Source: Pseudomonadota bacterium
GTDB lineage: Bacteria; Desulfobacterota; Binatia; Binatales; Binataceae
Length of the DNA: 64,000 bases
Assembly: GCA_021325355.1 (NCBI GenBank)
Contig: JAJPHI010000014.1
Span: 127,129 to 191,128 of the forward strand
Reading direction: 5' to 3'
Position numbers and translations under genes: made by a program
Shown: positions 1 to 64,000 of the stretch, one piece after another
How the letters are laid out: every line of letters begins with the position of its first letter
Position numbering within the stretch: position 1 is the stretch's first letter
Notes under the pieces: model-generated
Seen by the model: only the letters and a program-made list of their open reading frames with translations
Database searches by the model: none
Told to the model about the DNA's origin: nothing

Positions 1-936
1 GTTCATCCCGAAGATGGTCGGCACCGGGGCGGCAGCGCTGCCATCGTGGGTCTTGCCGTCGATTTCGTTGATGATGCCCTGGACCTTAAGGCTGTCGTAG
101 CACTGGATATTCTGGAAACTGCCGGTGTAATCGTCGCCCGCGGCGACCGCCGCCTGATCCGGCAACGGACTGCAGTTCATCACGGTCATATTCGGCAATG
201 GAATGAAATTAGCCGAGTTCGAATTGATCTCGGGCGCGTAGAAATCGTTGACCGTCGCGCCGGTACCAGGACCGGCCACCGCGATATAAGCCGGATGCTT
301 GTCTTCCCAGGCCGTGTAACCGCCGGCCGCCGAGATCACACCGAAGATCGTGTTGACGCGGACGAAGTTGTACGGCCATACCGGATTGCAATTGTTGAAG
401 GGGTCGCGCACCAGCCTGGTCGAGTCAATCGAGTTGACACCGCCCTCACCGCTCGGCGCGCCGCCGTTCAGTTGGCTCTGGTCAATATCGATCCCTTCTT
501 CATACTCGGTGCTCGTGCCGTTGTTCTGATTCGGCGTGCAGGTGCCCCCGAGCAGACCGTTGCCGGTGGTATTCTGCGGCGCCAGCACTCGATCATAGGC
601 GACGTCATAATAAATGCCGGTCGTCTTCGGCGACCCTCCCGTCACCAGCGCCATCAGCCCGGGGAAAGAATCCGAGGGTTTGGAGGTCGAGGTGTTGATA
701 TAGTTGTAGCCGTTGTTGGCGAGCGCGTTCAGGTTGGGACAGTACGGCAAACCTCCATTTACGCCGCTCAGACCGCGTGAACAATTGATAAAATCCAGCG
801 CGTGCATGCCGTCAACGCTGATCAAAAGGACGTGGTTGACGTTCGTGCTCGCCGCCTGGACTCCGGCGGCCGGCATCAGTGCCCCACCCAGCATCGCGGC
901 GGTTGCCGCGATTAACGTTTTGATCGGAATTTTCAA
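1..936 (-). CDS. Secreted type I phosphodiesterase / nucleotide pyrophosphatase-like protein (3' end outside window)
   Basis: The frame runs off the left edge, so only the first 312 residues are present. A TTG start at 936 follows a GGGAGG ribosome site nine bases upstream. Residues 1-29 form a signal peptide ending near VQA-AS, so the protein is exported. HVLLISVDGMHALD (residues 35-48) is the metal-binding start of the alkaline phosphatase superfamily, with Asp42 a likely ligand. SDSFPGLMALVTGG (88-101) matches the nucleophile region of nucleotide pyrophosphatases, Ser90 taking the usual Thr position. Family members hydrolyse phosphodiesters or phosphonates with two metal ions; the substrate cannot be told. 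It is divergent from the formate dehydrogenase operon. Confidence 0.72.
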   Translation of the reverse strand, partial: MKIPIKTLIAATAAMLGGALMPAAGVQAASTNVNHVLLISVDGMHALDFINCSRGLSGVNGGLPYCPNLNALANNGYNYINTSTSKPSDSFPGLMALVTGGSPKTTGIYYDVAYDRVLAPQNTTGNGLLGGTCTPNQNNGTSTEYEEGIDIDQSQLNGGAPSGEGGVNSIDSTRLVRDPFNNCNPVWPYNFVRVNTIFGVISAAGGYTAWEDKHPAYIAVAGPGTGATVNDFYAPEINSNSANFIPLPNMTVMNCSPLPDQAAVAAGDDYTGSFQNIQCYDSLKVQGIINEIDGKTHDGSAAAPVPTIFGMN

Positions 937-1177
937 CGACGTGATCCTCCCTTGAGCCCGATTGAAACGGGCCAAGGCGGGATTAGACCGTTATTGCCGT
1001 TCGTCCGATAAAGAGCGTGTTACGGCACCTTTAATTGAATCGATTGCCAAGGCTCCGCCCTTCATCTCGCGACCCGCGCCGCCGTCTCTTGACCATCCGC
1101 ATTCAATCGGCGACGCTTTTTACCAGGAGACGGGACGAAATCCGGCGCCGCAGCGCCGTTTCGGCCGGCCGATTACG

Positions 1178-1660
1178 TTGCCAAGCGCTGAGGACTGGAA
1201 CCGCGATATCGTCGAAAAAATCGCCCTGGAATCAAAGGATGAGCCGGGCGCTTTGATGGTAATCCTGCGTCGTGTGCAGGACGCGCTCGGTTGGGTGCCG
1301 CGCGGCGCGGTGCCGGTTATCGCCGATATCGTGAATCTTTCGCGTGCCGAAGTGCACGGCGTGGTCAGCTTTTATCATGATTTTCGACCCGAGCCGCCGG
1401 GCCGGACCGTGGTGCGACTCTGCCGCGCCGAGTCCTGCCAGGCCGCGGGTGGTGAGGCGCTGGCCGATCATGTGCAGAATCGACTGGGCCTCAAGTTCGG
1501 GCAGACCACCCGCGACGGCAGCTTCACCCTCGAAGCGGTTTATTGTCTCGGCAACTGCGCGTGTTCGCCGGCTGCGGTCATCGGCGATGAATTGATCGGC
1601 CGCCTGACGCCGGACCGCTTCGACCAGATAATCGCCAGCGCTGAACGGGTCCGGCGGTGA
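1178..1660 (+). CDS. fdsG: NAD-dependent formate dehydrogenase gamma subunit (NuoE-like 2Fe-2S protein)
   Basis: Thioredoxin-fold [2Fe-2S] subunit of the soluble formate dehydrogenase FdsGBAD, related to NuoE; it carries electrons beside the FMN subunit. The four cluster ligands are seen as C82-x4-C87 (CRAESC) and C123-x3-C127 (CLGNC). The helical lead-in and the AEVHGVVSFYHDF stretch are typical of the family. The open frame extends upstream to a TTG at 962, but those residues look non-coding; the TTG at 1178 gives 160 residues, the usual FdsG length, though no good ribosome site is visible for either start. The stop overlaps the GTG start of fdsB by four bases. Confidence 0.88.
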   Translation: MPSAEDWNRDIVEKIALESKDEPGALMVILRRVQDALGWVPRGAVPVIADIVNLSRAEVHGVVSFYHDFRPEPPGRTVVRLCRAESCQAAGGEALADHVQNRLGLKFGQTTRDGSFTLEAVYCLGNCACSPAAVIGDELIGRLTPDRFDQIIASAERVRR

Positions 1661-3222
1661 ATTCCACCACGGTCTTCATTCCGCGCGACTCGGGCGCGCT
1701 CTCGCTCGGTGCCGAGCGTGTGGCCGTCGCGCTGATGGTCGAAGCGAATCGACGGCGGCTGGATCTCACGATCGTGCGCAATGGCTCGCGCGGCCTCTAC
1801 TGGCTCGAACCGATGATCGAAGTCGCGACGCCGCAGGGCCGCATCGCGTACGGTCCCGTCGCTGCCGAAGACGTCGCCTTGCTGCTGGACGCGGATTTCC
1901 TCCACGGCGGCGACCATCGTCTGCGGCTCGGCCCGCCAGAGGACATTCCTTATCTAAGGAAGCAGGAACGCCTGACCTTCGCGCGGGTCGGCGTTATCGA
2001 TCCGCTGTCGCTTGAGGACTATCGGGCGCATGGCGGGTATCAGGGCCTGACGCGCGCCGTGAGCATGAAGCCCGAGGAGATCGTCGAGGAGCTGGTGCTC
2101 TCCGGCCTGCGGGGACGCGGCGGCGCCGGCTTCCCGGCCGGAATCAAGTGGCGGACGACGCTGCAGGCCGCATCCGAACAGAAATATATCGTCTGCAACG
2201 CCGATGAAGGCGACTCGGGCACCTTTTCCGACCGGATGATCATGGAGGGCGACCCGCTGGTCCTGCTCGAGGGGATGACGATCGCGGCGCTCGCGGTGGG
2301 GGCGACGCGCGGATTTATCTACCTGCGCTCGGAATATCCGCATGCGCTGCGCACCCTTAGCGAGGCGATTGCGTTGGCCGAAAGGGCCGGTTACCTCGGC
2401 AACGACGTTTGCGGCAGCGGGAAAGCGTTTCGCATCGACGTGCGGGTCGGTGCCGGAGCCTATATCTGCGGCGAAGAGACCGCGATGCTCGAAAGTCTCG
2501 AAGGCAAGCGCGGGATGGTGCGGTTCAAACCGCCCCTGCCAGCGATCGCCGGCCTGTTCGGCCGTCCCACCGTGGTGAACAACGTGATCACGCTGGCGAC
2601 GGTGCCGACGATCCTCGAACGCGGCGGCAACTTTTACAAAGGCTATGGGATGGGACGATCGCTCGGTACCCTGCCGATCCAACTGGCGGGCAACGTGAAG
2701 CGTCCCGGTCTGATCGAAAAGGCGATGGGCGTGACGCTGCGTGAACTTGTCTATGACTTCGGCGGCGGTACGGCGAGCGGCCGTCCGTTGCGCGCCGTTC
2801 AAGTGGGTGGTCCGCTGGGGGCCTACTTTCCGGAGTCGATGCTGGATCTGCCGCTCGACTATGAAACGCTGGCCGCCAAAGGCGGTCTGGTGGGTCACGG
2901 CGGTATCGTGGTCTTCGATGACACGGTCGATATGGCGCGTCAGGCGCGCTACGCGATGGAATTCTGCGCGCTCGAATCGTGCGGCAAATGCACGCCTTGC
3001 CGAATTGGCTCGACCCGCGGAGTCGAGGTGATTGACCGGCTTATCGCGGCGCGCGATGGTGAGAAGCAGCGCGCCGTCGCACTGCTGCGCGATCTGTGCG
3101 ATACCATGACCGCAGGGTCGCTGTGTGCCCTGGGCGGTCTTACGCCGCTCCCAGTAACCAGTGCGCTGCGCCATTTTCCGGAGGATTTCGGCCTTCCGGC
3201 AACGGCGTGGCAGGAGCGCTAG
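1657..3222 (+). CDS. fdsB: NAD-dependent formate dehydrogenase beta subunit (NuoF-like, FMN and 4Fe-4S)
   Basis: Diaphorase subunit that passes electrons from the Fe-S chain through FMN to NAD+. It has 521 residues: an N-terminal thioredoxin-like part (about 1-110) as in fused FdsB proteins, then a NuoF core with the FMN/NAD glycine motif GRGGAGFP (153-160) and YICGEETAMLESLEG further on. The [4Fe-4S] ligands are C442-x2-C445-x2-C448 plus C490. The GTG start overlaps the fdsG stop, and fdsA starts 11 bases after its stop, so the genes are translated together. Nothing essential is missing. The same fold occurs in NuoF and hydrogenase HoxF, but the FdsA neighbour settles the role. Confidence 0.93.
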   Translation: MNSTTVFIPRDSGALSLGAERVAVALMVEANRRRLDLTIVRNGSRGLYWLEPMIEVATPQGRIAYGPVAAEDVALLLDADFLHGGDHRLRLGPPEDIPYLRKQERLTFARVGVIDPLSLEDYRAHGGYQGLTRAVSMKPEEIVEELVLSGLRGRGGAGFPAGIKWRTTLQAASEQKYIVCNADEGDSGTFSDRMIMEGDPLVLLEGMTIAALAVGATRGFIYLRSEYPHALRTLSEAIALAERAGYLGNDVCGSGKAFRIDVRVGAGAYICGEETAMLESLEGKRGMVRFKPPLPAIAGLFGRPTVVNNVITLATVPTILERGGNFYKGYGMGRSLGTLPIQLAGNVKRPGLIEKAMGVTLRELVYDFGGGTASGRPLRAVQVGGPLGAYFPESMLDLPLDYETLAAKGGLVGHGGIVVFDDTVDMARQARYAMEFCALESCGKCTPCRIGSTRGVEVIDRLIAARDGEKQRAVALLRDLCDTMTAGSLCALGGLTPLPVTSALRHFPEDFGLPATAWQER

Positions 3223-3233
3223 CGGAGTCTCGT

Positions 3234-6053
3234 ATGCAGGCTATCGACAACAAGGATCTCGGCACGCCGGAACGTATCGGCCTGAATTCAGTCACCCTTG
3301 AGGTCGATGGACGCGAGGTGACGGTGCCCGCCGGCACCTCGGTGATGCGCGCGGCGGCGCTGGCTGACGTCATGATCCCGCGCCTGTGCGCGACCGATAC
3401 GCTCGAGCCCTTCGGCTCATGTCGCTTGTGCCTCATCGAGATCGAAGGACGAAACGGTTGTCCGGCTTCCTGTACCACGCCGGTCGAGGCCGGGATGAAG
3501 GTCCGCACCACGAGCGAAAAACTCACCAGACTGCGGCGCGGCGTGATGGAACTCTACATGTCCGACCATCCGCTGGATCCGTTCGAGTGCAAAGCCGGCG
3601 GCAAGTGCGAATTGCACGAGATGGCGCGCGTTGTGGGTCTCGAGGAGGTGCGTTACCGCGACGGCCGCAACCATCTGGGGCTGCCCATCGATGACTCGAA
3701 CCCGTATTTCAGCTTCGACCCTTCGCGATGCATCCTGTGCTCGCGCTGCGTGCGCGCCTGCGACGATATTCAGGGAACCTTTGCGCTGACGATCGAGGGA
3801 CGTGGCTTCAACTCGCTGATGACGCCCGGGCAGCACGAGCATTATATCGACTCCGAGTGTGTCTCCTGCGGCGCCTGTGTTCAGGCCTGTCCGACCGATG
3901 CGCTGATGGAGAAGTCGGTGCTCGAAAAAGGCCGGGCCGAGCGGGCGATTATCACCACCTGCGCCTACTGCGGGGTCGGCTGCTCCTTCAAAGCGGAAGT
4001 GCGCGGCGACGAGATTGTGCGGATGGTGCCCAACACGAACGGGATGCCCAACCGCGGTCATTCGTGCGTCAAGGGCCGCTTTGCCTGGGGCTACGCCACC
4101 CATCCGGATCGCGCGCTCAAGCCGATGATTCGCCGGCGCATCAGCGATCCATGGCAGGAGGTTTCGTGGGAGGAGGCGATCGGCCACGCGGCGCGAGAGT
4201 TCAAGCGCGTGCAGCAAAAGTACGGACGTGGCGCCGTCGGCGGAATCACCTCATCGCGCTGCACCAACGAAGAGGCGTATCTGGTGCAGAAGCTGGTGCG
4301 CGCGGCCTTCGGCAACAACAACGTCGATACCTGCGCGCGGGTGTGCCATTCGCCAACCGGCTATGGGCTCAAGACCGCCTTTGGCACCCCCGCCGGCACC
4401 CAGGACTTTGCTTCCGTACTGGCGGCCGACGTGATCGTCGTGATCGGCGCGAACCCGACCGAAGGCCATCCGGTGTTTGCCGCGATCATGAAGCGGCGCC
4501 TGCGTCAGGGGGCGCGTCTCATCGTGATCGATCCGCGACAGATCGAGTTGGTGCGAATGCCGCATATCAACGCTGATTATTTCCTGCAGCTTCAGCCCGG
4601 CACCAACGTCGCCCTGTTCAATGCGCTAGCCTACACGATCGTGACCGAAGGCCTGGAGAACGAGCAATTCATACGCGAACGCTGTGAAGCCCGCGAATAC
4701 CAGGTCTGGCGCGATTTTATCCTGAAGCCGGAGAACTCGCCGGAAGCCGTCGAAAAAATCACCGGGGTGGCCGCGGCACAGATTCGCGGCGCCGCCCGAC
4801 TTTACGCGCAGGGGCCGAATTCGGCGATCTACTACGGTCTTGGCGTAACCGAGCACAGCCAGGGCAGCACCGCGGTGCTGGCGATGGCGAACCTCGCGAT
4901 GGTCACCGGGAATCTTGGCCGACCCGGCGTCGGCGTCAATCCGCTGCGCGGCCAGAACAACGTTCAGGGTTCAAACGACGTCGGCTCCTTCCCGCACGAG
5001 CTGACCGGTTATCGGCACGTCTCCGATCCCCAATTGCGGGCGGAATTCGAGCGTGAATGGCAGGTCACGCTCGATCCTGAACCGGGACTGCGCATCCCGA
5101 ACATGTTCGATGCGGCGTTGGACGGCAGCTTCAAGGGCCTGTACGTCGAAGGCGAAGATATCGCTCAGTCTGATCCCAACTCGCAGCACGTGGCGGCGGC
5201 GCTGGCGGCGATGGAGATCGTGGTCGTCCAGGACATCTTTCTCAACGAGACCGCGAAATACGCTCACGTCTTCCTGCCGGGTTCGTCGTTTCTCGAAAAG
5301 GACGGGACCTTCACCAACGCCGAGCGGCGGATCTCGCGAGTGCGCAAGGTGTTGCCGCCGCTGGCGGGCAAGGCCGACTGGGAGATCACCTGCGATCTCG
5401 CCCGCGCGCTCGGCTATCCGATGAACTACAACCATCCGGCCGAAGTGATGGACGAGATTGCCCGGCTGACACCGACTTTTGCCGGCGTCAGTTTCGCCAA
5501 GCTCGACCGCCTGGGCAGCGTGCAATGGCCCTGCAATGACGAAGCGCCGCAAGGCACCCCGATCATGCACGTCGGCGCCTTCGTCCGCGGCCGAGGGCGG
5601 ATGCTGCCCACCGCTTATGTGCCGACGCCCGAACGCACCAGCGCCCGCTATCCGCTGATTCTCACCACCGGCCGCATCCTGACCCAGTACAACGTCGGCA
5701 CCCAGACGCGCCGCACGAGGAACGTGGTCTGGCACGATGAAGATCGGCTCGAAATAAATCCGCATGACGCCGAGCAGCGCGGTATCCGCGACGGCGACTG
5801 GGTCGAAGTGTCGAGCCGCGCCGGTGCAATTCTGGAACGCGCGGAGATCACCGAACGGGTGCCGCCGGGCGTGGTGTACACCACGTTCCATCATCCGGAG
5901 AGTGCGGCCAACGTGGTCACCACCGAGAATTCAGACTGGGCCACCAACTGCCCCGAATACAAGGTGACGGCAGTGCAGGTGACGCCCACGACGCGGCGGC
6001 CGGAACGGCTTCCCGCCGGCCGCGCGCCGCTCTCCGCGACGGTCGCCGAGTAG
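3234..6053 (+). CDS. fdsA: NAD-dependent formate dehydrogenase catalytic alpha subunit (molybdopterin)
   Basis: Catalytic subunit that oxidises formate to CO2 at a bis-molybdopterin guanine dinucleotide centre in the cytoplasm. ATG at 3234 has GGAG six bases upstream and gives 939 residues. Order of parts: NuoG-like [2Fe-2S] domain (CATDTLEPFGSCRLC), a His/Cys cluster region (about 112-125), two [4Fe-4S] motifs (CILCSRCVRAC and CVSCGACVQAC), the FDH cluster CAYCGVGC, then the molybdopterin domains. The active-site ligand is Cys371 in CARVCHSPT, not selenocysteine. The His/Cys motif reads HPLDPFEC: Pro116 replaces the first cysteine usually found, so one Fe-S ligand seems absent. A molybdopterin dinucleotide-binding domain ends the protein. 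Confidence 0.95.
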   Translation: MQAIDNKDLGTPERIGLNSVTLEVDGREVTVPAGTSVMRAAALADVMIPRLCATDTLEPFGSCRLCLIEIEGRNGCPASCTTPVEAGMKVRTTSEKLTRLRRGVMELYMSDHPLDPFECKAGGKCELHEMARVVGLEEVRYRDGRNHLGLPIDDSNPYFSFDPSRCILCSRCVRACDDIQGTFALTIEGRGFNSLMTPGQHEHYIDSECVSCGACVQACPTDALMEKSVLEKGRAERAIITTCAYCGVGCSFKAEVRGDEIVRMVPNTNGMPNRGHSCVKGRFAWGYATHPDRALKPMIRRRISDPWQEVSWEEAIGHAAREFKRVQQKYGRGAVGGITSSRCTNEEAYLVQKLVRAAFGNNNVDTCARVCHSPTGYGLKTAFGTPAGTQDFASVLAADVIVVIGANPTEGHPVFAAIMKRRLRQGARLIVIDPRQIELVRMPHINADYFLQLQPGTNVALFNALAYTIVTEGLENEQFIRERCEAREYQVWRDFILKPENSPEAVEKITGVAAAQIRGAARLYAQGPNSAIYYGLGVTEHSQGSTAVLAMANLAMVTGNLGRPGVGVNPLRGQNNVQGSNDVGSFPHELTGYRHVSDPQLRAEFEREWQVTLDPEPGLRIPNMFDAALDGSFKGLYVEGEDIAQSDPNSQHVAAALAAMEIVVVQDIFLNETAKYAHVFLPGSSFLEKDGTFTNAERRISRVRKVLPPLAGKADWEITCDLARALGYPMNYNHPAEVMDEIARLTPTFAGVSFAKLDRLGSVQWPCNDEAPQGTPIMHVGAFVRGRGRMLPTAYVPTPERTSARYPLILTTGRILTQYNVGTQTRRTRNVVWHDEDRLEINPHDAEQRGIRDGDWVEVSSRAGAILERAEITERVPPGVVYTTFHHPESAANVVTTENSDWATNCPEYKVTAVQVTPTTRRPERLPAGRAPLSATVAE

Positions 6054-6071
6054 GAATTTCCCCGGCCGGCG

Positions 6072-6290
6072 ATGGAGCTGCACAAGCTGATTACGATGGC
6101 CAACGAGATCGGCGGGTTTTTCGCGCAGCTTCCCGATCGCGAAGAGGCCACCAGTTCAATCGCGACGCATATAAGGAACTTCTGGGAACCGCGCATGCGC
6201 CGCGAGATTATCGCGTATGCGCGCGAGGATGGCAGCGCGCTTCACGAGCTGGTGCGCGCGGCGATTCTGCGTCTCGAGACGCCGCGTTAG
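6072..6290 (+). CDS. fdsD: Formate dehydrogenase delta subunit
   Basis: Small 72-residue protein 18 bases behind fdsA. Its size, position and helical sequence, with HKLITMANEIGGFFAQ near the start and NFWEPRMRREIIAYA in the middle, match FdsD, the small subunit needed for active soluble NAD-dependent formate dehydrogenase. How FdsD works at the molecular level is unclear even in studied bacteria. It closes the fdsGBAD operon; the next gene lies on the other strand 16 bases away. FdhD, which such operons often carry, is not next here but at 13955. Confidence 0.85.
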   Translation: MELHKLITMANEIGGFFAQLPDREEATSSIATHIRNFWEPRMRREIIAYAREDGSALHELVRAAILRLETPR

Positions 6291-6306
6291 CGAATCCCGC
6301 CTCCGC

Positions 6307-6867
6307 TCACGGTGCTGGTACCGATGGACGCTGACTGACGACGGGCCATTCGAGGAACAGGGCGCGCAGCGCGCCGCCGCCCATCCGCCGGTTGATCTCG
6401 AAAAAAGCGAAGTAGAGCGCGAAGAGCACGCTGACGCCGAGTGCCACCGCCATTATCCGATAATGGTTGGCGTGCGCGATCATAAAGCTGACCGCGCCCC
6501 CAAAACTGCGCGTATGGTGCAGCGCCTCGAGAAAGCGCTCCAGGTAGCCGAGCAGCACGGTGGCGAGGCCGTAAAAAAACGTCTTCACCGCCACGGCGAC
6601 GATCCGCGGATAGCGCTCGAGTCGTTGGGCCAGGGAAGTCTCATCCATCAGCATCGCGCCCTTCGCGGCGGCAAAGGCGCCAATCAGGACCGTCGACAAC
6701 GTCGTCATCTCGATCGAGAACTGCGCCAGGATCAGTTTGATAAGCGTCAGCAGGATGAGAAAACCGACGATGAAAAACGCGAAAATCGGCCGTCCCGCCT
6801 GGATTTCACGGCGCACGGCTCGTCCAATTCGTGTGATCCGCCTTGGTGAATCTACGGCCATGTTCAA
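6307..6867 (-). CDS. Conserved four-helix membrane protein, function unknown
   Basis: Protein of 186 residues that I do not recognise. It has about four hydrophobic segments: PIFAFFIVGFLILLTLIKL (about 27-46), STVLIGAFAAAKGAML (about 58-73), AVAVKTFFYGLATVLLGYL (about 90-108) and IMAVALGVSVLFALYFAFF (about 138-156). The N-terminus is basic and probably cytoplasmic. No catalytic motif is visible. It is a single gene, tail to tail with fdsD and downstream of the large histidine kinase on the same strand with a gap of about 140 bases, so co-transcription with the kinase is possible but not shown. Confidence 0.68.
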   Translation of the reverse strand: MNMAVDSPRRITRIGRAVRREIQAGRPIFAFFIVGFLILLTLIKLILAQFSIEMTTLSTVLIGAFAAAKGAMLMDETSLAQRLERYPRIVAVAVKTFFYGLATVLLGYLERFLEALHHTRSFGGAVSFMIAHANHYRIMAVALGVSVLFALYFAFFEINRRMGGGALRALFLEWPVVSQRPSVPAP

Positions 6868-7006
6868 TTTCCCTCGCCGGCAAGCCCGAAGGCGATTCTG
6901 ACGCGCGCGGCGCGGGCTGTAAAACGCTGTCGTGTGGCGAAACGGCGAAGGCCGATTAAGTCCGCGCGATATACCCTTTCATCGAAGCGCGGAAACAGCC
7001 GCCGCT

Positions 7007-10000
7007 TCAGATCGATCGTTTGTCGTCGTCCAGCATCTGCCGCACCTTGGTTGCCAACTGACTAATCGTGAAGGGCTTCGTAATCAGCTCGACGCCGGGA
7101 TCCAGTCGACCCTGATGGACGATCGCATTGCGCGCGTATCCGGTGGCGAAGAGGACCTTTAGTTCGGGTCGGCGCTCGCGAGCCCGTTCGGCCAGTTGCC
7201 GGCCGTTGAGGCCGCCGGGCAGTCCGACATCGGTGAAGAGCAGGTCGACGCGCGTGGCAGTTTCCAGCAGGCCGAGCGCGCCTGCCCCGTCGCCCGCCTC
7301 GAGCACGCCATAGCCCAGCTCGCGCAGCATCATGACCGTGTTCGCGCGCACGTCCTCGTCGTCCTCGACCACGAGGATCACCTCGCTCTGGGTGCCGAGC
7401 GACAGGCGGTCCCGCGACGGTTCACTCGCGCCGGAAGCGCCGTCTTCGAGCAGTCGCGGCATATAAATCTTGACGGTGGTACCCGCATTCGGCTCGCTAT
7501 AGATCTTGACGTGTCCGCCGGACTGCTTGACGAAGCCGTACACCTGCGAGAGCCCAAGTCCGGTTCCTTGTCCGACCTCCTTGGTCGTGAAGAATGGCTC
7601 GAACGCTTTGCCGATGACCTCCTGAGTCATGCCGACTCCGGTATCGCTGAACGCGATCATGACGTATTGGCCGGGCGCAACTTCCTCGTGCATCGATGCG
7701 TACGCTTCGTCGATGTAGGAGTTGGCGGTTTCGATCGTAAGGCGCCCGCCTTCGGGCATCGCGTCGCGGGCATTCACGGCGAGATTGAGCAAGGCGTTCT
7801 CGAGTTCGTTCGCGTCCGCAGAGATTCGCCAAAGGCCGCCGGCGAGAACGGTTTCGATGCTGATGGTCTCGCCCAGAGTCCGGCGCAGCAGTTCCGACAT
7901 GCGGCTGACGAGGCGGTTGACCTCGAGCGGCTTGGGATCCAGCGGTTGTCGGCGGGAGAACGCCAGCAGTCGCTGGGTGAGAGCGGCGGCGCGTTCGGCG
8001 CCGCGCAGCGCGCCGTCGGTCAGGCGCTTAAGATCCTCCGGCGGCGGCATCGCGCCGCCCGCGAGCCGCCGCTGCAGCACGTACAGGTTGCCGACGATCA
8101 CCTGCAGGAGATTGTTGAAGTCGTGGGCAACGCCGCCGGTGAGCTGGCCGATAGTTTCCATCTTCTGCGCCTGGCGAAACGCCTCTTCGGCCTTGGTGCG
8201 CTCGGCAATCTCCGCCGCCACCCGATGCTCGAGCGTTTCGTTGAGCCGCCGCAGTTCCTCCTCGGCCTTGCGGCTGGCCGCGTATAGAAGGGCGTTATCA
8301 ATCGCGACGGCAGCCTGCGCCGCAATGCCCGCCAGGATGAGCTCGTCGCGCTTGGTAAAGGCGCCGGGCTGACTGTGCGCCAGGCAGAGCCCGCCGTGAA
8401 CTTCGCCGATCCGCGAAACCATCGGAACCGCCAGATAGCTGCGCACCGGAAACTGTTCCAGCGGTGTGCCGGAGAAAGGTGGATTCTGCCGGTAGCGTGG
8501 ATCGCTCAGGACGTCGTCGCAATGCACCACGCCTTCGCTGCCGAAGTTCGGGGCGAAGAGCGGCGCGTTTTGCGGAATCGCGAGTTCGGCAGAGGCTGCG
8601 CCCACCGCCTCGCCGGAGAATGCGTGTAGCATATGCGGCTGGCCGCTATGGTCCGCAGCTTTGAAGCAGAAGGCGCCGAACTCCGCGCGGGTCAGTCCCA
8701 CTGCCGCGTCAGTGACCGTCTGCGCGAGTCGCGTCAAGTCGAGTTCTGCGGCCAGCATCGCTCCGGTGCGGTTGAGGGTCTCGAGGCGTTGCGCTTCCTC
8801 CTGCAGAACCCGCGCAATCTCCCGCCGCTCGCGCGCGAGATTGAGGCTCGCGTGGACGCGCGCCAGGAGTTCGCGAGCGCTGAACGGCTTGGTCAGGTAA
8901 TCATCGGCGCCGGCAGACAGGCCCTCGATACTGGCCTCTTCGCCGGCGCGCGCCGAGAGCAGAATTACCGGCACGTCGCGCAAGCTGGAATCGGCGCGTA
9001 CTTCCCGCAACAGCCCGAGACCGTCCAGTCGTGGCATCATCACGTCGGCCAGAATCAGGTCGGGTCGGCGGCGGCGAGCGCTCGCCAGCGCCGCCTGGCC
9101 ATCGGCTACGGCCTCGACCCGGTAATGCAGCCCGATGAGACGGCGGACGTAGTCGCGCATATCGGCGTTGTCATCGGCGATCAGCACCAGGGGCCGCTGC
9201 TGATCGGCGGGCATTGCGGGAACCGGGTCCATCAACTCCGGTTCCATCGTCAGTTCCGCAGGCGTTGTTTCCGGCAGCCATCTGAGCGCTTCCTCGACGA
9301 AGGCCTGCGCGCGCAGTTCGGTGGGAGCGAGCGTTCTCTCGGCGCCGATTCGCTCCGCCGGCAGATGGGCCGTGCCGAAGGGGAGCGTTACCGAAAAGAC
9401 CGAACCCCTGCCGACCGCGCTGGTGACGCGCACTTCGCCACCGTGGAGACGAACCAGCTCCTGGACGAGGGCGAGGCCGATTCCGGTGCCCTCGTGGGTG
9501 CGTCCACGCTGCCCCTCGATACGGTGGAATCGTTCGAACACTCGCGGCAGTTCATGAGCCGGGATGCCGACGCCGGTGTCGCGAACTTCGAGTATCGCAC
9601 TCGCGTGATCCGAAGAAGCGCGAACGGAAACCTCGACCTTGCCCTCGAGCGTGTATTTGAACGCGTTGGAGATCAGGTTGAGGACGATCTTCTCCCACAT
9701 TTCACGGTCGATATAGATCGCCTCGGGCAGCGGCGCGCAATCGATCACATATTCGAGGCCCGCTCGCTCCATCGCCGAACGAAAGCTGCTGGCGAGTTCG
9801 GCGGTATACGACGACAGGTCCACCGCCACGTAAGACGCCTGCACCCGCCCTGCTTCGATCCGCGAGAAATCGAGCAGGGTATTGACGAGCCGCAGCAGCC
9901 GCAGACCGTTGCGATGAATCAGCTCGAGCTCATCGCGATTGGCCACGACGTTATCGGAGGCGCGCGCGAGCAGATCCTCTAGCGGGCTCAACATCAGCGT

Positions 10001-11131
10001 GAGCGGGGTGCGGAACTCATGGCTTACGTTGGAGAAGAAGGCGGTTTTGGCGCGATCGATCGCGGCCAACGCCTCGGCGCGCCTGCGCTCCTGCTCATAG
10101 GCCCGCACGTCAGCGAGCCCCGCCGCTATCTGTCCTGCCAGCAGACTGAGAAACCCGCGATAAAGGTCGTCCAGCGGCCGGTAGGGATTCAGTCCGATGA
10201 CCATGACGCCGATCGTCTGCGCCTGCCCCTGTTGGAGTATCGGCACCAGCACGGCGCTACGCGGCGGTCGGTCCCAGGCGCCCGCAGGTAAATCGGGAAA
10301 GCGATCGGCCGGGCTGTCAATGACGACCATCTCAGGTTGCGCAAACAGGCGGTTAATCGGCCATGCGCCGCCGCTGCGGGTCGTGTCGAGCATCGTCGGC
10401 GCGGCAGGATGGCCGGCGGCGATTCCGCTGCGACACACCAGGCGAGCGTGCTGGCCATCGGGTTCGGCCAGATAGATCAGACTGAAAGGCACATCGTGCG
10501 GATTCGTGCCGAGGCATCCGCCAATTGCGGCGAAGAGATCGTCCTCCGTGCGCGTGGTGGCGACTTGGGCGGCGACCTCGCGCAGCACTTTCAGGCGGCG
10601 CTCGGCGATATAGCGGTCGGTGTCTTCGACCACGATACAAAGCAGTCCGCCGATATTGCCGCGATCGTCCGGCAGCGGGCTGTAGGAAAACGTGTGGTAG
10701 GTCTCTTCGGGATAGCCGGACCGCTCTAAAAGCAGTAGAAGATGCTCGTCGTAGGTCGCCTGTCCGCGACGCACGACGTCGTCAACGCGCGGTCCCAGAT
10801 CATCCCAGGCTTCCGCCCAAACCTCGCGCGCCGGCTGGCCGAGCGCCCAGGGATGCTTCCTGCCGAGAGTCATCGCCCGATAGGCGTCGTTGTAGAGGAA
10901 TGTCAGCTCGGGTCCCCAGCCGATCCAGATCGCATAGCGGGAATCGAGCATGATTCGCACCACCGTCACGAGGCTCTGCGGCCAGGTATCGGGGGTCCCC
11001 AGGGCGGTATGCGACCAGTCGCGCGTGCGAATGAGGGTGGCCATTTCCCCCTCGCCGGACAAAAATTCCGCGACCTTCGCGGCGTCGGCTTTGCGCGGCT
11101 GATGCGCTGATGGATACTCGGGATCCTGCAT
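7007..11131 (-). CDS. Double hybrid sensor histidine kinase (PAS-GAF-kinase-receiver-GAF-kinase-receiver)
   Basis: Soluble multi-domain signalling kinase of 1374 residues. A PAS-like N-terminus (about 25-170) and GAF domain (about 175-345) precede a first HisKA/HATPase core with phospho-acceptor His371 in SHEFRTP. Then come receiver 1 (Asp696 in LILADVMMP), a second GAF domain (about 775-950), a second kinase core of the other class with His1003 in GGVAHDFNNLL, and receiver 2 at the C-terminus (Asp1301 in LLFTDVGLPG). No transmembrane segment is seen, so the signal is intracellular, perhaps a small molecule bound by the GAF domains. ATG at 11131 with AAGG upstream is preferred to the TTG four codons earlier. 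No separate response regulator lies beside it. Confidence 0.9.
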   Translation of the reverse strand: MQDPEYPSAHQPRKADAAKVAEFLSGEGEMATLIRTRDWSHTALGTPDTWPQSLVTVVRIMLDSRYAIWIGWGPELTFLYNDAYRAMTLGRKHPWALGQPAREVWAEAWDDLGPRVDDVVRRGQATYDEHLLLLLERSGYPEETYHTFSYSPLPDDRGNIGGLLCIVVEDTDRYIAERRLKVLREVAAQVATTRTEDDLFAAIGGCLGTNPHDVPFSLIYLAEPDGQHARLVCRSGIAAGHPAAPTMLDTTRSGGAWPINRLFAQPEMVVIDSPADRFPDLPAGAWDRPPRSAVLVPILQQGQAQTIGVMVIGLNPYRPLDDLYRGFLSLLAGQIAAGLADVRAYEQERRRAEALAAIDRAKTAFFSNVSHEFRTPLTLMLSPLEDLLARASDNVVANRDELELIHRNGLRLLRLVNTLLDFSRIEAGRVQASYVAVDLSSYTAELASSFRSAMERAGLEYVIDCAPLPEAIYIDREMWEKIVLNLISNAFKYTLEGKVEVSVRASSDHASAILEVRDTGVGIPAHELPRVFERFHRIEGQRGRTHEGTGIGLALVQELVRLHGGEVRVTSAVGRGSVFSVTLPFGTAHLPAERIGAERTLAPTELRAQAFVEEALRWLPETTPAELTMEPELMDPVPAMPADQQRPLVLIADDNADMRDYVRRLIGLHYRVEAVADGQAALASARRRRPDLILADVMMPRLDGLGLLREVRADSSLRDVPVILLSARAGEEASIEGLSAGADDYLTKPFSARELLARVHASLNLARERREIARVLQEEAQRLETLNRTGAMLAAELDLTRLAQTVTDAAVGLTRAEFGAFCFKAADHSGQPHMLHAFSGEAVGAASAELAIPQNAPLFAPNFGSEGVVHCDDVLSDPRYRQNPPFSGTPLEQFPVRSYLAVPMVSRIGEVHGGLCLAHSQPGAFTKRDELILAGIAAQAAVAIDNALLYAASRKAEEELRRLNETLEHRVAAEIAERTKAEEAFRQAQKMETIGQLTGGVAHDFNNLLQVIVGNLYVLQRRLAGGAMPPPEDLKRLTDGALRGAERAAALTQRLLAFSRRQPLDPKPLEVNRLVSRMSELLRRTLGETISIETVLAGGLWRISADANELENALLNLAVNARDAMPEGGRLTIETANSYIDEAYASMHEEVAPGQYVMIAFSDTGVGMTQEVIGKAFEPFFTTKEVGQGTGLGLSQVYGFVKQSGGHVKIYSEPNAGTTVKIYMPRLLEDGASGASEPSRDRLSLGTQSEVILVVEDDEDVRANTVMMLRELGYGVLEAGDGAGALGLLETATRVDLLFTDVGLPGGLNGRQLAERARERRPELKVLFATGYARNAIVHQGRLDPGVELITKPFTISQLATKVRQMLDDDKRSI

Positions 11132-11421
11132 TGAAACCTTCAAGTTGACTGTCTGTGGTAACGCGTAACTTGTCTATATCTGTGAAGAGAGATTCGGCGC
11201 TAGCTTTCCCATGAAAAGATTCACCATAAGCGTCAGCTTTCCGCTTCATTCTTCTACCGTCACGAATCCCACCGCGCGCAGAATTGCACATCGAGGGCCG
11301 GCGCTCTCGCGGCTGACGATGCTGTCCGCGCCGGCCAACGCATCGGCGCGTCGGTTCAGCGCGATGCTGGAGGCTCGTATGGAAAGAATCGCCGAGCAGA
11401 CAGCCGCCCGAGGAATTCGGT
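11132..11421. other. Non-coding gap upstream of the large kinase
   Basis: About 290 bases between the kinase start and the pirin stop, both on the minus strand. Short open frames exist on both strands but none shows a plausible protein or ribosome site. It presumably holds the kinase promoter; I see no convincing -35/-10 pair, repeat or hairpin in it. Confidence 0.5.
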
Positions 11422-12171
11422 TCAGGGCGCGGTCTCGACGATAAGCAGGTCGGTCCGTTCGGCAGTGATGGCGATTTCGATGCGGCGGGCGTTCCACACG
11501 CCGAGGCTGTCGCGGCGGCTCAATTCGGTCTGCAGGATACGTGTCTTGCCTTCGAGGACGAAAATGTAGATGCCGCGGCCGGGGCCCTCAGGCTGGTATT
11601 CATAATCAGCGGCAGCGGTGCTGAAGAGGCGCGAGACTCTCAGATCCTGGTCGATCGGCAGCGCACCGGGCGCCTCGCCAATCAATTCCGCGATCGCATT
11701 CGCGCGCCGCTCGCTCTCGAAAACCCCGCGGTGATATGATGGCGGTGCGAACAATCTTCCCGGCAGCGCCCAGATATAGATCGCGTTCATTTCACCGGAT
11801 TCAATGTTCAGTTCGGAATGCTTACCGCCCGAACCCGCTGAAAAGATGTAATAATCGCCGGGTCTCAGCACGTCGATCTTTCCGATCGTGTTGATATGCG
11901 TCAGCGCTCCGCGCAACACGAACGCCATGATTATGAAGTTGTGATGCGGATGCATGTTGTGGCCGGCGCCGTTGCCGCTGAATACCTCGTCGCCAAACAC
12001 GCGAATTTTGCCGAAGCCCGGCCGGCCGCTCTGATAGTCGCGGAAATTGAAGCTCGAACGGCGTTCGATCCATCCGTCAGGATGGCCGGCGACGTATTCG
12101 GCGAAGCTGCCCGTGGACGGCAGACGGCTGTGCCCCCTTGCGTCGTGTCGCAGAACGAAATAATCCGCCAT
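11422..12171 (-). CDS. Pirin-family cupin protein
   Basis: Protein of 249 residues with the double-cupin layout of bacterial pirins. The N-terminal cupin holds the metal-binding pattern HNMHPHHNFIIMAFVLRG, with three closely spaced His residues and a downstream HSE (KHSELNIESGEMN). The C-terminal half is the quercetinase-type cupin (FVLEGKTRILQTEL). Pirins bind Fe(II); some have quercetinase activity and others act as regulators, so the role here is open. ATG at 12171 starts the typical MADYFVLR sequence; the frame continues upstream but that part overlaps the rubredoxin gene. It lies 14 bases behind the rubredoxin gene on the same strand. Confidence 0.88.
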   Translation of the reverse strand: MADYFVLRHDARGHSRLPSTGSFAEYVAGHPDGWIERRSSFNFRDYQSGRPGFGKIRVFGDEVFSGNGAGHNMHPHHNFIIMAFVLRGALTHINTIGKIDVLRPGDYYIFSAGSGGKHSELNIESGEMNAIYIWALPGRLFAPPSYHRGVFESERRANAIAELIGEAPGALPIDQDLRVSRLFSTAAADYEYQPEGPGRGIYIFVLEGKTRILQTELSRRDSLGVWNARRIEIAITAERTDLLIVETAP

Positions 12172-12185
12172 CGCGCGGCTCGGTC

Positions 12186-12422
12186 TCACGCGGCCTGGTA
12201 GTAGGGGATTTCGACCATCTCGAACAGCGCCTTCGCCGTTCCACAATCGGGGCATCGCCAGTCCGCCGGAATATCCTCCCATCGCGTGCCCGCTGCGATC
12301 CCTTCCTCGGGCCATCCGCGTTCCTCGTCGTAGAGAAAGCCGCAGCCGAGGCAGAGGAAACGGCGGAATCGGCGATTGGGCCCGCCTACGGCATTAGTGG
12401 CGCCTTTTTGATCATTCATCAC
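12186..12422 (-). CDS. Rubredoxin
   Basis: Small electron carrier of 78 residues with a single iron held by four cysteines: CLGCG near residue 24 and CPDCG near residue 57. The pattern [15 protein letters not shown] and the loop [17 protein letters not shown] are classical rubredoxin. About 20 extra residues precede the domain. It is followed by the pirin gene on the same strand with a 14-base gap, so the two are probably co-transcribed. Rubredoxins serve alkane hydroxylases, oxygen or peroxide reduction; no such partner is next to it, so its donor and acceptor are unknown. Confidence 0.92.
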
Positions 12423-12623
12423 GTGCCTGCAATTCTGGCGCGGCCGGTAAGTTTAATTCCACCTGTGTTGCCGGCGACCGTGGCAGTTTAACCCGGAACC
12501 GCTTGTCGGCCCAAATCCATACTGAAGAGGCGCTTTTGCCGTCCGCGGGCCGTCGCCGGCGCACGCGAGTGTTTTACCGGCCATCGTGATCGTGTCAGTT
12601 TGCGGTCGAGGAGGTCGTTGAGG

Positions 12624-13805
12624 ATGTCCGGACCACTCGCGGGATTTCGCATAATCGATGTTACCCAGATGGTTTCCGGCCCCATGGCCACGCAGATCCT
12701 TGCCGACCAGGGCGCCGAAGTCGTCAAAGTGGAACCGCCCGGTACCGGCGATCTGACGCGGGCCCTCGCCAGCCGGCGCCGGGGAATGTCGCCGACGTTC
12801 GCCATCGTCAACCGTAACAAGCGCTCAATCGTGATCGATTTGAAAACCGCGCGCGGCGTCAACCTGCTGCGACGACTGGTCGCGACGGCTGACCTGTTCG
12901 TGCAGAACTTTCGCCCCGGTGCTGTCGAGCGGATGGGGATCGGCGAGGCGGAGTTGCGCGCGGTCAGTCCGCGCCTGGTTTACGTATCGATCAGCGGGTT
13001 CGGCGAGAGCGGCCCGTACGTGCATAAGCGGACCTACGATCCGGTGATCCAGGCGCTCTCGGGTCTGGCGTCAATTCAGGGCGGGGCCGCCGAGCGGCCA
13101 CAGATGATGCGTGTCATCGTGCCCGACAAAGTCACCGCCTTGACGGCCGCGCAGGCGATGACGGCAGCGCTCCTCTCCCGCGAACGCACCGGCCAAGGCC
13201 AGCACGTGCGCCTCGCGATGCTCGACGCGGTGATCGCGTTCCATTGGGCGGAATCGATGGCGGCGCATACCTTTCTCGATACGGTTGGCCAGGTTTCGCG
13301 TCCCCTGAATACCCGCGACCTCGTCTTCGCGACGGCCGACGGCTATATCACCTGCGGGGCCGTTTCGGATGTCGAATGGCAGGGCCTTTGTCGGGCGCTC
13401 GAAAAGCCTGAGTGGCTCGAGGACGAACGCTTCAAGACGCCGGCGGGCCGCGTCAGGTATGCCGACGCGCGACTGGAACTGGCGGCAGAGGTGCTCAAGC
13501 GGCGCACTTCGGCGGAATGGCTCGCGCGACTCGACGCCGAACAGGTGCCATGCGCGCCGATTCTGACCCGCGAAGATCTGATCAATGATCCGCAGATCGC
13601 GGCGAATCGCCTGATCGTCGAAGGGACTCATCCGCATGCCGGTCCGATGCGGCAACCGCGCCCGGCCGCGCGGTTCGATCAGACGCCGTCGACCCTCCGC
13701 CGTTATGCGCCGATGCTCGGCGAACATACTGATGAAGTGCTGACGGAAATCGGCCTGGAGCGGCAGGAAATCCAGTCGTTGCGTGAACAGCAGGTCGTCG
13801 CCTGA
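12624..13805 (+). CDS. Class III (CaiB/BaiF/Frc-type) CoA transferase
   Basis: Protein of 393 residues of the family that moves CoA between carboxylic acids through an aspartyl-CoA intermediate. Typical parts are GFRIIDVTQMVSGPMATQ at the start, DQGAEVVKVEPPGTGD, the NRNKRSIVIDLK motif and NFRPGAVERMGIG. The catalytic Asp is likely the one in RLAMLDAVIAF. ATG at 12624 with GAGG just upstream is preferred over an earlier start at 12600. Substrates of the family include oxalate/formyl-CoA, carnitine, bile acids and benzylsuccinate; position between formate dehydrogenase and fdhD hints at, but does not prove, a formyl- or oxalate-type substrate. Confidence 0.88.
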   Translation: MSGPLAGFRIIDVTQMVSGPMATQILADQGAEVVKVEPPGTGDLTRALASRRRGMSPTFAIVNRNKRSIVIDLKTARGVNLLRRLVATADLFVQNFRPGAVERMGIGEAELRAVSPRLVYVSISGFGESGPYVHKRTYDPVIQALSGLASIQGGAAERPQMMRVIVPDKVTALTAAQAMTAALLSRERTGQGQHVRLAMLDAVIAFHWAESMAAHTFLDTVGQVSRPLNTRDLVFATADGYITCGAVSDVEWQGLCRALEKPEWLEDERFKTPAGRVRYADARLELAAEVLKRRTSAEWLARLDAEQVPCAPILTREDLINDPQIAANRLIVEGTHPHAGPMRQPRPAARFDQTPSTLRRYAPMLGEHTDEVLTEIGLERQEIQSLREQQVVA

Positions 13806-13954
13806 TTCCTCCATCGGATCGCGGTCAGGTCTGCGAGCGTGATGCGAGGCGTCGTGCAACCGTCCATCGTGCTCATCGGGTCGCGGTCGTCGGCGACGCC
13901 GCGGATTGCGAAAGCGCGCCGTGACGCTGTACGCTCGATCGCAAGTAGAGCGCG

Positions 13955-14782
13955 ATGGACTCCGCGGTGCTTCAACATCCGGCCCTGAAATGGCGCGCCG
14001 GAAACGCCACCACCGTCGGTGACAATCTGGCGGTCGAAGAACCGCTCGAGATTCGACTGGGCGGCCGCCGTTTCACGCTCACGATGCGGACGCCGGGACA
14101 TGACGAGGAATTGGCGGCGGGCTTCCTGCTGGCGGAGGGCTTCATCGCATCGCGTGACGAACTGGGCGAGATTCGCCGGGTGCGTGATGGCAAAGGTCTG
14201 CCCGAGCCTAACGTCATCGACGTAATCCTGAAAGTCGCGGCGCATGATTTGAGCGAGCGCCTGAAGCGCAATTTCACGATCTCGGCAAGCTGCGGGGTCT
14301 GCGGCAAGACCAGTATTGAAGCGCTCGAGCGGCGGATCGCGCCGATCACCAGCGATCTGCGGATCGCGGCCGCGACCATGCTGCGGCTTCCAGCGATGAT
14401 GCGGGAGGCGCAGGCAGTGTTCTCGCGCACCGGCGGCCTTCACGCCGCGGCGCTGTTCGCGCGACTGAACGGTGCCGAGGCAGCGGCCATGATGGTCCTG
14501 CGCGAGGATATTGGCCGCCATAATGCGGTCGATAAGGTCATCGGCCACGCGCTGGAGCTTGATCGGATCCCGCTGCACGATGCGGTAATGATGGTCAGCG
14601 GGCGGCTCAGTTTTGAGATAATTCAAAAGGCGGCCGCCGCCGGTATTCCGCTGGTGGCCGCGGTTTCGGCGCCGTCGACGCTGGCGGTCGAGCTGGCTCA
14701 GGAACTGGGTATCACGGTCGTAGGGTTCCTGCGCGAACAGAGTTTCAACGTCTACACGCATGACCAGCGCGTCGTCGTGTGA
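13955..14782 (+). CDS. fdhD: Formate dehydrogenase accessory sulfurtransferase FdhD
   Basis: FdhD passes sulfur from a cysteine desulfurase to the molybdenum cofactor of formate dehydrogenase, which is required for activity. The 275-residue protein has the diagnostic CGVCG motif with Cys113 and Cys116, plus FSRTGGLHAAALF and EDIGRHNAVDKVIG, which belong to the conserved core. It is the expected partner of FdsA but is about 7.7 kb away from fdsD. Its last 23 bases overlap the RMD1-like gene, which starts in another frame, so the two are translationally linked. The start is the ATG at 13955; no strong ribosome site is visible. Confidence 0.94.
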   Translation: MDSAVLQHPALKWRAGNATTVGDNLAVEEPLEIRLGGRRFTLTMRTPGHDEELAAGFLLAEGFIASRDELGEIRRVRDGKGLPEPNVIDVILKVAAHDLSERLKRNFTISASCGVCGKTSIEALERRIAPITSDLRIAAATMLRLPAMMREAQAVFSRTGGLHAAALFARLNGAEAAAMMVLREDIGRHNAVDKVIGHALELDRIPLHDAVMMVSGRLSFEIIQKAAAAGIPLVAAVSAPSTLAVELAQELGITVVGFLREQSFNVYTHDQRVVV

Positions 14783-15584
14783 GGTCGTCGAGACGACGCG
14801 GCAACATCAGTTTTCCGCGATCGCTTTCGAGGAGAATTTCGCGCTGCGCACGATCGCGCGCGCCTTTCCCGGGGCGCGGCTGTCGGCCCTCGAACTATAT
14901 ATTCCGAGCGCGGCCGGGGCCGGTGTTTATATCTATCCGTTCGGCGCCGTCGCCTCGCATGATCTCAGTACTGAACAGCGTGAGGCTATCGTCGCGCAGC
15001 TTCGCCAAGTCGTGCCCAAACTGACCGCGCAGGTGGTTCGCGAGGAGTACACCGTTACCGAAGATCCGCGCTTCGAGACGCGCGTGGTCGAAGGCGGACT
15101 TCATCTTGACCGCCTGACGCAGGGGCGCGCGGCGGTGGTCGCGCTGACGATCGCGCAAAGCGCGGCGATGGAATACTATGAGCGGATCGTCGATGAGATG
15201 TTCGTGCGGACGGCGGCCTTCGTCGAGCGGCTCGAGCGCAGCGGTCGTGTTTCGCTGCGGACGCGCCCCCTTCATCGATTTATCGGTCAGGCGATCGCGA
15301 CCCGCACGGAAGTGCTCTCGGTGCTCCATCTGCTGGATAAGCCCGAGGCCACGTGGGAGGACCCGGCGATGGACCGCATTTACTCGGATCTGCGCGCTGA
15401 GTTTGATCTCGTCGACCGCTATGCGGCGCTGGAGCTGAAACTGCGCAGTATTCAGGAAGCGCTCGAACTGCTGCTCGGCGTTGCGCGCGACCGGCAGCTT
15501 TTGCTGCTCGAAGTGGCAGTGGCGGGGCTCATCCTGCTGGAGCTTATCCTCGGCGTTCTGCAGCTCATGAATTTGAAACTTTAG
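14760..15584 (+). CDS. RMD1/DUF155 family protein with C-terminal membrane anchor
   Basis: Protein of 274 residues that resembles the RMD1/RMND1 (DUF155) family, known from yeast and mitochondria and widespread but poorly understood in bacteria. Visible features are HLLDKPEATWEDPAMDRIYS and DLVDRYAALELKLRSIQEAL, the usual conserved C-terminal block, then one hydrophobic segment (LLLEVAVAGLILLELILGV, about 247-266), which should anchor it in the membrane with most of the protein in the cytoplasm. It overlaps fdhD by 23 bases. No biochemical role can be assigned; coupling to fdhD may be only operon packing. Confidence 0.8.
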   Translation: MTSASSCEVVETTRQHQFSAIAFEENFALRTIARAFPGARLSALELYIPSAAGAGVYIYPFGAVASHDLSTEQREAIVAQLRQVVPKLTAQVVREEYTVTEDPRFETRVVEGGLHLDRLTQGRAAVVALTIAQSAAMEYYERIVDEMFVRTAAFVERLERSGRVSLRTRPLHRFIGQAIATRTEVLSVLHLLDKPEATWEDPAMDRIYSDLRAEFDLVDRYAALELKLRSIQEALELLLGVARDRQLLLLEVAVAGLILLELILGVLQLMNLKL

Positions 15585-15811
15585 GCGCGGCGGAGATCGC
15601 GCCGGCAACCGCGAAGGCCGACGTTTCCGGATAATCGCCGTGTAATCCCGGCTTTATCGCGGCGTTACAAAAGCCGCTCAAACTGCCGCGGCGTGAAGAC
15701 CACGATCGGCGCCGGCGGCGGCAGGCGGGCGTCCCAGGCGCGCGTCCGGTCTGGTTGATAACCGTGCGTCACGCGGATGACACGATTTACGCCACCCGAT
15801 ACGCTGAAAAA

Positions 15812-17341
15812 ATGCGCCTTGCCGCGATCGACGTCGGTTCCAATTCGCTCCACATGATTATCGCCGATGTGACCGGCGACGGTCAGATCGAAGTCATCGA
15901 CCGGGTGAAGGAGACCGTGCGCCTGGGTCGTCGCTCTTTCACTACCGGTGCTCTGGGCGAAGAAGCGATGGCGATGGCGGTTCACTCGCTCGACTATTTC
16001 GGACGGCTCGCCCGTCTGCGGCGCGTGAGCCGGATGCGCGCGGTGGCGACCAGCGCCGTGCGCGAGGCCCGCAATCGCGCGCAATTCATCGCGCGGATCA
16101 AGCGCGACACCGGAATCGAAGTCGAAGTGATTTCCGGTGAGGACGAGGCGAAACTGATTTTCGCCGCCGCGCAACACGCTTTGGGTCTCGACGGCGGGCC
16201 ATATCTGCTGCTGGATATCGGCGGCGGTAGCGTCGAACTGGTGCTCGTCAAGGACGCGAAACCGCTCTGGATGAAAAGCGCAAAGCTCGGCGCCGCGCGC
16301 TTGAGCGAACGGTTCCTGCTGAGTGATCCGCCAACGGGTTCCCAGACGAAGCATCTGCTCCGCCACGTCGAAGAGGAGATCGGCGAGCAGCTTCGCTCGG
16401 CGCGTCGCGAAGGCGTCCTGCGCGTTATCGGGACCTCGGGGACGGTCAACACGCTGGTGGCGATGGCCCGCGCGGCGCGTGGCGAGGAGCTCGGACGGCT
16501 CCATGGGGCGGTCGCCTCACCCCAGGAGATCGCGACCATAACTGACCAACTGCTCGAAGCGAACGCGGCCGCTCGCGCGGACCTCCCCGGCATTGATGCC
16601 AAACGGATCGACTTGATGCCGGCGGCGGCCATCCTGGTGGACCATGTGATGCGGCGATGTTCGGCGCGCGAGCTCACGGCGTGCGCGTGGGCCCTGCGCG
16701 AGGGCGTTCTGCTCGACCTTATTGGCAACGGCGGCCGGCGCTGCACGGCCGACGCCAGGCGGCGTTCGGTGGCCGGTCTGGCGGCGCGGTTCCTCGACGA
16801 CAATCATCACGGGCGCCACGTTGCCAAGCTCGCCTTGAGCCTGTTTGATGCGACGGCGCCGGCGCTCGAGCTCAATCCCGACCGCCGCGAACTGCTGCGG
16901 TTTGCCGCTCTGCTGCACGATATCGGCCACGCCATCGACCACGATCGCCATAATCGGCATTCGTACTATCTCATCAAGAACGCCGAACTCCTGGGTTTCG
17001 ACGCGATTGAGATCGAGATGCTGGCCCTCGTCGCGCGCGGCCATCGCAAGCAAGGTGGACAATTCTACTCGAACGAACTGCGCGGCTTCAGCAGCGAAGC
17101 GAAGCGCACCGTCCGCGCCCTGGCGGCGATCCTGCGGGTCGCCGACGCCTTGGATCGCAGCCATTTCGGCGTGGTGCGAAATCTCGAAGCAACCCTCGGA
17201 CCCGAGCGTTTGCTCCTGGGTATCGACAGCGGCTCCGCGTCGGCCGATCTCGAGGTCTGGACCTGTGAACGGCGCAGCGACCTGCTGGCCAAGTTGTTGG
17301 AGCGTCCCGTGATCCTGCAACGGCGCGCCGCCGTCTGCTAA
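15812..17341 (+). CDS. ppx: Ppx/GppA phosphatase with C-terminal HD domain
   Basis: Exopolyphosphatase or guanosine pentaphosphate phosphatase of 509 residues. The ATP-binding-like start MRLAAIDVGSNSLHMII, VISGEDEAKLIFAAA with the catalytic Glu, and LLLDIGGGSVELV are the family signature. The C-terminal half carries an HD-type domain, seen as LLHDIGHAIDHDRHNRHS and ALVARGHRK. ATG at 15812 begins at the conserved Ppx N-terminus; the frame reaches further up to 15755 without support. It is followed 11 bases later by a CHAD protein and then SixA, which suggests a polyphosphate-related operon. Sequence alone does not separate Ppx from GppA activity. Confidence 0.9.
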   Translation: MRLAAIDVGSNSLHMIIADVTGDGQIEVIDRVKETVRLGRRSFTTGALGEEAMAMAVHSLDYFGRLARLRRVSRMRAVATSAVREARNRAQFIARIKRDTGIEVEVISGEDEAKLIFAAAQHALGLDGGPYLLLDIGGGSVELVLVKDAKPLWMKSAKLGAARLSERFLLSDPPTGSQTKHLLRHVEEEIGEQLRSARREGVLRVIGTSGTVNTLVAMARAARGEELGRLHGAVASPQEIATITDQLLEANAAARADLPGIDAKRIDLMPAAAILVDHVMRRCSARELTACAWALREGVLLDLIGNGGRRCTADARRRSVAGLAARFLDDNHHGRHVAKLALSLFDATAPALELNPDRRELLRFAALLHDIGHAIDHDRHNRHSYYLIKNAELLGFDAIEIEMLALVARGHRKQGGQFYSNELRGFSSEAKRTVRALAAILRVADALDRSHFGVVRNLEATLGPERLLLGIDSGSASADLEVWTCERRSDLLAKLLERPVILQRRAAVC

Positions 17342-17352
17342 GATCCTGGGAC

Positions 17353-18318
17353 GTGGAAGAGTCGAGACCCGCCGAGACCCCGCCCCCAGTCCGTTTCAAG
17401 GCGGACCTCGCGATCGTCGACGCGGTGCGTCAGGCGCTGGCCGATGGGGCGGCCTGGCTGTGGTATTACGATGCGGCCGCCAGGCGTGGCGACAGCGAGG
17501 GGGTGCATCAGTTTCGCGTCACCGTCCGACGGTTGCGGGCGGCGATTGAACTGGCTGCGCCGATATTGCATGGCGCGCGGCTCCGCTATTATCGAACGGA
17601 GTTGCCCGTGATGGGTCATTGCGCGGGAGCGGTACGCGATTGCGACGTGATGAGCGAATTGTTACATGAGCATGCCAATGCACTTGACCCGGTCAACGCG
17701 CGCGCGCTCATGCCGGCCTTTCAGGCCCTGGCCGATCACCGGATGGCCACGATGCGCGCGATGATCGCGCTTCTGAACTCGCCGCGCTATCGTCGGCTGA
17801 CGACGCGCCTGGCGCCGCCGCTCACTCGCAAGGTGCCGCCGGAAACCACGACGCGGATTATCGCGCCGACCCTGCTCAAGCCATTAATCGGATCGGCGCG
17901 TCGCGCCGGCGCGCGGCTCAGGCGCGATTCGACACCGCCGGTGTTTCATCGCCTGCGCGTCCGGCTCAAGCGGGTTCGCTACGCCTTCGAGTTGATCGAC
18001 GAGATCGGCGGCAAGCGCACGGCCAAAACCGTGAAGCGGTTGCGTCGCCTGCAGGACGAGCTCGGTGAGCATCAGGACCTGGTCAATACGAGCATCTGGT
18101 TGCGCGACTTCGCCAAATATCCGGCCCTTCCGCCGGAGACTCTGGTCGCGACCGGGGCGTTGATCCAGTTCATCGGCGAGCGGCGGGTCGAAGTGGCCGG
18201 CCGCGCCTTCAAACGATGGCGCAAGTTTGCGCGCGGCGCGTTCCTGGCGGCCGCCCAGGATGAGATTGCGCACGCGGCGCGTCAGGCCGTGATTGCGCCG
18301 GCGGTAGCGCTCGCATGA
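17353..18318 (+). CDS. CHAD domain protein (polyphosphate-binding)
   Basis: Helical protein of 321 residues with the CHAD pattern: many conserved His, Lys and Arg residues on a four-helix bundle. Seen are VHQFRVTVRRLRAAIEL (about 52-68) in the first repeat and FHRLRVRLKRVRYAFELID (about 198-216) with LQDELGEHQDLVNT in the second. CHAD domains are known to bind inorganic polyphosphate and often sit beside polyphosphate enzymes, which matches the ppx gene 11 bases upstream. Translation starts at GTG 17353. The last four bases overlap the sixA start (ATGA). Confidence 0.88.
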   Translation: MEESRPAETPPPVRFKADLAIVDAVRQALADGAAWLWYYDAAARRGDSEGVHQFRVTVRRLRAAIELAAPILHGARLRYYRTELPVMGHCAGAVRDCDVMSELLHEHANALDPVNARALMPAFQALADHRMATMRAMIALLNSPRYRRLTTRLAPPLTRKVPPETTTRIIAPTLLKPLIGSARRAGARLRRDSTPPVFHRLRVRLKRVRYAFELIDEIGGKRTAKTVKRLRRLQDELGEHQDLVNTSIWLRDFAKYPALPPETLVATGALIQFIGERRVEVAGRAFKRWRKFARGAFLAAAQDEIAHAARQAVIAPAVALA

Positions 18319-18809
18319 AGATCTTCGTAGTTCGCCACGCAGAGGCGGAAGATCAGGCTGGGCAGGATGATGCCGCGCGCAAGCTCACGGCGCGCGGGCG
18401 CGACCGCATGCGCCAGGCGGCGCGGGGGATGAAGCGGCTCGGCCTCAAGGTCGAAATGCTCCTGACCAGTCCGATTATCCGAGCCGCAGCGACGGCCGAG
18501 ATTATCGCGTCGGTTTTCGGGCAACCGGAGCCGCGCGAACTGGCGGCGCTGGCGACCGGTGTTGCTCCTGAGGAAGGGTTCAACGCCTTGAGTCGAATAA
18601 ATCGCGTGGATCAGATCATGGTGGTCGGGCACGAACCGCAGCTCAGCAGGTTGGTCTCCCTGGCTGTGACCGGTTCCGCCGAGTCGTTGCTTTGCGAGTT
18701 CAAAAAGGGCGGCTGCATCGCGCTCGAAGCGCCCGGCAAACTCGAACCCGGCAGCGCCCGCATGCTCTGGATGATGACGAACCGCCAACTGCGCAGCGTC
18801 GGCAAGTAG
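18315..18809 (+). CDS. sixA: Phosphohistidine phosphatase SixA
   Basis: Histidine phosphatase of 164 residues. VRHAEAE with Arg7 and His8 is the catalytic RHG-type motif; LLTSPIIRAAATAEII and VVGHEPQLSRLV with the second catalytic His complete the pocket. SixA removes phosphate from phosphohistidine proteins, for example histidine phosphotransfer domains or the nitrogen PTS protein. Its start overlaps the CHAD gene by four bases. The grouping with CHAD and Ppx is frequent in bacteria. The target here is unknown; the large hybrid kinase in this window lacks an obvious HPt domain. Confidence 0.88.
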   Translation: MKIFVVRHAEAEDQAGQDDAARKLTARGRDRMRQAARGMKRLGLKVEMLLTSPIIRAAATAEIIASVFGQPEPRELAALATGVAPEEGFNALSRINRVDQIMVVGHEPQLSRLVSLAVTGSAESLLCEFKKGGCIALEAPGKLEPGSARMLWMMTNRQLRSVGK

Positions 18810-18855
18810 GCGCGTGAGCTGCCGGACGCATCGCTGCCGGACGACGTTTCCATAG

Positions 18856-20622
18856 ATGTTTCTTCGCAAACGCGCACTCGATCGACTGGCCCGTGAGAAG
18901 ATTCTCTATCCGCGTCACGCGGGGGGCGAGATCACGGTCGGCGTGGTCTATCCCAACGTCTATCGACTCGCGATGGCGAACCTTGGGTTCCAGGCGGTCT
19001 TCCATATTTTTGATACGGATCCGCGCGTGGCCGCAGACCGCGCATTTCTGCCCGACGCTGACGAATTGGCGGCGATCGCTCGCGGCGATGCACAATTGGT
19101 CTCGCTCGAGCAGGGACGGCCGCTAGGGGATTTTGAAATTCTGGCGTTTTCGATCTCCTTTGAGACCGACTACTTCAATCTTCCGGCGATCCTTCGCCTC
19201 GCGGGAATTCCCCGGCGACGAGAGGAGCGTCGCGGCCGCAATTATCCGCTGATCATCGCGGGTGGGTCGGCGACCTTTCTCAATCCGGAACCGATTGCCG
19301 ATTTTGTCGACCTGTTTCTGATCGGCGAAGGCGAAGAGATGGTGCCGGAGTTTCTTTCCGCCTACCAGGCGGCGCGGCGCGACGCCGCTTTCGCGCGCCC
19401 TCCGGTCGAGCGGCTGGCCCACGTCGAAGGGGCCTATGTCCCCGAGTTTTATACGCCGGTGTATGACGAGGGCGGGCATATCAAGGCCGTGGCCTATTCC
19501 GGTCCGCACGACGCGCGCGTCAAGCGGCGTTTGGTCAAGGATCTCAATCGCTTTTCGACAGCTTCGCTCATCCTCACCGACGAATCGGTCTTCGGCGATA
19601 TGTTTCTGGTCGAAGCCAGTCGCGGCTGTCAGTGGGGCTGCCGCTTCTGCGCGGCCGGCTTCATGTACCGCCCGATCCGCTATCGCAAGCCCGAGCTACT
19701 CGAGCTTGAAGCCCGCCGCGGGCTCTCCGAGCGCGAGGTTATTGGCCTGGTCGGAGCGGAGATGGCGACTGTGCCCGGAGTGGCCAGTCTCGCGGCAGCG
19801 GTGGCTGATGAGGGCGGGCGCCTGTCGCCCTCGTCGCTGAAGGCCGATTGCATCTCGCCGGAGCTGGCTACCGCGCTGGCCCGCAATGGCACGCGAAGTG
19901 TCACGATCGCGCCCGAGGCCGGCAGCGAGCGAATGCGCCGGGTCATCAACAAGAACCTGACCGAGGAGCAGATTCTGCGCGCCAGCGATCGGCTCCTTGG
20001 CGAAGGTATTCGCAATCTGAAGCTTTACTTTATGTTGGGTTTGCCCGAAGAGGGCGACGACGACGTGCTCGCGATCGCGCGGCTGACCGGGGCAATCCTT
20101 GAACGGGCGCGAGCTCAGGGCAAGCGTGTCGGGCGCGTCACCGTCTCCCTCAATCCGTTCGTGCCGAAGCCGTGGACGCCGTTCCAGTGGGACGCGATGG
20201 AACCGATCTCCTCGCTTAAGCGCAAAATTGCGATGCTGCGTGCGGCGCTCGGGCGGATCGAGGGCCCGCCGCTCGAGCTTGACGCCGAATCGCCGCGCGA
20301 CGCTTATGTCCAGACATTATTATCGCGTGGCGATCGGCGCGTTGCCGCAATACTCGAGCGGTTGTCGCAGGAGGGCGCGCCGAGCGGCGCGCTTTGGGCG
20401 GGACTCCGCAAGCTGGCAAAGGATCCGGCCGCTTCCGCCGCCACGCCAAACCCTGACTTCTTCGTCACCCGCGCCTATGGTCATGATGAAATCCTGCCTT
20501 GGGACTTCATCGACCATCATATCCACAAATGGTTTCTTTTATCTGAGCGTAAAAAAGCGCATTTTGAGCATCAGACGAAGCCATGCGACACCAGCCGCTG
20601 CACCGTCTGCGGCGCGTGCTAG
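18856..20622 (+). CDS. B12-binding-domain radical SAM protein (TIGR03960-like)
   Basis: Protein of 588 residues. The N-terminal part (about 20-200) resembles the cobalamin-binding fold with GGSATFLNPEPIADF and FLIGEGEEM. The radical SAM cluster motif is C258-x3-C262-x2-C265 in RGCQWGCRFCAAG, followed by YRPIRYRKPE. The end carries a Cys-rich tail, CDTSRCTVCGAC, which could bind a metal or another cluster. This layout matches a conserved family often fused with or next to a DUF2344 partner in other bacteria; that partner is not seen here. The reaction is unknown, although relatives are suspected tRNA or ribosomal modifiers. Confidence 0.85.
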   Translation: MFLRKRALDRLAREKILYPRHAGGEITVGVVYPNVYRLAMANLGFQAVFHIFDTDPRVAADRAFLPDADELAAIARGDAQLVSLEQGRPLGDFEILAFSISFETDYFNLPAILRLAGIPRRREERRGRNYPLIIAGGSATFLNPEPIADFVDLFLIGEGEEMVPEFLSAYQAARRDAAFARPPVERLAHVEGAYVPEFYTPVYDEGGHIKAVAYSGPHDARVKRRLVKDLNRFSTASLILTDESVFGDMFLVEASRGCQWGCRFCAAGFMYRPIRYRKPELLELEARRGLSEREVIGLVGAEMATVPGVASLAAAVADEGGRLSPSSLKADCISPELATALARNGTRSVTIAPEAGSERMRRVINKNLTEEQILRASDRLLGEGIRNLKLYFMLGLPEEGDDDVLAIARLTGAILERARAQGKRVGRVTVSLNPFVPKPWTPFQWDAMEPISSLKRKIAMLRAALGRIEGPPLELDAESPRDAYVQTLLSRGDRRVAAILERLSQEGAPSGALWAGLRKLAKDPAASAATPNPDFFVTRAYGHDEILPWDFIDHHIHKWFLLSERKKAHFEHQTKPCDTSRCTVCGAC

Positions 20623-20644
20623 GCAGGATCGGGCGGGGGAGGAG

Positions 20645-21298
20645 ATGACGTCCGCAAGTATCAGAGGTCGGGATACCCGACAGCGACGGTCGCTTGCGCC
20701 GCGAATCGCCGCGATGTCGGCGGTGCTGATGGCGCTCGGCGTCCGAGTTGCGCTGGCTCAGGCGACGAAGGTGCCGTCGCGGCTGCCGCCGACGAGCGTC
20801 ACCTCGGAGGATGATGTCGCCTCGACCACCGAGCGGCCGACCGCGAACCCGGCCGGGACGGCACCGACGGCCCATCCGAAAGGCAAAGATCTGCCGTACG
20901 CCGGTCCGGTCGATCCGGCCCAGGGGATGTTACAGCTCAAGGAAGACACGAGTGCCTTCGCCCGTCCGGACAAAAGCTCGACAGCGATCGAGCAGTTGCA
21001 GGCCGGCAAGTATGTGAAGGTCACCGGCACGACGCACTATTTTATTCGCATCCGCCTGAAAAACGGCGAGGTTGCCTTCGTCCCGATGTCGGCCGTAAAC
21101 CTGGCGCGGCCGACCGACAAGATCTTCAGGCTGACGCAGGATACGCCGGTGCTTTCGCTGCCGACGCGCTTCGGCACCAAGCTCGCCGAAGTTCATAATG
21201 GTCACGATGTTCACGTTATCGGCGTCTCGATGAACTACATGAAGATTCGCATGAAAAGCGGGCTCGAGGGCTATATCACCTCGAGTGCGCTGCAGTGA
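20645..21298 (+). CDS. Secreted SH3-domain protein
   Basis: Protein of 217 residues. ATG at 20645 has GGGGAGGAG just upstream; the frame runs farther upstream inside the radical SAM gene but that is not supported. Residues 20-40 are hydrophobic and end with ALAQA, a signal peptide cleavage site. A Thr/Pro-rich linker (about 45-90) leads to two SH3b-like repeats: one around LQLKEDTSAFARPDKSS and one around RLTQDTPVLSLPTRFG with GLEGYITSSAL at the end. Such domains bind peptidoglycan or other cell-wall parts, so a periplasmic role is likely. No enzymatic domain is present. Confidence 0.78.
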   Translation: MTSASIRGRDTRQRRSLAPRIAAMSAVLMALGVRVALAQATKVPSRLPPTSVTSEDDVASTTERPTANPAGTAPTAHPKGKDLPYAGPVDPAQGMLQLKEDTSAFARPDKSSTAIEQLQAGKYVKVTGTTHYFIRIRLKNGEVAFVPMSAVNLARPTDKIFRLTQDTPVLSLPTRFGTKLAEVHNGHDVHVIGVSMNYMKIRMKSGLEGYITSSALQ

Positions 21299-21340
21299 CG
21301 GTCGGAACAGAATTGGCGTCGCGTCGTTGAGATTCCGATT

Positions 21341-21399
21341 GCCGCGCCTTCGCGGCGCCCGCCAAGGCATCAGGGGTAGCGCGGCATCGTTACGCCGCG
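21341..21399. terminator. Candidate bidirectional hairpin region between convergent genes
   Basis: Two GC-rich hairpins lie between the SH3 gene and thiE, which converge. GCCGCG at 21341-21346 pairs with CGCGGC at 21351-21356 across a CCTT loop, and CGCGGC at 21380-21385 pairs with GCCGCG at 21394-21399. Neither is followed by a run of T, so termination by this route is only a possibility. Confidence 0.3.
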
Positions 21400-21412
21400 T
21401 TAGAGCCTGAGA

Positions 21413-22021
21413 TTACAACTGCGTCAGGGCCCTGACCTTTTGCGCGAGATCGGTGGCGCGAACGACGTCGGTAATGATCGCGACGGCGTCTGCTCCCGCC
21501 GCCAAAACGGCCGGTGCGGTCGCTTCGGTGATACCGCCGATCGCGACAATCGGCAGAGCGACCGCCTGCCGCACCTCGCGCAACCGCGCGAGACCCTGCG
21601 GATTCCTGACGTCCTTCAGTCCGCCGCTGTAGATCGCACCGAAACCGATATAATCGGCGCCGCCGGCGGCGGCCGCGCGCGCCTGTTCTATCGAGTGGGT
21701 CGAGATGCCGATGATTCGCCGGGGGCCGAGGAGCTCACGCGCGGCTGCGAGGGGCAGGTCGGTCTGACCGAGATGAACCCCGTCCGCCTCCGCCAGCATC
21801 GCAATGTCAACCCGATCGTTGACGATAAAGAGCGCTTGGTGCGCGCGCACCAGCGGAGTGATCGCCCTTGCGACCTCGAGGAACTTGCGTGAGGATGCCT
21901 CCTTGAGGCGCAATTGCAGCATGCGGGCGCCAGCTTCGAGCAGGTTGCGGGCGAGGTCGACCGGGTCGTGTCCCGCCGCCGTATCGACCATCGCATAAAA
22001 GCGCGACGGCAGTTCCATCAT
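21413..22021 (-). CDS. thiE: Thiamine-phosphate synthase
   Basis: TIM-barrel enzyme of 202 residues that joins the thiazole and pyrimidine halves to make thiamine monophosphate. Family marks are QLRLKEASSRKF near residue 36, VNDRVDIAMLAEADGVHLG with the diphosphate-binding Asp residues, IIGISTHS, and IGFGAIYSGGLK in place of the usual GPIFPT-type loop. The C-terminal phosphate site is AIGGITEATAPAVLAAGAD. It follows the NtrC-type gene by three bases on the same strand. No TPP riboswitch is seen upstream, and no other thiamine gene is in the window. Confidence 0.92.
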   Translation of the reverse strand: MMELPSRFYAMVDTAAGHDPVDLARNLLEAGARMLQLRLKEASSRKFLEVARAITPLVRAHQALFIVNDRVDIAMLAEADGVHLGQTDLPLAAARELLGPRRIIGISTHSIEQARAAAAGGADYIGFGAIYSGGLKDVRNPQGLARLREVRQAVALPIVAIGGITEATAPAVLAAGADAVAIITDVVRATDLAQKVRALTQL

Positions 22022-22024
22022 GCC

Positions 22025-23557
<1,533 letters not shown>

Positions 23558-23663
23558 TTTCAGGGATCGGCGGTAACGCTCGTGGACGGGTAAGCAGTCG
23601 ACTAATCAGGCGCGGTGCAAAAGCCGCCGCCTGCGTATTGGGCTAAGGGGGTCTGGGGGGATT

Positions 23664-25826
23664 TTGCCAGTCGTGGAGCAGCGACGATCCAGCCGATCGG
23701 ATCCGGTCAAGGTGGCGATAATCGGCGGGGGCTGCGCGGCGATGGCCGCGGCGTTCGAGCTGAGCCGCCCGATCCATCGCGGACGCTATGCGATTACGGT
23801 GTACCAGCTCGGATGGCGTCTCGGGGGCAAGGGCGCATCCGGCCGCGGTCTCGCGGGACGGATCGAGGAGCACGGTCTCCATCTCTGGATGGGCTTTTAC
23901 GAAAATGCCTTTCGCCTGATGCGCGAATGCTACGCCGAGTTGGCGCGCGACCCCCGTCGATACCGCATTGCCGATTGGCGCGATGCGTTTGTGGCCGAGC
24001 CGTTCATCGGCGTCGGGGCGGCGCGCGGGCGGCGGAACTGGCTCGCCTGCTTTCCGCCGGCCGACGGCCTGCCGGGCGATCCGCTAAGGGACTATAACCC
24101 GTTCACCCTGACCAGTTATTTGATTCGCACCGCGGTCCTGATGCAGACGCTGGTGGCGAGCGCGTTGCCCTTGAGCGACGCTGTCGCCCCCGTGGAGAGC
24201 GCCGCGGCGGAGCTTTCAAGCGCCGAGATCGAAGGAATCGTCAAGCGCTATCTCAAATTTGGTCTGATGAGCGGGCTTGCCGGCGCCGTGGGGGCATTGC
24301 GCCTGTTCGAGCTGGGCCTCAGGCGGCTGGCGCCGCAAAGGCTCGGCGCGCTGCTGCCGCTGCTCGAGAGCCTCGGCGTCACGCTTCGCGCGCAGCTCGA
24401 GCAGGCGGTCGCGCGCGACCCTGATCTGCAGGAAGTTTGGGAAGTCATCGATCTGCTGCTCGCCTTTCAGCGCGGCGCCCTGCGCTTCAATCTTTTGAAC
24501 GATCCGCGCGGTTTCGATTGTCTGAACGGTTACGATACTCGCGAATGGTTGCGGCTCAACGGCGCGGCGCCGGCCTCGGTCAACTCGGACCTGATGCGCG
24601 GTCTCTACGATCTGGCGATGGCCTACGAGGACGGGGATCCCGCACGGCCGCGCATGGCCGCCGGGCTCGGGCTGCGCGCGTGCCTGCGGATGTTCTTTAC
24701 CTACCGGGGCGCAATGATGTGGAAAATGAAGGCCGGAATGGGCGACGTGGTGTTCGCGCCGTTCTACCAGGTTTTGCGCCGACGCGGCGTGGCCTTCAAA
24801 TTCTTTCATCGTCTGACCAATGTACGGCTCGGCAGGGACAGCTCATCCTGCGCGCCGCACGTCGCCGCCCTCGAGTTTGATCTCCAGGCCCGGGTCAGGG
24901 ACGGCGAGTATCAGCCCCTGGTGGAGATTGCCGGACTGCCGTGCTGGCCCGCCCGGCCGGACTATGCGCAACTCCTCGATGGCGAGCGCGCGCGACGCGA
25001 AGGATGGGAGTTCGAATCGCACTGGGAAAGCCGCCGTGCCCGCCGGCTCAGGCTCCGCGTGGGTCGGGATTTTGACCTGGTAATATTGGCGATTGGCCTC
25101 GGCGCCGTGCCCCATGTCTGCCGTGAGATCGTCGCCACGAATCAACGATGGGCAGCGATGGTGAGAAAGGTCAAAACGGTGCCGACGATGGCCTTTCAAC
25201 TGTGGTTGCGCAAGGACATGGAAGAGCTCGGATGGGATCACCTGCCGACCACGATGTCGGGATTTCCCAAGCCTTTTGATACGTGGGCCGATATGCGTCA
25301 TCTGCTGGACGAGGAAGCGTGGCCGAAACGGCCGCGTTCGCTGCTATATTTCTGTGGCGCGATGCCCGAAACCAACGGATTGAGGAAAGCGAAGGCAGCG
25401 GCCTACGTGCGGGCTGCCCGGCGGCTCGTCAAAACCGCAGCCGCCGATTGGATCACCGCCAACCTCGGACTCATCCTGCCCGGCAGCCTGGATCGCCATC
25501 GTCAATTCCGCTGGGAACTGCTGGTTGATCCTGCCACGCCCGATGGTATCGGCCCGCGCCCGAGTCGGGAGCTTCTGGATACTCAGTTCTGGACCGCCAA
25601 TATCAATCCGTCCGATCGCTATGTCCTGTCGATTCCCGGCAGCGTGGAATATCGCATCTCACCGCTCGATTATGATTATGACAACCTGACGATTGCCGGT
25701 GATTGGACCGAATGCGGTCTGAATCTCGGATGTGTGGAAGCGGCGGTGATGTCGGGACGGCTGGCGGCCCATGCGATCGCCCAGTCTCCGGCGCTGGAGG
25801 ACATTATCGGCTATGACCATCCATAG
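23664..25826 (+). CDS. FAD-dependent oxidoreductase of the phytoene desaturase / amine oxidase superfamily
   Basis: Large flavoprotein of 720 residues. The dinucleotide-binding motif VAIIGGGCAAMAAAFEL is at about 17-33, followed by YQLGWRLGGKGASGRG and EEHGLHLWMGFYENAFRLM, a pattern shared with plant-type phytoene desaturase and hydroxysqualene-type enzymes. The C-terminal FAD contact is YDNLTIAGDWTECGLNLGCVE. It is about 200 residues longer than a usual desaturase; the extra part is in the middle (about 140-300). The TTG start at 23664 follows a G-rich ribosome site. It overlaps the next gene by 14 bases, and a polyprenyl diphosphate synthase comes after that, so an isoprenoid or carotenoid-like substrate is inferred. 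Confidence 0.82.
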   Translation: MPVVEQRRSSRSDPVKVAIIGGGCAAMAAAFELSRPIHRGRYAITVYQLGWRLGGKGASGRGLAGRIEEHGLHLWMGFYENAFRLMRECYAELARDPRRYRIADWRDAFVAEPFIGVGAARGRRNWLACFPPADGLPGDPLRDYNPFTLTSYLIRTAVLMQTLVASALPLSDAVAPVESAAAELSSAEIEGIVKRYLKFGLMSGLAGAVGALRLFELGLRRLAPQRLGALLPLLESLGVTLRAQLEQAVARDPDLQEVWEVIDLLLAFQRGALRFNLLNDPRGFDCLNGYDTREWLRLNGAAPASVNSDLMRGLYDLAMAYEDGDPARPRMAAGLGLRACLRMFFTYRGAMMWKMKAGMGDVVFAPFYQVLRRRGVAFKFFHRLTNVRLGRDSSSCAPHVAALEFDLQARVRDGEYQPLVEIAGLPCWPARPDYAQLLDGERARREGWEFESHWESRRARRLRLRVGRDFDLVILAIGLGAVPHVCREIVATNQRWAAMVRKVKTVPTMAFQLWLRKDMEELGWDHLPTTMSGFPKPFDTWADMRHLLDEEAWPKRPRSLLYFCGAMPETNGLRKAKAAAYVRAARRLVKTAAADWITANLGLILPGSLDRHRQFRWELLVDPATPDGIGPRPSRELLDTQFWTANINPSDRYVLSIPGSVEYRISPLDYDYDNLTIAGDWTECGLNLGCVEAAVMSGRLAAHAIAQSPALEDIIGYDHP

Positions 25827-26535
25827 AGCGAACGCCGGCAGCGGGGCGAACGGGCGCGTACGCCGCGCTATGCCTGAGCGTGCCGCGCCGCAACGTCAAT
25901 GGCCGCGAGCGCTGCGCGCGGCCGATTCGTGGCAGCCGCCCACCCGGATGGTCAACCCGTCGGCTCACCTGAAATCATCGGCGACTAAGGCGAAAGGCGA
26001 TGGCGTCGGGCTCGGTTACCAGGTGCTCGAAAAGCACATGCGGCGCGCTAGCTCAATTGCGCCAAAATCCAAGGCCGTGAGAAAAGCTGAAGCGGGCTCG
26101 AGTATTGATCTGCAGGACCTCGTCGAGCGCCTGGCACGGGGGCTTGCCGAAGCGGCGCCGGTATTCAGTGAATTAATCAATCGGCTTGGGCGAGTCGCTC
26201 TTGGCGACGATGGCCGCAGTGGAGGGACGTCCGGCCTGGTCAATGCCAATTCACGGGTGGCAATCGAAGTCAACTCGCCGAGACCGGTCAGGGTCAATCT
26301 AGAGTTGCGCCCCGAGGCCGAGCGGCGGCCGCTCAAAGTATATGGCCTCTATGCGCCCGGTGCCGGCAAACCGACGATTCGCGCGGTTAAGTTCGTGCCG
26401 AGCGTTAACGGAACCGCCGCCGCGCTGCGCATCAGGCTCCCGCGCCTGCGCGGCGGAGCAGCCTACAGCGGGCTGCTGGTCGATCCGCGCAGCGGCGAGC
26501 CGATGGGTATCGTGAGCGTGCGCGCCGCGCGTTAA
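25813..26535 (+). CDS. Unrecognised protein between FAD oxidoreductase and prenyl synthase
   Basis: I do not recognise this 240-residue protein. ATG at 25813 overlaps the FAD oxidoreductase stop by 14 bases, so expression is coupled. The first 90 residues are basic, Arg- and Pro-rich and probably disordered. A helical stretch at about 90-125 (DLQDLVERLARGLAEAAPVF) follows. The last 110 residues alternate hydrophobic and polar residues like a beta-sandwich (RVAIEVNSPRPVRVNLELR, GAAYSGLLVDPRSGEPMG). No signal peptide, metal motif or catalytic site is seen. It may be a scaffold or partner for the neighbouring isoprenoid enzymes, which is a guess from position. Confidence 0.7.
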   Translation: MTIHRANAGSGANGRVRRAMPERAAPQRQWPRALRAADSWQPPTRMVNPSAHLKSSATKAKGDGVGLGYQVLEKHMRRASSIAPKSKAVRKAEAGSSIDLQDLVERLARGLAEAAPVFSELINRLGRVALGDDGRSGGTSGLVNANSRVAIEVNSPRPVRVNLELRPEAERRPLKVYGLYAPGAGKPTIRAVKFVPSVNGTAAALRIRLPRLRGGAAYSGLLVDPRSGEPMGIVSVRAAR

Positions 26536-26553
26536 CAGTCGTCAGGTCATCGC

Positions 26554-27585
26554 ATGCGAAACTCAGGCTTCGCACTGGTCGAGCGGACCTTGCGCCGTTA
26601 CGGCGCGCGAACGCGCGCGGCGATGCGACCCTACCTGCGCGCCGGCGAACCACGCCGTTTTCTATATGATCTGGTGAGTGACTATCCGCTGCGTCTCGGC
26701 AAGATGATGCGCCCGAGTTTGTGCCTTGCCGCGGCGCGTTCCCTGGGCGCTTCGGTCGAGCAGGCGCTGCCGACCGCGGTCGCGATCGAGCTTCTCCATA
26801 ATGCCCTGTTGATTCACGACGATATCGAGGATCAGAGCGAAATGCGGCGCGGCAAACCGTCGCTCAATGCGCTGCACGGCGTGCCGCTCGCGCTGAATGC
26901 CGGCGATCTTCTGCTCGCGCTCAGCATGCGTCCCTTGATCGAGAACCGGCGGCGCCTCGGCGGCGAACTGGCGGCGCGAATTTTTGACGACGCGCTGCGC
27001 ACGGCTTACGAATCGGCCGAAGGGCAGGCGCTCGAATTGGGCTGGCGCGACCGCAACAGTCATGAGCCCACGCCCGCCGACTATCTCACGATGGTCCTCA
27101 AGAAGACCTGCTGGCTGGCGACCATCTTCCCCCTCCGCGCGGGAGCCTTGATCGGCAGCGGCGGCGGGTTCGATCTGGAGCCCCTGATCAGGCTCGGCTT
27201 CTTTCTCGGGGCGGCGTTTCAAATCAAGGATGATCTGCTCAACCTGCAGCCGGGCAAGCATTACGGCAAAGAACTTAACGGCGATCTGTTCGAAGGCAAG
27301 CGCACGCTTATTATCATCCATTTGCTGGAGCAGGCGGAGACCATCGAGCGCCGGGAACTGATAGATATTCTGACGCGCGAGCGCGCCCAGCGAACCGTGA
27401 GCGACGTGCGGCGCATGATCCGCTTAATCGACAAATACGGCAGCCGCGAGTATGCCTATTCAGTCGCCCAGGACCTGGCCGGAGCCGCGATGCACGAGTT
27501 TCAGCGCGCCTATAATGGATTACCGCGTTCCGACGATCTGAGATTTATCGAGTTGATGGCGAGCTGGGTGATAATGCGCGACTAG
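26554..27585 (+). CDS. Trans-polyprenyl diphosphate synthase (GGPP synthase-like)
   Basis: Enzyme of 343 residues that extends allyl diphosphates with isopentenyl diphosphate. The first Asp-rich motif is D89-D90-I-E-D93 (HDDIEDQ) and the second D226-D227-L-L-N230 (IKDDLLN), both needed for Mg2+ and diphosphate. The residue five places before the first motif is Ala and the one before that is not aromatic, which favours a C20 or longer product; this is an inference. It starts 18 bases after the unrecognised gene and is the third gene of the FAD oxidoreductase operon, so it probably makes the precursor for that enzyme. Confidence 0.9.
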   Translation: MRNSGFALVERTLRRYGARTRAAMRPYLRAGEPRRFLYDLVSDYPLRLGKMMRPSLCLAAARSLGASVEQALPTAVAIELLHNALLIHDDIEDQSEMRRGKPSLNALHGVPLALNAGDLLLALSMRPLIENRRRLGGELAARIFDDALRTAYESAEGQALELGWRDRNSHEPTPADYLTMVLKKTCWLATIFPLRAGALIGSGGGFDLEPLIRLGFFLGAAFQIKDDLLNLQPGKHYGKELNGDLFEGKRTLIIIHLLEQAETIERRELIDILTRERAQRTVSDVRRMIRLIDKYGSREYAYSVAQDLAGAAMHEFQRAYNGLPRSDDLRFIELMASWVIMRD

Positions 27586-27592
27586 GTATGAC

Positions 27593-28570
27593 TCAGCAAT
27601 AGCCAATCGAGCGATACCAGCGGACAGTGTCGTCCAGCGTCGCCGAGAGTGGTCGCAGCTTGATCCCCAGATCGATCTGCGACGGCGACGGAGTCATGAA
27701 GCCGTGCAGATAGGTGAGCATCGCGATCAATGCGGGCAGCGGCGGGGCGAGACCAAGGCGCGTCGCGGCTGCTTCGGTGAAGTAAGTGGCGAGGATACCG
27801 GCGGCGGTCGGCGTGACCAGGGGCGGCGGCTTGGCGCCGCCGATCTCGCAGATCCATCGGAACAGCATATCGTTGGAAATATTGTGGCCGACAAGTGCCA
27901 GCGGCGCGGGCGGCAGGTCGGCGTTGAGCAGCCCAATCAGGTTAAGGGCAACATCCCGCACGTCGATCACGTTCAGCATCTGATCCGTCGAAGCGGGCAA
28001 TTTACCGTTCAAGAGAGCGGGCACGAAGCAGCGGGCCGGCGCTTTGCAATCCCAAGGTCCGAGACAGCCGGTAAGGTTGACTATCGCGAGGTCCTGCCGG
28101 CGGCGCCTCGCCGCGATCAGGAGCTGCTCGATGCGTGTTTTGACCGCGAAGTAGGGATGCAACCACCGTATCACCTGGCTAAGAACGCGATCGAGTCCGT
28201 AGCGCAGTTGTCCCAAGGTGACGAAGGAGCTGATGTAAATCAGAGGAATCGACTGACGCTGCGCGGCGCGGAGCAGGGCGTGGGTGCGGCGCGTGGCCGC
28301 CTCGACCAGGCGCGCAGTATCGGCCGATGACGACGAGAGGGCAAGCGGATAGGGTGCCGCCGCGTCGATGACCAGGTCATGACCGCGCATCCAGCGGTCA
28401 AGCGGGGCCGTCGGAATATCGCCGATGAGGCGGCGGATCGCGAGATTCTTCAGATTGAACGCGCGGCGCCGTGAGCGATTGACGCCGGTCACCTGATGAC
28501 CATGATCGAGCAACGCGCGCGCGATTGCATTGCCAACATGACCGCTGACGCCGAGCACCAGAACCTTCAT
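27593..28570 (-). CDS. NAD(P)-dependent epimerase/dehydratase (extended SDR)
   Basis: Protein of 325 residues with an N-terminal Rossmann fold, MKVLVLGVSGHVGNAIARAL, carrying the GxxGxxG nucleotide site (residues 7-13). DLVIDAAAPYP and LIYISSFVTLG follow the usual SDR order, but the classical YxxxK catalytic pair is not obvious; AVKTRIEQLL stands near its place, preceded by HPYF. That could mean a reductase-like or atypical member. It is tail to tail with the prenyl synthase (seven bases apart) and divergent from the acetoacetate decarboxylase-like gene. Extended SDRs of this kind act on sugars, flavonoids or sterol-like substrates; the substrate is unknown. Confidence 0.8.
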   Translation of the reverse strand: MKVLVLGVSGHVGNAIARALLDHGHQVTGVNRSRRRAFNLKNLAIRRLIGDIPTAPLDRWMRGHDLVIDAAAPYPLALSSSSADTARLVEAATRRTHALLRAAQRQSIPLIYISSFVTLGQLRYGLDRVLSQVIRWLHPYFAVKTRIEQLLIAARRRRQDLAIVNLTGCLGPWDCKAPARCFVPALLNGKLPASTDQMLNVIDVRDVALNLIGLLNADLPPAPLALVGHNISNDMLFRWICEIGGAKPPPLVTPTAAGILATYFTEAAATRLGLAPPLPALIAMLTYLHGFMTPSPSQIDLGIKLRPLSATLDDTVRWYRSIGYC

Positions 28571-28650
28571 ATTTTCATTGCATCACAGAACGCGCGGCGT
28601 TAGCTTATCGAAATATAGCTAGACTTAGCGCAAATCGTCGGGGAAATTCT

Positions 28651-29532
28651 ATGAAGTTCATTCAATACGGTCCAGTGATGACGGCCGAACCCCCGGTGGT
28701 TTGTCGAGGAGCGGATTTATTCGTCTTCGCGCTACCGGCGGAGCTGCGACGTCTGCGCGATTTCTGCCATTCACTTTTCAACGAGCCCACCCACGGCGCG
28801 GTCAAATGCGATCCGCTGGGTCCGTGGATCGTGATGATCGTCGGCGCGATCGACCGTGTGAGCGGCGCCAACAAGGACAAGCCGGCGGTGCGCGAAAAGA
28901 ATGTGCTGGTGCATGTTCCGGTGTTTGTCAGGACCGCACAGGAGGACTTCCCGGCGGTATTCTCGCCTTACGTATGGGTCGATAATCCGAATTCACTGAC
29001 CAGCGGACGCGAGGTCTTCGGCTACGCCAAGACCATGGGGCGGATAACGATCGACCATCCGGCCGACCCGCTGTGTTTCGAGCTCGCGGTCTTCGGCGGC
29101 AATCTCAACACCGACATCTGGGACTGGCGCGAGAGCTTTTTGCGTATCGAACGCGGGAAGGCCGGCGCGGCGCCGCTGTTCAGTATCATTGATCTGGTGG
29201 AGGGCGGGAACGAAGTTGGCGATCTGCTGTCAAAATGGGCTGATACCGGCGTCAGGGAACTTTACTATAAGCAATTCCGCAGTATCGACGACGGCGACCC
29301 GAGCCGCCCGGGCAAAGCCTGCCTGACCGAGATTGCGGCGGCCGAATACGTGGTTTTCGGCGAGCCGAAGATCACTCCGCTCGGCCATCAGTACAAGATT
29401 CATCTCGACAACCTTGGCAGCCATCCGATCCGGACCGAGCTTGGCCTGAAAGCCGAGAGCGTATCGTGGGCGTATCGCTTGAAGACGAATTTTCGGCTCG
29501 AGCATGGCTGCGTTCTGTGGACAAGCCGTTAG
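28651..29532 (+). CDS. Acetoacetate decarboxylase family protein
   Basis: Protein of 293 residues with the acetoacetate decarboxylase fold. GREVFGYAKTMGRI holds Lys127 at the place of the Schiff-base lysine of the clostridial enzyme, but the next residue is Thr128 where that enzyme has a second lysine. Family members with changed pockets catalyse aldol-dehydration or hydrolysis rather than decarboxylation, so the function is open. YVWVDNPNSLTSGRE upstream and FGGNLNTDIWDW downstream belong to the conserved core. It is divergent from the epimerase gene with 80 bases between them and may share a promoter region with it. Confidence 0.8.
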   Translation: MKFIQYGPVMTAEPPVVCRGADLFVFALPAELRRLRDFCHSLFNEPTHGAVKCDPLGPWIVMIVGAIDRVSGANKDKPAVREKNVLVHVPVFVRTAQEDFPAVFSPYVWVDNPNSLTSGREVFGYAKTMGRITIDHPADPLCFELAVFGGNLNTDIWDWRESFLRIERGKAGAAPLFSIIDLVEGGNEVGDLLSKWADTGVRELYYKQFRSIDDGDPSRPGKACLTEIAAAEYVVFGEPKITPLGHQYKIHLDNLGSHPIRTELGLKAESVSWAYRLKTNFRLEHGCVLWTSR

Positions 29533-29574
29533 CGCGCGTGACGAATTCAATCCGGCGGACTAAGATTCGCTGCG

Positions 29575-32500
29575 ATGATCGATGACACGGGCGTTGGCTG
29601 CCGCAGTTGCGGTGCTATTAATCTGTTAGGCGTCGAGCGCTGTGCCGGATGCGGCAAGGCGCTGACGGCCGATTGCCCGCGATGCCATAATGCGACCGCG
29701 CCCGATGCGCGGTTTTGCAGTCAGTGCGGAGTTCCTCTTCATGACCATGCCGATGAGAGTGACGGTGAACGTCGGCAGCTCACCGTCTTGTTCTGCGATA
29801 TGGTCGGCTCGACCGAGATGGCCGCGCGGCTCGAGGACGAGGACTATCGAGAGATCGTGCGCCTCTACCATGGCGTGGTCGTCGATGCCGTCAATGATTA
29901 CAAAGGATACGTCGCGCAATATCTCGGCGACGGCATTGTCGCTTACTTCGGCTGGCCGAAAGCCTCGGGCGATGATGCTGAGCGCGCGGTCCGCGCCGCA
30001 CTCGAGATTCTCGCGGGACTCGAACGAGTCAATCGCAACCTGCGCGAGGATCGGCGGCTCGCCGCGCGCGTCGGGATTCATACCGGAAGAGCCATTCTGA
30101 GCGAGATCGGCGCGGGCGCCCGCCGCGAGACGACGGCGCTTGGCGAAACGCCGAACGTGGCGGCGCGCGCGCAGGCCCTGGCCGCGGTCGGCTCGGTGGT
30201 GATCACGGAAGCCACCAACAACCTTATCGGCGGCCGGTTCGTCGTCGAACCTCTCGGTCCGTTCGCGATCAAGGGGCTTACGCGGCCGATGCCGCTTTAT
30301 CGCGTGTTGCAACTGACGGGCGTACGGAACCGGCTGCACCTGCAGGACCGCGTCAGTCCATTTATCGGCCGTCATGCCGAGCTGACCACGCTGATCGAAC
30401 GCTGGGACCAGGCTTCACGCGGCGCCGGACAGGTGATCGTCGTGCGGGGCGAGCCGGGGATTGGCAAATCGCGCCTGGTGCGGCAATTCGCCGAAGGCCT
30501 CAGGGCGACGCCGCATACCTGGATCGAGGGTTATTGTTCGCCGTTTTCGAGCAGTACGCCGTTTGCGCCGATAATCGACGGGCTCACGCGCGCCTTCCTG
30601 CAGGCCGACGAGAAAGCGTCGATAGGGCTGGGACGTATCCAGCGGGCGCTGGCCGCCGCTGCCCCGGAACTCGAAGGGGCGCTGCCGGTCATCGCCGAGA
30701 TGCTCAACGTTCCACCCAGTGCCGGCTACACGCCGCTGCTGTCGTCACCCGAGCAAAAACGCGCGCGCTTTATGGACGCGATTGTTGACTGGATCCTGGC
30801 GCTGGCCCGGCTCCAGCCCTTCGTCGCGGTACTCGAAGATACGCAATGGGCGGATCCTTCGACGCTCGAACTGGGGGAGCGTCTGGTCCGACTAAGTCAA
30901 AACTCTGCGCTGATGCTGATCTATACCGCGCGCCCGGAGTTCAACGATGCCGGGATAGTCGCGGATCGCGCGCTGCGTCTCGACCTGGGAAGGCTCAGCC
31001 CCGAGGAAACCGTGGCGTTGGCCCGGGCCTCTGCAACCAATGGAGGGGAGGAGACGGTCGGCCTATTCGCCGAACGCAGCGGCGGTATTCCGCTGTTTGT
31101 CGAAGAGCTGGCGCGGATGATGGCCGCCCGGGGTGGCGAGCCGTCACGTTCGGGCGAGATTCCCGCGACCCTGGCCGACCTGCTGATGGCGCGCCTCGAC
31201 GGCAGTGGTAGCGCCAAGGAGATCGCGCAGATAGCTTCGATCTTCGGCCGGGAATTCACCTATCCGCTGCTGCGAGCGGTCAGTGCGCAACCCGACGATC
31301 AGCTAACCAGCCGACTGCAGCAACTGCTCGACGCCGATTTGATTCAGGCCCGCGGCGATTTCCCGCAGACGCGCTACCTGTTCAAACACGCTCTGATTCG
31401 CGACGTCGCCTACGAGTCGCTGCTGCGCGTCCGTCGACGCGCTCTGCATAACGCGGCCGCGCAGGCGCTCACCGACAAGTCGGATCCGGCAACGCTTGCC
31501 TACCATCATGCGGGTGCCGGTAATCTCGAGGCGGCAAGCCGCGCATGGCAGGCTGCCGGCGACGCCGCGGCGCGGCGCGGGTCGTTGACGGAAGCGTCGA
31601 CCTTGTATGCGAGGGCCATCGCCGCCATCAGCGACGCTCCGCGGTCCGATGCTTCGGACCAGCTCGAAATGTCGCTTCAGATGTCGCAGGCGTCCATGCT
31701 CTCGGCGCTCAAGGGCCTGGCCTCGCCCGAGGCGGAGAAAGCCTACAATCGCGTGCGTGAGCTCGGCAGCCGTGTGCGACCGAATCGCTCGATGGCTTTG
31801 CTCGGTTTATGGCAGATGCACGCGACGCGCGGCGAAGGTCGCGCGGCGCAGACCGTGGCTGAGCAACGCCTGAAGATCGCCGAGCATGAAGGCAATGCCA
31901 CCGCGCTCTGCTGGTCCCATCTCGCCCTCGGTATGACCCTGTTCCATCGCGGTGGCCTGCGGCAGAGCCTCGATCATCTGCGCAAGGCCGTCGACTACTA
32001 TGGGGGTCACGACCGCGCTGCGGCGTTCGACGCTGGTCCGTTGGCGATGGCGTATCTCGCCGTGGCGTTTGTACTGATCGGCGAAACCGCCCAGGCGCGG
32101 GAGCAGTCAGCGGCTTCGCTGCGCGCGGCGCGGGAGCTCGAATCACCCTCGACAATCGCCTACTGCATGTTGAACAAGGCGGCAATGCATTGGTTCCTGC
32201 AGGAGCAGGGCGAGGTTCGGCAGACGGCACAGGAAGGCATGGAGTTTGCCCGCGCCCATGGGCTCGAACAACTGGCCTGCGGCCTCGAGGTTTACGCCGG
32301 ATGGGCGACGACGGCGAACGAAGAATCCGCCGATGCGCCTGAGCGCGTACGCCGCGCCATCGCCGGCTGGCTCGCCAACGGCCAGCGCCTGCCTCACGCC
32401 TGGTACCTCTCGATCCTCGCTTCGGTACAGGCGCGCGTGGGTGAAATCCCCGCCGCGCTGGCGACGCTCGACGAGGCGGCGGCGGCGGTCGGCGAGATGC

Positions 32501-32670
32501 TGCTAGAGGAGACGATTGTGCTCTGTACGCGTGCGGAAACGCTTCGACTGGCAGGAGATCTTCACCGCGCGGAATGCGCGTGGCTCGAAACGATCGCTTC
32601 GGCGAAGCGCAACGATGCGCATCTTTACGTTGAACGCGCCAGAATGGCACTCGCTGAGAAGGCGGCTTGA
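29575..32670 (+). CDS. Class III adenylate/guanylate cyclase fused to AAA ATPase and TPR domains
   Basis: Regulatory protein of 1031 residues. It begins with paired zinc ribbons (CRSCGAINLL, CAGCG, CPRCH, CSQCG; residues 9-52), then a class III cyclase domain (about 66-245) with metal Asp75 in LFCDMVGST and Asp119 in YLGDGIVAYFG. A STAND-type ATPase follows with Walker A GEPGIGKS at 292-299 and the sequence LQPFVAVLEDTQWADPS as Walker B. The C-terminal third is TPR-like helical repeats. Such proteins are thought to make a cyclic nucleotide in response to a bound partner. Target specificity (cAMP or cGMP) is not clear. The next gene overlaps its stop. Confidence 0.88.
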   Translation: MIDDTGVGCRSCGAINLLGVERCAGCGKALTADCPRCHNATAPDARFCSQCGVPLHDHADESDGERRQLTVLFCDMVGSTEMAARLEDEDYREIVRLYHGVVVDAVNDYKGYVAQYLGDGIVAYFGWPKASGDDAERAVRAALEILAGLERVNRNLREDRRLAARVGIHTGRAILSEIGAGARRETTALGETPNVAARAQALAAVGSVVITEATNNLIGGRFVVEPLGPFAIKGLTRPMPLYRVLQLTGVRNRLHLQDRVSPFIGRHAELTTLIERWDQASRGAGQVIVVRGEPGIGKSRLVRQFAEGLRATPHTWIEGYCSPFSSSTPFAPIIDGLTRAFLQADEKASIGLGRIQRALAAAAPELEGALPVIAEMLNVPPSAGYTPLLSSPEQKRARFMDAIVDWILALARLQPFVAVLEDTQWADPSTLELGERLVRLSQNSALMLIYTARPEFNDAGIVADRALRLDLGRLSPEETVALARASATNGGEETVGLFAERSGGIPLFVEELARMMAARGGEPSRSGEIPATLADLLMARLDGSGSAKEIAQIASIFGREFTYPLLRAVSAQPDDQLTSRLQQLLDADLIQARGDFPQTRYLFKHALIRDVAYESLLRVRRRALHNAAAQALTDKSDPATLAYHHAGAGNLEAASRAWQAAGDAAARRGSLTEASTLYARAIAAISDAPRSDASDQLEMSLQMSQASMLSALKGLASPEAEKAYNRVRELGSRVRPNRSMALLGLWQMHATRGEGRAAQTVAEQRLKIAEHEGNATALCWSHLALGMTLFHRGGLRQSLDHLRKAVDYYGGHDRAAAFDAGPLAMAYLAVAFVLIGETAQAREQSAASLRAARELESPSTIAYCMLNKAAMHWFLQEQGEVRQTAQEGMEFARAHGLEQLACGLEVYAGWATTANEESADAPERVRRAIAGWLANGQRLPHAWYLSILASVQARVGEIPAALATLDEAAAAVGEMLLEETIVLCTRAETLRLAGDLHRAECAWLETIASAKRNDAHLYVERARMALAEKAA

Positions 32671-32705
32671 TGAGCCCGGGCGTCGCGCCGCAAAAGGGAG
32701 GAAAA

Positions 32706-33041
32706 ATGGTCGGCAGCAAATCTCCGCAGGAAGCCTTGATGCGCCTCACGCAGGCCTATGTGCACGTGCTGAAAGGATCCGCGCGCGCGGCCGTCGAAGG
32801 CTTTCAAAACTATTCCGGCGCGCTTACCCACGAAAACCTTTTTGAGCGCAGCATCGTCGAGAACGGCTTCATGAAGGGCCTGGTTGCGGGATGGGCCACG
32901 GCGCTCTACGAGAGCGCGATGCTGGCCGAGCAGGCCTTCGGCATCTGGCGCGGCGATGAGCCTTTACCTGCGCGCGGCGGCCGTCCGCAGAACGATCGCA
33001 ACCGGCGATCGCGGCCAAAACGGCGACCTCGCGCCACCTGA
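32706..33041 (+). CDS. Small hypothetical protein, phasin-like helices
   Basis: Protein of 111 residues. ATG at 32706 has AAGGGAGG four bases upstream; an earlier in-frame start overlaps the cyclase stop. Residues 5-75 are helical and rich in Ala (QAYVHVLKGSARAAVEGF, GFMKGLVAGWATALYESAM); the tail is Arg-rich and probably disordered. No motif gives a function. A weak likeness in composition to phasins is noted only because a true phasin-like gene lies near the right end of the window. It ends about 100 bases before the sulfatase. Confidence 0.55.
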   Translation: MVGSKSPQEALMRLTQAYVHVLKGSARAAVEGFQNYSGALTHENLFERSIVENGFMKGLVAGWATALYESAMLAEQAFGIWRGDEPLPARGGRPQNDRNRRSRPKRRPRAT

Positions 33042-33080
33042 TCGTCTTTTGTCAATCCCTCCTTTCGTCCGATGGCGCCG

Positions 33081-33109
33081 ACCCGGCAAAGAGTGGTTGT
33101 GTGCCGGGT
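33081..33109. other. Stem-loop ahead of the sulfatase gene
   Basis: ACCCGGCA at 33081-33088 pairs perfectly with TGCCGGGT at 33102-33109 across a 13-base loop. No T run follows. It could end transcription of the upstream gene weakly or shape the sulfatase leader, whose start is 34 bases further on. Confidence 0.4.
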
Positions 33110-33143
33110 TAAGTCAGGCCGTTGAGCGGCGGAGGAGCGTCAA

Positions 33144-34637
33144 ATGGCGTCAGCGGGGAAGCCGAATATCCTCGTATTGTGGGGTGACGATATTGGCTGG
33201 TGGAATATCAGCTACAACAATCGCGGCCAGATGGGTTATTGGACGCCTAATATCGACCGCATCGGGCATGAAGGAGCAACCTTTACTGACTATTATGGTC
33301 AGCAAAGTTGCACGGCCGGCCGCGCCGCGTTCATCACCGGTCAGAACCCGATTCGCACCGGTCTGACCAAGGTCGGCATGCCGGGAGCGGACCTGGGTCT
33401 TCGCCCGGAGGATCCGACCATCGCCGAACTGCTGCAGCCCCTCGGCTACGCTACAGGGCAGTTCGGCAAGAACCATCTCGGCGACAAGGACGAATTCCTG
33501 CCGACCATGCACGGCTTCGATGAGTTCTTCGGCAATCTCTACCATCTGAACGCCGAAGAAGAGCCCGAGGATCCTGACTATCCGAAGGATCCGAATTTCA
33601 AAAAACGTTTCGGACCGAGAGGCGTATTGCATTGCCGGGCGGATGGCAAGGGAGGCCAGACGGTTCAGGATACCGGTCCGCTCACGCGAAAGCGCATGGA
33701 AACCATCGATGACGAGGTTACCGCGAAGGCTCTTGATTTCCTCGACCGCGCTCATCAAAACGACCGCCCGTTCTTCCTGTGGTACAACACCACCGGAATG
33801 CACTTCAGGACCCACTGCGCCGAGCGCCACAAGGGCAAGAGCGGGCAGGGTGACTACAACGATGTAATGGTAGCTCACGATGAGCATATCGGCGTGATGC
33901 TGAAAAAGCTTGACCAACTGGGTATCGCTGAAAACACTATCGTTATCTATTCGACGGACAACGGACCGCATTACAATAGCTGGCCCGACGCCGGTATCAC
34001 GCCGTACCGTGCCGAGAAAAACACCAACTGGGAAGGCGGCTGGCGTGTTCCAGTTTTCGTGCGTTGGCCCGGGGTTATCAAGCCTGCCACTGTATATAAC
34101 GATCTCGCTTCGCATCAGGACTGGCTACCGACTCTGCTGGCTGCGGCGGGCGAGCCGCAAATCTGCGAACGGCTGCTGAATGGCTATTCTGCGGGCCACA
34201 AACATTTCAAAGTACATATCGATGGGTTTGATTTGACCCCTTACCTCAGGGGCGAAGTCAGGCAGAGTCCCCGGCAGTTCTTTTTCTATATCAGCGACGA
34301 CGGGGACATCCTGGGCATCCGCATGGGCGACTGGAAGGTTGTCCTGATGGAGCAACGGGCAAAACAGTTGATGTGCTGGTTCGAGCCATTCGTGAAGCTG
34401 CGCGCGCCCAAGATGTTCAACCTAAGACGCGATCCTTTCGAGCGCGCCGACGAAAACTCGAATACCTACTGGGACTGGGTGTTGGCGCACGTGTACATGA
34501 TGTACCAGATGCAGGAGATAGTGGCCGAACAGATCAAGGGATTTGCCGCTTTTCCCCCGCGACAGAGACCGTCGTCGTTTAATCTTGACGCGGTGCTGCG
34601 TCAGCTCACGGAGGTTGGCGGCAGCGGCTACCATTGA
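33144..34637 (+). CDS. Arylsulfatase-family sulfatase
   Basis: Sulfatase of 497 residues. NILVLWGDDIGWWN at the start carries the first metal Asp pair; C56-T-A-G-R60 is the formylglycine site, in a Cys-type, alanine-variant form of CxPxR. Further marks are GKNHLGD near residue 110 and TDNGPHYNSWPD near 271 for metal and sulfate binding. No signal peptide is seen, so it is probably cytoplasmic, unusual for sulfatases but known. The Cys must be matured by a formylglycine-generating enzyme, which is absent from the window. A GGAGGAG ribosome site precedes ATG 33144. Base composition looks slightly AT-richer than its neighbours. The DUF202 gene overlaps its stop. Confidence 0.9.
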   Translation: MASAGKPNILVLWGDDIGWWNISYNNRGQMGYWTPNIDRIGHEGATFTDYYGQQSCTAGRAAFITGQNPIRTGLTKVGMPGADLGLRPEDPTIAELLQPLGYATGQFGKNHLGDKDEFLPTMHGFDEFFGNLYHLNAEEEPEDPDYPKDPNFKKRFGPRGVLHCRADGKGGQTVQDTGPLTRKRMETIDDEVTAKALDFLDRAHQNDRPFFLWYNTTGMHFRTHCAERHKGKSGQGDYNDVMVAHDEHIGVMLKKLDQLGIAENTIVIYSTDNGPHYNSWPDAGITPYRAEKNTNWEGGWRVPVFVRWPGVIKPATVYNDLASHQDWLPTLLAAAGEPQICERLLNGYSAGHKHFKVHIDGFDLTPYLRGEVRQSPRQFFFYISDDGDILGIRMGDWKVVLMEQRAKQLMCWFEPFVKLRAPKMFNLRRDPFERADENSNTYWDWVLAHVYMMYQMQEIVAEQIKGFAAFPPRQRPSSFNLDAVLRQLTEVGGSGYH

Positions 34638-35074
34638 GCGAGCAAGGTCCCTCTTCGATCTCGGAAACATTCAGGCTTGCCCCAGGGCCTCTGCAGATGC
34701 CGACAGTAGCGTTGGATCAGGCGACCGCGCTGGCGCTGGATCGGACCCGCGCGGCGTTCGAGCGCACCATGATGGCGTGGATACGAACGGGCACGTCGCT
34801 CATCACCTTCGGGTTTACGATTTATAAATTTTTTCAGCTCGAGACTCCGGAAAGATTGCGCGACAGGTACGCGATAGGACCGCGTCAGTTCGCCGTCGCC
34901 CTGGTGAGCATCGGGCTGATCGCAATCGTACTGGCGACGATCGAGTACCGGACCAATATCAGGGAGATTCGCCGGCAGGGCGGTCCCGCGCGACTGTCAC
35001 TGGCGGTGTTTGTAGGGATGCTGACCTCGCTGCTCGGAATTCTGGCGATTATCTTGATCATCTTTCGCGAATGA
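34634..35074 (+). CDS. DUF202 (YidH-like) membrane protein
   Basis: Protein of 146 residues with three hydrophobic segments and the DUF202 signature ALALDRTRAAFERTMMAWIR followed by TGTSLITFGFTIYKFFQ. Segments are at about 57-73, 88-105 and 122-143. The TTG start at 34634 overlaps the sulfatase stop by four bases; an ATG at 34698 gives a shorter form that still contains the domain. DUF202 proteins are inner-membrane proteins of unknown function. Coupling with the sulfatase gene suggests related use, but sequence does not say how. Confidence 0.82.
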   Translation: MSEQGPSSISETFRLAPGPLQMPTVALDQATALALDRTRAAFERTMMAWIRTGTSLITFGFTIYKFFQLETPERLRDRYAIGPRQFAVALVSIGLIAIVLATIEYRTNIREIRRQGGPARLSLAVFVGMLTSLLGILAIILIIFRE

Positions 35075-35136
35075 GGTGCGACGCGTCATTGTCGGCAGCG
35101 GTCCGGGGTTGATCCGCGCGAACGAGGAGCCGGTGG

Positions 35137-36438
35137 TCAGGCCCGGGATCGCGCGGGCTTCTTCAGGAAGAAGAGCAGGATCAGCGCAAGCGCATTGAGC
35201 GCCGCGCTCAGACAGAAGGCCGCGCCATAGCTGCCGGTTGCGGTATAGACGTATCCGGCGATCAGCGGACCGAAGGCAGCCGGCGAACCGGCCAGCGCAA
35301 AAATGAAGCCGACGATCTCGCCGACCGCGAGACGGCCGAAGAAATCGCCGATAAGCGCCGGGAACAGCGCGCTGATACCGCCGTAGGAAAAGCCGAACAG
35401 CGCCGCGCATGCATAGAGCAGACCGAGGCCATCGGTGACCATCAGGCCGCCGAAGGCCAGGGCTTGACAAGCCAGGCAGAGGCCGAGCGTAGCGACGCGA
35501 CCAAAACGATCGGAAATGGCGCCGATCAGCAGGCGACCGGCGAAGCCCGCGAAGCCGATGACGCTGATGGTCATGGCAGCGCGGAAGTGCGAAATGCCCA
35601 AATCCTCGGCGAACGGCACGATGTGGACCATCGGCAGGAACACGACGATCCACGTCAGCGTGAAAATCACATCGATCAGCCAGAAGGCTCCGGTGCGACG
35701 TGCCTGCTCCAGGGTCCAGTGATCGTCGGCGACCGGGACGGGCACGTTTTCCAGCGCGTCGTCGTCTTCGCCGGACTCACCGTCCGGCACGAGCCCGAGC
35801 CGCTCGGGATCGCGCACGATCAGCGCTGCGCATGCCGCGAGAATCACGGTGCCGAATGCGCCGAGAATAACGTATGCGCCGCGCCAGCCCCATCGGGCAA
35901 TAAGAGCAGTTACGAGCGGCGGGAAAATGAACATCCCGAAACTGGTGCCGCTCGAAGTGATACTCAGTGCGAGACCGCGTTTGCGCGTAAACCATCGCAC
36001 GACCGTGGCATTGCATGGAACGTAGGCGGCGCTCATCCCGGTCGCTGCCACCACGCCGAGCGCGAGATAGAGCTGGCCGAGGCTGTGCGCCGCGCCGATC
36101 AGCATCACACCGCCCCCGAGCAGCAGAGCGCCGACCGTTACAACGATCCGCGGCCCCAACCGATCGGTGAGGCGGCCGGAGACCATTCCGAGCGCGCTAT
36201 ATATGAATACATACACGGAATAGGGCAGGGAGAGTTGACTGCGGCTCCATCCGGTGGTTGTTGCGATCGCCGGCAGCACGACGCCGTAACTGAACTGGAT
36301 ACCGTAGGCGATGCTCAGAACGCTGAAAGTCGCGGCAACGATCACCCAGCCATAGAAGAGGCCTGAATGGTCGGGTGACGGCGGCGCAAGCGGCATCCGC
36401 GCATCGGGGCGGGTTTCACTCACGATCCGGGTTCCCAT
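35137..36438 (-). CDS. MFS transporter, monocarboxylate/oxalate-formate antiporter type
   Basis: Inner-membrane transporter of 433 residues with 12 predicted helices. FYGWVIVAATFSVLSIAYG in the first helix and RWFTRKRGLALSITSSGTSFG between helices 4 and 5 are typical of the MCT/oxalate-formate antiporter branch of the major facilitator superfamily. GRLTDRLGPRIV is the MFS loop 2-3 motif. Substrates in this branch are small carboxylates; a link with formate metabolism in this window is possible. The frame is open to 36510; ATG at 36438 is chosen because the residues before it do not look like protein. It is divergent from the luciferase-like gene. Confidence 0.85.
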   Translation of the reverse strand: MGTRIVSETRPDARMPLAPPSPDHSGLFYGWVIVAATFSVLSIAYGIQFSYGVVLPAIATTTGWSRSQLSLPYSVYVFIYSALGMVSGRLTDRLGPRIVVTVGALLLGGGVMLIGAAHSLGQLYLALGVVAATGMSAAYVPCNATVVRWFTRKRGLALSITSSGTSFGMFIFPPLVTALIARWGWRGAYVILGAFGTVILAACAALIVRDPERLGLVPDGESGEDDDALENVPVPVADDHWTLEQARRTGAFWLIDVIFTLTWIVVFLPMVHIVPFAEDLGISHFRAAMTISVIGFAGFAGRLLIGAISDRFGRVATLGLCLACQALAFGGLMVTDGLGLLYACAALFGFSYGGISALFPALIGDFFGRLAVGEIVGFIFALAGSPAAFGPLIAGYVYTATGSYGAAFCLSAALNALALILLFFLKKPARSRA

Positions 36439-36546
36439 CGAGGACTGTTCTGGCAGAAGAATCTGCCAATTGCACGCCGCCATTTGCGGCCTTCGCTTCA
36501 GTCGGAGCATACTGACGGCGATTCAGTCGCACCGGGAGGAGCGTCG

Positions 36547-37590
36547 ATGAAACTTGGCCTGACGATCGGCTATTCGGGAGCGGACATGCGGGTGCCGATC
36601 GAACGTATCCTGCGCGCGGAGAAACTCGGGTTCGATTCGGTCTGGACCGCCGAAAGTTACGGCTCCGATGCGATCACGCCGCTCGCCTATATTGCGGCAT
36701 TGACCAAACGCATACGTCTAGGCACGGGCGTGATCCAACTGGCCGCGCGCACGGCGGCGAACGCCGCGATGTGCGCCGGCACGCTCGACGCGCTCGCCGG
36801 CGGCAATCGTGTGATTATCGGGATCGGCGTGTCGGGTCCGCAGATCGTCGAGGGATGGTACGGCGAGCCGTGGGGCCGCCCTTACTATCGACTGCGCGAC
36901 TACGTGACGATCATGCGCAAGATTTTCAAGCGTGAGGGTCCGGTGACTCATGCAGGCAAGGAAATCTCGCTGCCCTACAACGGACCGGGGGCGAGCGGCC
37001 TCGCGAAGCCACTGCGTTCGATCCTGCACATGAATCCCAGTATTCCGATCATGCTCGGAGTCGAGAACGAGGCGACGGTGAAACTCTGCGCCGAGCTTTG
37101 CGACGGCCTCCTGCCGCTGGGCTTTGTGCCGGGTTCGATGGCACATTATCGGCCGTGGCTCGAAGAAGGTTTTCGACGTGCGGGCGGCGGTAAGTCGTTC
37201 GAAAACTTCGATATCTTTCCGATCCTACCCATCGTGATCGAAAACGACGTCAAGGCGGCGTTCGCGCGGATGAAGCCGAATATCGCGCTCTATGCGGGTG
37301 GGATGGGCGCGCGCAGCAAGAATTTCCATAACGAACTGATGAAGCGTCAGGGCTTTCCCGAAGCCGCGGCACGCGTGCAGGAGCTCTTCCTTGCCGGACG
37401 CAAGGAGGAGGCCGCTCAAGCGGTGCCGGATGAGCTTTGCGATTTGCGTGCGCTCGTCGGACCGCCGGATCGGATCAAGGCGCGTTGGCGCGCCTGGGCG
37501 GATTCCGGTGCGACCGGGTTCCTGGTCCAGGCCACGCAGGACGCGGCGCTGGAACTGATCGCGAAGGTTGCGGATCTGCCTCCCGGCTGA
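36547..37590 (+). CDS. Luciferase-like (LLM) F420-dependent oxidoreductase
   Basis: TIM-barrel flavin/F420 enzyme of 347 residues. ATG at 36547 has GGGAGGA nine bases upstream. MKLGLTIGYSG, ERILRAEKLGFDSVWTAESYG and the FG-region KRIRLGTGVIQLAARTAANAAM are the family signature, with GIGVSGPQIVEGWYG giving the phosphate-binding loop. This is closest in pattern to F420-dependent LLM proteins. Such enzymes reduce or oxidise alcohols, methylene-H4MPT or many other substrates, so the substrate is open. No F420 biosynthesis gene is in the window. The TetR regulator follows downstream with a 186-base gap that holds an operator-like palindrome. Confidence 0.88.
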   Translation: MKLGLTIGYSGADMRVPIERILRAEKLGFDSVWTAESYGSDAITPLAYIAALTKRIRLGTGVIQLAARTAANAAMCAGTLDALAGGNRVIIGIGVSGPQIVEGWYGEPWGRPYYRLRDYVTIMRKIFKREGPVTHAGKEISLPYNGPGASGLAKPLRSILHMNPSIPIMLGVENEATVKLCAELCDGLLPLGFVPGSMAHYRPWLEEGFRRAGGGKSFENFDIFPILPIVIENDVKAAFARMKPNIALYAGGMGARSKNFHNELMKRQGFPEAAARVQELFLAGRKEEAAQAVPDELCDLRALVGPPDRIKARWRAWADSGATGFLVQATQDAALELIAKVADLPPG

Positions 37591-37730
37591 CGCGTTGGCG
37601 CTGCGGCCGGCTGAAGAAGCTTCAGGGCGCAGCGTCTTTTTCGGCGCAGAGAGGATGTGCAGGGACTCTCGCGGCATGCGGCGTGGTCGAGGCGCGGCGC
37701 CCGACGCCATAGCGTGGGGCGCACTTTTAT

Positions 37731-37744
37731 AGTAAGCGTTTACT
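37731..37744. promoter_or_regulatory. TetR-type operator palindrome
   Basis: AGTAAGCGTTTACT lies 32 bases upstream of the TetR gene start. The arms AGTAA and TTACT are exact inverted copies around a GCGT centre, a form common for TetR-family operators. It most likely serves autoregulation and control of the monooxygenase gene; binding is inferred. Confidence 0.55.
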
Positions 37745-37776
37745 TTCCGGCTCGAAGACCAGTCGAGACTTCATCT

Positions 37777-38457
37777 ATGCCCCTCTCGCGCGACGCAGTC
37801 GTTTCGCCCGGCGCTCCCCCGCGAGCTCGACGCCGCGGCCGTCCGCCCCTGCGCGAGAGTCTCGACGGCAAATCCACCCGTGATCGGCTCCTCGATGCGG
37901 CTGCGGAACTCTTCGCGCGCAAGGGCTACGATGCGACCTCGGTGGATGCGATCGCCGAGCGCGCCGGGCTGACGGTGGGCGCGCTTTATCGGCACTTCAG
38001 CGGCAAAGGCGAACTGCTGCTCGACGTGATGCGTCATGCGCTGACCGCGCTGCCGATTGCCCATCATATGCGTGGTGATCGGGGACGCGCGGAGCTGCTG
38101 CCCGAGATGGTCGCATTGTATATCGCCCCCTCCGCCCGCCAGCTTCGTCAGATAACCGTCGAGCTGCATCGCGTGGCCAGCCGCGACCGTCGGGTCGGCC
38201 GCATGTTGCGTGAGTTCAGTGAGCGCATGGCGCGCGATACGCGCACGAGAATCGAGACCGGGCGCGCGCAGGGAATGATTGTCGCCGACCATGACGCCGA
38301 CCTCGCGGCGCGTCTGCTGATGGTGCTGATTGCCGGCTTGACGCATCTCGATACCCTCTATCCGCAACTGGCCGGCGACGCGGCCTGGCGCGATCTGGTG
38401 CAGAAGACCGTCAGGTGGCTGCTGGGAATCGAGACGCCGCCGGGTCGTCGGAGCTGA
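37777..38457 (+). CDS. TetR/AcrR-family transcriptional regulator
   Basis: Repressor-type protein of 226 residues. The N-terminal helix-turn-helix is seen at about 30-75, RDRLLDAAAELFARKGYDA and VDAIAERAGLTVGALYRHF, with a basic and Pro-rich tail before it. The rest is an all-helical ligand domain without clear family. The frame extends upstream to 37657, but ATG 37777 lies downstream of the palindrome at 37731 and begins the region that looks like protein. The flavin monooxygenase gene starts 59 bases later on the same strand and is a natural target. The inducer is unknown. Confidence 0.88.
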   Translation: MPLSRDAVVSPGAPPRARRRGRPPLRESLDGKSTRDRLLDAAAELFARKGYDATSVDAIAERAGLTVGALYRHFSGKGELLLDVMRHALTALPIAHHMRGDRGRAELLPEMVALYIAPSARQLRQITVELHRVASRDRRVGRMLREFSERMARDTRTRIETGRAQGMIVADHDADLAARLLMVLIAGLTHLDTLYPQLAGDAAWRDLVQKTVRWLLGIETPPGRRS

Positions 38458-38516
38458 GTCAGCCATTTGCGCGGACCCGGCGCGACTGCCTATCATTCAC
38501 CAGGGATGGCGCGATA

Positions 38517-39692
38517 ATGCCAGTGGAAACAGAGTCGCATCCGATTCTTGAGGCGGCGCGCGCGCTCGCACCGATGATTCGCGAGCAGGCGAACGCTATC
38601 GAAGCGGGCCGCAGGTTAACCCCCGGAATCGTGCAGGCGATGAAGGACGCCGGCATCTTCGGCATGACGATGCCGCGGGCCTGGGGCGGACCGGAGCTCG
38701 ATCTGATCATGCAGGTGCGCGTCATCGAGGCGCTCGCCGAGGCTGATGGGTCAGTCGGCTGGTGCGCGATGATCAACAGCGACGGCGGTTACTTCGGCGC
38801 CTGCCTCGACGAGAGCGTCGCCCGCGAGATGTATCGCGATTTGCAGACGCCCACTGCGAGCAGTCTCATCTTCGTCGGCCGCGCCGAGAAGGCCGCTGGC
38901 GGCTATCGCGTCAAAGGCCGCTGGCCGTTCTCGAGCGGGTGCACGCACAGCGGCTGGATCTTTCTGACCTGCGCGATTTACGAAAACGGCGAGGAACGGA
39001 AGCTGCCCAACGGGTTTCCCGAGCGGCGCGTGTGTGCGCTGCGCGCGGCGGACTGCGAAATCCTCGATACCTGGTACACCACCGGACTGCGCGGCAGCGG
39101 CAGTAATGATATTGCGGTGCACGACGCCTTCGTTCCGGAAGAGCGCTCGATGCCGTTCCCGTTCCGACCGCGCCGGTCCGAGCCGCTTTATCGGTGGCCG
39201 CTGACGTTTCTGCTCAATGCCCCGGGGATTGCGCTGGGTGTGGCGCGCGGTGCGATCAACAGCTTCGTCGAGCTGGCGACGCGCAAGCCGACCACGATCA
39301 GCGCCTCAATGGGGCGGCCGGTGATGTTGTGCGATGAAGCGTACGCGCAGGCGGCGCTGGCGCGCGCCGAGGCCTTGGTCGGTTCGGCGCGATCGTATAT
39401 CTACGAAGAAACCGCGGCGCTCTGGCGATGCCTCCTGAACGGCGAGAAGCTCTCGCTGCGCCAGCGCGGAACTTATCGCCTGGCGCTGGCCCACGTGCAC
39501 GAGGCCTGTCTCGAGGCCGTCCAGGGCCTGTACAAGGTGGTGGGTGGATCGGCCGTGTATGCGTCGAACCCGCTGGATCGCCGGCTGCGCGACCTGACGA
39601 CCGTCAATCAGCACACCATCAACTCCCCGAAGCTCCAGGAAACAGTCGGCAAGATTCTCTTCGGCATGGACGTCCTCGACGCGCTGATCTAA
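38517..39692 (+). CDS. Acyl-CoA dehydrogenase-fold flavin-dependent monooxygenase (class D)
   Basis: Protein of 391 residues with the acyl-CoA dehydrogenase fold. AMKDAGIFGMTMPRAWGG and VRVIEALAEADGSVGWCAM start the helical part; the middle beta domain has the flavin-contact region GRWPFSSGCTHSGWIFL and DTWYTTGLRGSGSNDI. The catalytic Glu of true dehydrogenases is not obvious, and the closest pattern is the two-component hydroxylase branch (HsaA, HpaB-like, DszC-like), which uses reduced FMN and oxygen. A separate flavin reductase would be needed and is not seen nearby. It sits behind the TetR gene; ATG at 38517 is preferred over earlier in-frame starts that overlap TetR. Confidence 0.82.
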   Translation: MPVETESHPILEAARALAPMIREQANAIEAGRRLTPGIVQAMKDAGIFGMTMPRAWGGPELDLIMQVRVIEALAEADGSVGWCAMINSDGGYFGACLDESVAREMYRDLQTPTASSLIFVGRAEKAAGGYRVKGRWPFSSGCTHSGWIFLTCAIYENGEERKLPNGFPERRVCALRAADCEILDTWYTTGLRGSGSNDIAVHDAFVPEERSMPFPFRPRRSEPLYRWPLTFLLNAPGIALGVARGAINSFVELATRKPTTISASMGRPVMLCDEAYAQAALARAEALVGSARSYIYEETAALWRCLLNGEKLSLRQRGTYRLALAHVHEACLEAVQGLYKVVGGSAVYASNPLDRRLRDLTTVNQHTINSPKLQETVGKILFGMDVLDALI

Positions 39693-39699
39693 CTCGACG

Positions 39700-40503
39700 A
39701 TGGCGCGCGTTCATCCGAGCGCCATCATCAGCGGCGCCGTCGAGTTGGCTGATGACGTTGAAATAGGCCCGTTCTGCCTGCTCGACGGCCGCATCCGCGT
39801 CGGCCCGCGCACACGTCTCGTCAGCCACGTCACGATTCTCGGCGATACCACGATCGGCGCGGAAAATGTTATTCATCCGAATGTCGTGATCGGCGATGAG
39901 CCGCAGGATATCGCCTATACGGGCGGTCCGCGCCGCGTGCAAATCGGTGATCGCAACGTCTTTCGCGAGGGCGTGACAATCCATCGCGCGAGCGAGCACG
40001 GCGAGGTCACGATCATCGGGAACGACAATTTCTTTATGCAGAATGCCCACGCGGCGCACGATTGTCGGGTCGGGAACTCGACGATCATCGCGGGCGGCGC
40101 GCTGCTTGCGGGCTGGGTCGAGGTCGGGGATCGCGCGCTCGTCTCCGGCAACTGCGTGGTTCATCAGTACGTCCGGATCGGGCGGCTCGCGATGTTACGC
40201 GGCCTCAGTCGCACGAGTCGCGACGTGCCACCATTCTGCCTGATGGACCTGACGCATACCGTGCGCGGTATCAATGTTGTCGGCCTGCGGCGCGCCGGCG
40301 TCAGTGCCGGCGCGATCCGCGCGCTCCGTCAGGCGTTCGCGATACTCTTCGGCGAGCGGCGCAACCTCCGCCTGGCGCTGCAGAACCTGGAAGATCGCGG
40401 GCCGATGGTGCCCGAAGTCGCCGAAATGGTCGCCTTTATCCGGGCGAGCAAACGGGGCGTTGCGTTCGGCATGAAAGCCGGCGGGGAGGATCCGGCGGAC
40501 TAG
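39700..40503 (+). CDS. lpxA: Acyl-ACP--UDP-N-acetylglucosamine O-acyltransferase
   Basis: First enzyme of lipid A synthesis, a left-handed beta-helix protein of 267 residues. Hexapeptide repeats fill residues 1-185 (VHPSAIISGAVELADDVEIG and following). The catalytic histidine is His120 in NAHAAHDCRVG, and the C-terminal helical part has GINVVGLRRAGVSAGAIRAL as in Escherichia coli LpxA. The length fits LpxA. The gene is not in the usual lpxD-fabZ-lpxA-lpxB cluster; it lies eight bases behind the monooxygenase and its stop overlaps the rpiA stop on the other strand. Its presence indicates a Gram-negative outer membrane. Confidence 0.93.
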   Translation: MARVHPSAIISGAVELADDVEIGPFCLLDGRIRVGPRTRLVSHVTILGDTTIGAENVIHPNVVIGDEPQDIAYTGGPRRVQIGDRNVFREGVTIHRASEHGEVTIIGNDNFFMQNAHAAHDCRVGNSTIIAGGALLAGWVEVGDRALVSGNCVVHQYVRIGRLAMLRGLSRTSRDVPPFCLMDLTHTVRGINVVGLRRAGVSAGAIRALRQAFAILFGERRNLRLALQNLEDRGPMVPEVAEMVAFIRASKRGVAFGMKAGGEDPAD

Positions 40504-41240
40504 GCTTTGGCGGGGCGCCGGCGCAGCGTCTTGACCGATCCGTCGCGCGCGGCGACCAGCACGAGATCCGCGATGCCGAGGAAAAGACCGGTGCCGACCA
40601 CGCCGGGGATCGCCAGCAGATCACGCTCGAGGCGGCGCGGATTCGCGATCTCTTTGACCGCGCAGTCGACGATATAGTTGCCGTTATCGGTGACGAACAG
40701 TTGGCCGCTGTCGGTCGCGCGCGGACGTGGTTTCAGGCCGCGCCGGGCAATTTCCTGCGTTGCGTAGGGGAGGGCGAACGGCACGATCTCGATCGGCAGC
40801 CGCCCGCGCTTGCCGAGCCGACGCACCAGCTTCTCTTCGCCGACGAGAAAAATCCGCCGGCGCGAGGCGGCCGCGACGACCTTCTCACGGACCATGGCGC
40901 CGCCCCATCCTTTGATCATGTTCAGCTTCGGATCGACCTCGTCGGCGCCATCGAAATCGAGATCGAGCCGGTCGACTTCGCTCAGCTCAACCAGCGGGAT
41001 GCCGAGGGCAGTCGCCAGCTCTGCGCTGGCATTCGACGTCGGGACGCCGCGCACTCCGAGCATCACCTCGGCGAGGGCGCGAATGAACGCCGTGGCGGCG
41101 TGACCGGTACCTAGACCGATGGTCTGTCCGGGCTTGACGTAGCGAATCGCGTAGCGGCCAAGCGCTTCGAGACTCTCGGCCGGTACGGGGGGCTTGGCTT
41201 TGATCCCGGGCTTGCGCGACGAACGGCGGGCGGAGGCCAT
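40500..41240 (-). CDS. rpiA: Ribose-5-phosphate isomerase A
   Basis: Pentose phosphate enzyme of 246 residues that interconverts ribose 5-phosphate and ribulose 5-phosphate. The signature GLGTGHAATAFIRAL (about 42-56), VDLDFDGADEVDPKLNMIKG-like stretch with the catalytic Asp and Glu, and GWGGAMVREKVVAAAS with the Lys are all present. A short basic tail precedes the domain. It follows folE with a 16-base gap on the same strand. The 3' ends of this gene and lpxA overlap by four bases. Confidence 0.93.
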   Translation of the reverse strand: MASARRSSRKPGIKAKPPVPAESLEALGRYAIRYVKPGQTIGLGTGHAATAFIRALAEVMLGVRGVPTSNASAELATALGIPLVELSEVDRLDLDFDGADEVDPKLNMIKGWGGAMVREKVVAAASRRRIFLVGEEKLVRRLGKRGRLPIEIVPFALPYATQEIARRGLKPRPRATDSGQLFVTDNGNYIVDCAVKEIANPRRLERDLLAIPGVVGTGLFLGIADLVLVAARDGSVKTLRRRPAKA

Positions 41241-41256
41241 CGTGAGTCTTGCGCGC

Positions 41257-41886
41257 TCAGCCCTTGCCCGTGCGGATCAGGTTCATGAATTCCTGACGCG
41301 TTTCAAGATGGGTCCGAAAGCGCCCCAGCATCGCCGACGTCGTGACGTACGAGTTCTGCTTTTCGACACCGCGCATGCGCATGCAGAGATGCTCGGCTTC
41401 GAGCACCACGGCAACGCCGAGCGGCTTGATCTCGTCCATGATCGTCTGGGCAATCTGCGTGGTCAGCCGCTCCTGCACCTGCAGCCGCCGCGCATAGATT
41501 TCGACCATCCGCGCAATCTTCGAGAGGCCGACAATATGTCGATTCGGCAGGTACGCGATGTGCGCCTTGCCGTTGAACGGCAGCAGATGATGCTCGCACA
41601 AGGAGTAAAAGTCGAGGTCCTTGCAGAGGATCATCTCCTGGTAGTCCTCTTCGGTGAAAAGCGCGCCGTTGATGGCGTCCTTCGGATCCTGATGATAGCC
41701 GCGGGTGAGGAACTCGTAGGCTTTGACCACCCGCAACGGCGTCCGCTGGAGCCCCTCGCGTGTAGGATCCTCGCCGATAAAGCGAAGGAGTTCGCGCACC
41801 GCCTCCTCGGCGGATGCCTGATTAGCCATATCGGGACCGATCCTCTGTCTCATCGCAGCCTTCCGTGCTGCTGCGGTGTTCTTCAT
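41257..41886 (-). CDS. folE: GTP cyclohydrolase I
   Basis: Enzyme of 209 residues that opens GTP to 7,8-dihydroneopterin triphosphate, the first step of folate synthesis. Zinc ligands and active site are seen in [19 protein letters not shown] and [29 protein letters not shown] is the usual core helix. Its ATG overlaps the stop of the upstream methylene-THF reductase gene by four bases (ATGA), and rpiA follows 16 bases later. Grouping of folE with the reductase suggests joint control of folate and C1 metabolism. Confidence 0.95.
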
Positions 41887-42839
41887 GTCAACCCCTGATG
41901 TTTGCGCCAGGCCGATATCAGTTCTATGGCAAGTGAGGGTCCGCCGCCGCTCATAATATCGAATCCGGCGACCTCGCCCAGCAATGCGTCCATGAGAGCG
42001 AGGCTATGGTCCAGCGAAGCGCGGCGGGCGTCTTCCTCGGTCATTTCGGCGTAACGCTCGAAATGTGCGGCGGCACCCTGCAGATCCGTAATCTTCTCCT
42101 TCATATAGGACGCCATCGAGCCGCGCTTTACCGGAAGAATTCCAATCAGCACGCGGAGGCCGTAACGATGAGCTTCATCGGCGAAACGCCGCGCCGTATC
42201 GCGGTCGAAAACCGGCTGTGTGATGACAAAACGGGCGCCGCCCTCGGCCTTGCGGCGCAGCAGATCGAACTCCCGCGCGAGATCGGCGCGATTCGGATTG
42301 GCGACCGCGCCGGCGAGCAGATTGGGGAGGGTTTTCAGCAGGCGCTTGCCTTCGCCCGTATCACCGCGATTCAGATCGGCGATCATCCGCAGCAGTCCGA
42401 AAGGATCGATATCGTTCACGGGACGCGCGCCCGCGCTGCCGTCGGCCGGCAGGCGGTCGCCGCGCAGAGCCACAATAGCCTCGACGCCGACCACCGCGGC
42501 GCCCAGCAAGTCCGAGCGGAGCGCGAAGCGGTTGCGATCGCGACACGACACGTTAAGGGCGATCCGCAGGCCATAGCGGCTTCTGAGCAGCGCGGCGAAG
42601 ACGAGCGGCGACATCTTAACGCGCCCCAAAGCGTTGTCAGCCAGATTGATCACATCGACCAGCCCGCGCAACGCCCCCAGTTTGGCGAGCAGCGACTCGA
42701 CCGCGATACCGCGCGGTGGCGCGACTTCAAGCCATAGCTGAGATTTGTGGTCGATGGAGTTGTCGAACAGCGCAGTCAAGCCAGCCGGGTCCCGCGATTG
42801 AGTTGGTCCAGGGCCCGCTTGTACTACGTGAGCCCGCAA
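41883..42839 (-). CDS. metF: Methylenetetrahydrofolate reductase
   Basis: Flavoprotein of 318 residues with the MetF barrel. [17 protein letters not shown] is the start of the domain, [19 protein letters not shown] holds the folate contact region, and [19 protein letters not shown] plus [18 protein letters not shown] are strongly conserved. It reduces 5,10-methylene-H4folate to the methyl form for methionine synthesis. The TTG start at 42839 lies only eight bases from the upstream homoserine kinase stop, so a later start is possible. It overlaps folE by four bases. Fused homocysteine methyltransferase domains, seen in some relatives, are absent. Confidence 0.88.
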
Positions 42840-42846
42840 ATTGGAA

Positions 42847-43881
42847 TCAGGCCTTCAGTCGCTCGTTGGCTTTGACCTTCTGATACTTACGGTAATCGTA
42901 GCCGGTCGCCATCGCCATCAGCAGAGCTTCCATGCCGCCTTCCTTTTCGCGGCGCAGGACTTCGAGACGTTCAAGGAATTCATGAAAATCCTTATGGATA
43001 CGCTCGTCGTCGTTCCTCGGCGTCAGAAAAAAATCCTGCAGGCGAGTGACGGTGAAGCGCAACGACGAAAAGCGCAGCTCGTTCGGGAAGGCGTCCCACT
43101 CGGCCAGCGACAAGGTCCTGACCGTTTCATAACCCTGCAGCAGGTACCGGAACCGCTCCAGCGAGTAGCCGCCATCGACGAAGCAAAGCGCGTTGACCGC
43201 GGTGGCGAGATCAAAGATGAATTTGCCGCGGCAGGCCGCTTCAAAATCGAGCATCGCCGTCAGCTTCTCACCGCGAAAGAGCACATTATCGCAGAACAGG
43301 TCGCCGTGAATGATCCCCTTCGGCAGTTTGCTTTCGAGATACTGCCCGAGATAGTCGATCTCGTCCTCGAGCGTGCGGGTGATCTTGCGGAAGTAGTTGG
43401 GCAACCGGTTGCGGACGCTCAGATAAAGGTCCGAGATACGCTCGAAGCTGAACCGGTTATCGATCCCCTTTTTGTAGGCGCGGCCGATAACATGGAGTTC
43501 GCCGAGCGTGCGTCCGATCGTCTCCAGTTGCGTTGGTCGCAAACGCTCGGCCGGAATCACTTTGCCGTCATAGAATCGATACACCGACGTGCATTTGTCA
43601 TTAAGAAAACGGTAATAGCGGTTGTAGCGATCCTGCAGCGGATGGGGGCAGGGGAAGGAATGCTTGCGCAGGAAGGCCAGCAGGTCGATTTCGCGGCGGA
43701 CCTCCGCTTCCCCTTTTACCTCGTCGACGCGCAGCAGAAAACGTCCGCGTACCGCCTCGACAAGGAAATTCGAATTGACCGAACCCTGGGGAATTCCGAC
43801 CAGCCTGACGATGCGTCCAAAACCATAATCCTCAGCAAGTTCCTCGAGAAATTCTTTGCTGGGCTCGGTATAGACGGCCAT
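42847..43881 (-). CDS. thrB: Homoserine kinase type II (aminoglycoside phosphotransferase fold)
   Basis: Kinase of 344 residues with the APH-like fold: VNSNFLVEAVRGRFLLRVDE forms the N-lobe, HGDLFCDNVLF (about 214-224) the catalytic loop and LDFEAACRGKFIFDLATAVNAL the metal-binding part. The pattern NALCF with TRLQDFFL near the end is typical of ThrB type II, which phosphorylates homoserine in threonine synthesis. It lies upstream of metF on the same strand with a gap of seven bases. The Met/Thr branch link with metF is sensible. SrkA-like kinases share the fold and cannot be fully excluded. Confidence 0.82.
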   Translation of the reverse strand: MAVYTEPSKEFLEELAEDYGFGRIVRLVGIPQGSVNSNFLVEAVRGRFLLRVDEVKGEAEVRREIDLLAFLRKHSFPCPHPLQDRYNRYYRFLNDKCTSVYRFYDGKVIPAERLRPTQLETIGRTLGELHVIGRAYKKGIDNRFSFERISDLYLSVRNRLPNYFRKITRTLEDEIDYLGQYLESKLPKGIIHGDLFCDNVLFRGEKLTAMLDFEAACRGKFIFDLATAVNALCFVDGGYSLERFRYLLQGYETVRTLSLAEWDAFPNELRFSSLRFTVTRLQDFFLTPRNDDERIHKDFHEFLERLEVLRREKEGGMEALLMAMATGYDYRKYQKVKANERLKA

Positions 43882-44024
43882 TTATTTATCGCGCAGCCAC
43901 CAGGGTGCCCGCAAGTCTAGGACGAGATCATCGGATCGTCAACTGGCGGTAACGAACGGGTAGTCGCGGTACCGCTGTTACCCGGTCATGACCTGCCGGC
44001 GCGCGATGCCGTTTGCCGATGCGC

Positions 44025-44978
44025 TTACCAGCCGAACGCCCAGCTCACGATAAACGCCGCCACCAGCGCAAGCCCGAACTCGAACTGCAACTGCCCCGAA
44101 CGCGCCATCGCCTGGTTATGCGCTTCGGCGCCGCCTTCGCCGGAAACCAGGCGAATCTGATCGAGCGCGCGGGGAAGTGTCAGCAGCACCGCCACCGACG
44201 GCCAGGGAATAAGACGCAGGCCGATGCAGACCATGACCAGCACGTAGGCGAGCGTATCGCAGATAATCAGCTCGAGGCGTCCCGCGCGCCGCCCGATGAG
44301 CGCCGCGACAGTCCACTTGCCATGTTTGCGATCATTGTCGATATCGCGCAGGTTGTTGGCCTGCAGGAGGCTCGAACAGAGCAGACCCATCGCGCAGCCG
44401 ACCAGCCCTGCGGCCCAGGAGAACTGTTCCGCGCCGACGTAGTAGGCGCCGAGGACGTAGCCGGGGCCCATCAGCGCGAAAACCATGAAATCGCCAAGGC
44501 CGCGATAAGCCAGTGACAAGGGGGCCGCAGTATAAAAGTAGGCACCCAGCACGCCGATCAGGCCGAGCACCAGAATCGGCCAGCCGCAGACCATCACCAG
44601 TCCGAGACCGATTAGCGAACCGAGTGCGAAGCAAACCAGGCCGCCGAGGCGGATCTGCTCGGCCGACAGCAGGCCCTGCTGGATCACCAGCCCCGGCCCG
44701 AACGCGTCGGGCGATTCCCAATTATCGAGGTCCGTGCCTTTGACGTAATCGTAGTAGTCGTTGACCATGTTGGCGCCGGCCTGCAAGAGCATCGCGGCGA
44801 CGACGGCTGCGACGTAACGCGCCACCGGGAATGCGTGGGCTGCATAAAACGCCAGAAATGATCCGACGGTGACGCTCATGAACGGCATCGCCAGCGTGAA
44901 CGCGCGGCTCGCCTGAAGCCAAATCCTGATAACACCCGGCTGCCCGCCCGGATGGGGCATCGTCGCAGTTTGATCCAT
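44025..44978 (-). CDS. menA: 1,4-Dihydroxy-2-naphthoate polyprenyltransferase (UbiA family)
   Basis: Integral membrane prenyltransferase of 317 residues with eight to nine helices. The first Asp-rich motif NDYYDYVKGTD binds the prenyl diphosphate, and DIDNDRKHGKWTVAALIG is the second. The sequence order, including AGANMVNDYYDY and RLVSGEGG near the end, matches MenA, which makes demethylmenaquinone. UbiA relatives for other quinones share the fold. ATG at 44978 starts the protein just before LQASRAFTLAMPF; the frame continues upstream but without support. It is a single gene, divergent from the BtuF-like gene. The product implies menaquinone respiration. Confidence 0.85.
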   Translation of the reverse strand: MDQTATMPHPGGQPGVIRIWLQASRAFTLAMPFMSVTVGSFLAFYAAHAFPVARYVAAVVAAMLLQAGANMVNDYYDYVKGTDLDNWESPDAFGPGLVIQQGLLSAEQIRLGGLVCFALGSLIGLGLVMVCGWPILVLGLIGVLGAYFYTAAPLSLAYRGLGDFMVFALMGPGYVLGAYYVGAEQFSWAAGLVGCAMGLLCSSLLQANNLRDIDNDRKHGKWTVAALIGRRAGRLELIICDTLAYVLVMVCIGLRLIPWPSVAVLLTLPRALDQIRLVSGEGGAEAHNQAMARSGQLQFEFGLALVAAFIVSWAFGW

Positions 44979-45175
44979 CAGCCGATTCTCCGCGGTGATT
45001 GCGCACCACCTTGGGAATCGAGGGAAGCATCCATCGCGCGGCGGCGCAAGCGCTCCGGGTTGGCTTCGCGGAGAATTCTGCAGCGGGGCCAAGCGTCATC
45101 CGTTGCGCGATCGTATCGCAATTCACGATGTCATTTTGATGGCCGAGTCCCCGGTGGAGCGACTATACTGAGGCG

Positions 45176-46006
45176 ATGGCGTGGCTGCGCACCGCCGACG
45201 AGCTAGGCTTCCGACTCGAACTCGAGCATCCGCCGCGGCGCATTGTTTCACTGGTGCCGAGTTGGACCGAAACGCTGTTCGCACTGGGCAAGGGCGACGC
45301 CCTGGTCGGTGTGACGCGCTACTGCGTTGAGCCGCCGGAGGCGCGATCGTTGGCCCAGGTGGGCGGGACCAAAAATCCGAATATCCAACAGATTGTGCAA
45401 CTCGCTCCTGACCTGGTAATCGCCAATGCCGAGGAAAACCGGCGCGAGGATATCGAAGCGTTAAGAGCGGCCGGGGTTACGGTCTTCACCACCTATCCGC
45501 GCCGCGTCAGCGCCGCCGTCGAATCGATCATCAAGCTGGGCGAGGTCGCGGATTGTGCAGCGGCCGCCGGCGCGATGGCGCGGGAGATCGTCCGCGCGGT
45601 CAGCGAGATCGAAACGCAGGTCGGCGTTTGGGCGAAGTTGCGCTTCCGCGTGTTCTGCCCCATCTGGAAAAATCCGTGGATGACCTTTAACGCCGACACC
45701 TATGCGCACGACGTGTTGCGGATGCTCGGCTTCAACAATATCTTCGCCGCGGCCGGCGAGCGCTATCCGCGCACCACGCTCGAAGCCGCCGTCGATCTGC
45801 GCCCGGATTTCATCTTCCTGCCGAGCGAGCCGTACGAGTTTGACGCCGCCGACGTCGAGGAGTTGAAGCCGGCGCTGCCGGCCGGCCTCAGTCGGCGGGT
45901 CGTGCTAATCGATGGTCGCGAGTTGCATTGGTATGGCGCCCATATGGTCGCCGGCCTGAAATCGCTGAACGCGCTGCTCTCGCGCGTGCGCGCGGCGACT
46001 GTCTGA
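45176..46006 (+). CDS. BtuF-like ABC-type substrate-binding domain protein
   Basis: Protein of 276 residues with the helical-backbone metal/cobalamin receptor fold: RRIVSLVPSWTETLFALGKG and VGVTRYCVEPPEARS at the start, then KNPNIQQIVQLAPDLVIANAEENR and LGEVADC. These match BtuF-type proteins. No signal peptide or lipobox is visible at the N-terminus, so it is probably cytoplasmic, unlike a usual transport binding protein, and no permease or ATPase gene is beside it. It may be a cobalamin- or corrinoid-handling protein with another role. The ATG at 45176 fits the family start. Confidence 0.78.
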   Translation: MAWLRTADELGFRLELEHPPRRIVSLVPSWTETLFALGKGDALVGVTRYCVEPPEARSLAQVGGTKNPNIQQIVQLAPDLVIANAEENRREDIEALRAAGVTVFTTYPRRVSAAVESIIKLGEVADCAAAAGAMAREIVRAVSEIETQVGVWAKLRFRVFCPIWKNPWMTFNADTYAHDVLRMLGFNNIFAAAGERYPRTTLEAAVDLRPDFIFLPSEPYEFDAADVEELKPALPAGLSRRVVLIDGRELHWYGAHMVAGLKSLNALLSRVRAATV

Positions 46007-46047
46007 CGCGATTACCGCCGGACGCACGGATTGCCGGGGTGAAAATT

Positions 46048-46587
46048 ATGGGGGAAGAGAAAAAGCACACTGAAGATCTGCTGATTCTCTGGCGCGAGCA
46101 CCTCACCCACGAATTCTCGACGCGCAACGTCGAGGCGACGCTCGCGACCATGACTGACGACGCCTACGTCAACCATATTCCGGTACTTACGGGAGGACTC
46201 GGCAAGGAGCAGTTGCGCGAGTTTTACGCGCGCCGCTTCATTCCGCGGATGCCGCCCGACACGAGCATCACTCCGCTGTCCACGACGGTCGGCGCCGATC
46301 AGATCGTCGACGAGATGATCTTCGAGTTCACCCATACGATCACGATGGACTGGATGCTTCCCGGGGTTGCGCCAACCGGCAAACATGTGAAGGTGCCGGT
46401 GGTCGCGATCGTCCGTTTCCGTGACGGCAAGCTGGCGCATGAGCATATCTACTGGGATCAAGCGTCGGTGCTGGTGCAGATCGGACTGCTCAGCAGCGAC
46501 AAACTTCCCGTAGCGGGAGTGGAGAGCGCCGTGAAAGCGCTCGATCCCAACGCACCCGCGAACGCGCTTATCGCGCGCGCCGAATGA
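46048..46587 (+). CDS. SnoaL-like / NTF2-fold protein
   Basis: Protein of 179 residues of the NTF2-like alpha+beta barrel type, with HLTHEFSTRNVEATLATMTDDAYVNHIP at the start, split here by its pattern of a helix then a strand, and LREFYARRFIPRMPPD in the middle. The FRDGKLAHEHIYWDQASVL tail is characteristic of SnoaL-like polyketide cyclase relatives and proteins linked to dienelactone hydrolase. No fixed catalytic residues can be named. ATG at 46048 is preferred; a GTG three codons earlier is possible. It lies 41 bases after the BtuF-like gene. Confidence 0.78.
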   Translation: MGEEKKHTEDLLILWREHLTHEFSTRNVEATLATMTDDAYVNHIPVLTGGLGKEQLREFYARRFIPRMPPDTSITPLSTTVGADQIVDEMIFEFTHTITMDWMLPGVAPTGKHVKVPVVAIVRFRDGKLAHEHIYWDQASVLVQIGLLSSDKLPVAGVESAVKALDPNAPANALIARAE

Positions 46588-46689
46588 TCCAGCGGGCGTG
46601 TTTCCGTTGACCGAGGGACCTCCGGCTTGAAGCGGACGCGCGCCGCATGCGAAGGTCTGTCAAATGAACTCGAAAGGCGGCACTCGCGC

Positions 46690-47454
46690 ATGGCCGACGA
46701 AGTAGTCAGGATCGAACGCTCGGAAAACCATCTCACGTTGACGCTCAATCGTCCGGAAAAGCGCAATGCGATCAATCGCGCGATGACCGAAGCGCTCGAC
46801 CAGGCGCTGGCCGTGGTCGAGAACGACAGGGAAATCCGGGCCGTCATTATTCGCGGCGAGGGCCGGGGTTTTTGCTCCGGTCTCGACCTGCGCGACCTCG
46901 AACAGACCGGCGCCGGCGGGATTCCCTTCGACAAGGTGATAAGTCGGCTCGGCGCCTGCCCGGTGCCGACGATCGCCGCTATCCACGGTGAAGCGCTGAC
47001 GGGCGGGCTCGTCCTCGCGCTTTTCTGCGACCTGCGGATTGCCGGCGCCGGCGCGCGGCTCGGCATGACGCCGGCCCGTATCGGCTATCTGCCGACGTAC
47101 TGGATTTTCCGCAAATTTGTCGAGGTCGTCGGACCTGCCAACGCCGCCGAGATCCTGTATCTCGCCGACCCCGTCGACACCGCGCGGGCGCGCGAGATGG
47201 GCCTGGTGCATAAGGTCGTTCCCGATGCCGAACTCGACGCCGCCGCGGTCGCCTGGGCGACCAGGATTGCCGGCAACGCCCCCTTATCGATCCGCGCGAT
47301 GAAGCGTACGCTCGCCCGGGTGATGAGTCAGGCGTTCGAAGTCGAGCACCAGGACCTCGATGAACTCGGCGCGCAGGTTCGCAGCAGCAAGGACGCGAAA
47401 GAGGGCGTGCGTGCTTTCCTGGAGAAGCGCAAACCGGTCTGGCGAGGTGAATAA
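46690..47454 (+). CDS. Enoyl-CoA hydratase/isomerase family protein, first of a tandem pair
   Basis: Crotonase-fold protein of 254 residues. ITLTLNRPEKRNAIN-like start (LTLTLNRPEKRNAIN), GRGFCSGLDLRDLE for the oxyanion hole and the CDLRIAG core are present. The two catalytic Glu positions of true hydratases are changed: GGLVLALFCDLRI lacks the first, and LGMTPARIGYLP lacks the second. It could be an isomerase, a hydrolase or an inactive partner. Start ATG 46690 has a GAAAGGCGG site upstream. The following gene is about 45 percent alike by eye and lies 69 bases further, so the pair arose by duplication. Confidence 0.85.
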   Translation: MADEVVRIERSENHLTLTLNRPEKRNAINRAMTEALDQALAVVENDREIRAVIIRGEGRGFCSGLDLRDLEQTGAGGIPFDKVISRLGACPVPTIAAIHGEALTGGLVLALFCDLRIAGAGARLGMTPARIGYLPTYWIFRKFVEVVGPANAAEILYLADPVDTARAREMGLVHKVVPDAELDAAAVAWATRIAGNAPLSIRAMKRTLARVMSQAFEVEHQDLDELGAQVRSSKDAKEGVRAFLEKRKPVWRGE

Positions 47455-47523
47455 CGCCGGATCCATTCAGGCATCTTTGACGATTCGGACTGACCGGACA
47501 CGAATCAGCTTACGGAGAATCAC

Positions 47524-48294
47524 ATGAGCACCGACGTTTTGCGGCTCGAGCGCCGCCACAACTACGCAACGATTACGCTGAACCGCCCGGAGAAACGCAA
47601 CGCGCTTAATGAGCCGCTGCTGAAGGCGCTCGATGATGCGTTGATCGCGGTCGAGCAGGACAAGGAGGTTCGCGCGGTGATCGTGCGCGGCGCCGGCGGC
47701 AGCTTCTGTTCGGGCCTTGATCTCGCCGAAGCCGACCGGCTCGAGGGCGGACACAGCCCGGTGGGCATCGAACGGGTGTTCCATCGCCTCGAGAACGTCG
47801 CGGTGCCAACGATCGCGGCGGTGCAGGGAGCCGCGTTGGCCGGTGGATGCGAGCTCGCGCTCCATTGCGACTTGCGGATCGGTGCCGAGGATCTGCGCAT
47901 GGGGATGACCGTGGCGCGCGTTGGTCTGCTGGTGCCCTACGATTTCATTCGCAAGCTGATCGAGATAATCGGCGCCGCGAATACTTCATACATCCTTTAT
48001 ACCGCCGAGCCGGTCGATGCCCGGCGCGCGCTCGCGATGGGCATGGTTCATGAAATCGTCGCCAATGAAAAACTCGATGACGCCGCGACGGCTCTCGCCG
48101 AAAGAGTTTCCGCAAATGCGCCCCTCTCACTGCGAACGATGAAAAAGAGCCTCCGCCGTTCGCTGAGCGAGTCGAACGACGCTTATCACGATGACATCCT
48201 CGAAATGGGACGCATGGTCCGCGCGAGCAAAGACGCGAAGGAAGGGATCCGCGCCTTCCTCGAAAAGCGCAAGCCCAACTGGTGCGGTGAGTGA
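47524..48294 (+). CDS. Enoyl-CoA hydratase/isomerase family protein, second of a tandem pair
   Basis: Crotonase-fold protein of 256 residues, paralogous to the one before it (same start LNRPEKRNALN, same end RAFLEKRKPNWCGE versus RAFLEKRKPVWRGE). Here the first catalytic Glu is kept, in LAGGCELALHCDLRI, but the second position reads MGMTVARVGLL without Glu. The oxyanion region is GSFCSGLDLAEAD. Which acyl-CoA it uses is unknown. A CGGAGA ribosome site precedes ATG 47524. The last eight bases overlap the DUF218-like gene, so they are expressed together. Confidence 0.86.
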   Translation: MSTDVLRLERRHNYATITLNRPEKRNALNEPLLKALDDALIAVEQDKEVRAVIVRGAGGSFCSGLDLAEADRLEGGHSPVGIERVFHRLENVAVPTIAAVQGAALAGGCELALHCDLRIGAEDLRMGMTVARVGLLVPYDFIRKLIEIIGAANTSYILYTAEPVDARRALAMGMVHEIVANEKLDDAATALAERVSANAPLSLRTMKKSLRRSLSESNDAYHDDILEMGRMVRASKDAKEGIRAFLEKRKPNWCGE

Positions 48295-48808
48295 CGAAAC
48301 CCACGGCGGCAGGGCCGGCGGCCGCTTCGATGTGGTTTTCGCGCTGAACTTCGGCCTGCCCGCGGACTTGCCGGCCAATCGGATAATCGCTGAGGCCGCG
48401 CGCCGTTCAAGTCAGGCGCATCAGATCCCGATTTTCTCTGCGCCCGCCGGGATTTTCGATTTTGCCGGGCATCCCACGTCGCTATCGGGCGACTTTCCCG
48501 GCTACGTCTCGACCGTCAAACAGGTCGATGCGCTGACCGCCGCCGCGCAGACCCATGGCTGGCGACGCGTACTGGTTGTGGCCGCCCCGCCGCACGCGTG
48601 GCGCGCGCTTCGCGATGTTCGCGCGGCGGGGTTCATCGCGCAGATCGACCGGAGCGTTTTCGGCGAGCCGCGTCGCATCTGGTATGCGAAGGAGTCTGAG
48701 CATCGCCAGACCACCGCGGCGTGGCGATGGTGGCTTACCTGGGAGTTGCCCGCCCGCGCCGTTATCCTTCTCCGCCGACCATGGTACGAAGCACGTGCGC
48801 GCCGTTGA
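48287..48808 (+). CDS. DUF218/YdcF-like protein
   Basis: Protein of 173 residues that starts with GTG 48287 inside the end of the second hydratase gene. FDVVFALNFGLPADLPANRI at the front, a middle STVKQVDALTAAAQ helix and RRVLVVAAPPHAWRALRD resemble the DUF218 (YdcF, SanA, ElyC) fold, with an Asn/Asp-rich first loop and a histidine near the end of the Rossmann-like part. No membrane segment or signal peptide is seen. The assignment is by eye only. It overlaps the previous gene and precedes a GNAT gene on the other strand. Confidence 0.55.
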   Translation: MSDETHGGRAGGRFDVVFALNFGLPADLPANRIIAEAARRSSQAHQIPIFSAPAGIFDFAGHPTSLSGDFPGYVSTVKQVDALTAAAQTHGWRRVLVVAAPPHAWRALRDVRAAGFIAQIDRSVFGEPRRIWYAKESEHRQTTAAWRWWLTWELPARAVILLRRPWYEARARR

Positions 48809-48822
48809 GCAGATGCCCTCGC

Positions 48823-49323
48823 TCAGGCGATTATCGAGTACATCAGCTTATCGATGATCTGCCCGTCTTTGCGCGCGGCCCGGCGCAGGCGCCCTTCCAA
48901 CGTGTAACCGTTCTTCTCCAGCACGCGCGCCGAAGCCAGATTGTAGGCAAACACCTGAGCTTGGACGCGCTCGGCGCCAAGTTTGTTAAACGCGTACTCG
49001 GTGACGCGCGCCAGCGCTTCACTCGCGATTCCCCGGCCCCAGTAGGGCTCCCCTACCCAGTAACCCACTTCGAGCGATTGCGGATGCTGCTCGGGCAGGC
49101 GCTTCAGACCGATACCCCCGATTGCCTGGCCATCGACGTCGATTGCGAATTGTAACTGCGGATCGCCTTCAGCCGCAGTAAGAGCAATCCAACCCTGCCC
49201 ATCGGCGTGCGTGTACGGATGGGGAAACGGATCGGCGAGGTTGATCCAGATCCGTCGATTATTTGCCAGCCGTATCAGGGAGTCGAGGTCGGCCTCGCGC
49301 CATCGCCGGAGTATCAGTCGCAC
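48823..49323 (-). CDS. GNAT-family N-acetyltransferase (RimJ/RimL-like)
   Basis: Acetyltransferase of 166 residues. MRLILRRWREADLDSLIRLANN is the usual opening of RimJ-like proteins, EVGYWVGEPYWGRGIASEALARV carries the acetyl-CoA pyrophosphate loop (GRGIASEA), and LGAERVQAQVFAYNLASARVLEKNGY is the C-terminal signature. RimJ/RimL relatives acetylate ribosomal proteins or amino acids and drugs; the target is unknown. It follows the acyl-CoA carboxylase gene on the minus strand, 16 bases after its stop, so it may be in the same transcript. Confidence 0.85.
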   Translation of the reverse strand: MRLILRRWREADLDSLIRLANNRRIWINLADPFPHPYTHADGQGWIALTAAEGDPQLQFAIDVDGQAIGGIGLKRLPEQHPQSLEVGYWVGEPYWGRGIASEALARVTEYAFNKLGAERVQAQVFAYNLASARVLEKNGYTLEGRLRRAARKDGQIIDKLMYSIIA

Positions 49324-49339
49324 GCCCTCACACCTCGTT

Positions 49340-52300
49340 CTACCAGGTATCGATGCAGGGGCGCTTTTTGCCGGTGCGCGCCGGCGGCGGCGGGCAGGAG
49401 CGCAGACCCGCGACGATCCATCGACGCGATTCCGCCGGATCGATCACGTCATCGATTTCGAAGGTCGAAGCAACATTGATTGCCTTGCCGTGCTGATACA
49501 TCCGCGCGACCATCTCGTCGAACGCCTGCTTGCGCTTGGCGGGGTCCTCGATTGCCGCCAGCTCGTTGCGATATGCGAGCTTGGCGGCGCCCTCGAGGCC
49601 CATCCCACCGAACTCTCCGGTCGGCCACGAGACCGTAAAAATCGGCGCTTTGAAACTGCCGCCGGCCATCGCCTGCGCGCCCAGTCCATACCCTTTGCGA
49701 AGGACGATGGTGAAGAAGGGCACGGTCAGGCTGGCGCCGGTGACGAACATGCGACAGGCATGACGCACCAGCGCGGTCTTCTCCACCTCGGGGCCGACCA
49801 TGATCCCCGGGGTATCGCACAGAAAGAGGAGGGGCAGGTCGAAGGCGTCGCACAATTGCATGAAACGCGCCGCCTTGTCCGCGGCGTCGGCATCGATCGC
49901 GCCGGCCAGGTGAGCCGGATTGTTCGCGATAAGTCCCAACGGCCGCCCTTCGATACGGATCAACGCGGTGATCATGCCGATGCCGAAATCGCGACGAAGT
50001 TCGAGCACCGAGCCGCTATCCGCCAGCAGGTTGACCACGTTGCGGATGTCGTAAACGCGCAGCCGATTCTCGGGTATCGCGGCGCGCAGGAGACGTTGGT
50101 CGGCGGCCGTCCAGTCCTTAAGGGCGCCCTGGAAGTAGGAGAGATAGCGGCGGGCCACGGCCGTTCCCTCAGCCTCGTCCGCGACCGCGATATCGACCAC
50201 GCCGTTGCGGGTCTGCACGCTCATCGGGCCGACATCCTCGGGGCGATAAACGCCCAATCCCCCGCCCTCGATCATCGCCGGTCCACCCATGCCGAGATTG
50301 GTGTCGCGCGCGGCGATCACCACGTCGCAACAGCCCAGAATCGCGGCGTTCCCGGCGAAGCATCGCCCCGAGTTGATTCCTATCAGCGGGACGAGTCCGC
50401 TGAGGCCGCCCCAATAATTGAACGCCATGCAATCGAGTCCGATCGAGCTGATGCCGTCGGTATCGCCCGGGCGCCCGCCGCCCCCTTCGGTAAAGAAGAT
50501 TACCGGCAGCCGCAAGTGCTCGGCGATCTCGAACATGCGATCCTTCTTGCGATGGTTCTGCTGGCCCTGCGTGCCGGCGAGCACCGTGTAGTCGTAGGAC
50601 ATCAGGATGCAGCGGGCGCGGCTTTCGTCGAAGCGATCGGAATTGACCAGGCCGAGTCCGGCAATCATGCCGTCCGCTGGGGTTCGTCGGATCAGATCGT
50701 CCAGGGATCGCCGCCGCCGCTGGGCGGCGATCACCAACGGACCGTATTCGACGAATGTTCCCGGATCGCACAGGTCGGCGATATTCTCCCGTGCCGTGCG
50801 CTGCCCCGTTTTGCGCCGACGTTCGACAGCGTCCGGCCGCGCCGCGTCGAGGCCGAGGGCGTGGCGTTCGAGCGACTCCGCGAGGTCAGGGCGAATGCGG
50901 TCGAGATCGATAGCCTCCTGACGGCCACCGTCGGCGACGGCGATCGCGGCCTCTTCGATGAAGGCGAGCGGATAGCCTTCGAGGATGGCGTCACCCGCAG
51001 CGACGTTGATCATGCGGACGTAGCCGCTGACCGTTGCGCGGATCACGTGCTCCATCTTCATCGACTCCATGACGAGGAGCTGCTGGTCGCGGGCGACCGA
51101 ATCGCCCTCGTGGACGTCGATGGTGACGATCGTTCCCTGCATCGGCGCGTTGACCGCGACGGTCCCGGCCGGACCCTCGATCGCCTCTGCCGGAGGCGTC
51201 GCGGGCGCAACACTTTCGCTTCTTGTCATCGGCGCGCCGGATTTGCCGTAAGTTAGGACGGCGAGCGGATCGGATGAGCTCAGCTTGACGCCCGCCATCC
51301 GCGTATTTGCGGCCGCCGGCGTTTCGAAATAGAGCGGCGGTGCGGACTTCGCCCCGAGCAATTCGCTCAGATGCTCCTCGATAAAATGCGTGTCGATGCG
51401 CGCGGCGATGAAGTCCTCGTGCGCCAGGAGTTTCTGCAGCAGTCCGAGGTTCGTAGCGACGCCCTCGATGCGGAATTCGCGCGCCGCGCGATGCGCCTTG
51501 CGTGCCGCATCGGCAAACGCCGCCGAAGAAGAATGCACGATCAATTTGGCGATAAGCGAGTCGAACCGCGGATTGGTTACATAGCCGGCGTAGGCATAGG
51601 TGTCGACTCGCACGCCCGCGCCCGATGGCGGCTCGAACACGCTAATCCGTCCGCCGGTCGGTCTGGTCGATCCGTCGGCAGAGATGGTTTCGAGATTAAT
51701 CCGACTTTGGATCGCGTAACCGCGCGGTTGCGGAATGCGCTCGATCGTCAGGCCGAGTTGGTCGAGGGACGCGCCGGCCGCCAGTTGAATCTGGGTCTTG
51801 ACCAGGTCAACTCCGGTAACCGCCTCGGTGACCGTATGCTCGACCTGCAGGCGCGCGTTGGCTTCGATGAAGGCGAAGCCCGGTCGCTCACCGCGTCGCC
51901 CGTTGCCGCTGCCGTCAACCAGGAACTCGAACGTGCCCAGATTCGCATACTTCATCGCGGCCGCGATGCGCAACGCGGCGGCGAGAATTTCCGCCTTCAG
52001 GCGCGGCTCCAACCACGGACTGGGTGCAATCTCGACCAGCTTCTGATGCCGCCGCTGAATCGAGCACTCCCGTTCATGAAGATGGGACACTGCGCCGCTG
52101 CCGTCACCAAGGACCTGGACTTCGATATGCCGCGCCTGCGGCATCAGGCGTTCGACGTAGAGCTCGCCTTTACCGAAGGCCGCGCGCGCCTCGGATTCGC
52201 ATCGGGCAAAAGCTTCCGCAATCTCGTCGAGGCGCCGCACAATCCGCATCCCGCGCCCGCCGCCGCCGGCGACAGCCTTGATCATGATGGCGGCATCGGG

Positions 52301-52753
52301 ACCCAAAGATCTGAAAAATTCCTCGATCTCAGCGACGCTTGCGACCACGCCGCTGCGCGGCATCACCGGCACGCCGCAGCCCTCAGCCAGTTCACAGGCG
52401 GCGACCTTGTCACCGAGACGTTCGAGAATTTCGGGGGTTGGTCCGATGAACGCGAGTCCCGCGTCCCGGCATTTTTGCGCGAAATCCGCGCGCTCGCTCA
52501 GGAAGCCGTAGCCGGGATGAATCGCGTCGCAGCCGCTTGCCCGGGCCGCAGCGATTAGCTGATCAGCGTCCAGATACGGCCGCACACCCGTGCCACTCAG
52601 CGGATAGGCTGAGTCGGCGCGGCGCGTGTGCAACGAGTTGGCGTCATCTTCGGCGAAGACGGCCACGCTGGGCAGACCCAGCTCGGCGCACGCTTCGGCG
52701 ATACGGATGGCGATTTCGCCGCGATTGGCGATGAGAACACTGCTTATTGGCAT
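49340..52753 (-). CDS. Single-chain acyl-CoA carboxylase (biotin carboxylase, BCCP and carboxyltransferase fused)
   Basis: Protein of 1137 residues that joins all parts of a biotin-dependent carboxylase. The biotin carboxylase domain (about 1-450) has SSVLIANRGEIAIRIAEAC, GYGFLSER and the ATP loop GGGGRGMRIV. The BCCP domain contains the biotinyl-lysine Lys566 in MESMKMEHV. The carboxyltransferase part (about 640-1130) starts with TARENIADLCDPGTFVEYGP and holds the two halves of the acyl-CoA site in one chain. Normally these are two to four proteins. Similar single-chain enzymes are known for long-chain acyl-CoA carboxylases of mycobacteria. The substrate (acetyl-, propionyl- or longer acyl-CoA) is unknown. 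Confidence 0.93.
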   Translation of the reverse strand: MPISSVLIANRGEIAIRIAEACAELGLPSVAVFAEDDANSLHTRRADSAYPLSGTGVRPYLDADQLIAAARASGCDAIHPGYGFLSERADFAQKCRDAGLAFIGPTPEILERLGDKVAACELAEGCGVPVMPRSGVVASVAEIEEFFRSLGPDAAIMIKAVAGGGGRGMRIVRRLDEIAEAFARCESEARAAFGKGELYVERLMPQARHIEVQVLGDGSGAVSHLHERECSIQRRHQKLVEIAPSPWLEPRLKAEILAAALRIAAAMKYANLGTFEFLVDGSGNGRRGERPGFAFIEANARLQVEHTVTEAVTGVDLVKTQIQLAAGASLDQLGLTIERIPQPRGYAIQSRINLETISADGSTRPTGGRISVFEPPSGAGVRVDTYAYAGYVTNPRFDSLIAKLIVHSSSAAFADAARKAHRAAREFRIEGVATNLGLLQKLLAHEDFIAARIDTHFIEEHLSELLGAKSAPPLYFETPAAANTRMAGVKLSSSDPLAVLTYGKSGAPMTRSESVAPATPPAEAIEGPAGTVAVNAPMQGTIVTIDVHEGDSVARDQQLLVMESMKMEHVIRATVSGYVRMINVAAGDAILEGYPLAFIEEAAIAVADGGRQEAIDLDRIRPDLAESLERHALGLDAARPDAVERRRKTGQRTARENIADLCDPGTFVEYGPLVIAAQRRRRSLDDLIRRTPADGMIAGLGLVNSDRFDESRARCILMSYDYTVLAGTQGQQNHRKKDRMFEIAEHLRLPVIFFTEGGGGRPGDTDGISSIGLDCMAFNYWGGLSGLVPLIGINSGRCFAGNAAILGCCDVVIAARDTNLGMGGPAMIEGGGLGVYRPEDVGPMSVQTRNGVVDIAVADEAEGTAVARRYLSYFQGALKDWTAADQRLLRAAIPENRLRVYDIRNVVNLLADSGSVLELRRDFGIGMITALIRIEGRPLGLIANNPAHLAGAIDADAADKAARFMQLCDAFDLPLLFLCDTPGIMVGPEVEKTALVRHACRMFVTGASLTVPFFTIVLRKGYGLGAQAMAGGSFKAPIFTVSWPTGEFGGMGLEGAAKLAYRNELAAIEDPAKRKQAFDEMVARMYQHGKAINVASTFEIDDVIDPAESRRWIVAGLRSCPPPPARTGKKRPCIDTW

Positions 52754-52892
52754 CGGCGTCGATAGTAGCCGAGCCTCGTGTCACGTTCGAGAACCCGCGC
52801 GGCCTAGGAGGCGGTGGCCGGAGCGCGGGCTCTGCGATGGCGGCTGCTGCGGTGGTTGACGACGCCGTCCCGGCCTCTGCCGCGGCATCCCG

Positions 52893-54152
52893 CTATTCCC
52901 GTCCGCGATCAGCCGCCGCGAGCGCGTTGGTGAAATCGTTCAGCAAATCGCTCCAGTGTTCCGTTCCTACCGAAATGCGCACCAGTGAGTCGCTGATACC
53001 GGCCGCGTCGAGCTCCTCGGCCGAGAGCTCACTATGGGTGGTCGTCCGCGGATGGCTTACTAGGGTCTCGACTCCACCCAGGCTGACCGCGTTGCGGCCG
53101 ATTCGGAGATTGCGCAGGAAATCGAAGGCCGCGGCTTTGCCGCCGTCAATCTCGATGGAAAGCAGCGAACCCGGGAACTCGGCCTGCGCATCGCGGATCC
53201 GGATCTGGTCCGCATCCTCAAACAGCGACGGATAGAGTACGCGACGAATCTTTGGATGTCGCGCCAGCCGTTCGGCAATCCGCTGCGCGTTCTTGCTCTG
53301 GCGGTTCATCCGCAGCGCCACGGTCGAAAGGCGGGAGTCGAGAATCCAGGATTCATCGGCCTGCAGGATATTGCCCAGCAAAGCGCGCATGCCGCGCAGA
53401 TGCTGAATCAGGCGCGGATCTCGCGCGAGGACGGCTCCGGCGAGCAAATCACTGAAGCCGCCGAGAAATTTGGTCGCCGAGTAAATCACGAGATCGGCGC
53501 CGTGCAGCAGCGGATGCTGGAACGTCGGACCCAGCAAGGTGTTGTCAACCGCGAGCACGGGGCGCGGATCGCGCGCCGCACAACAATCGGCGGCAAACCT
53601 GATATCAGACATCGTCAACGTTGGATTGGCCGGCGTTTCGATTAGAATCAACTGCAGACTTTCGGCCTGCTCCACCGCCGCGCGCATCGCCCGATTATCC
53701 CCGGCTGGAACGGCGTGCGCGACAAAACCCAACGGCTCGATGATCTGATGGATCAGATGCTGCGTGCCGCCGTACAGCGGCCGCGTATAGACCATCGAGC
53801 CGCCGCGCTCGAGGAAGCCCAGCAACACGGTAACGATCGCGGCCATCCCGCTATTGAAAACGGCGGCGGCGTCCGCCCCCCGCTCGAGCGGGACCAGATG
53901 GTCTTCGGCGATTTGCGCGTTCGGATGGTTCAGGCGCGCATAAATCAGGTCGGCGCCGCCGTCGCTCGAGGCCGGCGCGCGACCGAGCACCGTCTCGAAA
54001 GCGCGCTCAGCCGCTTCCGGACTGTGGAAGACATAGGTCGAGCTGCGATACACCGGCGGTCGCGCCGCTCCGACCGACAGTTGCGGATCGAAACCGCTGG
54101 TCAGGACCGCAGTCTCCGGCCGCACACGATACGAAGGCTTGGTCTGTTTCAT
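52893..54152 (-). CDS. Cys/Met metabolism PLP-dependent enzyme (cystathionine gamma-synthase / methionine gamma-lyase type)
   Basis: PLP fold type I enzyme of 419 residues. Lys228 in YSATKFLGG is the cofactor lysine. YARLNHPNAQIAEDHLVPLE, FNSGMAAIVTVLLG, YGGTQHLIHQII and LIETPANPTLTMSD follow the family order, and RNAVSLGGVETLVSHPRTTTHS is the C-terminal sulfur-amino-acid signature. It may be cystathionine gamma-synthase, cystathionine lyase, O-acetylhomoserine sulfhydrylase or methionine lyase; these cannot be told apart by eye. ATG at 54152 with AGGGA upstream is preferred to an earlier TTG. The thrB and metF genes 10 kb away belong to the same amino acid branch. Confidence 0.88.
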   Translation of the reverse strand: MKQTKPSYRVRPETAVLTSGFDPQLSVGAARPPVYRSSTYVFHSPEAAERAFETVLGRAPASSDGGADLIYARLNHPNAQIAEDHLVPLERGADAAAVFNSGMAAIVTVLLGFLERGGSMVYTRPLYGGTQHLIHQIIEPLGFVAHAVPAGDNRAMRAAVEQAESLQLILIETPANPTLTMSDIRFAADCCAARDPRPVLAVDNTLLGPTFQHPLLHGADLVIYSATKFLGGFSDLLAGAVLARDPRLIQHLRGMRALLGNILQADESWILDSRLSTVALRMNRQSKNAQRIAERLARHPKIRRVLYPSLFEDADQIRIRDAQAEFPGSLLSIEIDGGKAAAFDFLRNLRIGRNAVSLGGVETLVSHPRTTTHSELSAEELDAAGISDSLVRISVGTEHWSDLLNDFTNALAAADRGRE

Positions 54153-54315
54153 ATGATCCCTGTCCAATGACGAGCGTAAAAGGGGCCTTATCAGTGGACG
54201 AGAATCCGGCCGGGAGAGTCAAGCTCTGCCTTGAGATCGCCACCCGAACCGCCATCCGTCCTTCGCCCTCGTTGCATCGAGATCATCAACGGGGAGGGCT
54301 TGCACGAAGACTCAC

Positions 54316-54344
54316 TTTGCAAATTGGCCAGGGCGGGCTACGAT
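54316..54344 (+). promoter_or_regulatory. Candidate tRNA promoter
   Basis: TTTGCA at 54316-54321 and TACGAT at 54339-54344 are 17 bases apart and each match four of six consensus bases. Transcription would begin about five bases before the mature tRNA. There is no test for this other than position. Confidence 0.35.
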
Positions 54345-54355
54345 CTGCCGTTTGG

Positions 54356-54429
54356 GCGCCCGTAGCTCAACTGGACAGAGCATCGGACTTCGGATCCGAG
54401 GGTTGGGGGTTCAAATCCCTCCGGGCGCG
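54356..54429 (+). tRNA. tRNA-Arg (anticodon TCG)
   Basis: A 74-base cloverleaf. The acceptor stem GCGCCCG pairs perfectly with CGGGCGC, the D stem is GCTC/GAGC, and the anticodon stem TCGGA/TCCGA encloses the loop CTTCGGA, giving anticodon TCG, which reads CGA and, by wobble, other CGN arginine codons. The T stem GGGGG/CCCTC holds a TTCAAAT loop. The discriminator base is G at 54429, and CCA is not encoded. It stands alone between the Cys/Met enzyme and a lipoprotein gene. Confidence 0.96.
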
Positions 54430-54513
54430 TTTCAGGATGATCACGCTTCAACAGGCCGGCGCAGCAACCTCGTAGTGGCTTCAGGAATGATCGCGAGCAA
54501 GTTCGCCGATTGG

Positions 54514-55275
54514 CTAGTTGGTCGCCGGCGCCGGCTGTCGGCCCTGAAGCTCCAGCAGGCGAGACGCAATCTTCTCGGCCCAGTAATTCATCGCATTCTC
54601 GGCGTCGCCCCACGTACCGGCGAGCGCCGTGCTCATCGCCATGCCGCCGCCGCGCTGATCGATGGCGCCGGCAAGAAACTGACCGGTGACCGAGTCGGTC
54701 GCCTTCATTTCCGCTTGCGCCGAACCGGCGAAGGCATAGGCGCCGGTCGCCAGCGACTGCCCAAGGTTCAGGATGCGCGCCTGGGGAACGACCACCGAAA
54801 CGGTGCGTAAGCCGGGTATCGTCGCGGTGGCGTTGACCAGCGCCACCTGTAGCTGAAGCACCCCCGGCCCGCCCTGATTGACAAGCGTGAAATTCTTTTG
54901 CAACTCAGTCATCAGCGCGTTGTAAAAGTACGCCGTCAGAACATCCTGGTCTTCCGGCGACACCTTGGTCTCGGGATCGTCCCAGAACTCGACCGGCTCC
55001 AGCAGAATCTTGTCGTATTGTTTCCAATTGGCGTTCGGGTCCACGTAAATCATCGCGGCCTGGCCTTGCTGACCGGGCTGCAGCAGCGATAACTCACTTC
55101 CAAAGAAGCCGGTCGCGGCGGGCGACTCATTGCTGCTGACACTCTTTTGAACCTCGGACGATTGGGAGACGGTCTGCGCGCAGCCGCATACCAGCAATCC
55201 GCTTGCAATCAGAAACGCCAAAGCCGCCGCACCAGACCTCCTGGTTGGCTTCGCAGCCGGCAACCTTTTATGCAT
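54514..55275 (-). CDS. DUF3313-like lipoprotein
   Basis: Protein of 253 residues. ATG at 55275 has AAGGAG upstream; the frame opens six codons earlier. The N-terminus is basic then hydrophobic (AALAFLIASGLLVCGCAQ), ending in a lipobox cysteine, so it should be a lipoprotein. The body MIYVDPNANWKQYDKILLEPVEFW is typical of DUF3313 family proteins, followed by DQDVLTAYFYNALMTELQKNF. Family members are outer-membrane-associated with unknown function. The outer-membrane protein gene upstream on the same strand ends 72 bases before this start. Confidence 0.8.
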   Translation of the reverse strand: MHKRLPAAKPTRRSGAAALAFLIASGLLVCGCAQTVSQSSEVQKSVSSNESPAATGFFGSELSLLQPGQQGQAAMIYVDPNANWKQYDKILLEPVEFWDDPETKVSPEDQDVLTAYFYNALMTELQKNFTLVNQGGPGVLQLQVALVNATATIPGLRTVSVVVPQARILNLGQSLATGAYAFAGSAQAEMKATDSVTGQFLAGAIDQRGGGMAMSTALAGTWGDAENAMNYWAEKIASRLLELQGRQPAPATN

Positions 55276-55347
55276 CACTATAATCTCCTTCACCGGGGTT
55301 TCATCGAATTCTCGAGCTAACCACGACAGCCGCGTCTCAATCTGCGA

Positions 55348-56469
55348 TCAATTGAAGGGATTGACGGCGACTGTGTAGGTAAACATCAGTTGCTCTCCGG
55401 AGGGAGTGGCGTTGGCGCCGAATTCATCGTAGTAACGAAGTGCAAAAAGCCCATACTTCGTTAGCAACATGGCCCCAGGCCCCGCTGAGTATATGCGTGT
55501 CTGCGCCTCTTCGAGCGCGTTGATCGCACGCGCCTGCAAGGGGGTCGCGGCTGAAACCTGAATTTGATTATCGGTGGTCTGCCACAGTCCATATCCGACT
55601 GCGCCAATTGTCAATTGTTTGAATATCTCGCGCCGCAGGTCGAAAGTCTTCGACGCGCCCCATTCGATCAGGGCGTCATCACCCAAAACGTAGGGTCTGC
55701 CGTCCTGCGAAGAACGTGTCTCATAATGTGAAAGTATCGAGAGTCCCCACGTCCGCGCGCGATCGGCGTAAAGAATTCCGCCGGCACCAAAAAGCCCGGT
55801 CCAATGACCCGAGCCGACATTGACGCGAGCGTTGGCATTGTAAGGTCCAATCGGCGCGATGAAGGCAGCGGAGGCAAGCAGGTCGACTTGTCGGAAATGC
55901 CAGCCGAGGTCGATCGGTTCAAAGTAGATATCGCCGATACTGCCTTTGGTTACTCCCTTCGCGGGCGAAAACGAACCGGTCAACGTGTGGGTTTCCTCGG
56001 GACCTGAAAAAGCGAGCGTCGGCTCGATCGCGGCGTTGCCGCTGGCATCCACCAAAACAAGGGGTACGTCGATGAGCGCGCCGTAGGTGGCATCGAGGTA
56101 AGGAATCTTGAAGGGAGTTACGAGCCAAAAGAAGTTCTGATCAACAAATAGATCCAGCGAGCCGCTGCCCTGAAAACTGCTCGACAGGCACACTTTGCCG
56201 AGAGGGCCGCACTTGATCGTACCGGATAGAAGAAAGCCTCCCGAGGCTCGATAGTACGACCAGATGTTCGAGTAGAGAATTCCTTCAGGTGGTTGCTGCG
56301 CTCCCAGCAGCCCCGCGGTGCCGAGCAGGTAATCGCCGTGCTGAGCATGCGCGGCGCTCGCCGGAGCGTAAGCGAGCACGATCGCCAAGATAAGGACTAC
56401 CGGTGCGCGAAACCGCCTCGCCCGGCATTGCGGCCACGTTTTTGCGCGATAGGAAGCATGCTTGTTCAT
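55348..56469 (-). CDS. Outer-membrane protein of the MetA-pathway / SphA-like phenol degradation type
   Basis: Protein of 373 residues. ATG at 56469 begins a signal peptide that ends near AAHAQ. The mature part alternates polar and hydrophobic residues as in a beta-barrel: VTPFKIPYLDATYGALIDVPLV, GDIYFEPIDLGWHFRQVDL, NVGSGHWTGLFGAGG and HYETRSSQDGRPY. The last residues VAVNPFN end in an aromatic-residue pattern typical of barrels. This layout is close to proteins placed in the phenol MetA degradation family, thought to import hydrophobic compounds. The frame is open 53 codons further upstream without support. The substrate is unknown. Confidence 0.72.
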   Translation of the reverse strand: MNKHASYRAKTWPQCRARRFRAPVVLILAIVLAYAPASAAHAQHGDYLLGTAGLLGAQQPPEGILYSNIWSYYRASGGFLLSGTIKCGPLGKVCLSSSFQGSGSLDLFVDQNFFWLVTPFKIPYLDATYGALIDVPLVLVDASGNAAIEPTLAFSGPEETHTLTGSFSPAKGVTKGSIGDIYFEPIDLGWHFRQVDLLASAAFIAPIGPYNANARVNVGSGHWTGLFGAGGILYADRARTWGLSILSHYETRSSQDGRPYVLGDDALIEWGASKTFDLRREIFKQLTIGAVGYGLWQTTDNQIQVSAATPLQARAINALEEAQTRIYSAGPGAMLLTKYGLFALRYYDEFGANATPSGEQLMFTYTVAVNPFN

Positions 56470-56658
56470 CGGCTTGCGCGCACCGTTTCGTATCAAGTCA
56501 CGGATTGGTTGTGGAAAAACGCCGAAGGCCGTCGGTGAGTTGTCGCACAGGGAGCTTCTGCCGATATGGTACGGAGGCTCACGCGTCAGGAAGTGCTCAG
56601 GATGTCGGCAACGGCGAAGGTAACGCATCTTGCGGATGTGGTCTGGGAAGTGAGGCCT

Positions 56659-57849
56659 CTAGATCACCTTTGCGACTTTGACGATATCTTGAAGCAGAGT
56701 CGCGGCGGGCATCACGGTCAAAAGCAGGGGAATTACCGGGAGCAGCGCCGGCGCGAGCATCCACGCGAGATCCCCGAGGTCGATCGGCGCGAAGCGCATT
56801 GCCTTGACCACCTGAAAGCTGGACTCCAAGGCGGCGCGCGATTCGATGCCTGCCAGCGCGGGTTCGCTTGACGATTCGCTCAATCTGGCGTCAAAGCTCT
56901 GATGATGCGCGCTGGCCAGCTCGCCGTACTGACGCAGGCCGCGCTGCTTTAGTTCGAGAAGCTGGGGCGTAAAGACAAAGACCGGTCCAGCAAACAACCC
57001 GACGAGCAGAACGATCACAATCAGGTACGCCCACTGATACTCCGCCAGCTTCTCACCATCGAAAAGGATGCGCTCGGCGATCGTCGCGGCGATTACCGTG
57101 CTCAAGGCGAACAGGATGATGCCGAGCGGAGCGAGCGATTGGCTGACGAAGGCGATGCCGCCGGCGCGGTCCGGATGTGCTGGTGTCAGCGCAAGATCAA
57201 GTCGCGAGATGTGGCGCAGCGTGATTGCCCATAGCGAGATGCGATAGACCCAGCGGGCGGCGAGAAACTGGAAAATCGGCAACGAGACAAAGGCGTACCA
57301 ATACCCGGCGACGCTCAGTCGATCATTGGCGACCGGATGAATCCATGTATTTCCAGTCTCATACGGCGCTCGGAACACCGTTGAAATACTGGCCACATAA
57401 ACAAGGAAGATTAAGCTAAACTCGGCGACCCGCGAATCGCGCTGCTTGAGAGCATGAACCAGGAGAGCTTCAAAGCGGTCGAGGTCGGCAGTTTTGATTA
57501 GATGGTTGGTTAGCATCCGGCCCAGCACCTCGCGCCAGGCGCGTCCAATCGGAACCTCCGCGAATACCAGAAGGGGCACGCCGACAAGGAGTCGCGCCTG
57601 AGCCCCGAAGTCATGGAAAAATGGAATTTGCGCGCCCTTTCGCGTCAGGCCCTCAAAGGCACATAAGACGCACAGCGGCAACCAACTGACCGCGACGAGC
57701 AGAGCGGCCGTGCGACTCGCGTCGACCCCCATTTCCGGGGAGGTCAGGCGCAAGTGCCTAAGGAACCCCGCGCCCGGGCCCCCATCGGCAAGGGCAAAAG
57801 CCGCGGTTAAGTCGGCCGCGTCCGAGATGCTTGTAACCCGGTTCTTCAC
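56659..57849 (-). CDS. Multi-pass membrane protein, function unknown
   Basis: Protein of 396 residues that I do not recognise. GTG at 57849 starts a cytoplasmic N-terminus of about 45 residues. About six to seven hydrophobic segments follow, for example TAALLVAVSWLPLCVLCAF (about 48-66), LLVGVPLLVFAEVPIG (about 87-102), EFSLIFLVYVASISTVF (about 143-159), YAFVSLPIFQFLAARWVY, LAPLGIILFALSTVIAATI, AYLIVIVLLVGLFAGPVFVF and, at the end, LAPALLPVIPLLLTVM. The part at about 295-345 is soluble and helical. No transport motif is visible. It is divergent from the downstream histidine kinase, and the pair share the gap that holds an AT-rich inverted repeat. Confidence 0.72.
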   Translation of the reverse strand: MKNRVTSISDAADLTAAFALADGGPGAGFLRHLRLTSPEMGVDASRTAALLVAVSWLPLCVLCAFEGLTRKGAQIPFFHDFGAQARLLVGVPLLVFAEVPIGRAWREVLGRMLTNHLIKTADLDRFEALLVHALKQRDSRVAEFSLIFLVYVASISTVFRAPYETGNTWIHPVANDRLSVAGYWYAFVSLPIFQFLAARWVYRISLWAITLRHISRLDLALTPAHPDRAGGIAFVSQSLAPLGIILFALSTVIAATIAERILFDGEKLAEYQWAYLIVIVLLVGLFAGPVFVFTPQLLELKQRGLRQYGELASAHHQSFDARLSESSSEPALAGIESRAALESSFQVVKAMRFAPIDLGDLAWMLAPALLPVIPLLLTVMPAATLLQDIVKVAKVI

Positions 57850-58014
57850 GCGCGCACGGGAAGTCCGTTACCTCTGACCATCATTCGAGGCGCATCGTGC
57901 CACGCGGGCCGAAGGCGAGAAATCGGACCAAGGTCGGATATTCAGAGTTGGGAAGCGGGCGACACCCGTTTTCGAAGCGGCAGGCAAATCCTCAGTCTTG
58001 CGCTAAGAAGAGTC

Positions 58015-58046
58015 AAAAATTGAAAAGCTGTTACATATCAATTTTT
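58015..58046. promoter_or_regulatory. AT-rich inverted repeat in a divergent intergenic gap
   Basis: AAAAATTGA at 58015-58023 is repeated inverted as TCAATTTTT at 58038-58046, with 14 bases between. The gap separates the membrane protein start at 57849 and the kinase start at 58093, so the repeat is well placed as an operator for either gene. It could also form a stem with a T-rich end, but there is no gene upstream on this strand to terminate. Confidence 0.45.
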
Positions 58047-58092
58047 TCGACTGGAATGGTTGTTCAATTGACGCTAGCCTACGCTCAGCCGG

Positions 58093-59430
58093 ATGCCAAA
58101 GCAGCTTGACAGAGCGGACGTCGAGACTGTGCGACTCCTCGATCGCGCGGCCGAAGCCGAGGATACGCCGGCGGCGAATCGTGATGACTGGACGCGCAAT
58201 CTGGTGGTCGAGATGGCGCTCTCGTTTGTGCGCGCCTCGGCCGCCGAGCTCGACGAACAGATCAATCGCTGGCTGCAGAAGGTCGTCACGCACTTTGATC
58301 TCGAGCGCACCACCGTAGCCGAGTGGGACGCGGCCACCGGTCTCGCCACAATCAGCCACGGATGGGCGCGCGACTCGAGTCAGCTCCTCGGCCGCACGCT
58401 TTACATTGGCGCGGCCTTGCCCTGGTTGGTCAGGATGATCACCTCGGGGCGGACGGTGATTTACGGGCGCATCCAGGACCTGCCGCCGGAAGCGGCCACT
58501 GACATCCGTAACTTCGGATCGATCCTGCCAAGAGCCAATGTTACTTTTCCGATCCGCTTGGGCGGCGCCGTGATCGGCGGCATTGGTTTCGGCATGATCA
58601 CCCGCGAGCGCGAGTGGACGCCGGAGACGGTGGCGCAACTGCGCCTGGTGGCAGAGATTCTTGGCGCAGCGCTCGGCCGCAAGCACTCCGAACGCGAGAT
58701 CGCGGACCTGCGCGACGATGTTACCTACCTTTCCCGCGTCACCTCGATGGGCGAGCTGGCTGCGGCGCTGGCCCATGAACTGAATCAGCCGTTGGCAGCG
58801 ATTCGCGCCAACGCCGAGGCCAGTCAGAATCTGTTGCGCAGCGCAACGCCCGATCTGGTCGAAGTCGGCGAAGCGATTGACGATATCGTGCGCGATGACG
58901 CGCGCGCGAGCGACATCATCGGACAGTTGCGCGCGATGTTCCGACGCGAGGAGCCCAAGCATGATGTTATGCATCCCGCGGAGATGGTGCGCGAAGCGGC
59001 GCGCCTGCTTCAGCACGACGCCCGGATGCGCGGCATCACCTTCTCGCTGGATATCGAACCGCACCTGCCTCCGCTTCAGGGCGATCGCACGCAATTACAA
59101 CAGGTATTGATCAACCTTGTGGTCAACGCGTTCGAGGCGGTTTCGGCAGCGCGCGGCGGTCCCCGCGAAGTTGCCGTCCATCTGACTCGGCGAGGGGCCG
59201 ACTTTCTCACCCTCGGCGTCAGTGATACGGGCATCGGGATCGCTCCTGAGGTGGTCTCCCAGATCTTCAATCCATTTTTCACCACCAAGTCGCGCGGGAT
59301 GGGAATTGGCCTTTCCCTGTCAAAATCCATCGTCGAAGCGCACCACGGCCACCTGACGGCGACGCCCAATGAAGCGCGCGGCACAACCGTCGAAATCTCC
59401 TTGCCGATCGCGCACGATCAGGGGCCTTGA
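58093..59430 (+). CDS. Sensor histidine kinase with GAF domain (FixL/NtrB-like core)
   Basis: Soluble kinase of 445 residues. An N-terminal helix region (about 1-60) leads to a GAF domain (about 60-195) with HGWARDSSQLLG and RNFGSILPRANVTFPI. The HisKA core has the phospho-acceptor His228 in AALAHELNQPLAAI, and the ATPase shows the N box NLVVNAFEAVSAA, VSDTGIGIAPEV and GMGIGLSLSKSIVEAHHGH. No membrane segment is present, so the signal is intracellular. Together with the FixJ-type regulator that begins two bases after its stop codon, this is a complete two-component pair. The signal and targets are not known. Confidence 0.92.
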   Translation: MPKQLDRADVETVRLLDRAAEAEDTPAANRDDWTRNLVVEMALSFVRASAAELDEQINRWLQKVVTHFDLERTTVAEWDAATGLATISHGWARDSSQLLGRTLYIGAALPWLVRMITSGRTVIYGRIQDLPPEAATDIRNFGSILPRANVTFPIRLGGAVIGGIGFGMITREREWTPETVAQLRLVAEILGAALGRKHSEREIADLRDDVTYLSRVTSMGELAAALAHELNQPLAAIRANAEASQNLLRSATPDLVEVGEAIDDIVRDDARASDIIGQLRAMFRREEPKHDVMHPAEMVREAARLLQHDARMRGITFSLDIEPHLPPLQGDRTQLQQVLINLVVNAFEAVSAARGGPREVAVHLTRRGADFLTLGVSDTGIGIAPEVVSQIFNPFFTTKSRGMGIGLSLSKSIVEAHHGHLTATPNEARGTTVEISLPIAHDQGP

Positions 59431-59431
59431 A

Positions 59432-60157
59432 GTGCCGGACAACCCGCGCAGAGACGGTCTCCTCAGCCTGGCGGATGGTCAAAGCGAAAGCCTGAAGCCA
59501 AAGATTGCCATCGTTGATGACGACGCGGGAGCGCGCAAAGCGCTGGCGCGCCTAATCGCCAGCGCCGGCTATGCGACGGATTCGTTCGCCTCTGCAGCCG
59601 AGCTCCTCGCGAGCGCGGGTCTGGAGCAGTTCAATGGCGTCGTTGCCGATCTGCGGATGCCGGTGACCGACGGGCTTGAACTGCAGCGCGCGCTCGGTGA
59701 GCGAGATCCCGCCCTGGCGGTCGTGATCATCACCGGGCACGCCGATATTCCCGCGAGCGTGAGCGCGATGAAGGCGGGGGCGGTCGATTTTCTCGAGAAG
59801 CCGGCGCGCGCCAAACATCTGCAGGCGGCGATTGCGCGCATGATCGAGCATACTCAACGGCAACGGCAATCGCTGGCCGCCGGCAACGACCGGCGTACGC
59901 GTTACGAAACCTTGACGCCTCGCGAGCGCGAGGTTTTTGCGCTCGTCGCCGCAGGACTGTTGAACAAACAGGCGGCGGCGCATCTCGGAATTACCGAAAA
60001 AACCGTCAAGCAGCATCGTGCGCGGGTGATGGCCAAGATGAAGGCCGAGTCCGTTGCCGACCTGGCAGTGCTGGCTGAGGCGCTGGGGGCGCGCCCGAGC
60101 GTCGAGGATCTGCGCGAGGCGCGTGGTCTGAGCGCGCGTTCTGATTCAGCCGGTTAA
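59432..60157 (+). CDS. FixJ-family response regulator
   Basis: Regulator of 241 residues. GTG at 59432 lies directly behind the kinase stop. The receiver domain (about 23-140) has the acidic pocket AIVDDDAGARK and phospho-acceptor Asp73 in VADLRMPV; EKPARAKHL gives the conserved Lys. The LuxR-type helix-turn-helix follows: LTPREREVFALVAAGLLNKQ and LGITEKTVKQHRARVMAKM. This is the FixJ/NarL architecture that activates transcription when phosphorylated. Its partner is the kinase just upstream. The Ftr1 permease gene lies tail to tail 140 bases away; control of it is not implied by position. Confidence 0.93.
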   Translation: MPDNPRRDGLLSLADGQSESLKPKIAIVDDDAGARKALARLIASAGYATDSFASAAELLASAGLEQFNGVVADLRMPVTDGLELQRALGERDPALAVVIITGHADIPASVSAMKAGAVDFLEKPARAKHLQAAIARMIEHTQRQRQSLAAGNDRRTRYETLTPREREVFALVAAGLLNKQAAAHLGITEKTVKQHRARVMAKMKAESVADLAVLAEALGARPSVEDLREARGLSARSDSAG

Positions 60158-60298
60158 GCGCGCGTCAACCTCAAGCGGCAAACGCCTTATGATCAACAGG
60201 GCCTGAGCTTGTCTGGCATTTCGGCACCGACGTTGCCGCCGTTGCGGCTCCGTCCGGTGGTGCCGATACCGTCGATACGCGCGCCGCTCGAGGCCGGG

Positions 60299-61138
60299 TT
60301 ACGCCGGATGGATCGATTGGCTCCGATGACTGGCGTCGGTCGCGACCAGCCGCCGGATCATCGGGCGTCCCACTGCGGCAAGCGCCAGCAGCAAAAGCAC
60401 TGCCTGCGCGGCCAGCGTCTGCACCGTCGGATACAAGCCGAGCATCGGAATGGTCGCGATAGCCGGGACAAAGGTCGCGCCCAAGACCCCCGATTCCTGG
60501 AAGCTCGCGATGCCCTGTCCGACAAAGATGACCGCCAGGGCGTAGAGCAAGATCGAAGTGGCGGTGAAGATCCGCCCGACCGGGATCACGTAGGTCATCC
60601 GCCGCAGGACCAAAAAGGCAATCGTCAGCACTGCGGCTCCGGCGATCACCCCGAAAACCACCGCTCGATGCTCTGCCGGCTCGGTAGCGCCCGCCGCCAG
60701 CGCCTGGAAGAAGACGATGGTCTCGGCGCCCTCCCGCATCACGGCCAGAAAGGCCGTCGCGGCAAAGGCCCAGGCGGCACGGCGGCTTTGATGCGCGGCG
60801 CTTATCTGATCGGCAATGAACCGGTTCCAACGATTCGCCTGACCCTTGGCCGTCATCCATGAACTCACATAGAAGAGCGTGGCCGCCGCCAGAAGTTGAA
60901 AGAACCCTTCGAGGGTGTCGCTGGTATTGTCGCCGATCACATGCTGGACGGCCCACGCCAGTCCGAGACTGACCGCAATCGCTGCCCACGCCCCGGCGTA
61001 GATGCTGCGAATATGCTTCGGCTGGTCGGCCTGACGGGCGGCCGCGACCAGCGCGATAATCACCAGGAGCGCTTCCAGCCCTTCACGAAAAAGGATGCCT
61101 GAGGCGTAAAGAAAGTAGGGCAGAACCGTGCTTGTCAT
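60299..61138 (-). CDS. Ftr1-family iron permease
   Basis: Membrane protein of 279 residues with seven hydrophobic segments. Both family iron motifs are seen: R18-E19-G20-L21-E22 (REGLE) in the first helix and R135-E136-G137-A138-E139 (REGAE) in the fourth. Such proteins take up ferric or ferrous iron across the inner membrane, often with partner ferroxidase or EfeO/EfeB proteins, which are not present here. A 17-base Fur-box palindrome lies 15 bases before the start, so it should be repressed by iron. It is the only gene of its kind in the window. Confidence 0.9.
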   Translation of the reverse strand: MTSTVLPYFLYASGILFREGLEALLVIIALVAAARQADQPKHIRSIYAGAWAAIAVSLGLAWAVQHVIGDNTSDTLEGFFQLLAAATLFYVSSWMTAKGQANRWNRFIADQISAAHQSRRAAWAFAATAFLAVMREGAETIVFFQALAAGATEPAEHRAVVFGVIAGAAVLTIAFLVLRRMTYVIPVGRIFTATSILLYALAVIFVGQGIASFQESGVLGATFVPAIATIPMLGLYPTVQTLAAQAVLLLLALAAVGRPMIRRLVATDASHRSQSIHPA

Positions 61139-61153
61139 GGTCGTTCGACCTAT

Positions 61154-61170
61154 TTGAGAATGATTCTCAA
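61154..61170. promoter_or_regulatory. Fur-box palindrome upstream of Ftr1
   Basis: TTGAGAATGATTCTCAA is a perfect 8-1-8 inverted repeat. It matches the 7-1-7 core of a Fur box (TGATAATGATTATCA) with two symmetric changes. It lies 15 bases upstream of the Ftr1 start, in the region where transcription should begin, so iron-bound Fur would block it. Confidence 0.8.
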
Positions 61171-61175
61171 TTTTG

Positions 61176-61205
61176 AGACTAGTCGGTCGTTCCTGAACTT
61201 GTCAA
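61176..61205 (-). promoter_or_regulatory. Candidate promoter of the Ftr1 gene
   Basis: On the minus strand TTGACA (61205-61200) and TAGTCT (61181-61176) are 18 bases apart. The -35 match is perfect and the -10 match weak. The start of transcription would fall inside the Fur-box palindrome, which supports the pairing. Confidence 0.5.
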
Positions 61206-61248
61206 GCTCGGTCGCTCGGGGCTGCCGACGCGCGGCCTGGCTCGAGCC

Positions 61249-61278
61249 TTGACAGACGAGGGGCCGGGGGATTATTTA
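61249..61278 (+). promoter_or_regulatory. Candidate promoter of the ArsR operon
   Basis: TTGACA at 61249-61254 and TATTTA at 61273-61278 are 18 bases apart. The -10 box overlaps the first arm of the ArsR-type palindromes by three bases, as expected for a repressed promoter. The -10 match is only moderate. Confidence 0.5.
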
Positions 61279-61307
61279 ACTATCCGGTTACTGAACCGAA
61301 CAGTTAA
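61276..61307. promoter_or_regulatory. Double palindromic ArsR-type operator
   Basis: Two similar boxes face each other. Box 1 is TTAACTATCCGGTTA (61276-61290). Box 2, read on the minus strand from 61307 to 61293, is TTAACTGTTCGGTTC. Each box is itself roughly palindromic (TTAAC...GGTTA), and together they make a 32-base inverted repeat. It covers the region from the -10 box to six bases before the ArsR start, so the ArsR protein probably represses its own operon. Confidence 0.7.
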
Positions 61308-61313
61308 TTAAAT

Positions 61314-61712
61314 ATGGCCGACGACGATCTCTCCGCCACCTTTGCCGCCCTCGCCGATCCCACCCGCCGCGCGATCCTCGCCCGACTTGCCGCGGGCGAA
61401 GCCTCGGTTACGGACTTGGGCAAGCCCTTCAGGATAAGCCTGCCGGCGATATCGAAGCATCTCAAAGTCCTCGAGCGCGCCGGACTTATCGAGCGCGGGC
61501 GGGAGGCGCAGTTGCGGCCGTGCCGGCTCAAGGCCGCGCCGATGCGCGCGGCGATCGACTGGCTGGAACAGTATCGGCGCTTCTGGGAGCAGAGTCTCGA
61601 TCGTCTCGCGGATTATCTGGTCGACATTCAAGGCAAGGGACCCGAACAGGCCACGAATCGCGCGGACGGCGCGCGCAAGCAGAGGAAGGAGAACGGCGAT
61701 GGCAGCAGGTAA
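61314..61712 (+). CDS. ArsR-family transcriptional regulator
   Basis: Winged helix-turn-helix protein of 132 residues. FAALADPTRRAILARLAAG and ISLPAISKHLKVLERAGLIE are the typical ArsR DNA-binding region; REAQLRPCRLKAAPMRAAIDWL follows as in the subfamily that travels with SRPBCC proteins. It lacks the Cys clusters used for metal sensing, so it is not an arsenic or metal sensor of the classical type. No ribosome site is visible before ATG 61314 and the predicted RNA start is close by, so the leader is very short. The next gene overlaps by 14 bases. Confidence 0.9.
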   Translation: MADDDLSATFAALADPTRRAILARLAAGEASVTDLGKPFRISLPAISKHLKVLERAGLIERGREAQLRPCRLKAAPMRAAIDWLEQYRRFWEQSLDRLADYLVDIQGKGPEQATNRADGARKQRKENGDGSR

Positions 61713-62181
61713 GGTCGAGAGCGCCGAGGCGGCGCAGGCGGACCGCGAACTGGTCCTCGTCCGGGTTTTTGACGCGCCCAGAGATTTGGTCTGGCGCGCC
61801 TGGACCGAGCCTGCGCGCATCGCGCAATGGCTGGGACCCCGGGGCTTCACCGGAAACGTGGAGAAGTTCGAAGCGCGGGTCGGCGGTAAGTATCGCTTCC
61901 ATATCCGCTCGGCCGACGGGCGGGACATGTGGATGCAGGGCGTCAATCGCGAGGTAGAACCGCCGGAACGCCTCGTTTACACCTTTGCCTGGGCTGACCA
62001 GGAGGGGCGTCCGACCGGCGTCGAAACTCTGGTGACTGTCATCCTCGACGAAATTGAGCGCGGCAAGACCCGGCTGACCTTCCGCCAGGGCCGCTTCGAG
62101 TCCGTCTCGGCCCGCGATGCGCATCGCGAGGGCTGGACCAGCACGTTCGATCGGCTGGAAGAAACCCTGCGCGCTGCATGA
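61699..62181 (+). CDS. SRPBCC (AHSA1-type) domain protein
   Basis: Protein of 160 residues with the START-like fold: LVLVRVFDAPRDLVWRAWTE, PARIAQWLGPRGF and WTSTFDRLEETL are strongly typical of the AHSA1 group. Such proteins bind hydrophobic ligands in a deep pocket and, when coded next to an ArsR regulator, form a common bacterial pair of unknown physiological role. Its start overlaps the ArsR gene by 14 bases, so expression is coupled. The ligand cannot be told. Confidence 0.9.
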   Translation: MAAGKVESAEAAQADRELVLVRVFDAPRDLVWRAWTEPARIAQWLGPRGFTGNVEKFEARVGGKYRFHIRSADGRDMWMQGVNREVEPPERLVYTFAWADQEGRPTGVETLVTVILDEIERGKTRLTFRQGRFESVSARDAHREGWTSTFDRLEETLRAA

Positions 62182-62285
62182 CGCAGTCTGAGACTGTCGG
62201 CGGCCGAAGCGAGTTGAGCGCCAAGGTTTGATTCAGCGACACCGGGCGCAAGTTTGCGATCGCAACCGTGGTGAAAGGAGACAGG

Positions 62286-62537
62286 ATGGACCCGCAAGGA
62301 CTGCGCGATTACCCTGCGCGTCAATTCTCTCTATGGTGTTCGGTCGGTACCTGGTTCTGGTCGTTTCCGCCGGGTAACGCGATCGGCGCCGCTCCCACCA
62401 AGGCCCTGGCAATAGCTGAAGGACAGCGTGCGATCGCAGGCTTTTGCGCCCGACAGCGGAACTCGGCCGCATGCCCGACACCCTTGATATGGCATAGTGC
62501 GCTCGAGACGCTGGCGCAGTACCTCGCGGCCGCCTGA
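62286..62537 (+). CDS. Small hypothetical protein in the ArsR operon
   Basis: Protein of 83 residues. ATG at 62286 has AAAGGAGA seven bases upstream, a strong ribosome site. The sequence holds several Trp and Cys residues (SLWCSVGTWFWSFPPGNA near residue 20) and a helical end (SALETLAQYLAAA). No known motif is seen. It lies between the SRPBCC and DUF899 genes on the same strand with short gaps, so it is probably part of the operon, but nothing else supports a function. Confidence 0.5.
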   Translation: MDPQGLRDYPARQFSLWCSVGTWFWSFPPGNAIGAAPTKALAIAEGQRAIAGFCARQRNSAACPTPLIWHSALETLAQYLAAA

Positions 62538-62576
62538 GGCTGTCAATAGCTCGCAACTCAAAACGGAGGAAAGGGC

Positions 62577-63278
62577 ATGGATCACATGGTTGTGACGCGC
62601 GACGAATGGATCGCGGCGCGCAAGCGGCTGATGGAACGCGAGAAGGAACTGACCCGGCTGCAGGATCTGGTCAACCAGGAGCGCCGCGCGCTGCCCTGGG
62701 TCAAAATCGACAAGCAGTATTGGTTTGATACTACCGGTGGCAGGAAGACCCTGGCCGATCTCTTCGACGGCCGCAGCCAGCTAATCGTCTATCACTTCAT
62801 GTTTGCGCCGGAGTGGCAGGCGGGGTGCCTCGGATGCTCCTTCTTTGCCGATCACGTCGATGGCCCCAATCTTCATCTGGCCCATCACGACGTCACTTTT
62901 GTCGCCGTATCGCGCGCTTCGCTCGCACAGATCCAGGCCTACCGGCAGCGGATGGGCTGGCGCTTCGAATGGATCTCGTCGGCCGGCAGCGACTTCAATT
63001 ACGACTTCGGGGTCTCGTTCAGGAAGGAGGATCTCGCGCGCGGCGAGGCCTGGTACAACTTCGGCACGGCCACGGTCACCACGGAGGAGCAGCACGGCAC
63101 CAGCGTCTTCGTCAAGGACGACAATGGCGTCGTTTACCATACATATTCGTCCTACGCGCGGGGTGACGAGCGCGGCCTGGGCGCCTACATGATGCTGGAT
63201 TTAACCCCGAACGGACGCCAGGAGAATGGGCCGAATTACAATCTAACCGACTGGGTGAAGCGACACGACGAATACTAG
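62577..63278 (+). CDS. DUF899 thioredoxin-like protein
   Basis: Protein of 233 residues of the DUF899 family. The N-terminus is helical (EWIAARKRLMEREKELTRLQ within residues 10-29), then the thioredoxin-like core starts with YHFMFAPEWQAGCLGCSFF, where C-x2-C sits in the place of a redox pair. GTSVFVKDDNGVVYHTYSSYARG and YMMLDLTPNGRQE near the end are family marks. DUF899 proteins often occur with ArsR and SRPBCC genes, as here. The reaction is unknown; a thiol-disulfide or peroxide role is suggested by the CxxC pair. Confidence 0.9.
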   Translation: MDHMVVTRDEWIAARKRLMEREKELTRLQDLVNQERRALPWVKIDKQYWFDTTGGRKTLADLFDGRSQLIVYHFMFAPEWQAGCLGCSFFADHVDGPNLHLAHHDVTFVAVSRASLAQIQAYRQRMGWRFEWISSAGSDFNYDFGVSFRKEDLARGEAWYNFGTATVTTEEQHGTSVFVKDDNGVVYHTYSSYARGDERGLGAYMMLDLTPNGRQENGPNYNLTDWVKRHDEY

Positions 63279-63307
63279 CGCCTGTCAGCGGGCGGCAATG
63301 AGGACGG

Positions 63308-63346
63308 CGGCTGCCGCGGAAGGCAGCCGGCCGTCGAACTGTTTTT
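63308..63346 (+). terminator. Candidate terminator after the DUF899 gene
   Basis: CGGCTGCC at 63308-63315 pairs with GGCAGCCG at 63322-63329 across a six-base loop, in the gap between convergent genes. A run of five T is found at 63342-63346, which is 12 bases behind the stem and so not ideal. It is the best stem-loop in this gap. Confidence 0.4.
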
Positions 63347-63367
63347 CTCCGGGGATGCCCCCGCTCG

Positions 63368-63916
63368 CTACGCTTCGATTTGCCAGAGGTTGCGCGCGGC
63401 TGCAGTCGAGCGCTCGAGTACCTTGCGCGCCATCGAATGCTGCGCCTCGAAGAGCGGCGCGAGCGGGGTCTCCTTGGCCCAACCGGTCGCTTTCTCCTGC
63501 AGCTCGATCGCCTGGGTGGCAAGCTTCTCGGCCGTGTCGATATACCAGGCCGCGGCCTTCTTCACTCCCTCCACGCTGAACAGGGACTCATTCATTTTAT
63601 TGAAACCCTCAAAGACGCCTTCGACTGTTCTCTCTGCCACTTTCGCTCCTCCGGCCGCGATCGTCGCGGCCTCTTGATTTACTGCGGCCGCGGTCGCGGC
63701 CTCGTTCCTTACTTCGTCCTGTGCGACGCGCGACTCGGCACGGTCGCCTAGGGCTTCATGAACCGGCTCCGGCCGGTTCATTTCCTCGAATGCCACGTCG
63801 GCCATCCCGGCCTTGCGTGCCCGCGTGCGGCGGCGCGCCCGTTCGGGCTCTGGACTCTTCTGGTCGGACCCGGGCGCTGCGGCTCGCCCTCCCGATAGAC
63901 TTTTGCGCTTGCTCAA
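63368..63916 (-). CDS. Phasin-like protein
   Basis: Protein of 182 residues. The first 45 are basic and probably disordered; the rest forms long amphipathic helices: GVFEGFNKMNESLFSVEGVKKAAAWYID is too long to give as one unit but shows the pattern, with KLATQAIELQEKATGW and EAQHSMARKVLERST later. Low cysteine, high Ala and Glu, and helix form match phasins, which coat polyhydroxyalkanoate granules. The TTG start at 63916 lies two bases after the stop of the upstream gene, whose visible end fits a PHA synthase or related hydrolase. Alternative start: ATG about 37 codons later. Confidence 0.65.
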   Translation of the reverse strand: MSKRKSLSGGRAAAPGSDQKSPEPERARRRTRARKAGMADVAFEEMNRPEPVHEALGDRAESRVAQDEVRNEAATAAAVNQEAATIAAGGAKVAERTVEGVFEGFNKMNESLFSVEGVKKAAAWYIDTAEKLATQAIELQEKATGWAKETPLAPLFEAQHSMARKVLERSTAAARNLWQIEA

Positions 63917-63918
63917 AA

Positions 63919-64000
63919 TCAGTTCTCAAAGAAATCCCGGGCGGCTAGCCACGCGCCGATCTGCGGCCACAACTTGCGCATCGCGCCGCCGCTGACCACC
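63919..64000 (-). CDS. 3' end of a probable PHA synthase or alpha/beta hydrolase
   Basis: Only the last 26 codons and the stop (TGA at 63921-63919) are in the window; the gene continues beyond the right edge. The visible end reads VVSGGAMRKLWPQIGAWLA and then ARDFFEN. A Trp-Pro-x-x-x-x-Trp-Leu ending like this is usual for PHA synthases and related alpha/beta hydrolases. The phasin-like gene begins two bases later in the same direction, which fits a PhaC-phasin operon. This is an inference from very little sequence. Confidence 0.5.
   Translation of the reverse strand, partial: VVSGGAMRKLWPQIGAWLAARDFFEN

Follow-up and report, generated by a model that had tools for sequence, protein, structure and literature searches.

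Three adjacent genes in the 64,000-nucleotide stretch analysed here (the window) raise the question of whether a flavoprotein, a small middle protein and a prenyl synthase form one biosynthetic unit, and what that unit would make. On the plus strand, a FAD-dependent, desaturase-like oxidoreductase of 720 aa with a TTG start (23664..25826) is followed by the middle protein of 240 aa (25813..26535) and by a short-chain, GGPP-type prenyl diphosphate synthase of 343 aa (26554..27585). The spacing given in an earlier note on this DNA, a 14-base overlap (25813-25826) and an 18-base gap (26536-26553), is exact to the base, as are the gene coordinates. A possible alternative in-frame start of the flavoprotein is the GTG at 23673, given that the protein's homologues begin near residues 6-14. 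The ATG of the middle gene at 25813 is backed by homologues; a longer frame of 254 aa opens at 25771. The two neighbours named in that note were located as well: a NAD-dependent epimerase or 3β-HSD-like reductase, distant from HpnA and conserved as a neighbour (27593..28570, minus strand), and an acetoacetate-decarboxylase-like (ADC-like) protein of 293 aa (28651..29532, plus strand). Further downstream lies a class III adenylate/guanylate cyclase-AAA_16-TPR protein of 1031 aa (29575..32670, plus strand). An Rfam scan found no RNA families, and scans for promoters and terminators gave counts of promoter-like and terminator-like elements at about shuffle level.

The trio is conserved in other genomes, and its linkage is not due to chance, as it is kept across phyla. 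Gene order was scored in 49 loci from Proteobacteria, Myxococcota, Acidobacteria, Cyanobacteria and Gemmatimonadota, some of them duplicates; 46 have flavoprotein, middle gene and synthase in this order on one strand, while the remaining three retain the middle-synthase pair intact but place it before the flavoprotein. In a 148-genome sample drawn from the same class, 23 of the 28 flavoprotein carriers also encode the middle protein, versus one of the 120 non-carriers (23/5/1/119, Fisher p = 4e-21), and the cluster-type synthase behaves likewise (22/6/1/119, p = 9e-20), both sets of counts being inflated by shared ancestry. Some of the exceptions are due to contigs that stop within the cluster. 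The unit is larger than the three genes originally proposed: the ADC-like gene is usually a core member too, often located behind the synthase and encoding two ADC domains in tandem, and the epimerase and cyclase/AAA/TPR genes are frequent members across loci.

The flavoprotein belongs to the amine-oxidase/NAD_binding_8 superfamily, scoring above the Pfam cut-offs of NAD_binding_8 (PF13450) and Amino_oxidase (PF01593) and carrying a dinucleotide-binding N-terminus and a C-terminal FAD motif. Its motifs comprise the FAD motif GGGCAA..., WRLGGK and the C-terminal GDWT, of which GGG, WRLGGK and GDWT are invariant among relatives, and it ends in the residues GYDHP. Although it was first described as unusually long, 720 aa is normal for a family of about 690-790 aa. 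This family comprises at least 563 confirmed bacterial loci, and the plasmid records examined annotate its members merely as 'FAD-dependent oxidoreductase' or 'NAD(P)-binding protein'. The C-terminal tail tracks the synthase: flavoproteins ending in [GA][YF]DHP are accompanied by it in 61 of 65 cases, the other four lying at or near contig ends, versus just 2 of 43 tail-less flavoproteins with a synthase within 4 kb.

Membership of the synthase among short-chain prenyl diphosphate synthases is evident from its profile match (Pfam polyprenyl_synt, 171 bits) and from both Asp-rich motifs, DDIED and DDLLN. Across 72 sequences, alanine at position -5 (68/72) and leucine at -8 (65/72) suggest a product of C20 to C25. 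The nearest solved relative is the T. thermophilus GGPP synthase 1wmw, and both Asp-rich motifs and the small residue at -5 are shared with this enzyme and with archaeal IdsA (NF040698). In contrast to GGPP synthases, the cluster enzyme stays below every NCBIfam equivalog cut-off, its SARM ends in N (DDLLN), and in the class sampled it is almost confined to flavoprotein genomes. An assignment as family 2 encapsulin cargo polyprenyl transferase was rejected (NF041169, 171 bits versus a cut-off of 450).

The ADC-like protein of the window exceeds the PF06314 cut-off (33.9 versus 29.8 bits) and has a single domain, whereas the usual form of this protein is double, with two domains in tandem. Its presumed Schiff-base lysine, K127, is conserved without exception in 10 diverse ADC proteins of the single-domain type; nearly all first tandem domains have this lysine, and most second domains have lost it. 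K127 lies in the motif GRExxGxxK and aligns with the first lysine of the GFPKK stretch of 4zbo and 6eej. In the additional C-terminal parts of long tandem proteins, Pfam matched ADC alone. Outside the window's clade, fusions of the domain to the flavoprotein exist in several outgroup lineages. The AlphaFold model of one such fusion, L144 (mean pLDDT 56, six sequences), is interpretable for the ADC domain only, and there the ADC fold is recovered (Foldseek E = 7e-12), an observation on the L144 domain and not on the window protein. The cluster proteins resemble the PF06314 family, which includes the SbADC-type aldolase-dehydratases (4zbo, 5upb) and MppR, in profile score, in the lysine and, for the fused relative, in fold. 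They differ from it by being very diverged, often in tandem with a degenerate second domain and, in some lineages, fused to the flavoprotein. Solved relatives include enzymes beyond classical decarboxylation, namely MppR and Swit_4259.

The middle protein, presented at the outset as belonging to no known family, indeed matched none in Pfam or NCBIfam profile searches. It has a conserved N-terminal Arg/Pro motif (R15..R18P..R23..P26.R28), a predicted helix hairpin (56-129) and a predicted Ig/FN3-like β domain (149-238); fold searches gave hits too poor for an assignment (best Foldseek E 0.025, VIA-align Z ≤ 3.7). Based on two features, its predicted shape and the gene order, it is probably an adaptor without catalytic activity that links synthase and flavoprotein, perhaps by way of the latter's GYDHP tail. 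Of the neighbours, the epimerase-like protein resembles HpnA/SdmB-type NAD-dependent reductases and aligns with HpnA over its full length, but reaches only 130 bits versus a cut-off of 368, whereas the true HpnA, encoded elsewhere in the genome, scores 445 bits. A regulatory role in the cluster is likely for the cyclase/AAA/TPR protein. Its cyclase domain matches the PycC models of PADLOC, a match to the generic class III cyclase type. Beyond such cyclase hits PADLOC gave nothing, and on that scan a defence system seems unlikely; a Pycsar system would require an effector paired with PycC.

Whether the genes form a C20-isoprenoid biosynthetic cluster built around the ADC-like protein and the flavoprotein is, in our judgement, evenly balanced. 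According to this reading, the synthase would make geranylgeranyl diphosphate, perhaps a C25 chain. The ADC-like enzyme may condense or decarboxylate the GGPP-derived C20 chain via a Schiff base, the flavoprotein may oxidise, desaturate or isomerise it, and the SDR-type epimerase could add a further reduction or epimerisation, the order of steps being a guess. The middle protein would bridge synthase and flavoprotein, and the cyclase/AAA/TPR protein would control the cluster, whose product is probably a lipid or terpene-like molecule. Against this reading, no terpene cyclase, UbiA-type or other GGPP-using prenyltransferase turned up among the conserved neighbours, which leaves the reaction following the synthase without an assigned enzyme. 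A more specific proposal is tentative, and we would sooner doubt it than accept it: a new type of isoprenoid pathway, widespread and dispersed by horizontal transfer, that would do without terpene cyclase and squalene/phytoene synthase. In it, the ADC-like Schiff-base enzyme and the flavoprotein would act on a C20 diphosphate, complexed by a new adaptor family and under cyclic-nucleotide control.

Among the alternatives, the flavoprotein could be a second hydroxysqualene dehydroxylase or a carotenoid desaturase that acts on squalene- or phytoene-type substrates from elsewhere in the genome. Its best curated matches are HpnE (TIGR03467), the top one, and the plant-type phytoene and zeta-carotene desaturases (TIGR02731 and TIGR02732), and phytoene desaturase 5mog is the sole solved relative found by profile; with these enzymes it shares the FAD-binding amine-oxidase/desaturase architecture at both ends. 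Yet the scores are far below the cut-offs (51.8 versus 283 bits for HpnE, 27 and 28 versus 569 and 622 bits for the desaturases), the matches mostly cover the FAD-binding N-terminus, and the 720 aa compare with about 430-450 aa, leaving some 300 additional central residues. A separate hopanoid operon on contig 17 of the same genome encodes HpnC and HpnD next to a true HpnE of 414 bits, a gene context that the flavoprotein lacks, and some genomes with the cluster have no HpnC or HpnD. The flavoprotein was accordingly assigned neither to HpnE nor to the carotenoid desaturases, and no known family with a defined substrate clearly includes it. The missing squalene or phytoene synthase, which the earlier note stressed, is a feature of the locus but not of the genome, which has two such genes in the hopanoid operon; local absence alone proves nothing because squalene-type precursors are made elsewhere. 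Three cluster-carrying genomes (G065, G066 and G068, 95-100% complete) contain no PF00494 genes, so the product of a squalene/phytoene synthase is not the required substrate there. An association of the cluster with these synthases across the 148 genomes was rejected as weak (24/28 versus 83/120, p = 0.10). Taken together, we judge a second HpnE or desaturase improbable.

A role of flavoprotein and ADC as a general lipid-modifying pair, acting for example on long β-keto or unsaturated acyl chains, is possible but on the unlikely side. One clade would then have added the synthase in a subsidiary capacity (for example to supply a prenyl anchor or regulatory ligand), and the main product would be non-terpenoid. 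In Shewanella, Janthinobacterium, Catenovulum and others, distant flavoproteins are paired with or fused to ADC where a synthase is absent; such cases speak against the C20 reading, as the core reaction need not use a C20 isoprenoid. Moreover, a FadL-type outer-membrane transporter adjoins the pair in Azospirillum. For a mere side role, however, the conservation is strong, as nearly every locus of the window's clade has synthase and middle protein, in order. Somewhat less probable than such a pair is a functionally mixed neighbourhood, in which the trio forms one unit and ADC, epimerase and cyclase are passengers. Each of the three is absent near the trio in a sizeable share of loci, and the window epimerase lies on the opposite strand, but some absences are contig ends, fusions join ADC to the flavoprotein, and ADC follows the synthase in many phyla.

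For the C20-isoprenoid reading, the original proposal of a candidate isoprenoid pathway holds in that a conserved isoprenoid-type unit exists around a flavoprotein outside families of defined substrate, while its membership, the argument from missing precursors and the length had to be corrected. A limited search of titles and abstracts of the open-licence literature found no description of the cluster, and the unit is apparently undescribed. Ordinary cluster finders may miss clusters that lack a terpene cyclase or PKS/NRPS. Cultured organisms suited for testing include Archangium, Novosphingobium sediminis, Sulfitobacter mediterraneus and Methylotetracoccus oryzae. Several hundred bacterial loci encode the flavoprotein family, and if the cluster makes a C20 isoprenoid, this would point to an unrecognised bacterial lipid class in myxobacteria, sphingomonads, roseobacters, methanotrophs and picocyanobacteria.

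Our analysis shows a conserved gene unit of a C20-type prenyl diphosphate synthase, a Schiff-base-capable protein related to acetoacetate decarboxylase (ADC) and a desaturase-like flavoprotein. In the window, the flavoprotein gene (23664-25826; Pfam NAD_binding_8 and Amino_oxidase), the gene of a middle protein with no Pfam match (25813-26535) and the synthase gene (26554-27585; polyprenyl_synt) are open reading frames on the + strand, with an overlap of 14 bases between the first two and a gap of 18 bases between the last two, reproducing exactly what the earlier note had claimed. Translation of the flavoprotein may begin at a TTG or, nine bases further and in the same frame, at a GTG. By Pfam, the neighbors of the trio are an NAD-dependent epimerase and a member of the ADC family that scores above its cut-off; the latter is single-domain, and the epimerase, on the opposite strand, sits between the ADC gene and the synthase.

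The search for the trio in other genomes, which the earlier note had proposed, found it conserved. Among 49 loci showing a flavoprotein with a [GA][YF]DHP tail, middle protein and synthase together, 46 have the three genes arranged flavoprotein-middle-synthase on a single strand, counts being slightly inflated by genomes present twice (e.g., L043/L074, L044/L082, L047/L075, L050/L088, L055/L079). The three exceptions (L037, L049, L100) have the middle-synthase pair ahead of the flavoprotein, again with all three genes on one strand. The flavoprotein occurs in 28 of 148 same-class genomes, and accompanies the middle protein in 23 of 24 genomes and the cluster-type synthase (over 300 bits) in 22 of 23 (Fisher p 4e-21 and 9e-20, respectively, shared ancestry ignored). 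The one genome in which both partners were seen without the flavoprotein, G044, has them adjoining near the start of contig C281. Two complete, diverged cluster copies are found in G051 (contigs C119 and C369), possibly a mixed bin given a contamination estimate of 6%. At least 563 flavoprotein relatives were confirmed in public genomes, of which the best 80 were retained; they derive from alpha-, beta-, and gammaproteobacteria, Myxococcota, Acidobacteria, Cyanobacteria, Gemmatimonadota, Actinobacteria, and others. A search limited to openly licensed literature found no published description of the cluster.

A tree built from 108 flavoproteins places every one of the 50 that have a detected middle protein under a single 66-tip node (support 0.85), nearly all members of which end in [GA][YF]DHP. 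A synthase lies within 4 kb of 61 of the 65 tailed flavoproteins, the remaining four being at or near contig ends, and of 2 of the 43 lacking the tail. The tail could be a docking peptide. Mycobacterial relatives (L113-L143, Mycobacterium and relatives) carry a different conserved C-terminal ending, RGFYLP-like, and their synthase gene, on the opposite strand, lies at a distance of about 5.5 kb. There, the flavoprotein gene immediately follows a cyclase/AAA/TPR gene, and a protein of 480-550 residues with no Pfam or NCBIfam family lies between flavoprotein and synthase (e.g., L128:3627-5273).

The synthase carries the motifs DDIED and DDLLN, has T. thermophilus GGPP synthase (1wmw) as its closest solved relative and scores below every NCBIfam equivalog cut-off. 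At the first motif, position -5 is alanine in 68 and position -8 leucine in 65 of 72 cluster synthases, which by the established rules for the family suggests a product of C20 to C25.

The ADC-like protein is a member of the gene unit. Most class relatives encode, downstream of the synthase, a 740-820-residue protein of two ADC-like halves. Outside the tailed clade, the ADC domain is fused N-terminally to the flavoprotein (L052, L121, L135, L140, L142, L144, L145) or its gene adjoins the flavoprotein gene on plasmids of Azospirillum and Catenovulum. One fusion was modelled: the prediction is poor as a whole, but solved ADC structures match its N-terminal domain (E 7e-12). The lysine of GRExxGxxK is invariant in 10 diverse single-domain ADC-like proteins; it aligns with GFPKK of solved family members, at the first of the two lysines, and is mostly missing from the second halves of tandem proteins. 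Tandem proteins such as L034:8072-10432 and L103:13960-17895 keep it in the first half and lose it in the second; some have an additional C-terminal stretch of several hundred residues with no family. On one Azospirillum plasmid (L063:8827-15525), an ADC gene and two copies of the flavoprotein gene lie together with a gene for a FadL-type outer-membrane transporter; this combination suggests that the synthase-free branch may handle a hydrophobic substrate.

Common to forty-odd middle-protein homologues are an N-terminus rich in Arg and Pro, an amphipathic helix carrying V..AYrVieE.IrQG and a second helix, usually followed by a C-terminal beta domain. This domain is absent from the shortened proteins of two picocyanobacterial clusters (L087 and L096; Synechococcus sp. 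BO 8801 and Aphanothece). The predicted model, a helix hairpin with a confident beta domain (pLDDT over 90), has no significant structural match. Lacking any evident catalytic pattern, the middle protein is most simply read as an adaptor. We propose that synthase, ADC-like protein and flavoprotein would act on one C20 chain, with the middle protein serving as adaptor and the cyclase/AAA/TPR protein as a putative regulator.

Against curated families, the flavoprotein best matches the hydroxysqualene dehydroxylase HpnE, at 52 bits versus a cut-off of 283. It is not, however, a missing HpnE, since another contig of the same genome, C17 (L057:5499-14783), holds a complete hopanoid operon with FPP synthase, squalene-hopene cyclase, HpnC, HpnD, HpnA (445 bits), and its own HpnE (414 bits). 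Both genes of the squalene/phytoene synthase family (PF00494) in this genome lie inside that operon, so that no dedicated phytoene synthase was found in it. Moreover, three genomes 95-100% complete (G065, G066, G068) contain flavoprotein, middle protein and synthase with no PF00494 gene, which is likewise absent from a Granulosicoccus (L071) and a Pseudomonadales (L100) MAG, as far as these two are complete. Consequently, apart from a small caveat for genome gaps, squalene or phytoene is not a required substrate there. Complete carotenoid pathways have been claimed for Binatota (PMC8262859). Given the confinement of the PF00494 genes of the window genome to its hopanoid operon, this claim merits comparison with HpnC/HpnD/HpnE and the flavoprotein family if the host, as is probable, belongs to Binatia.
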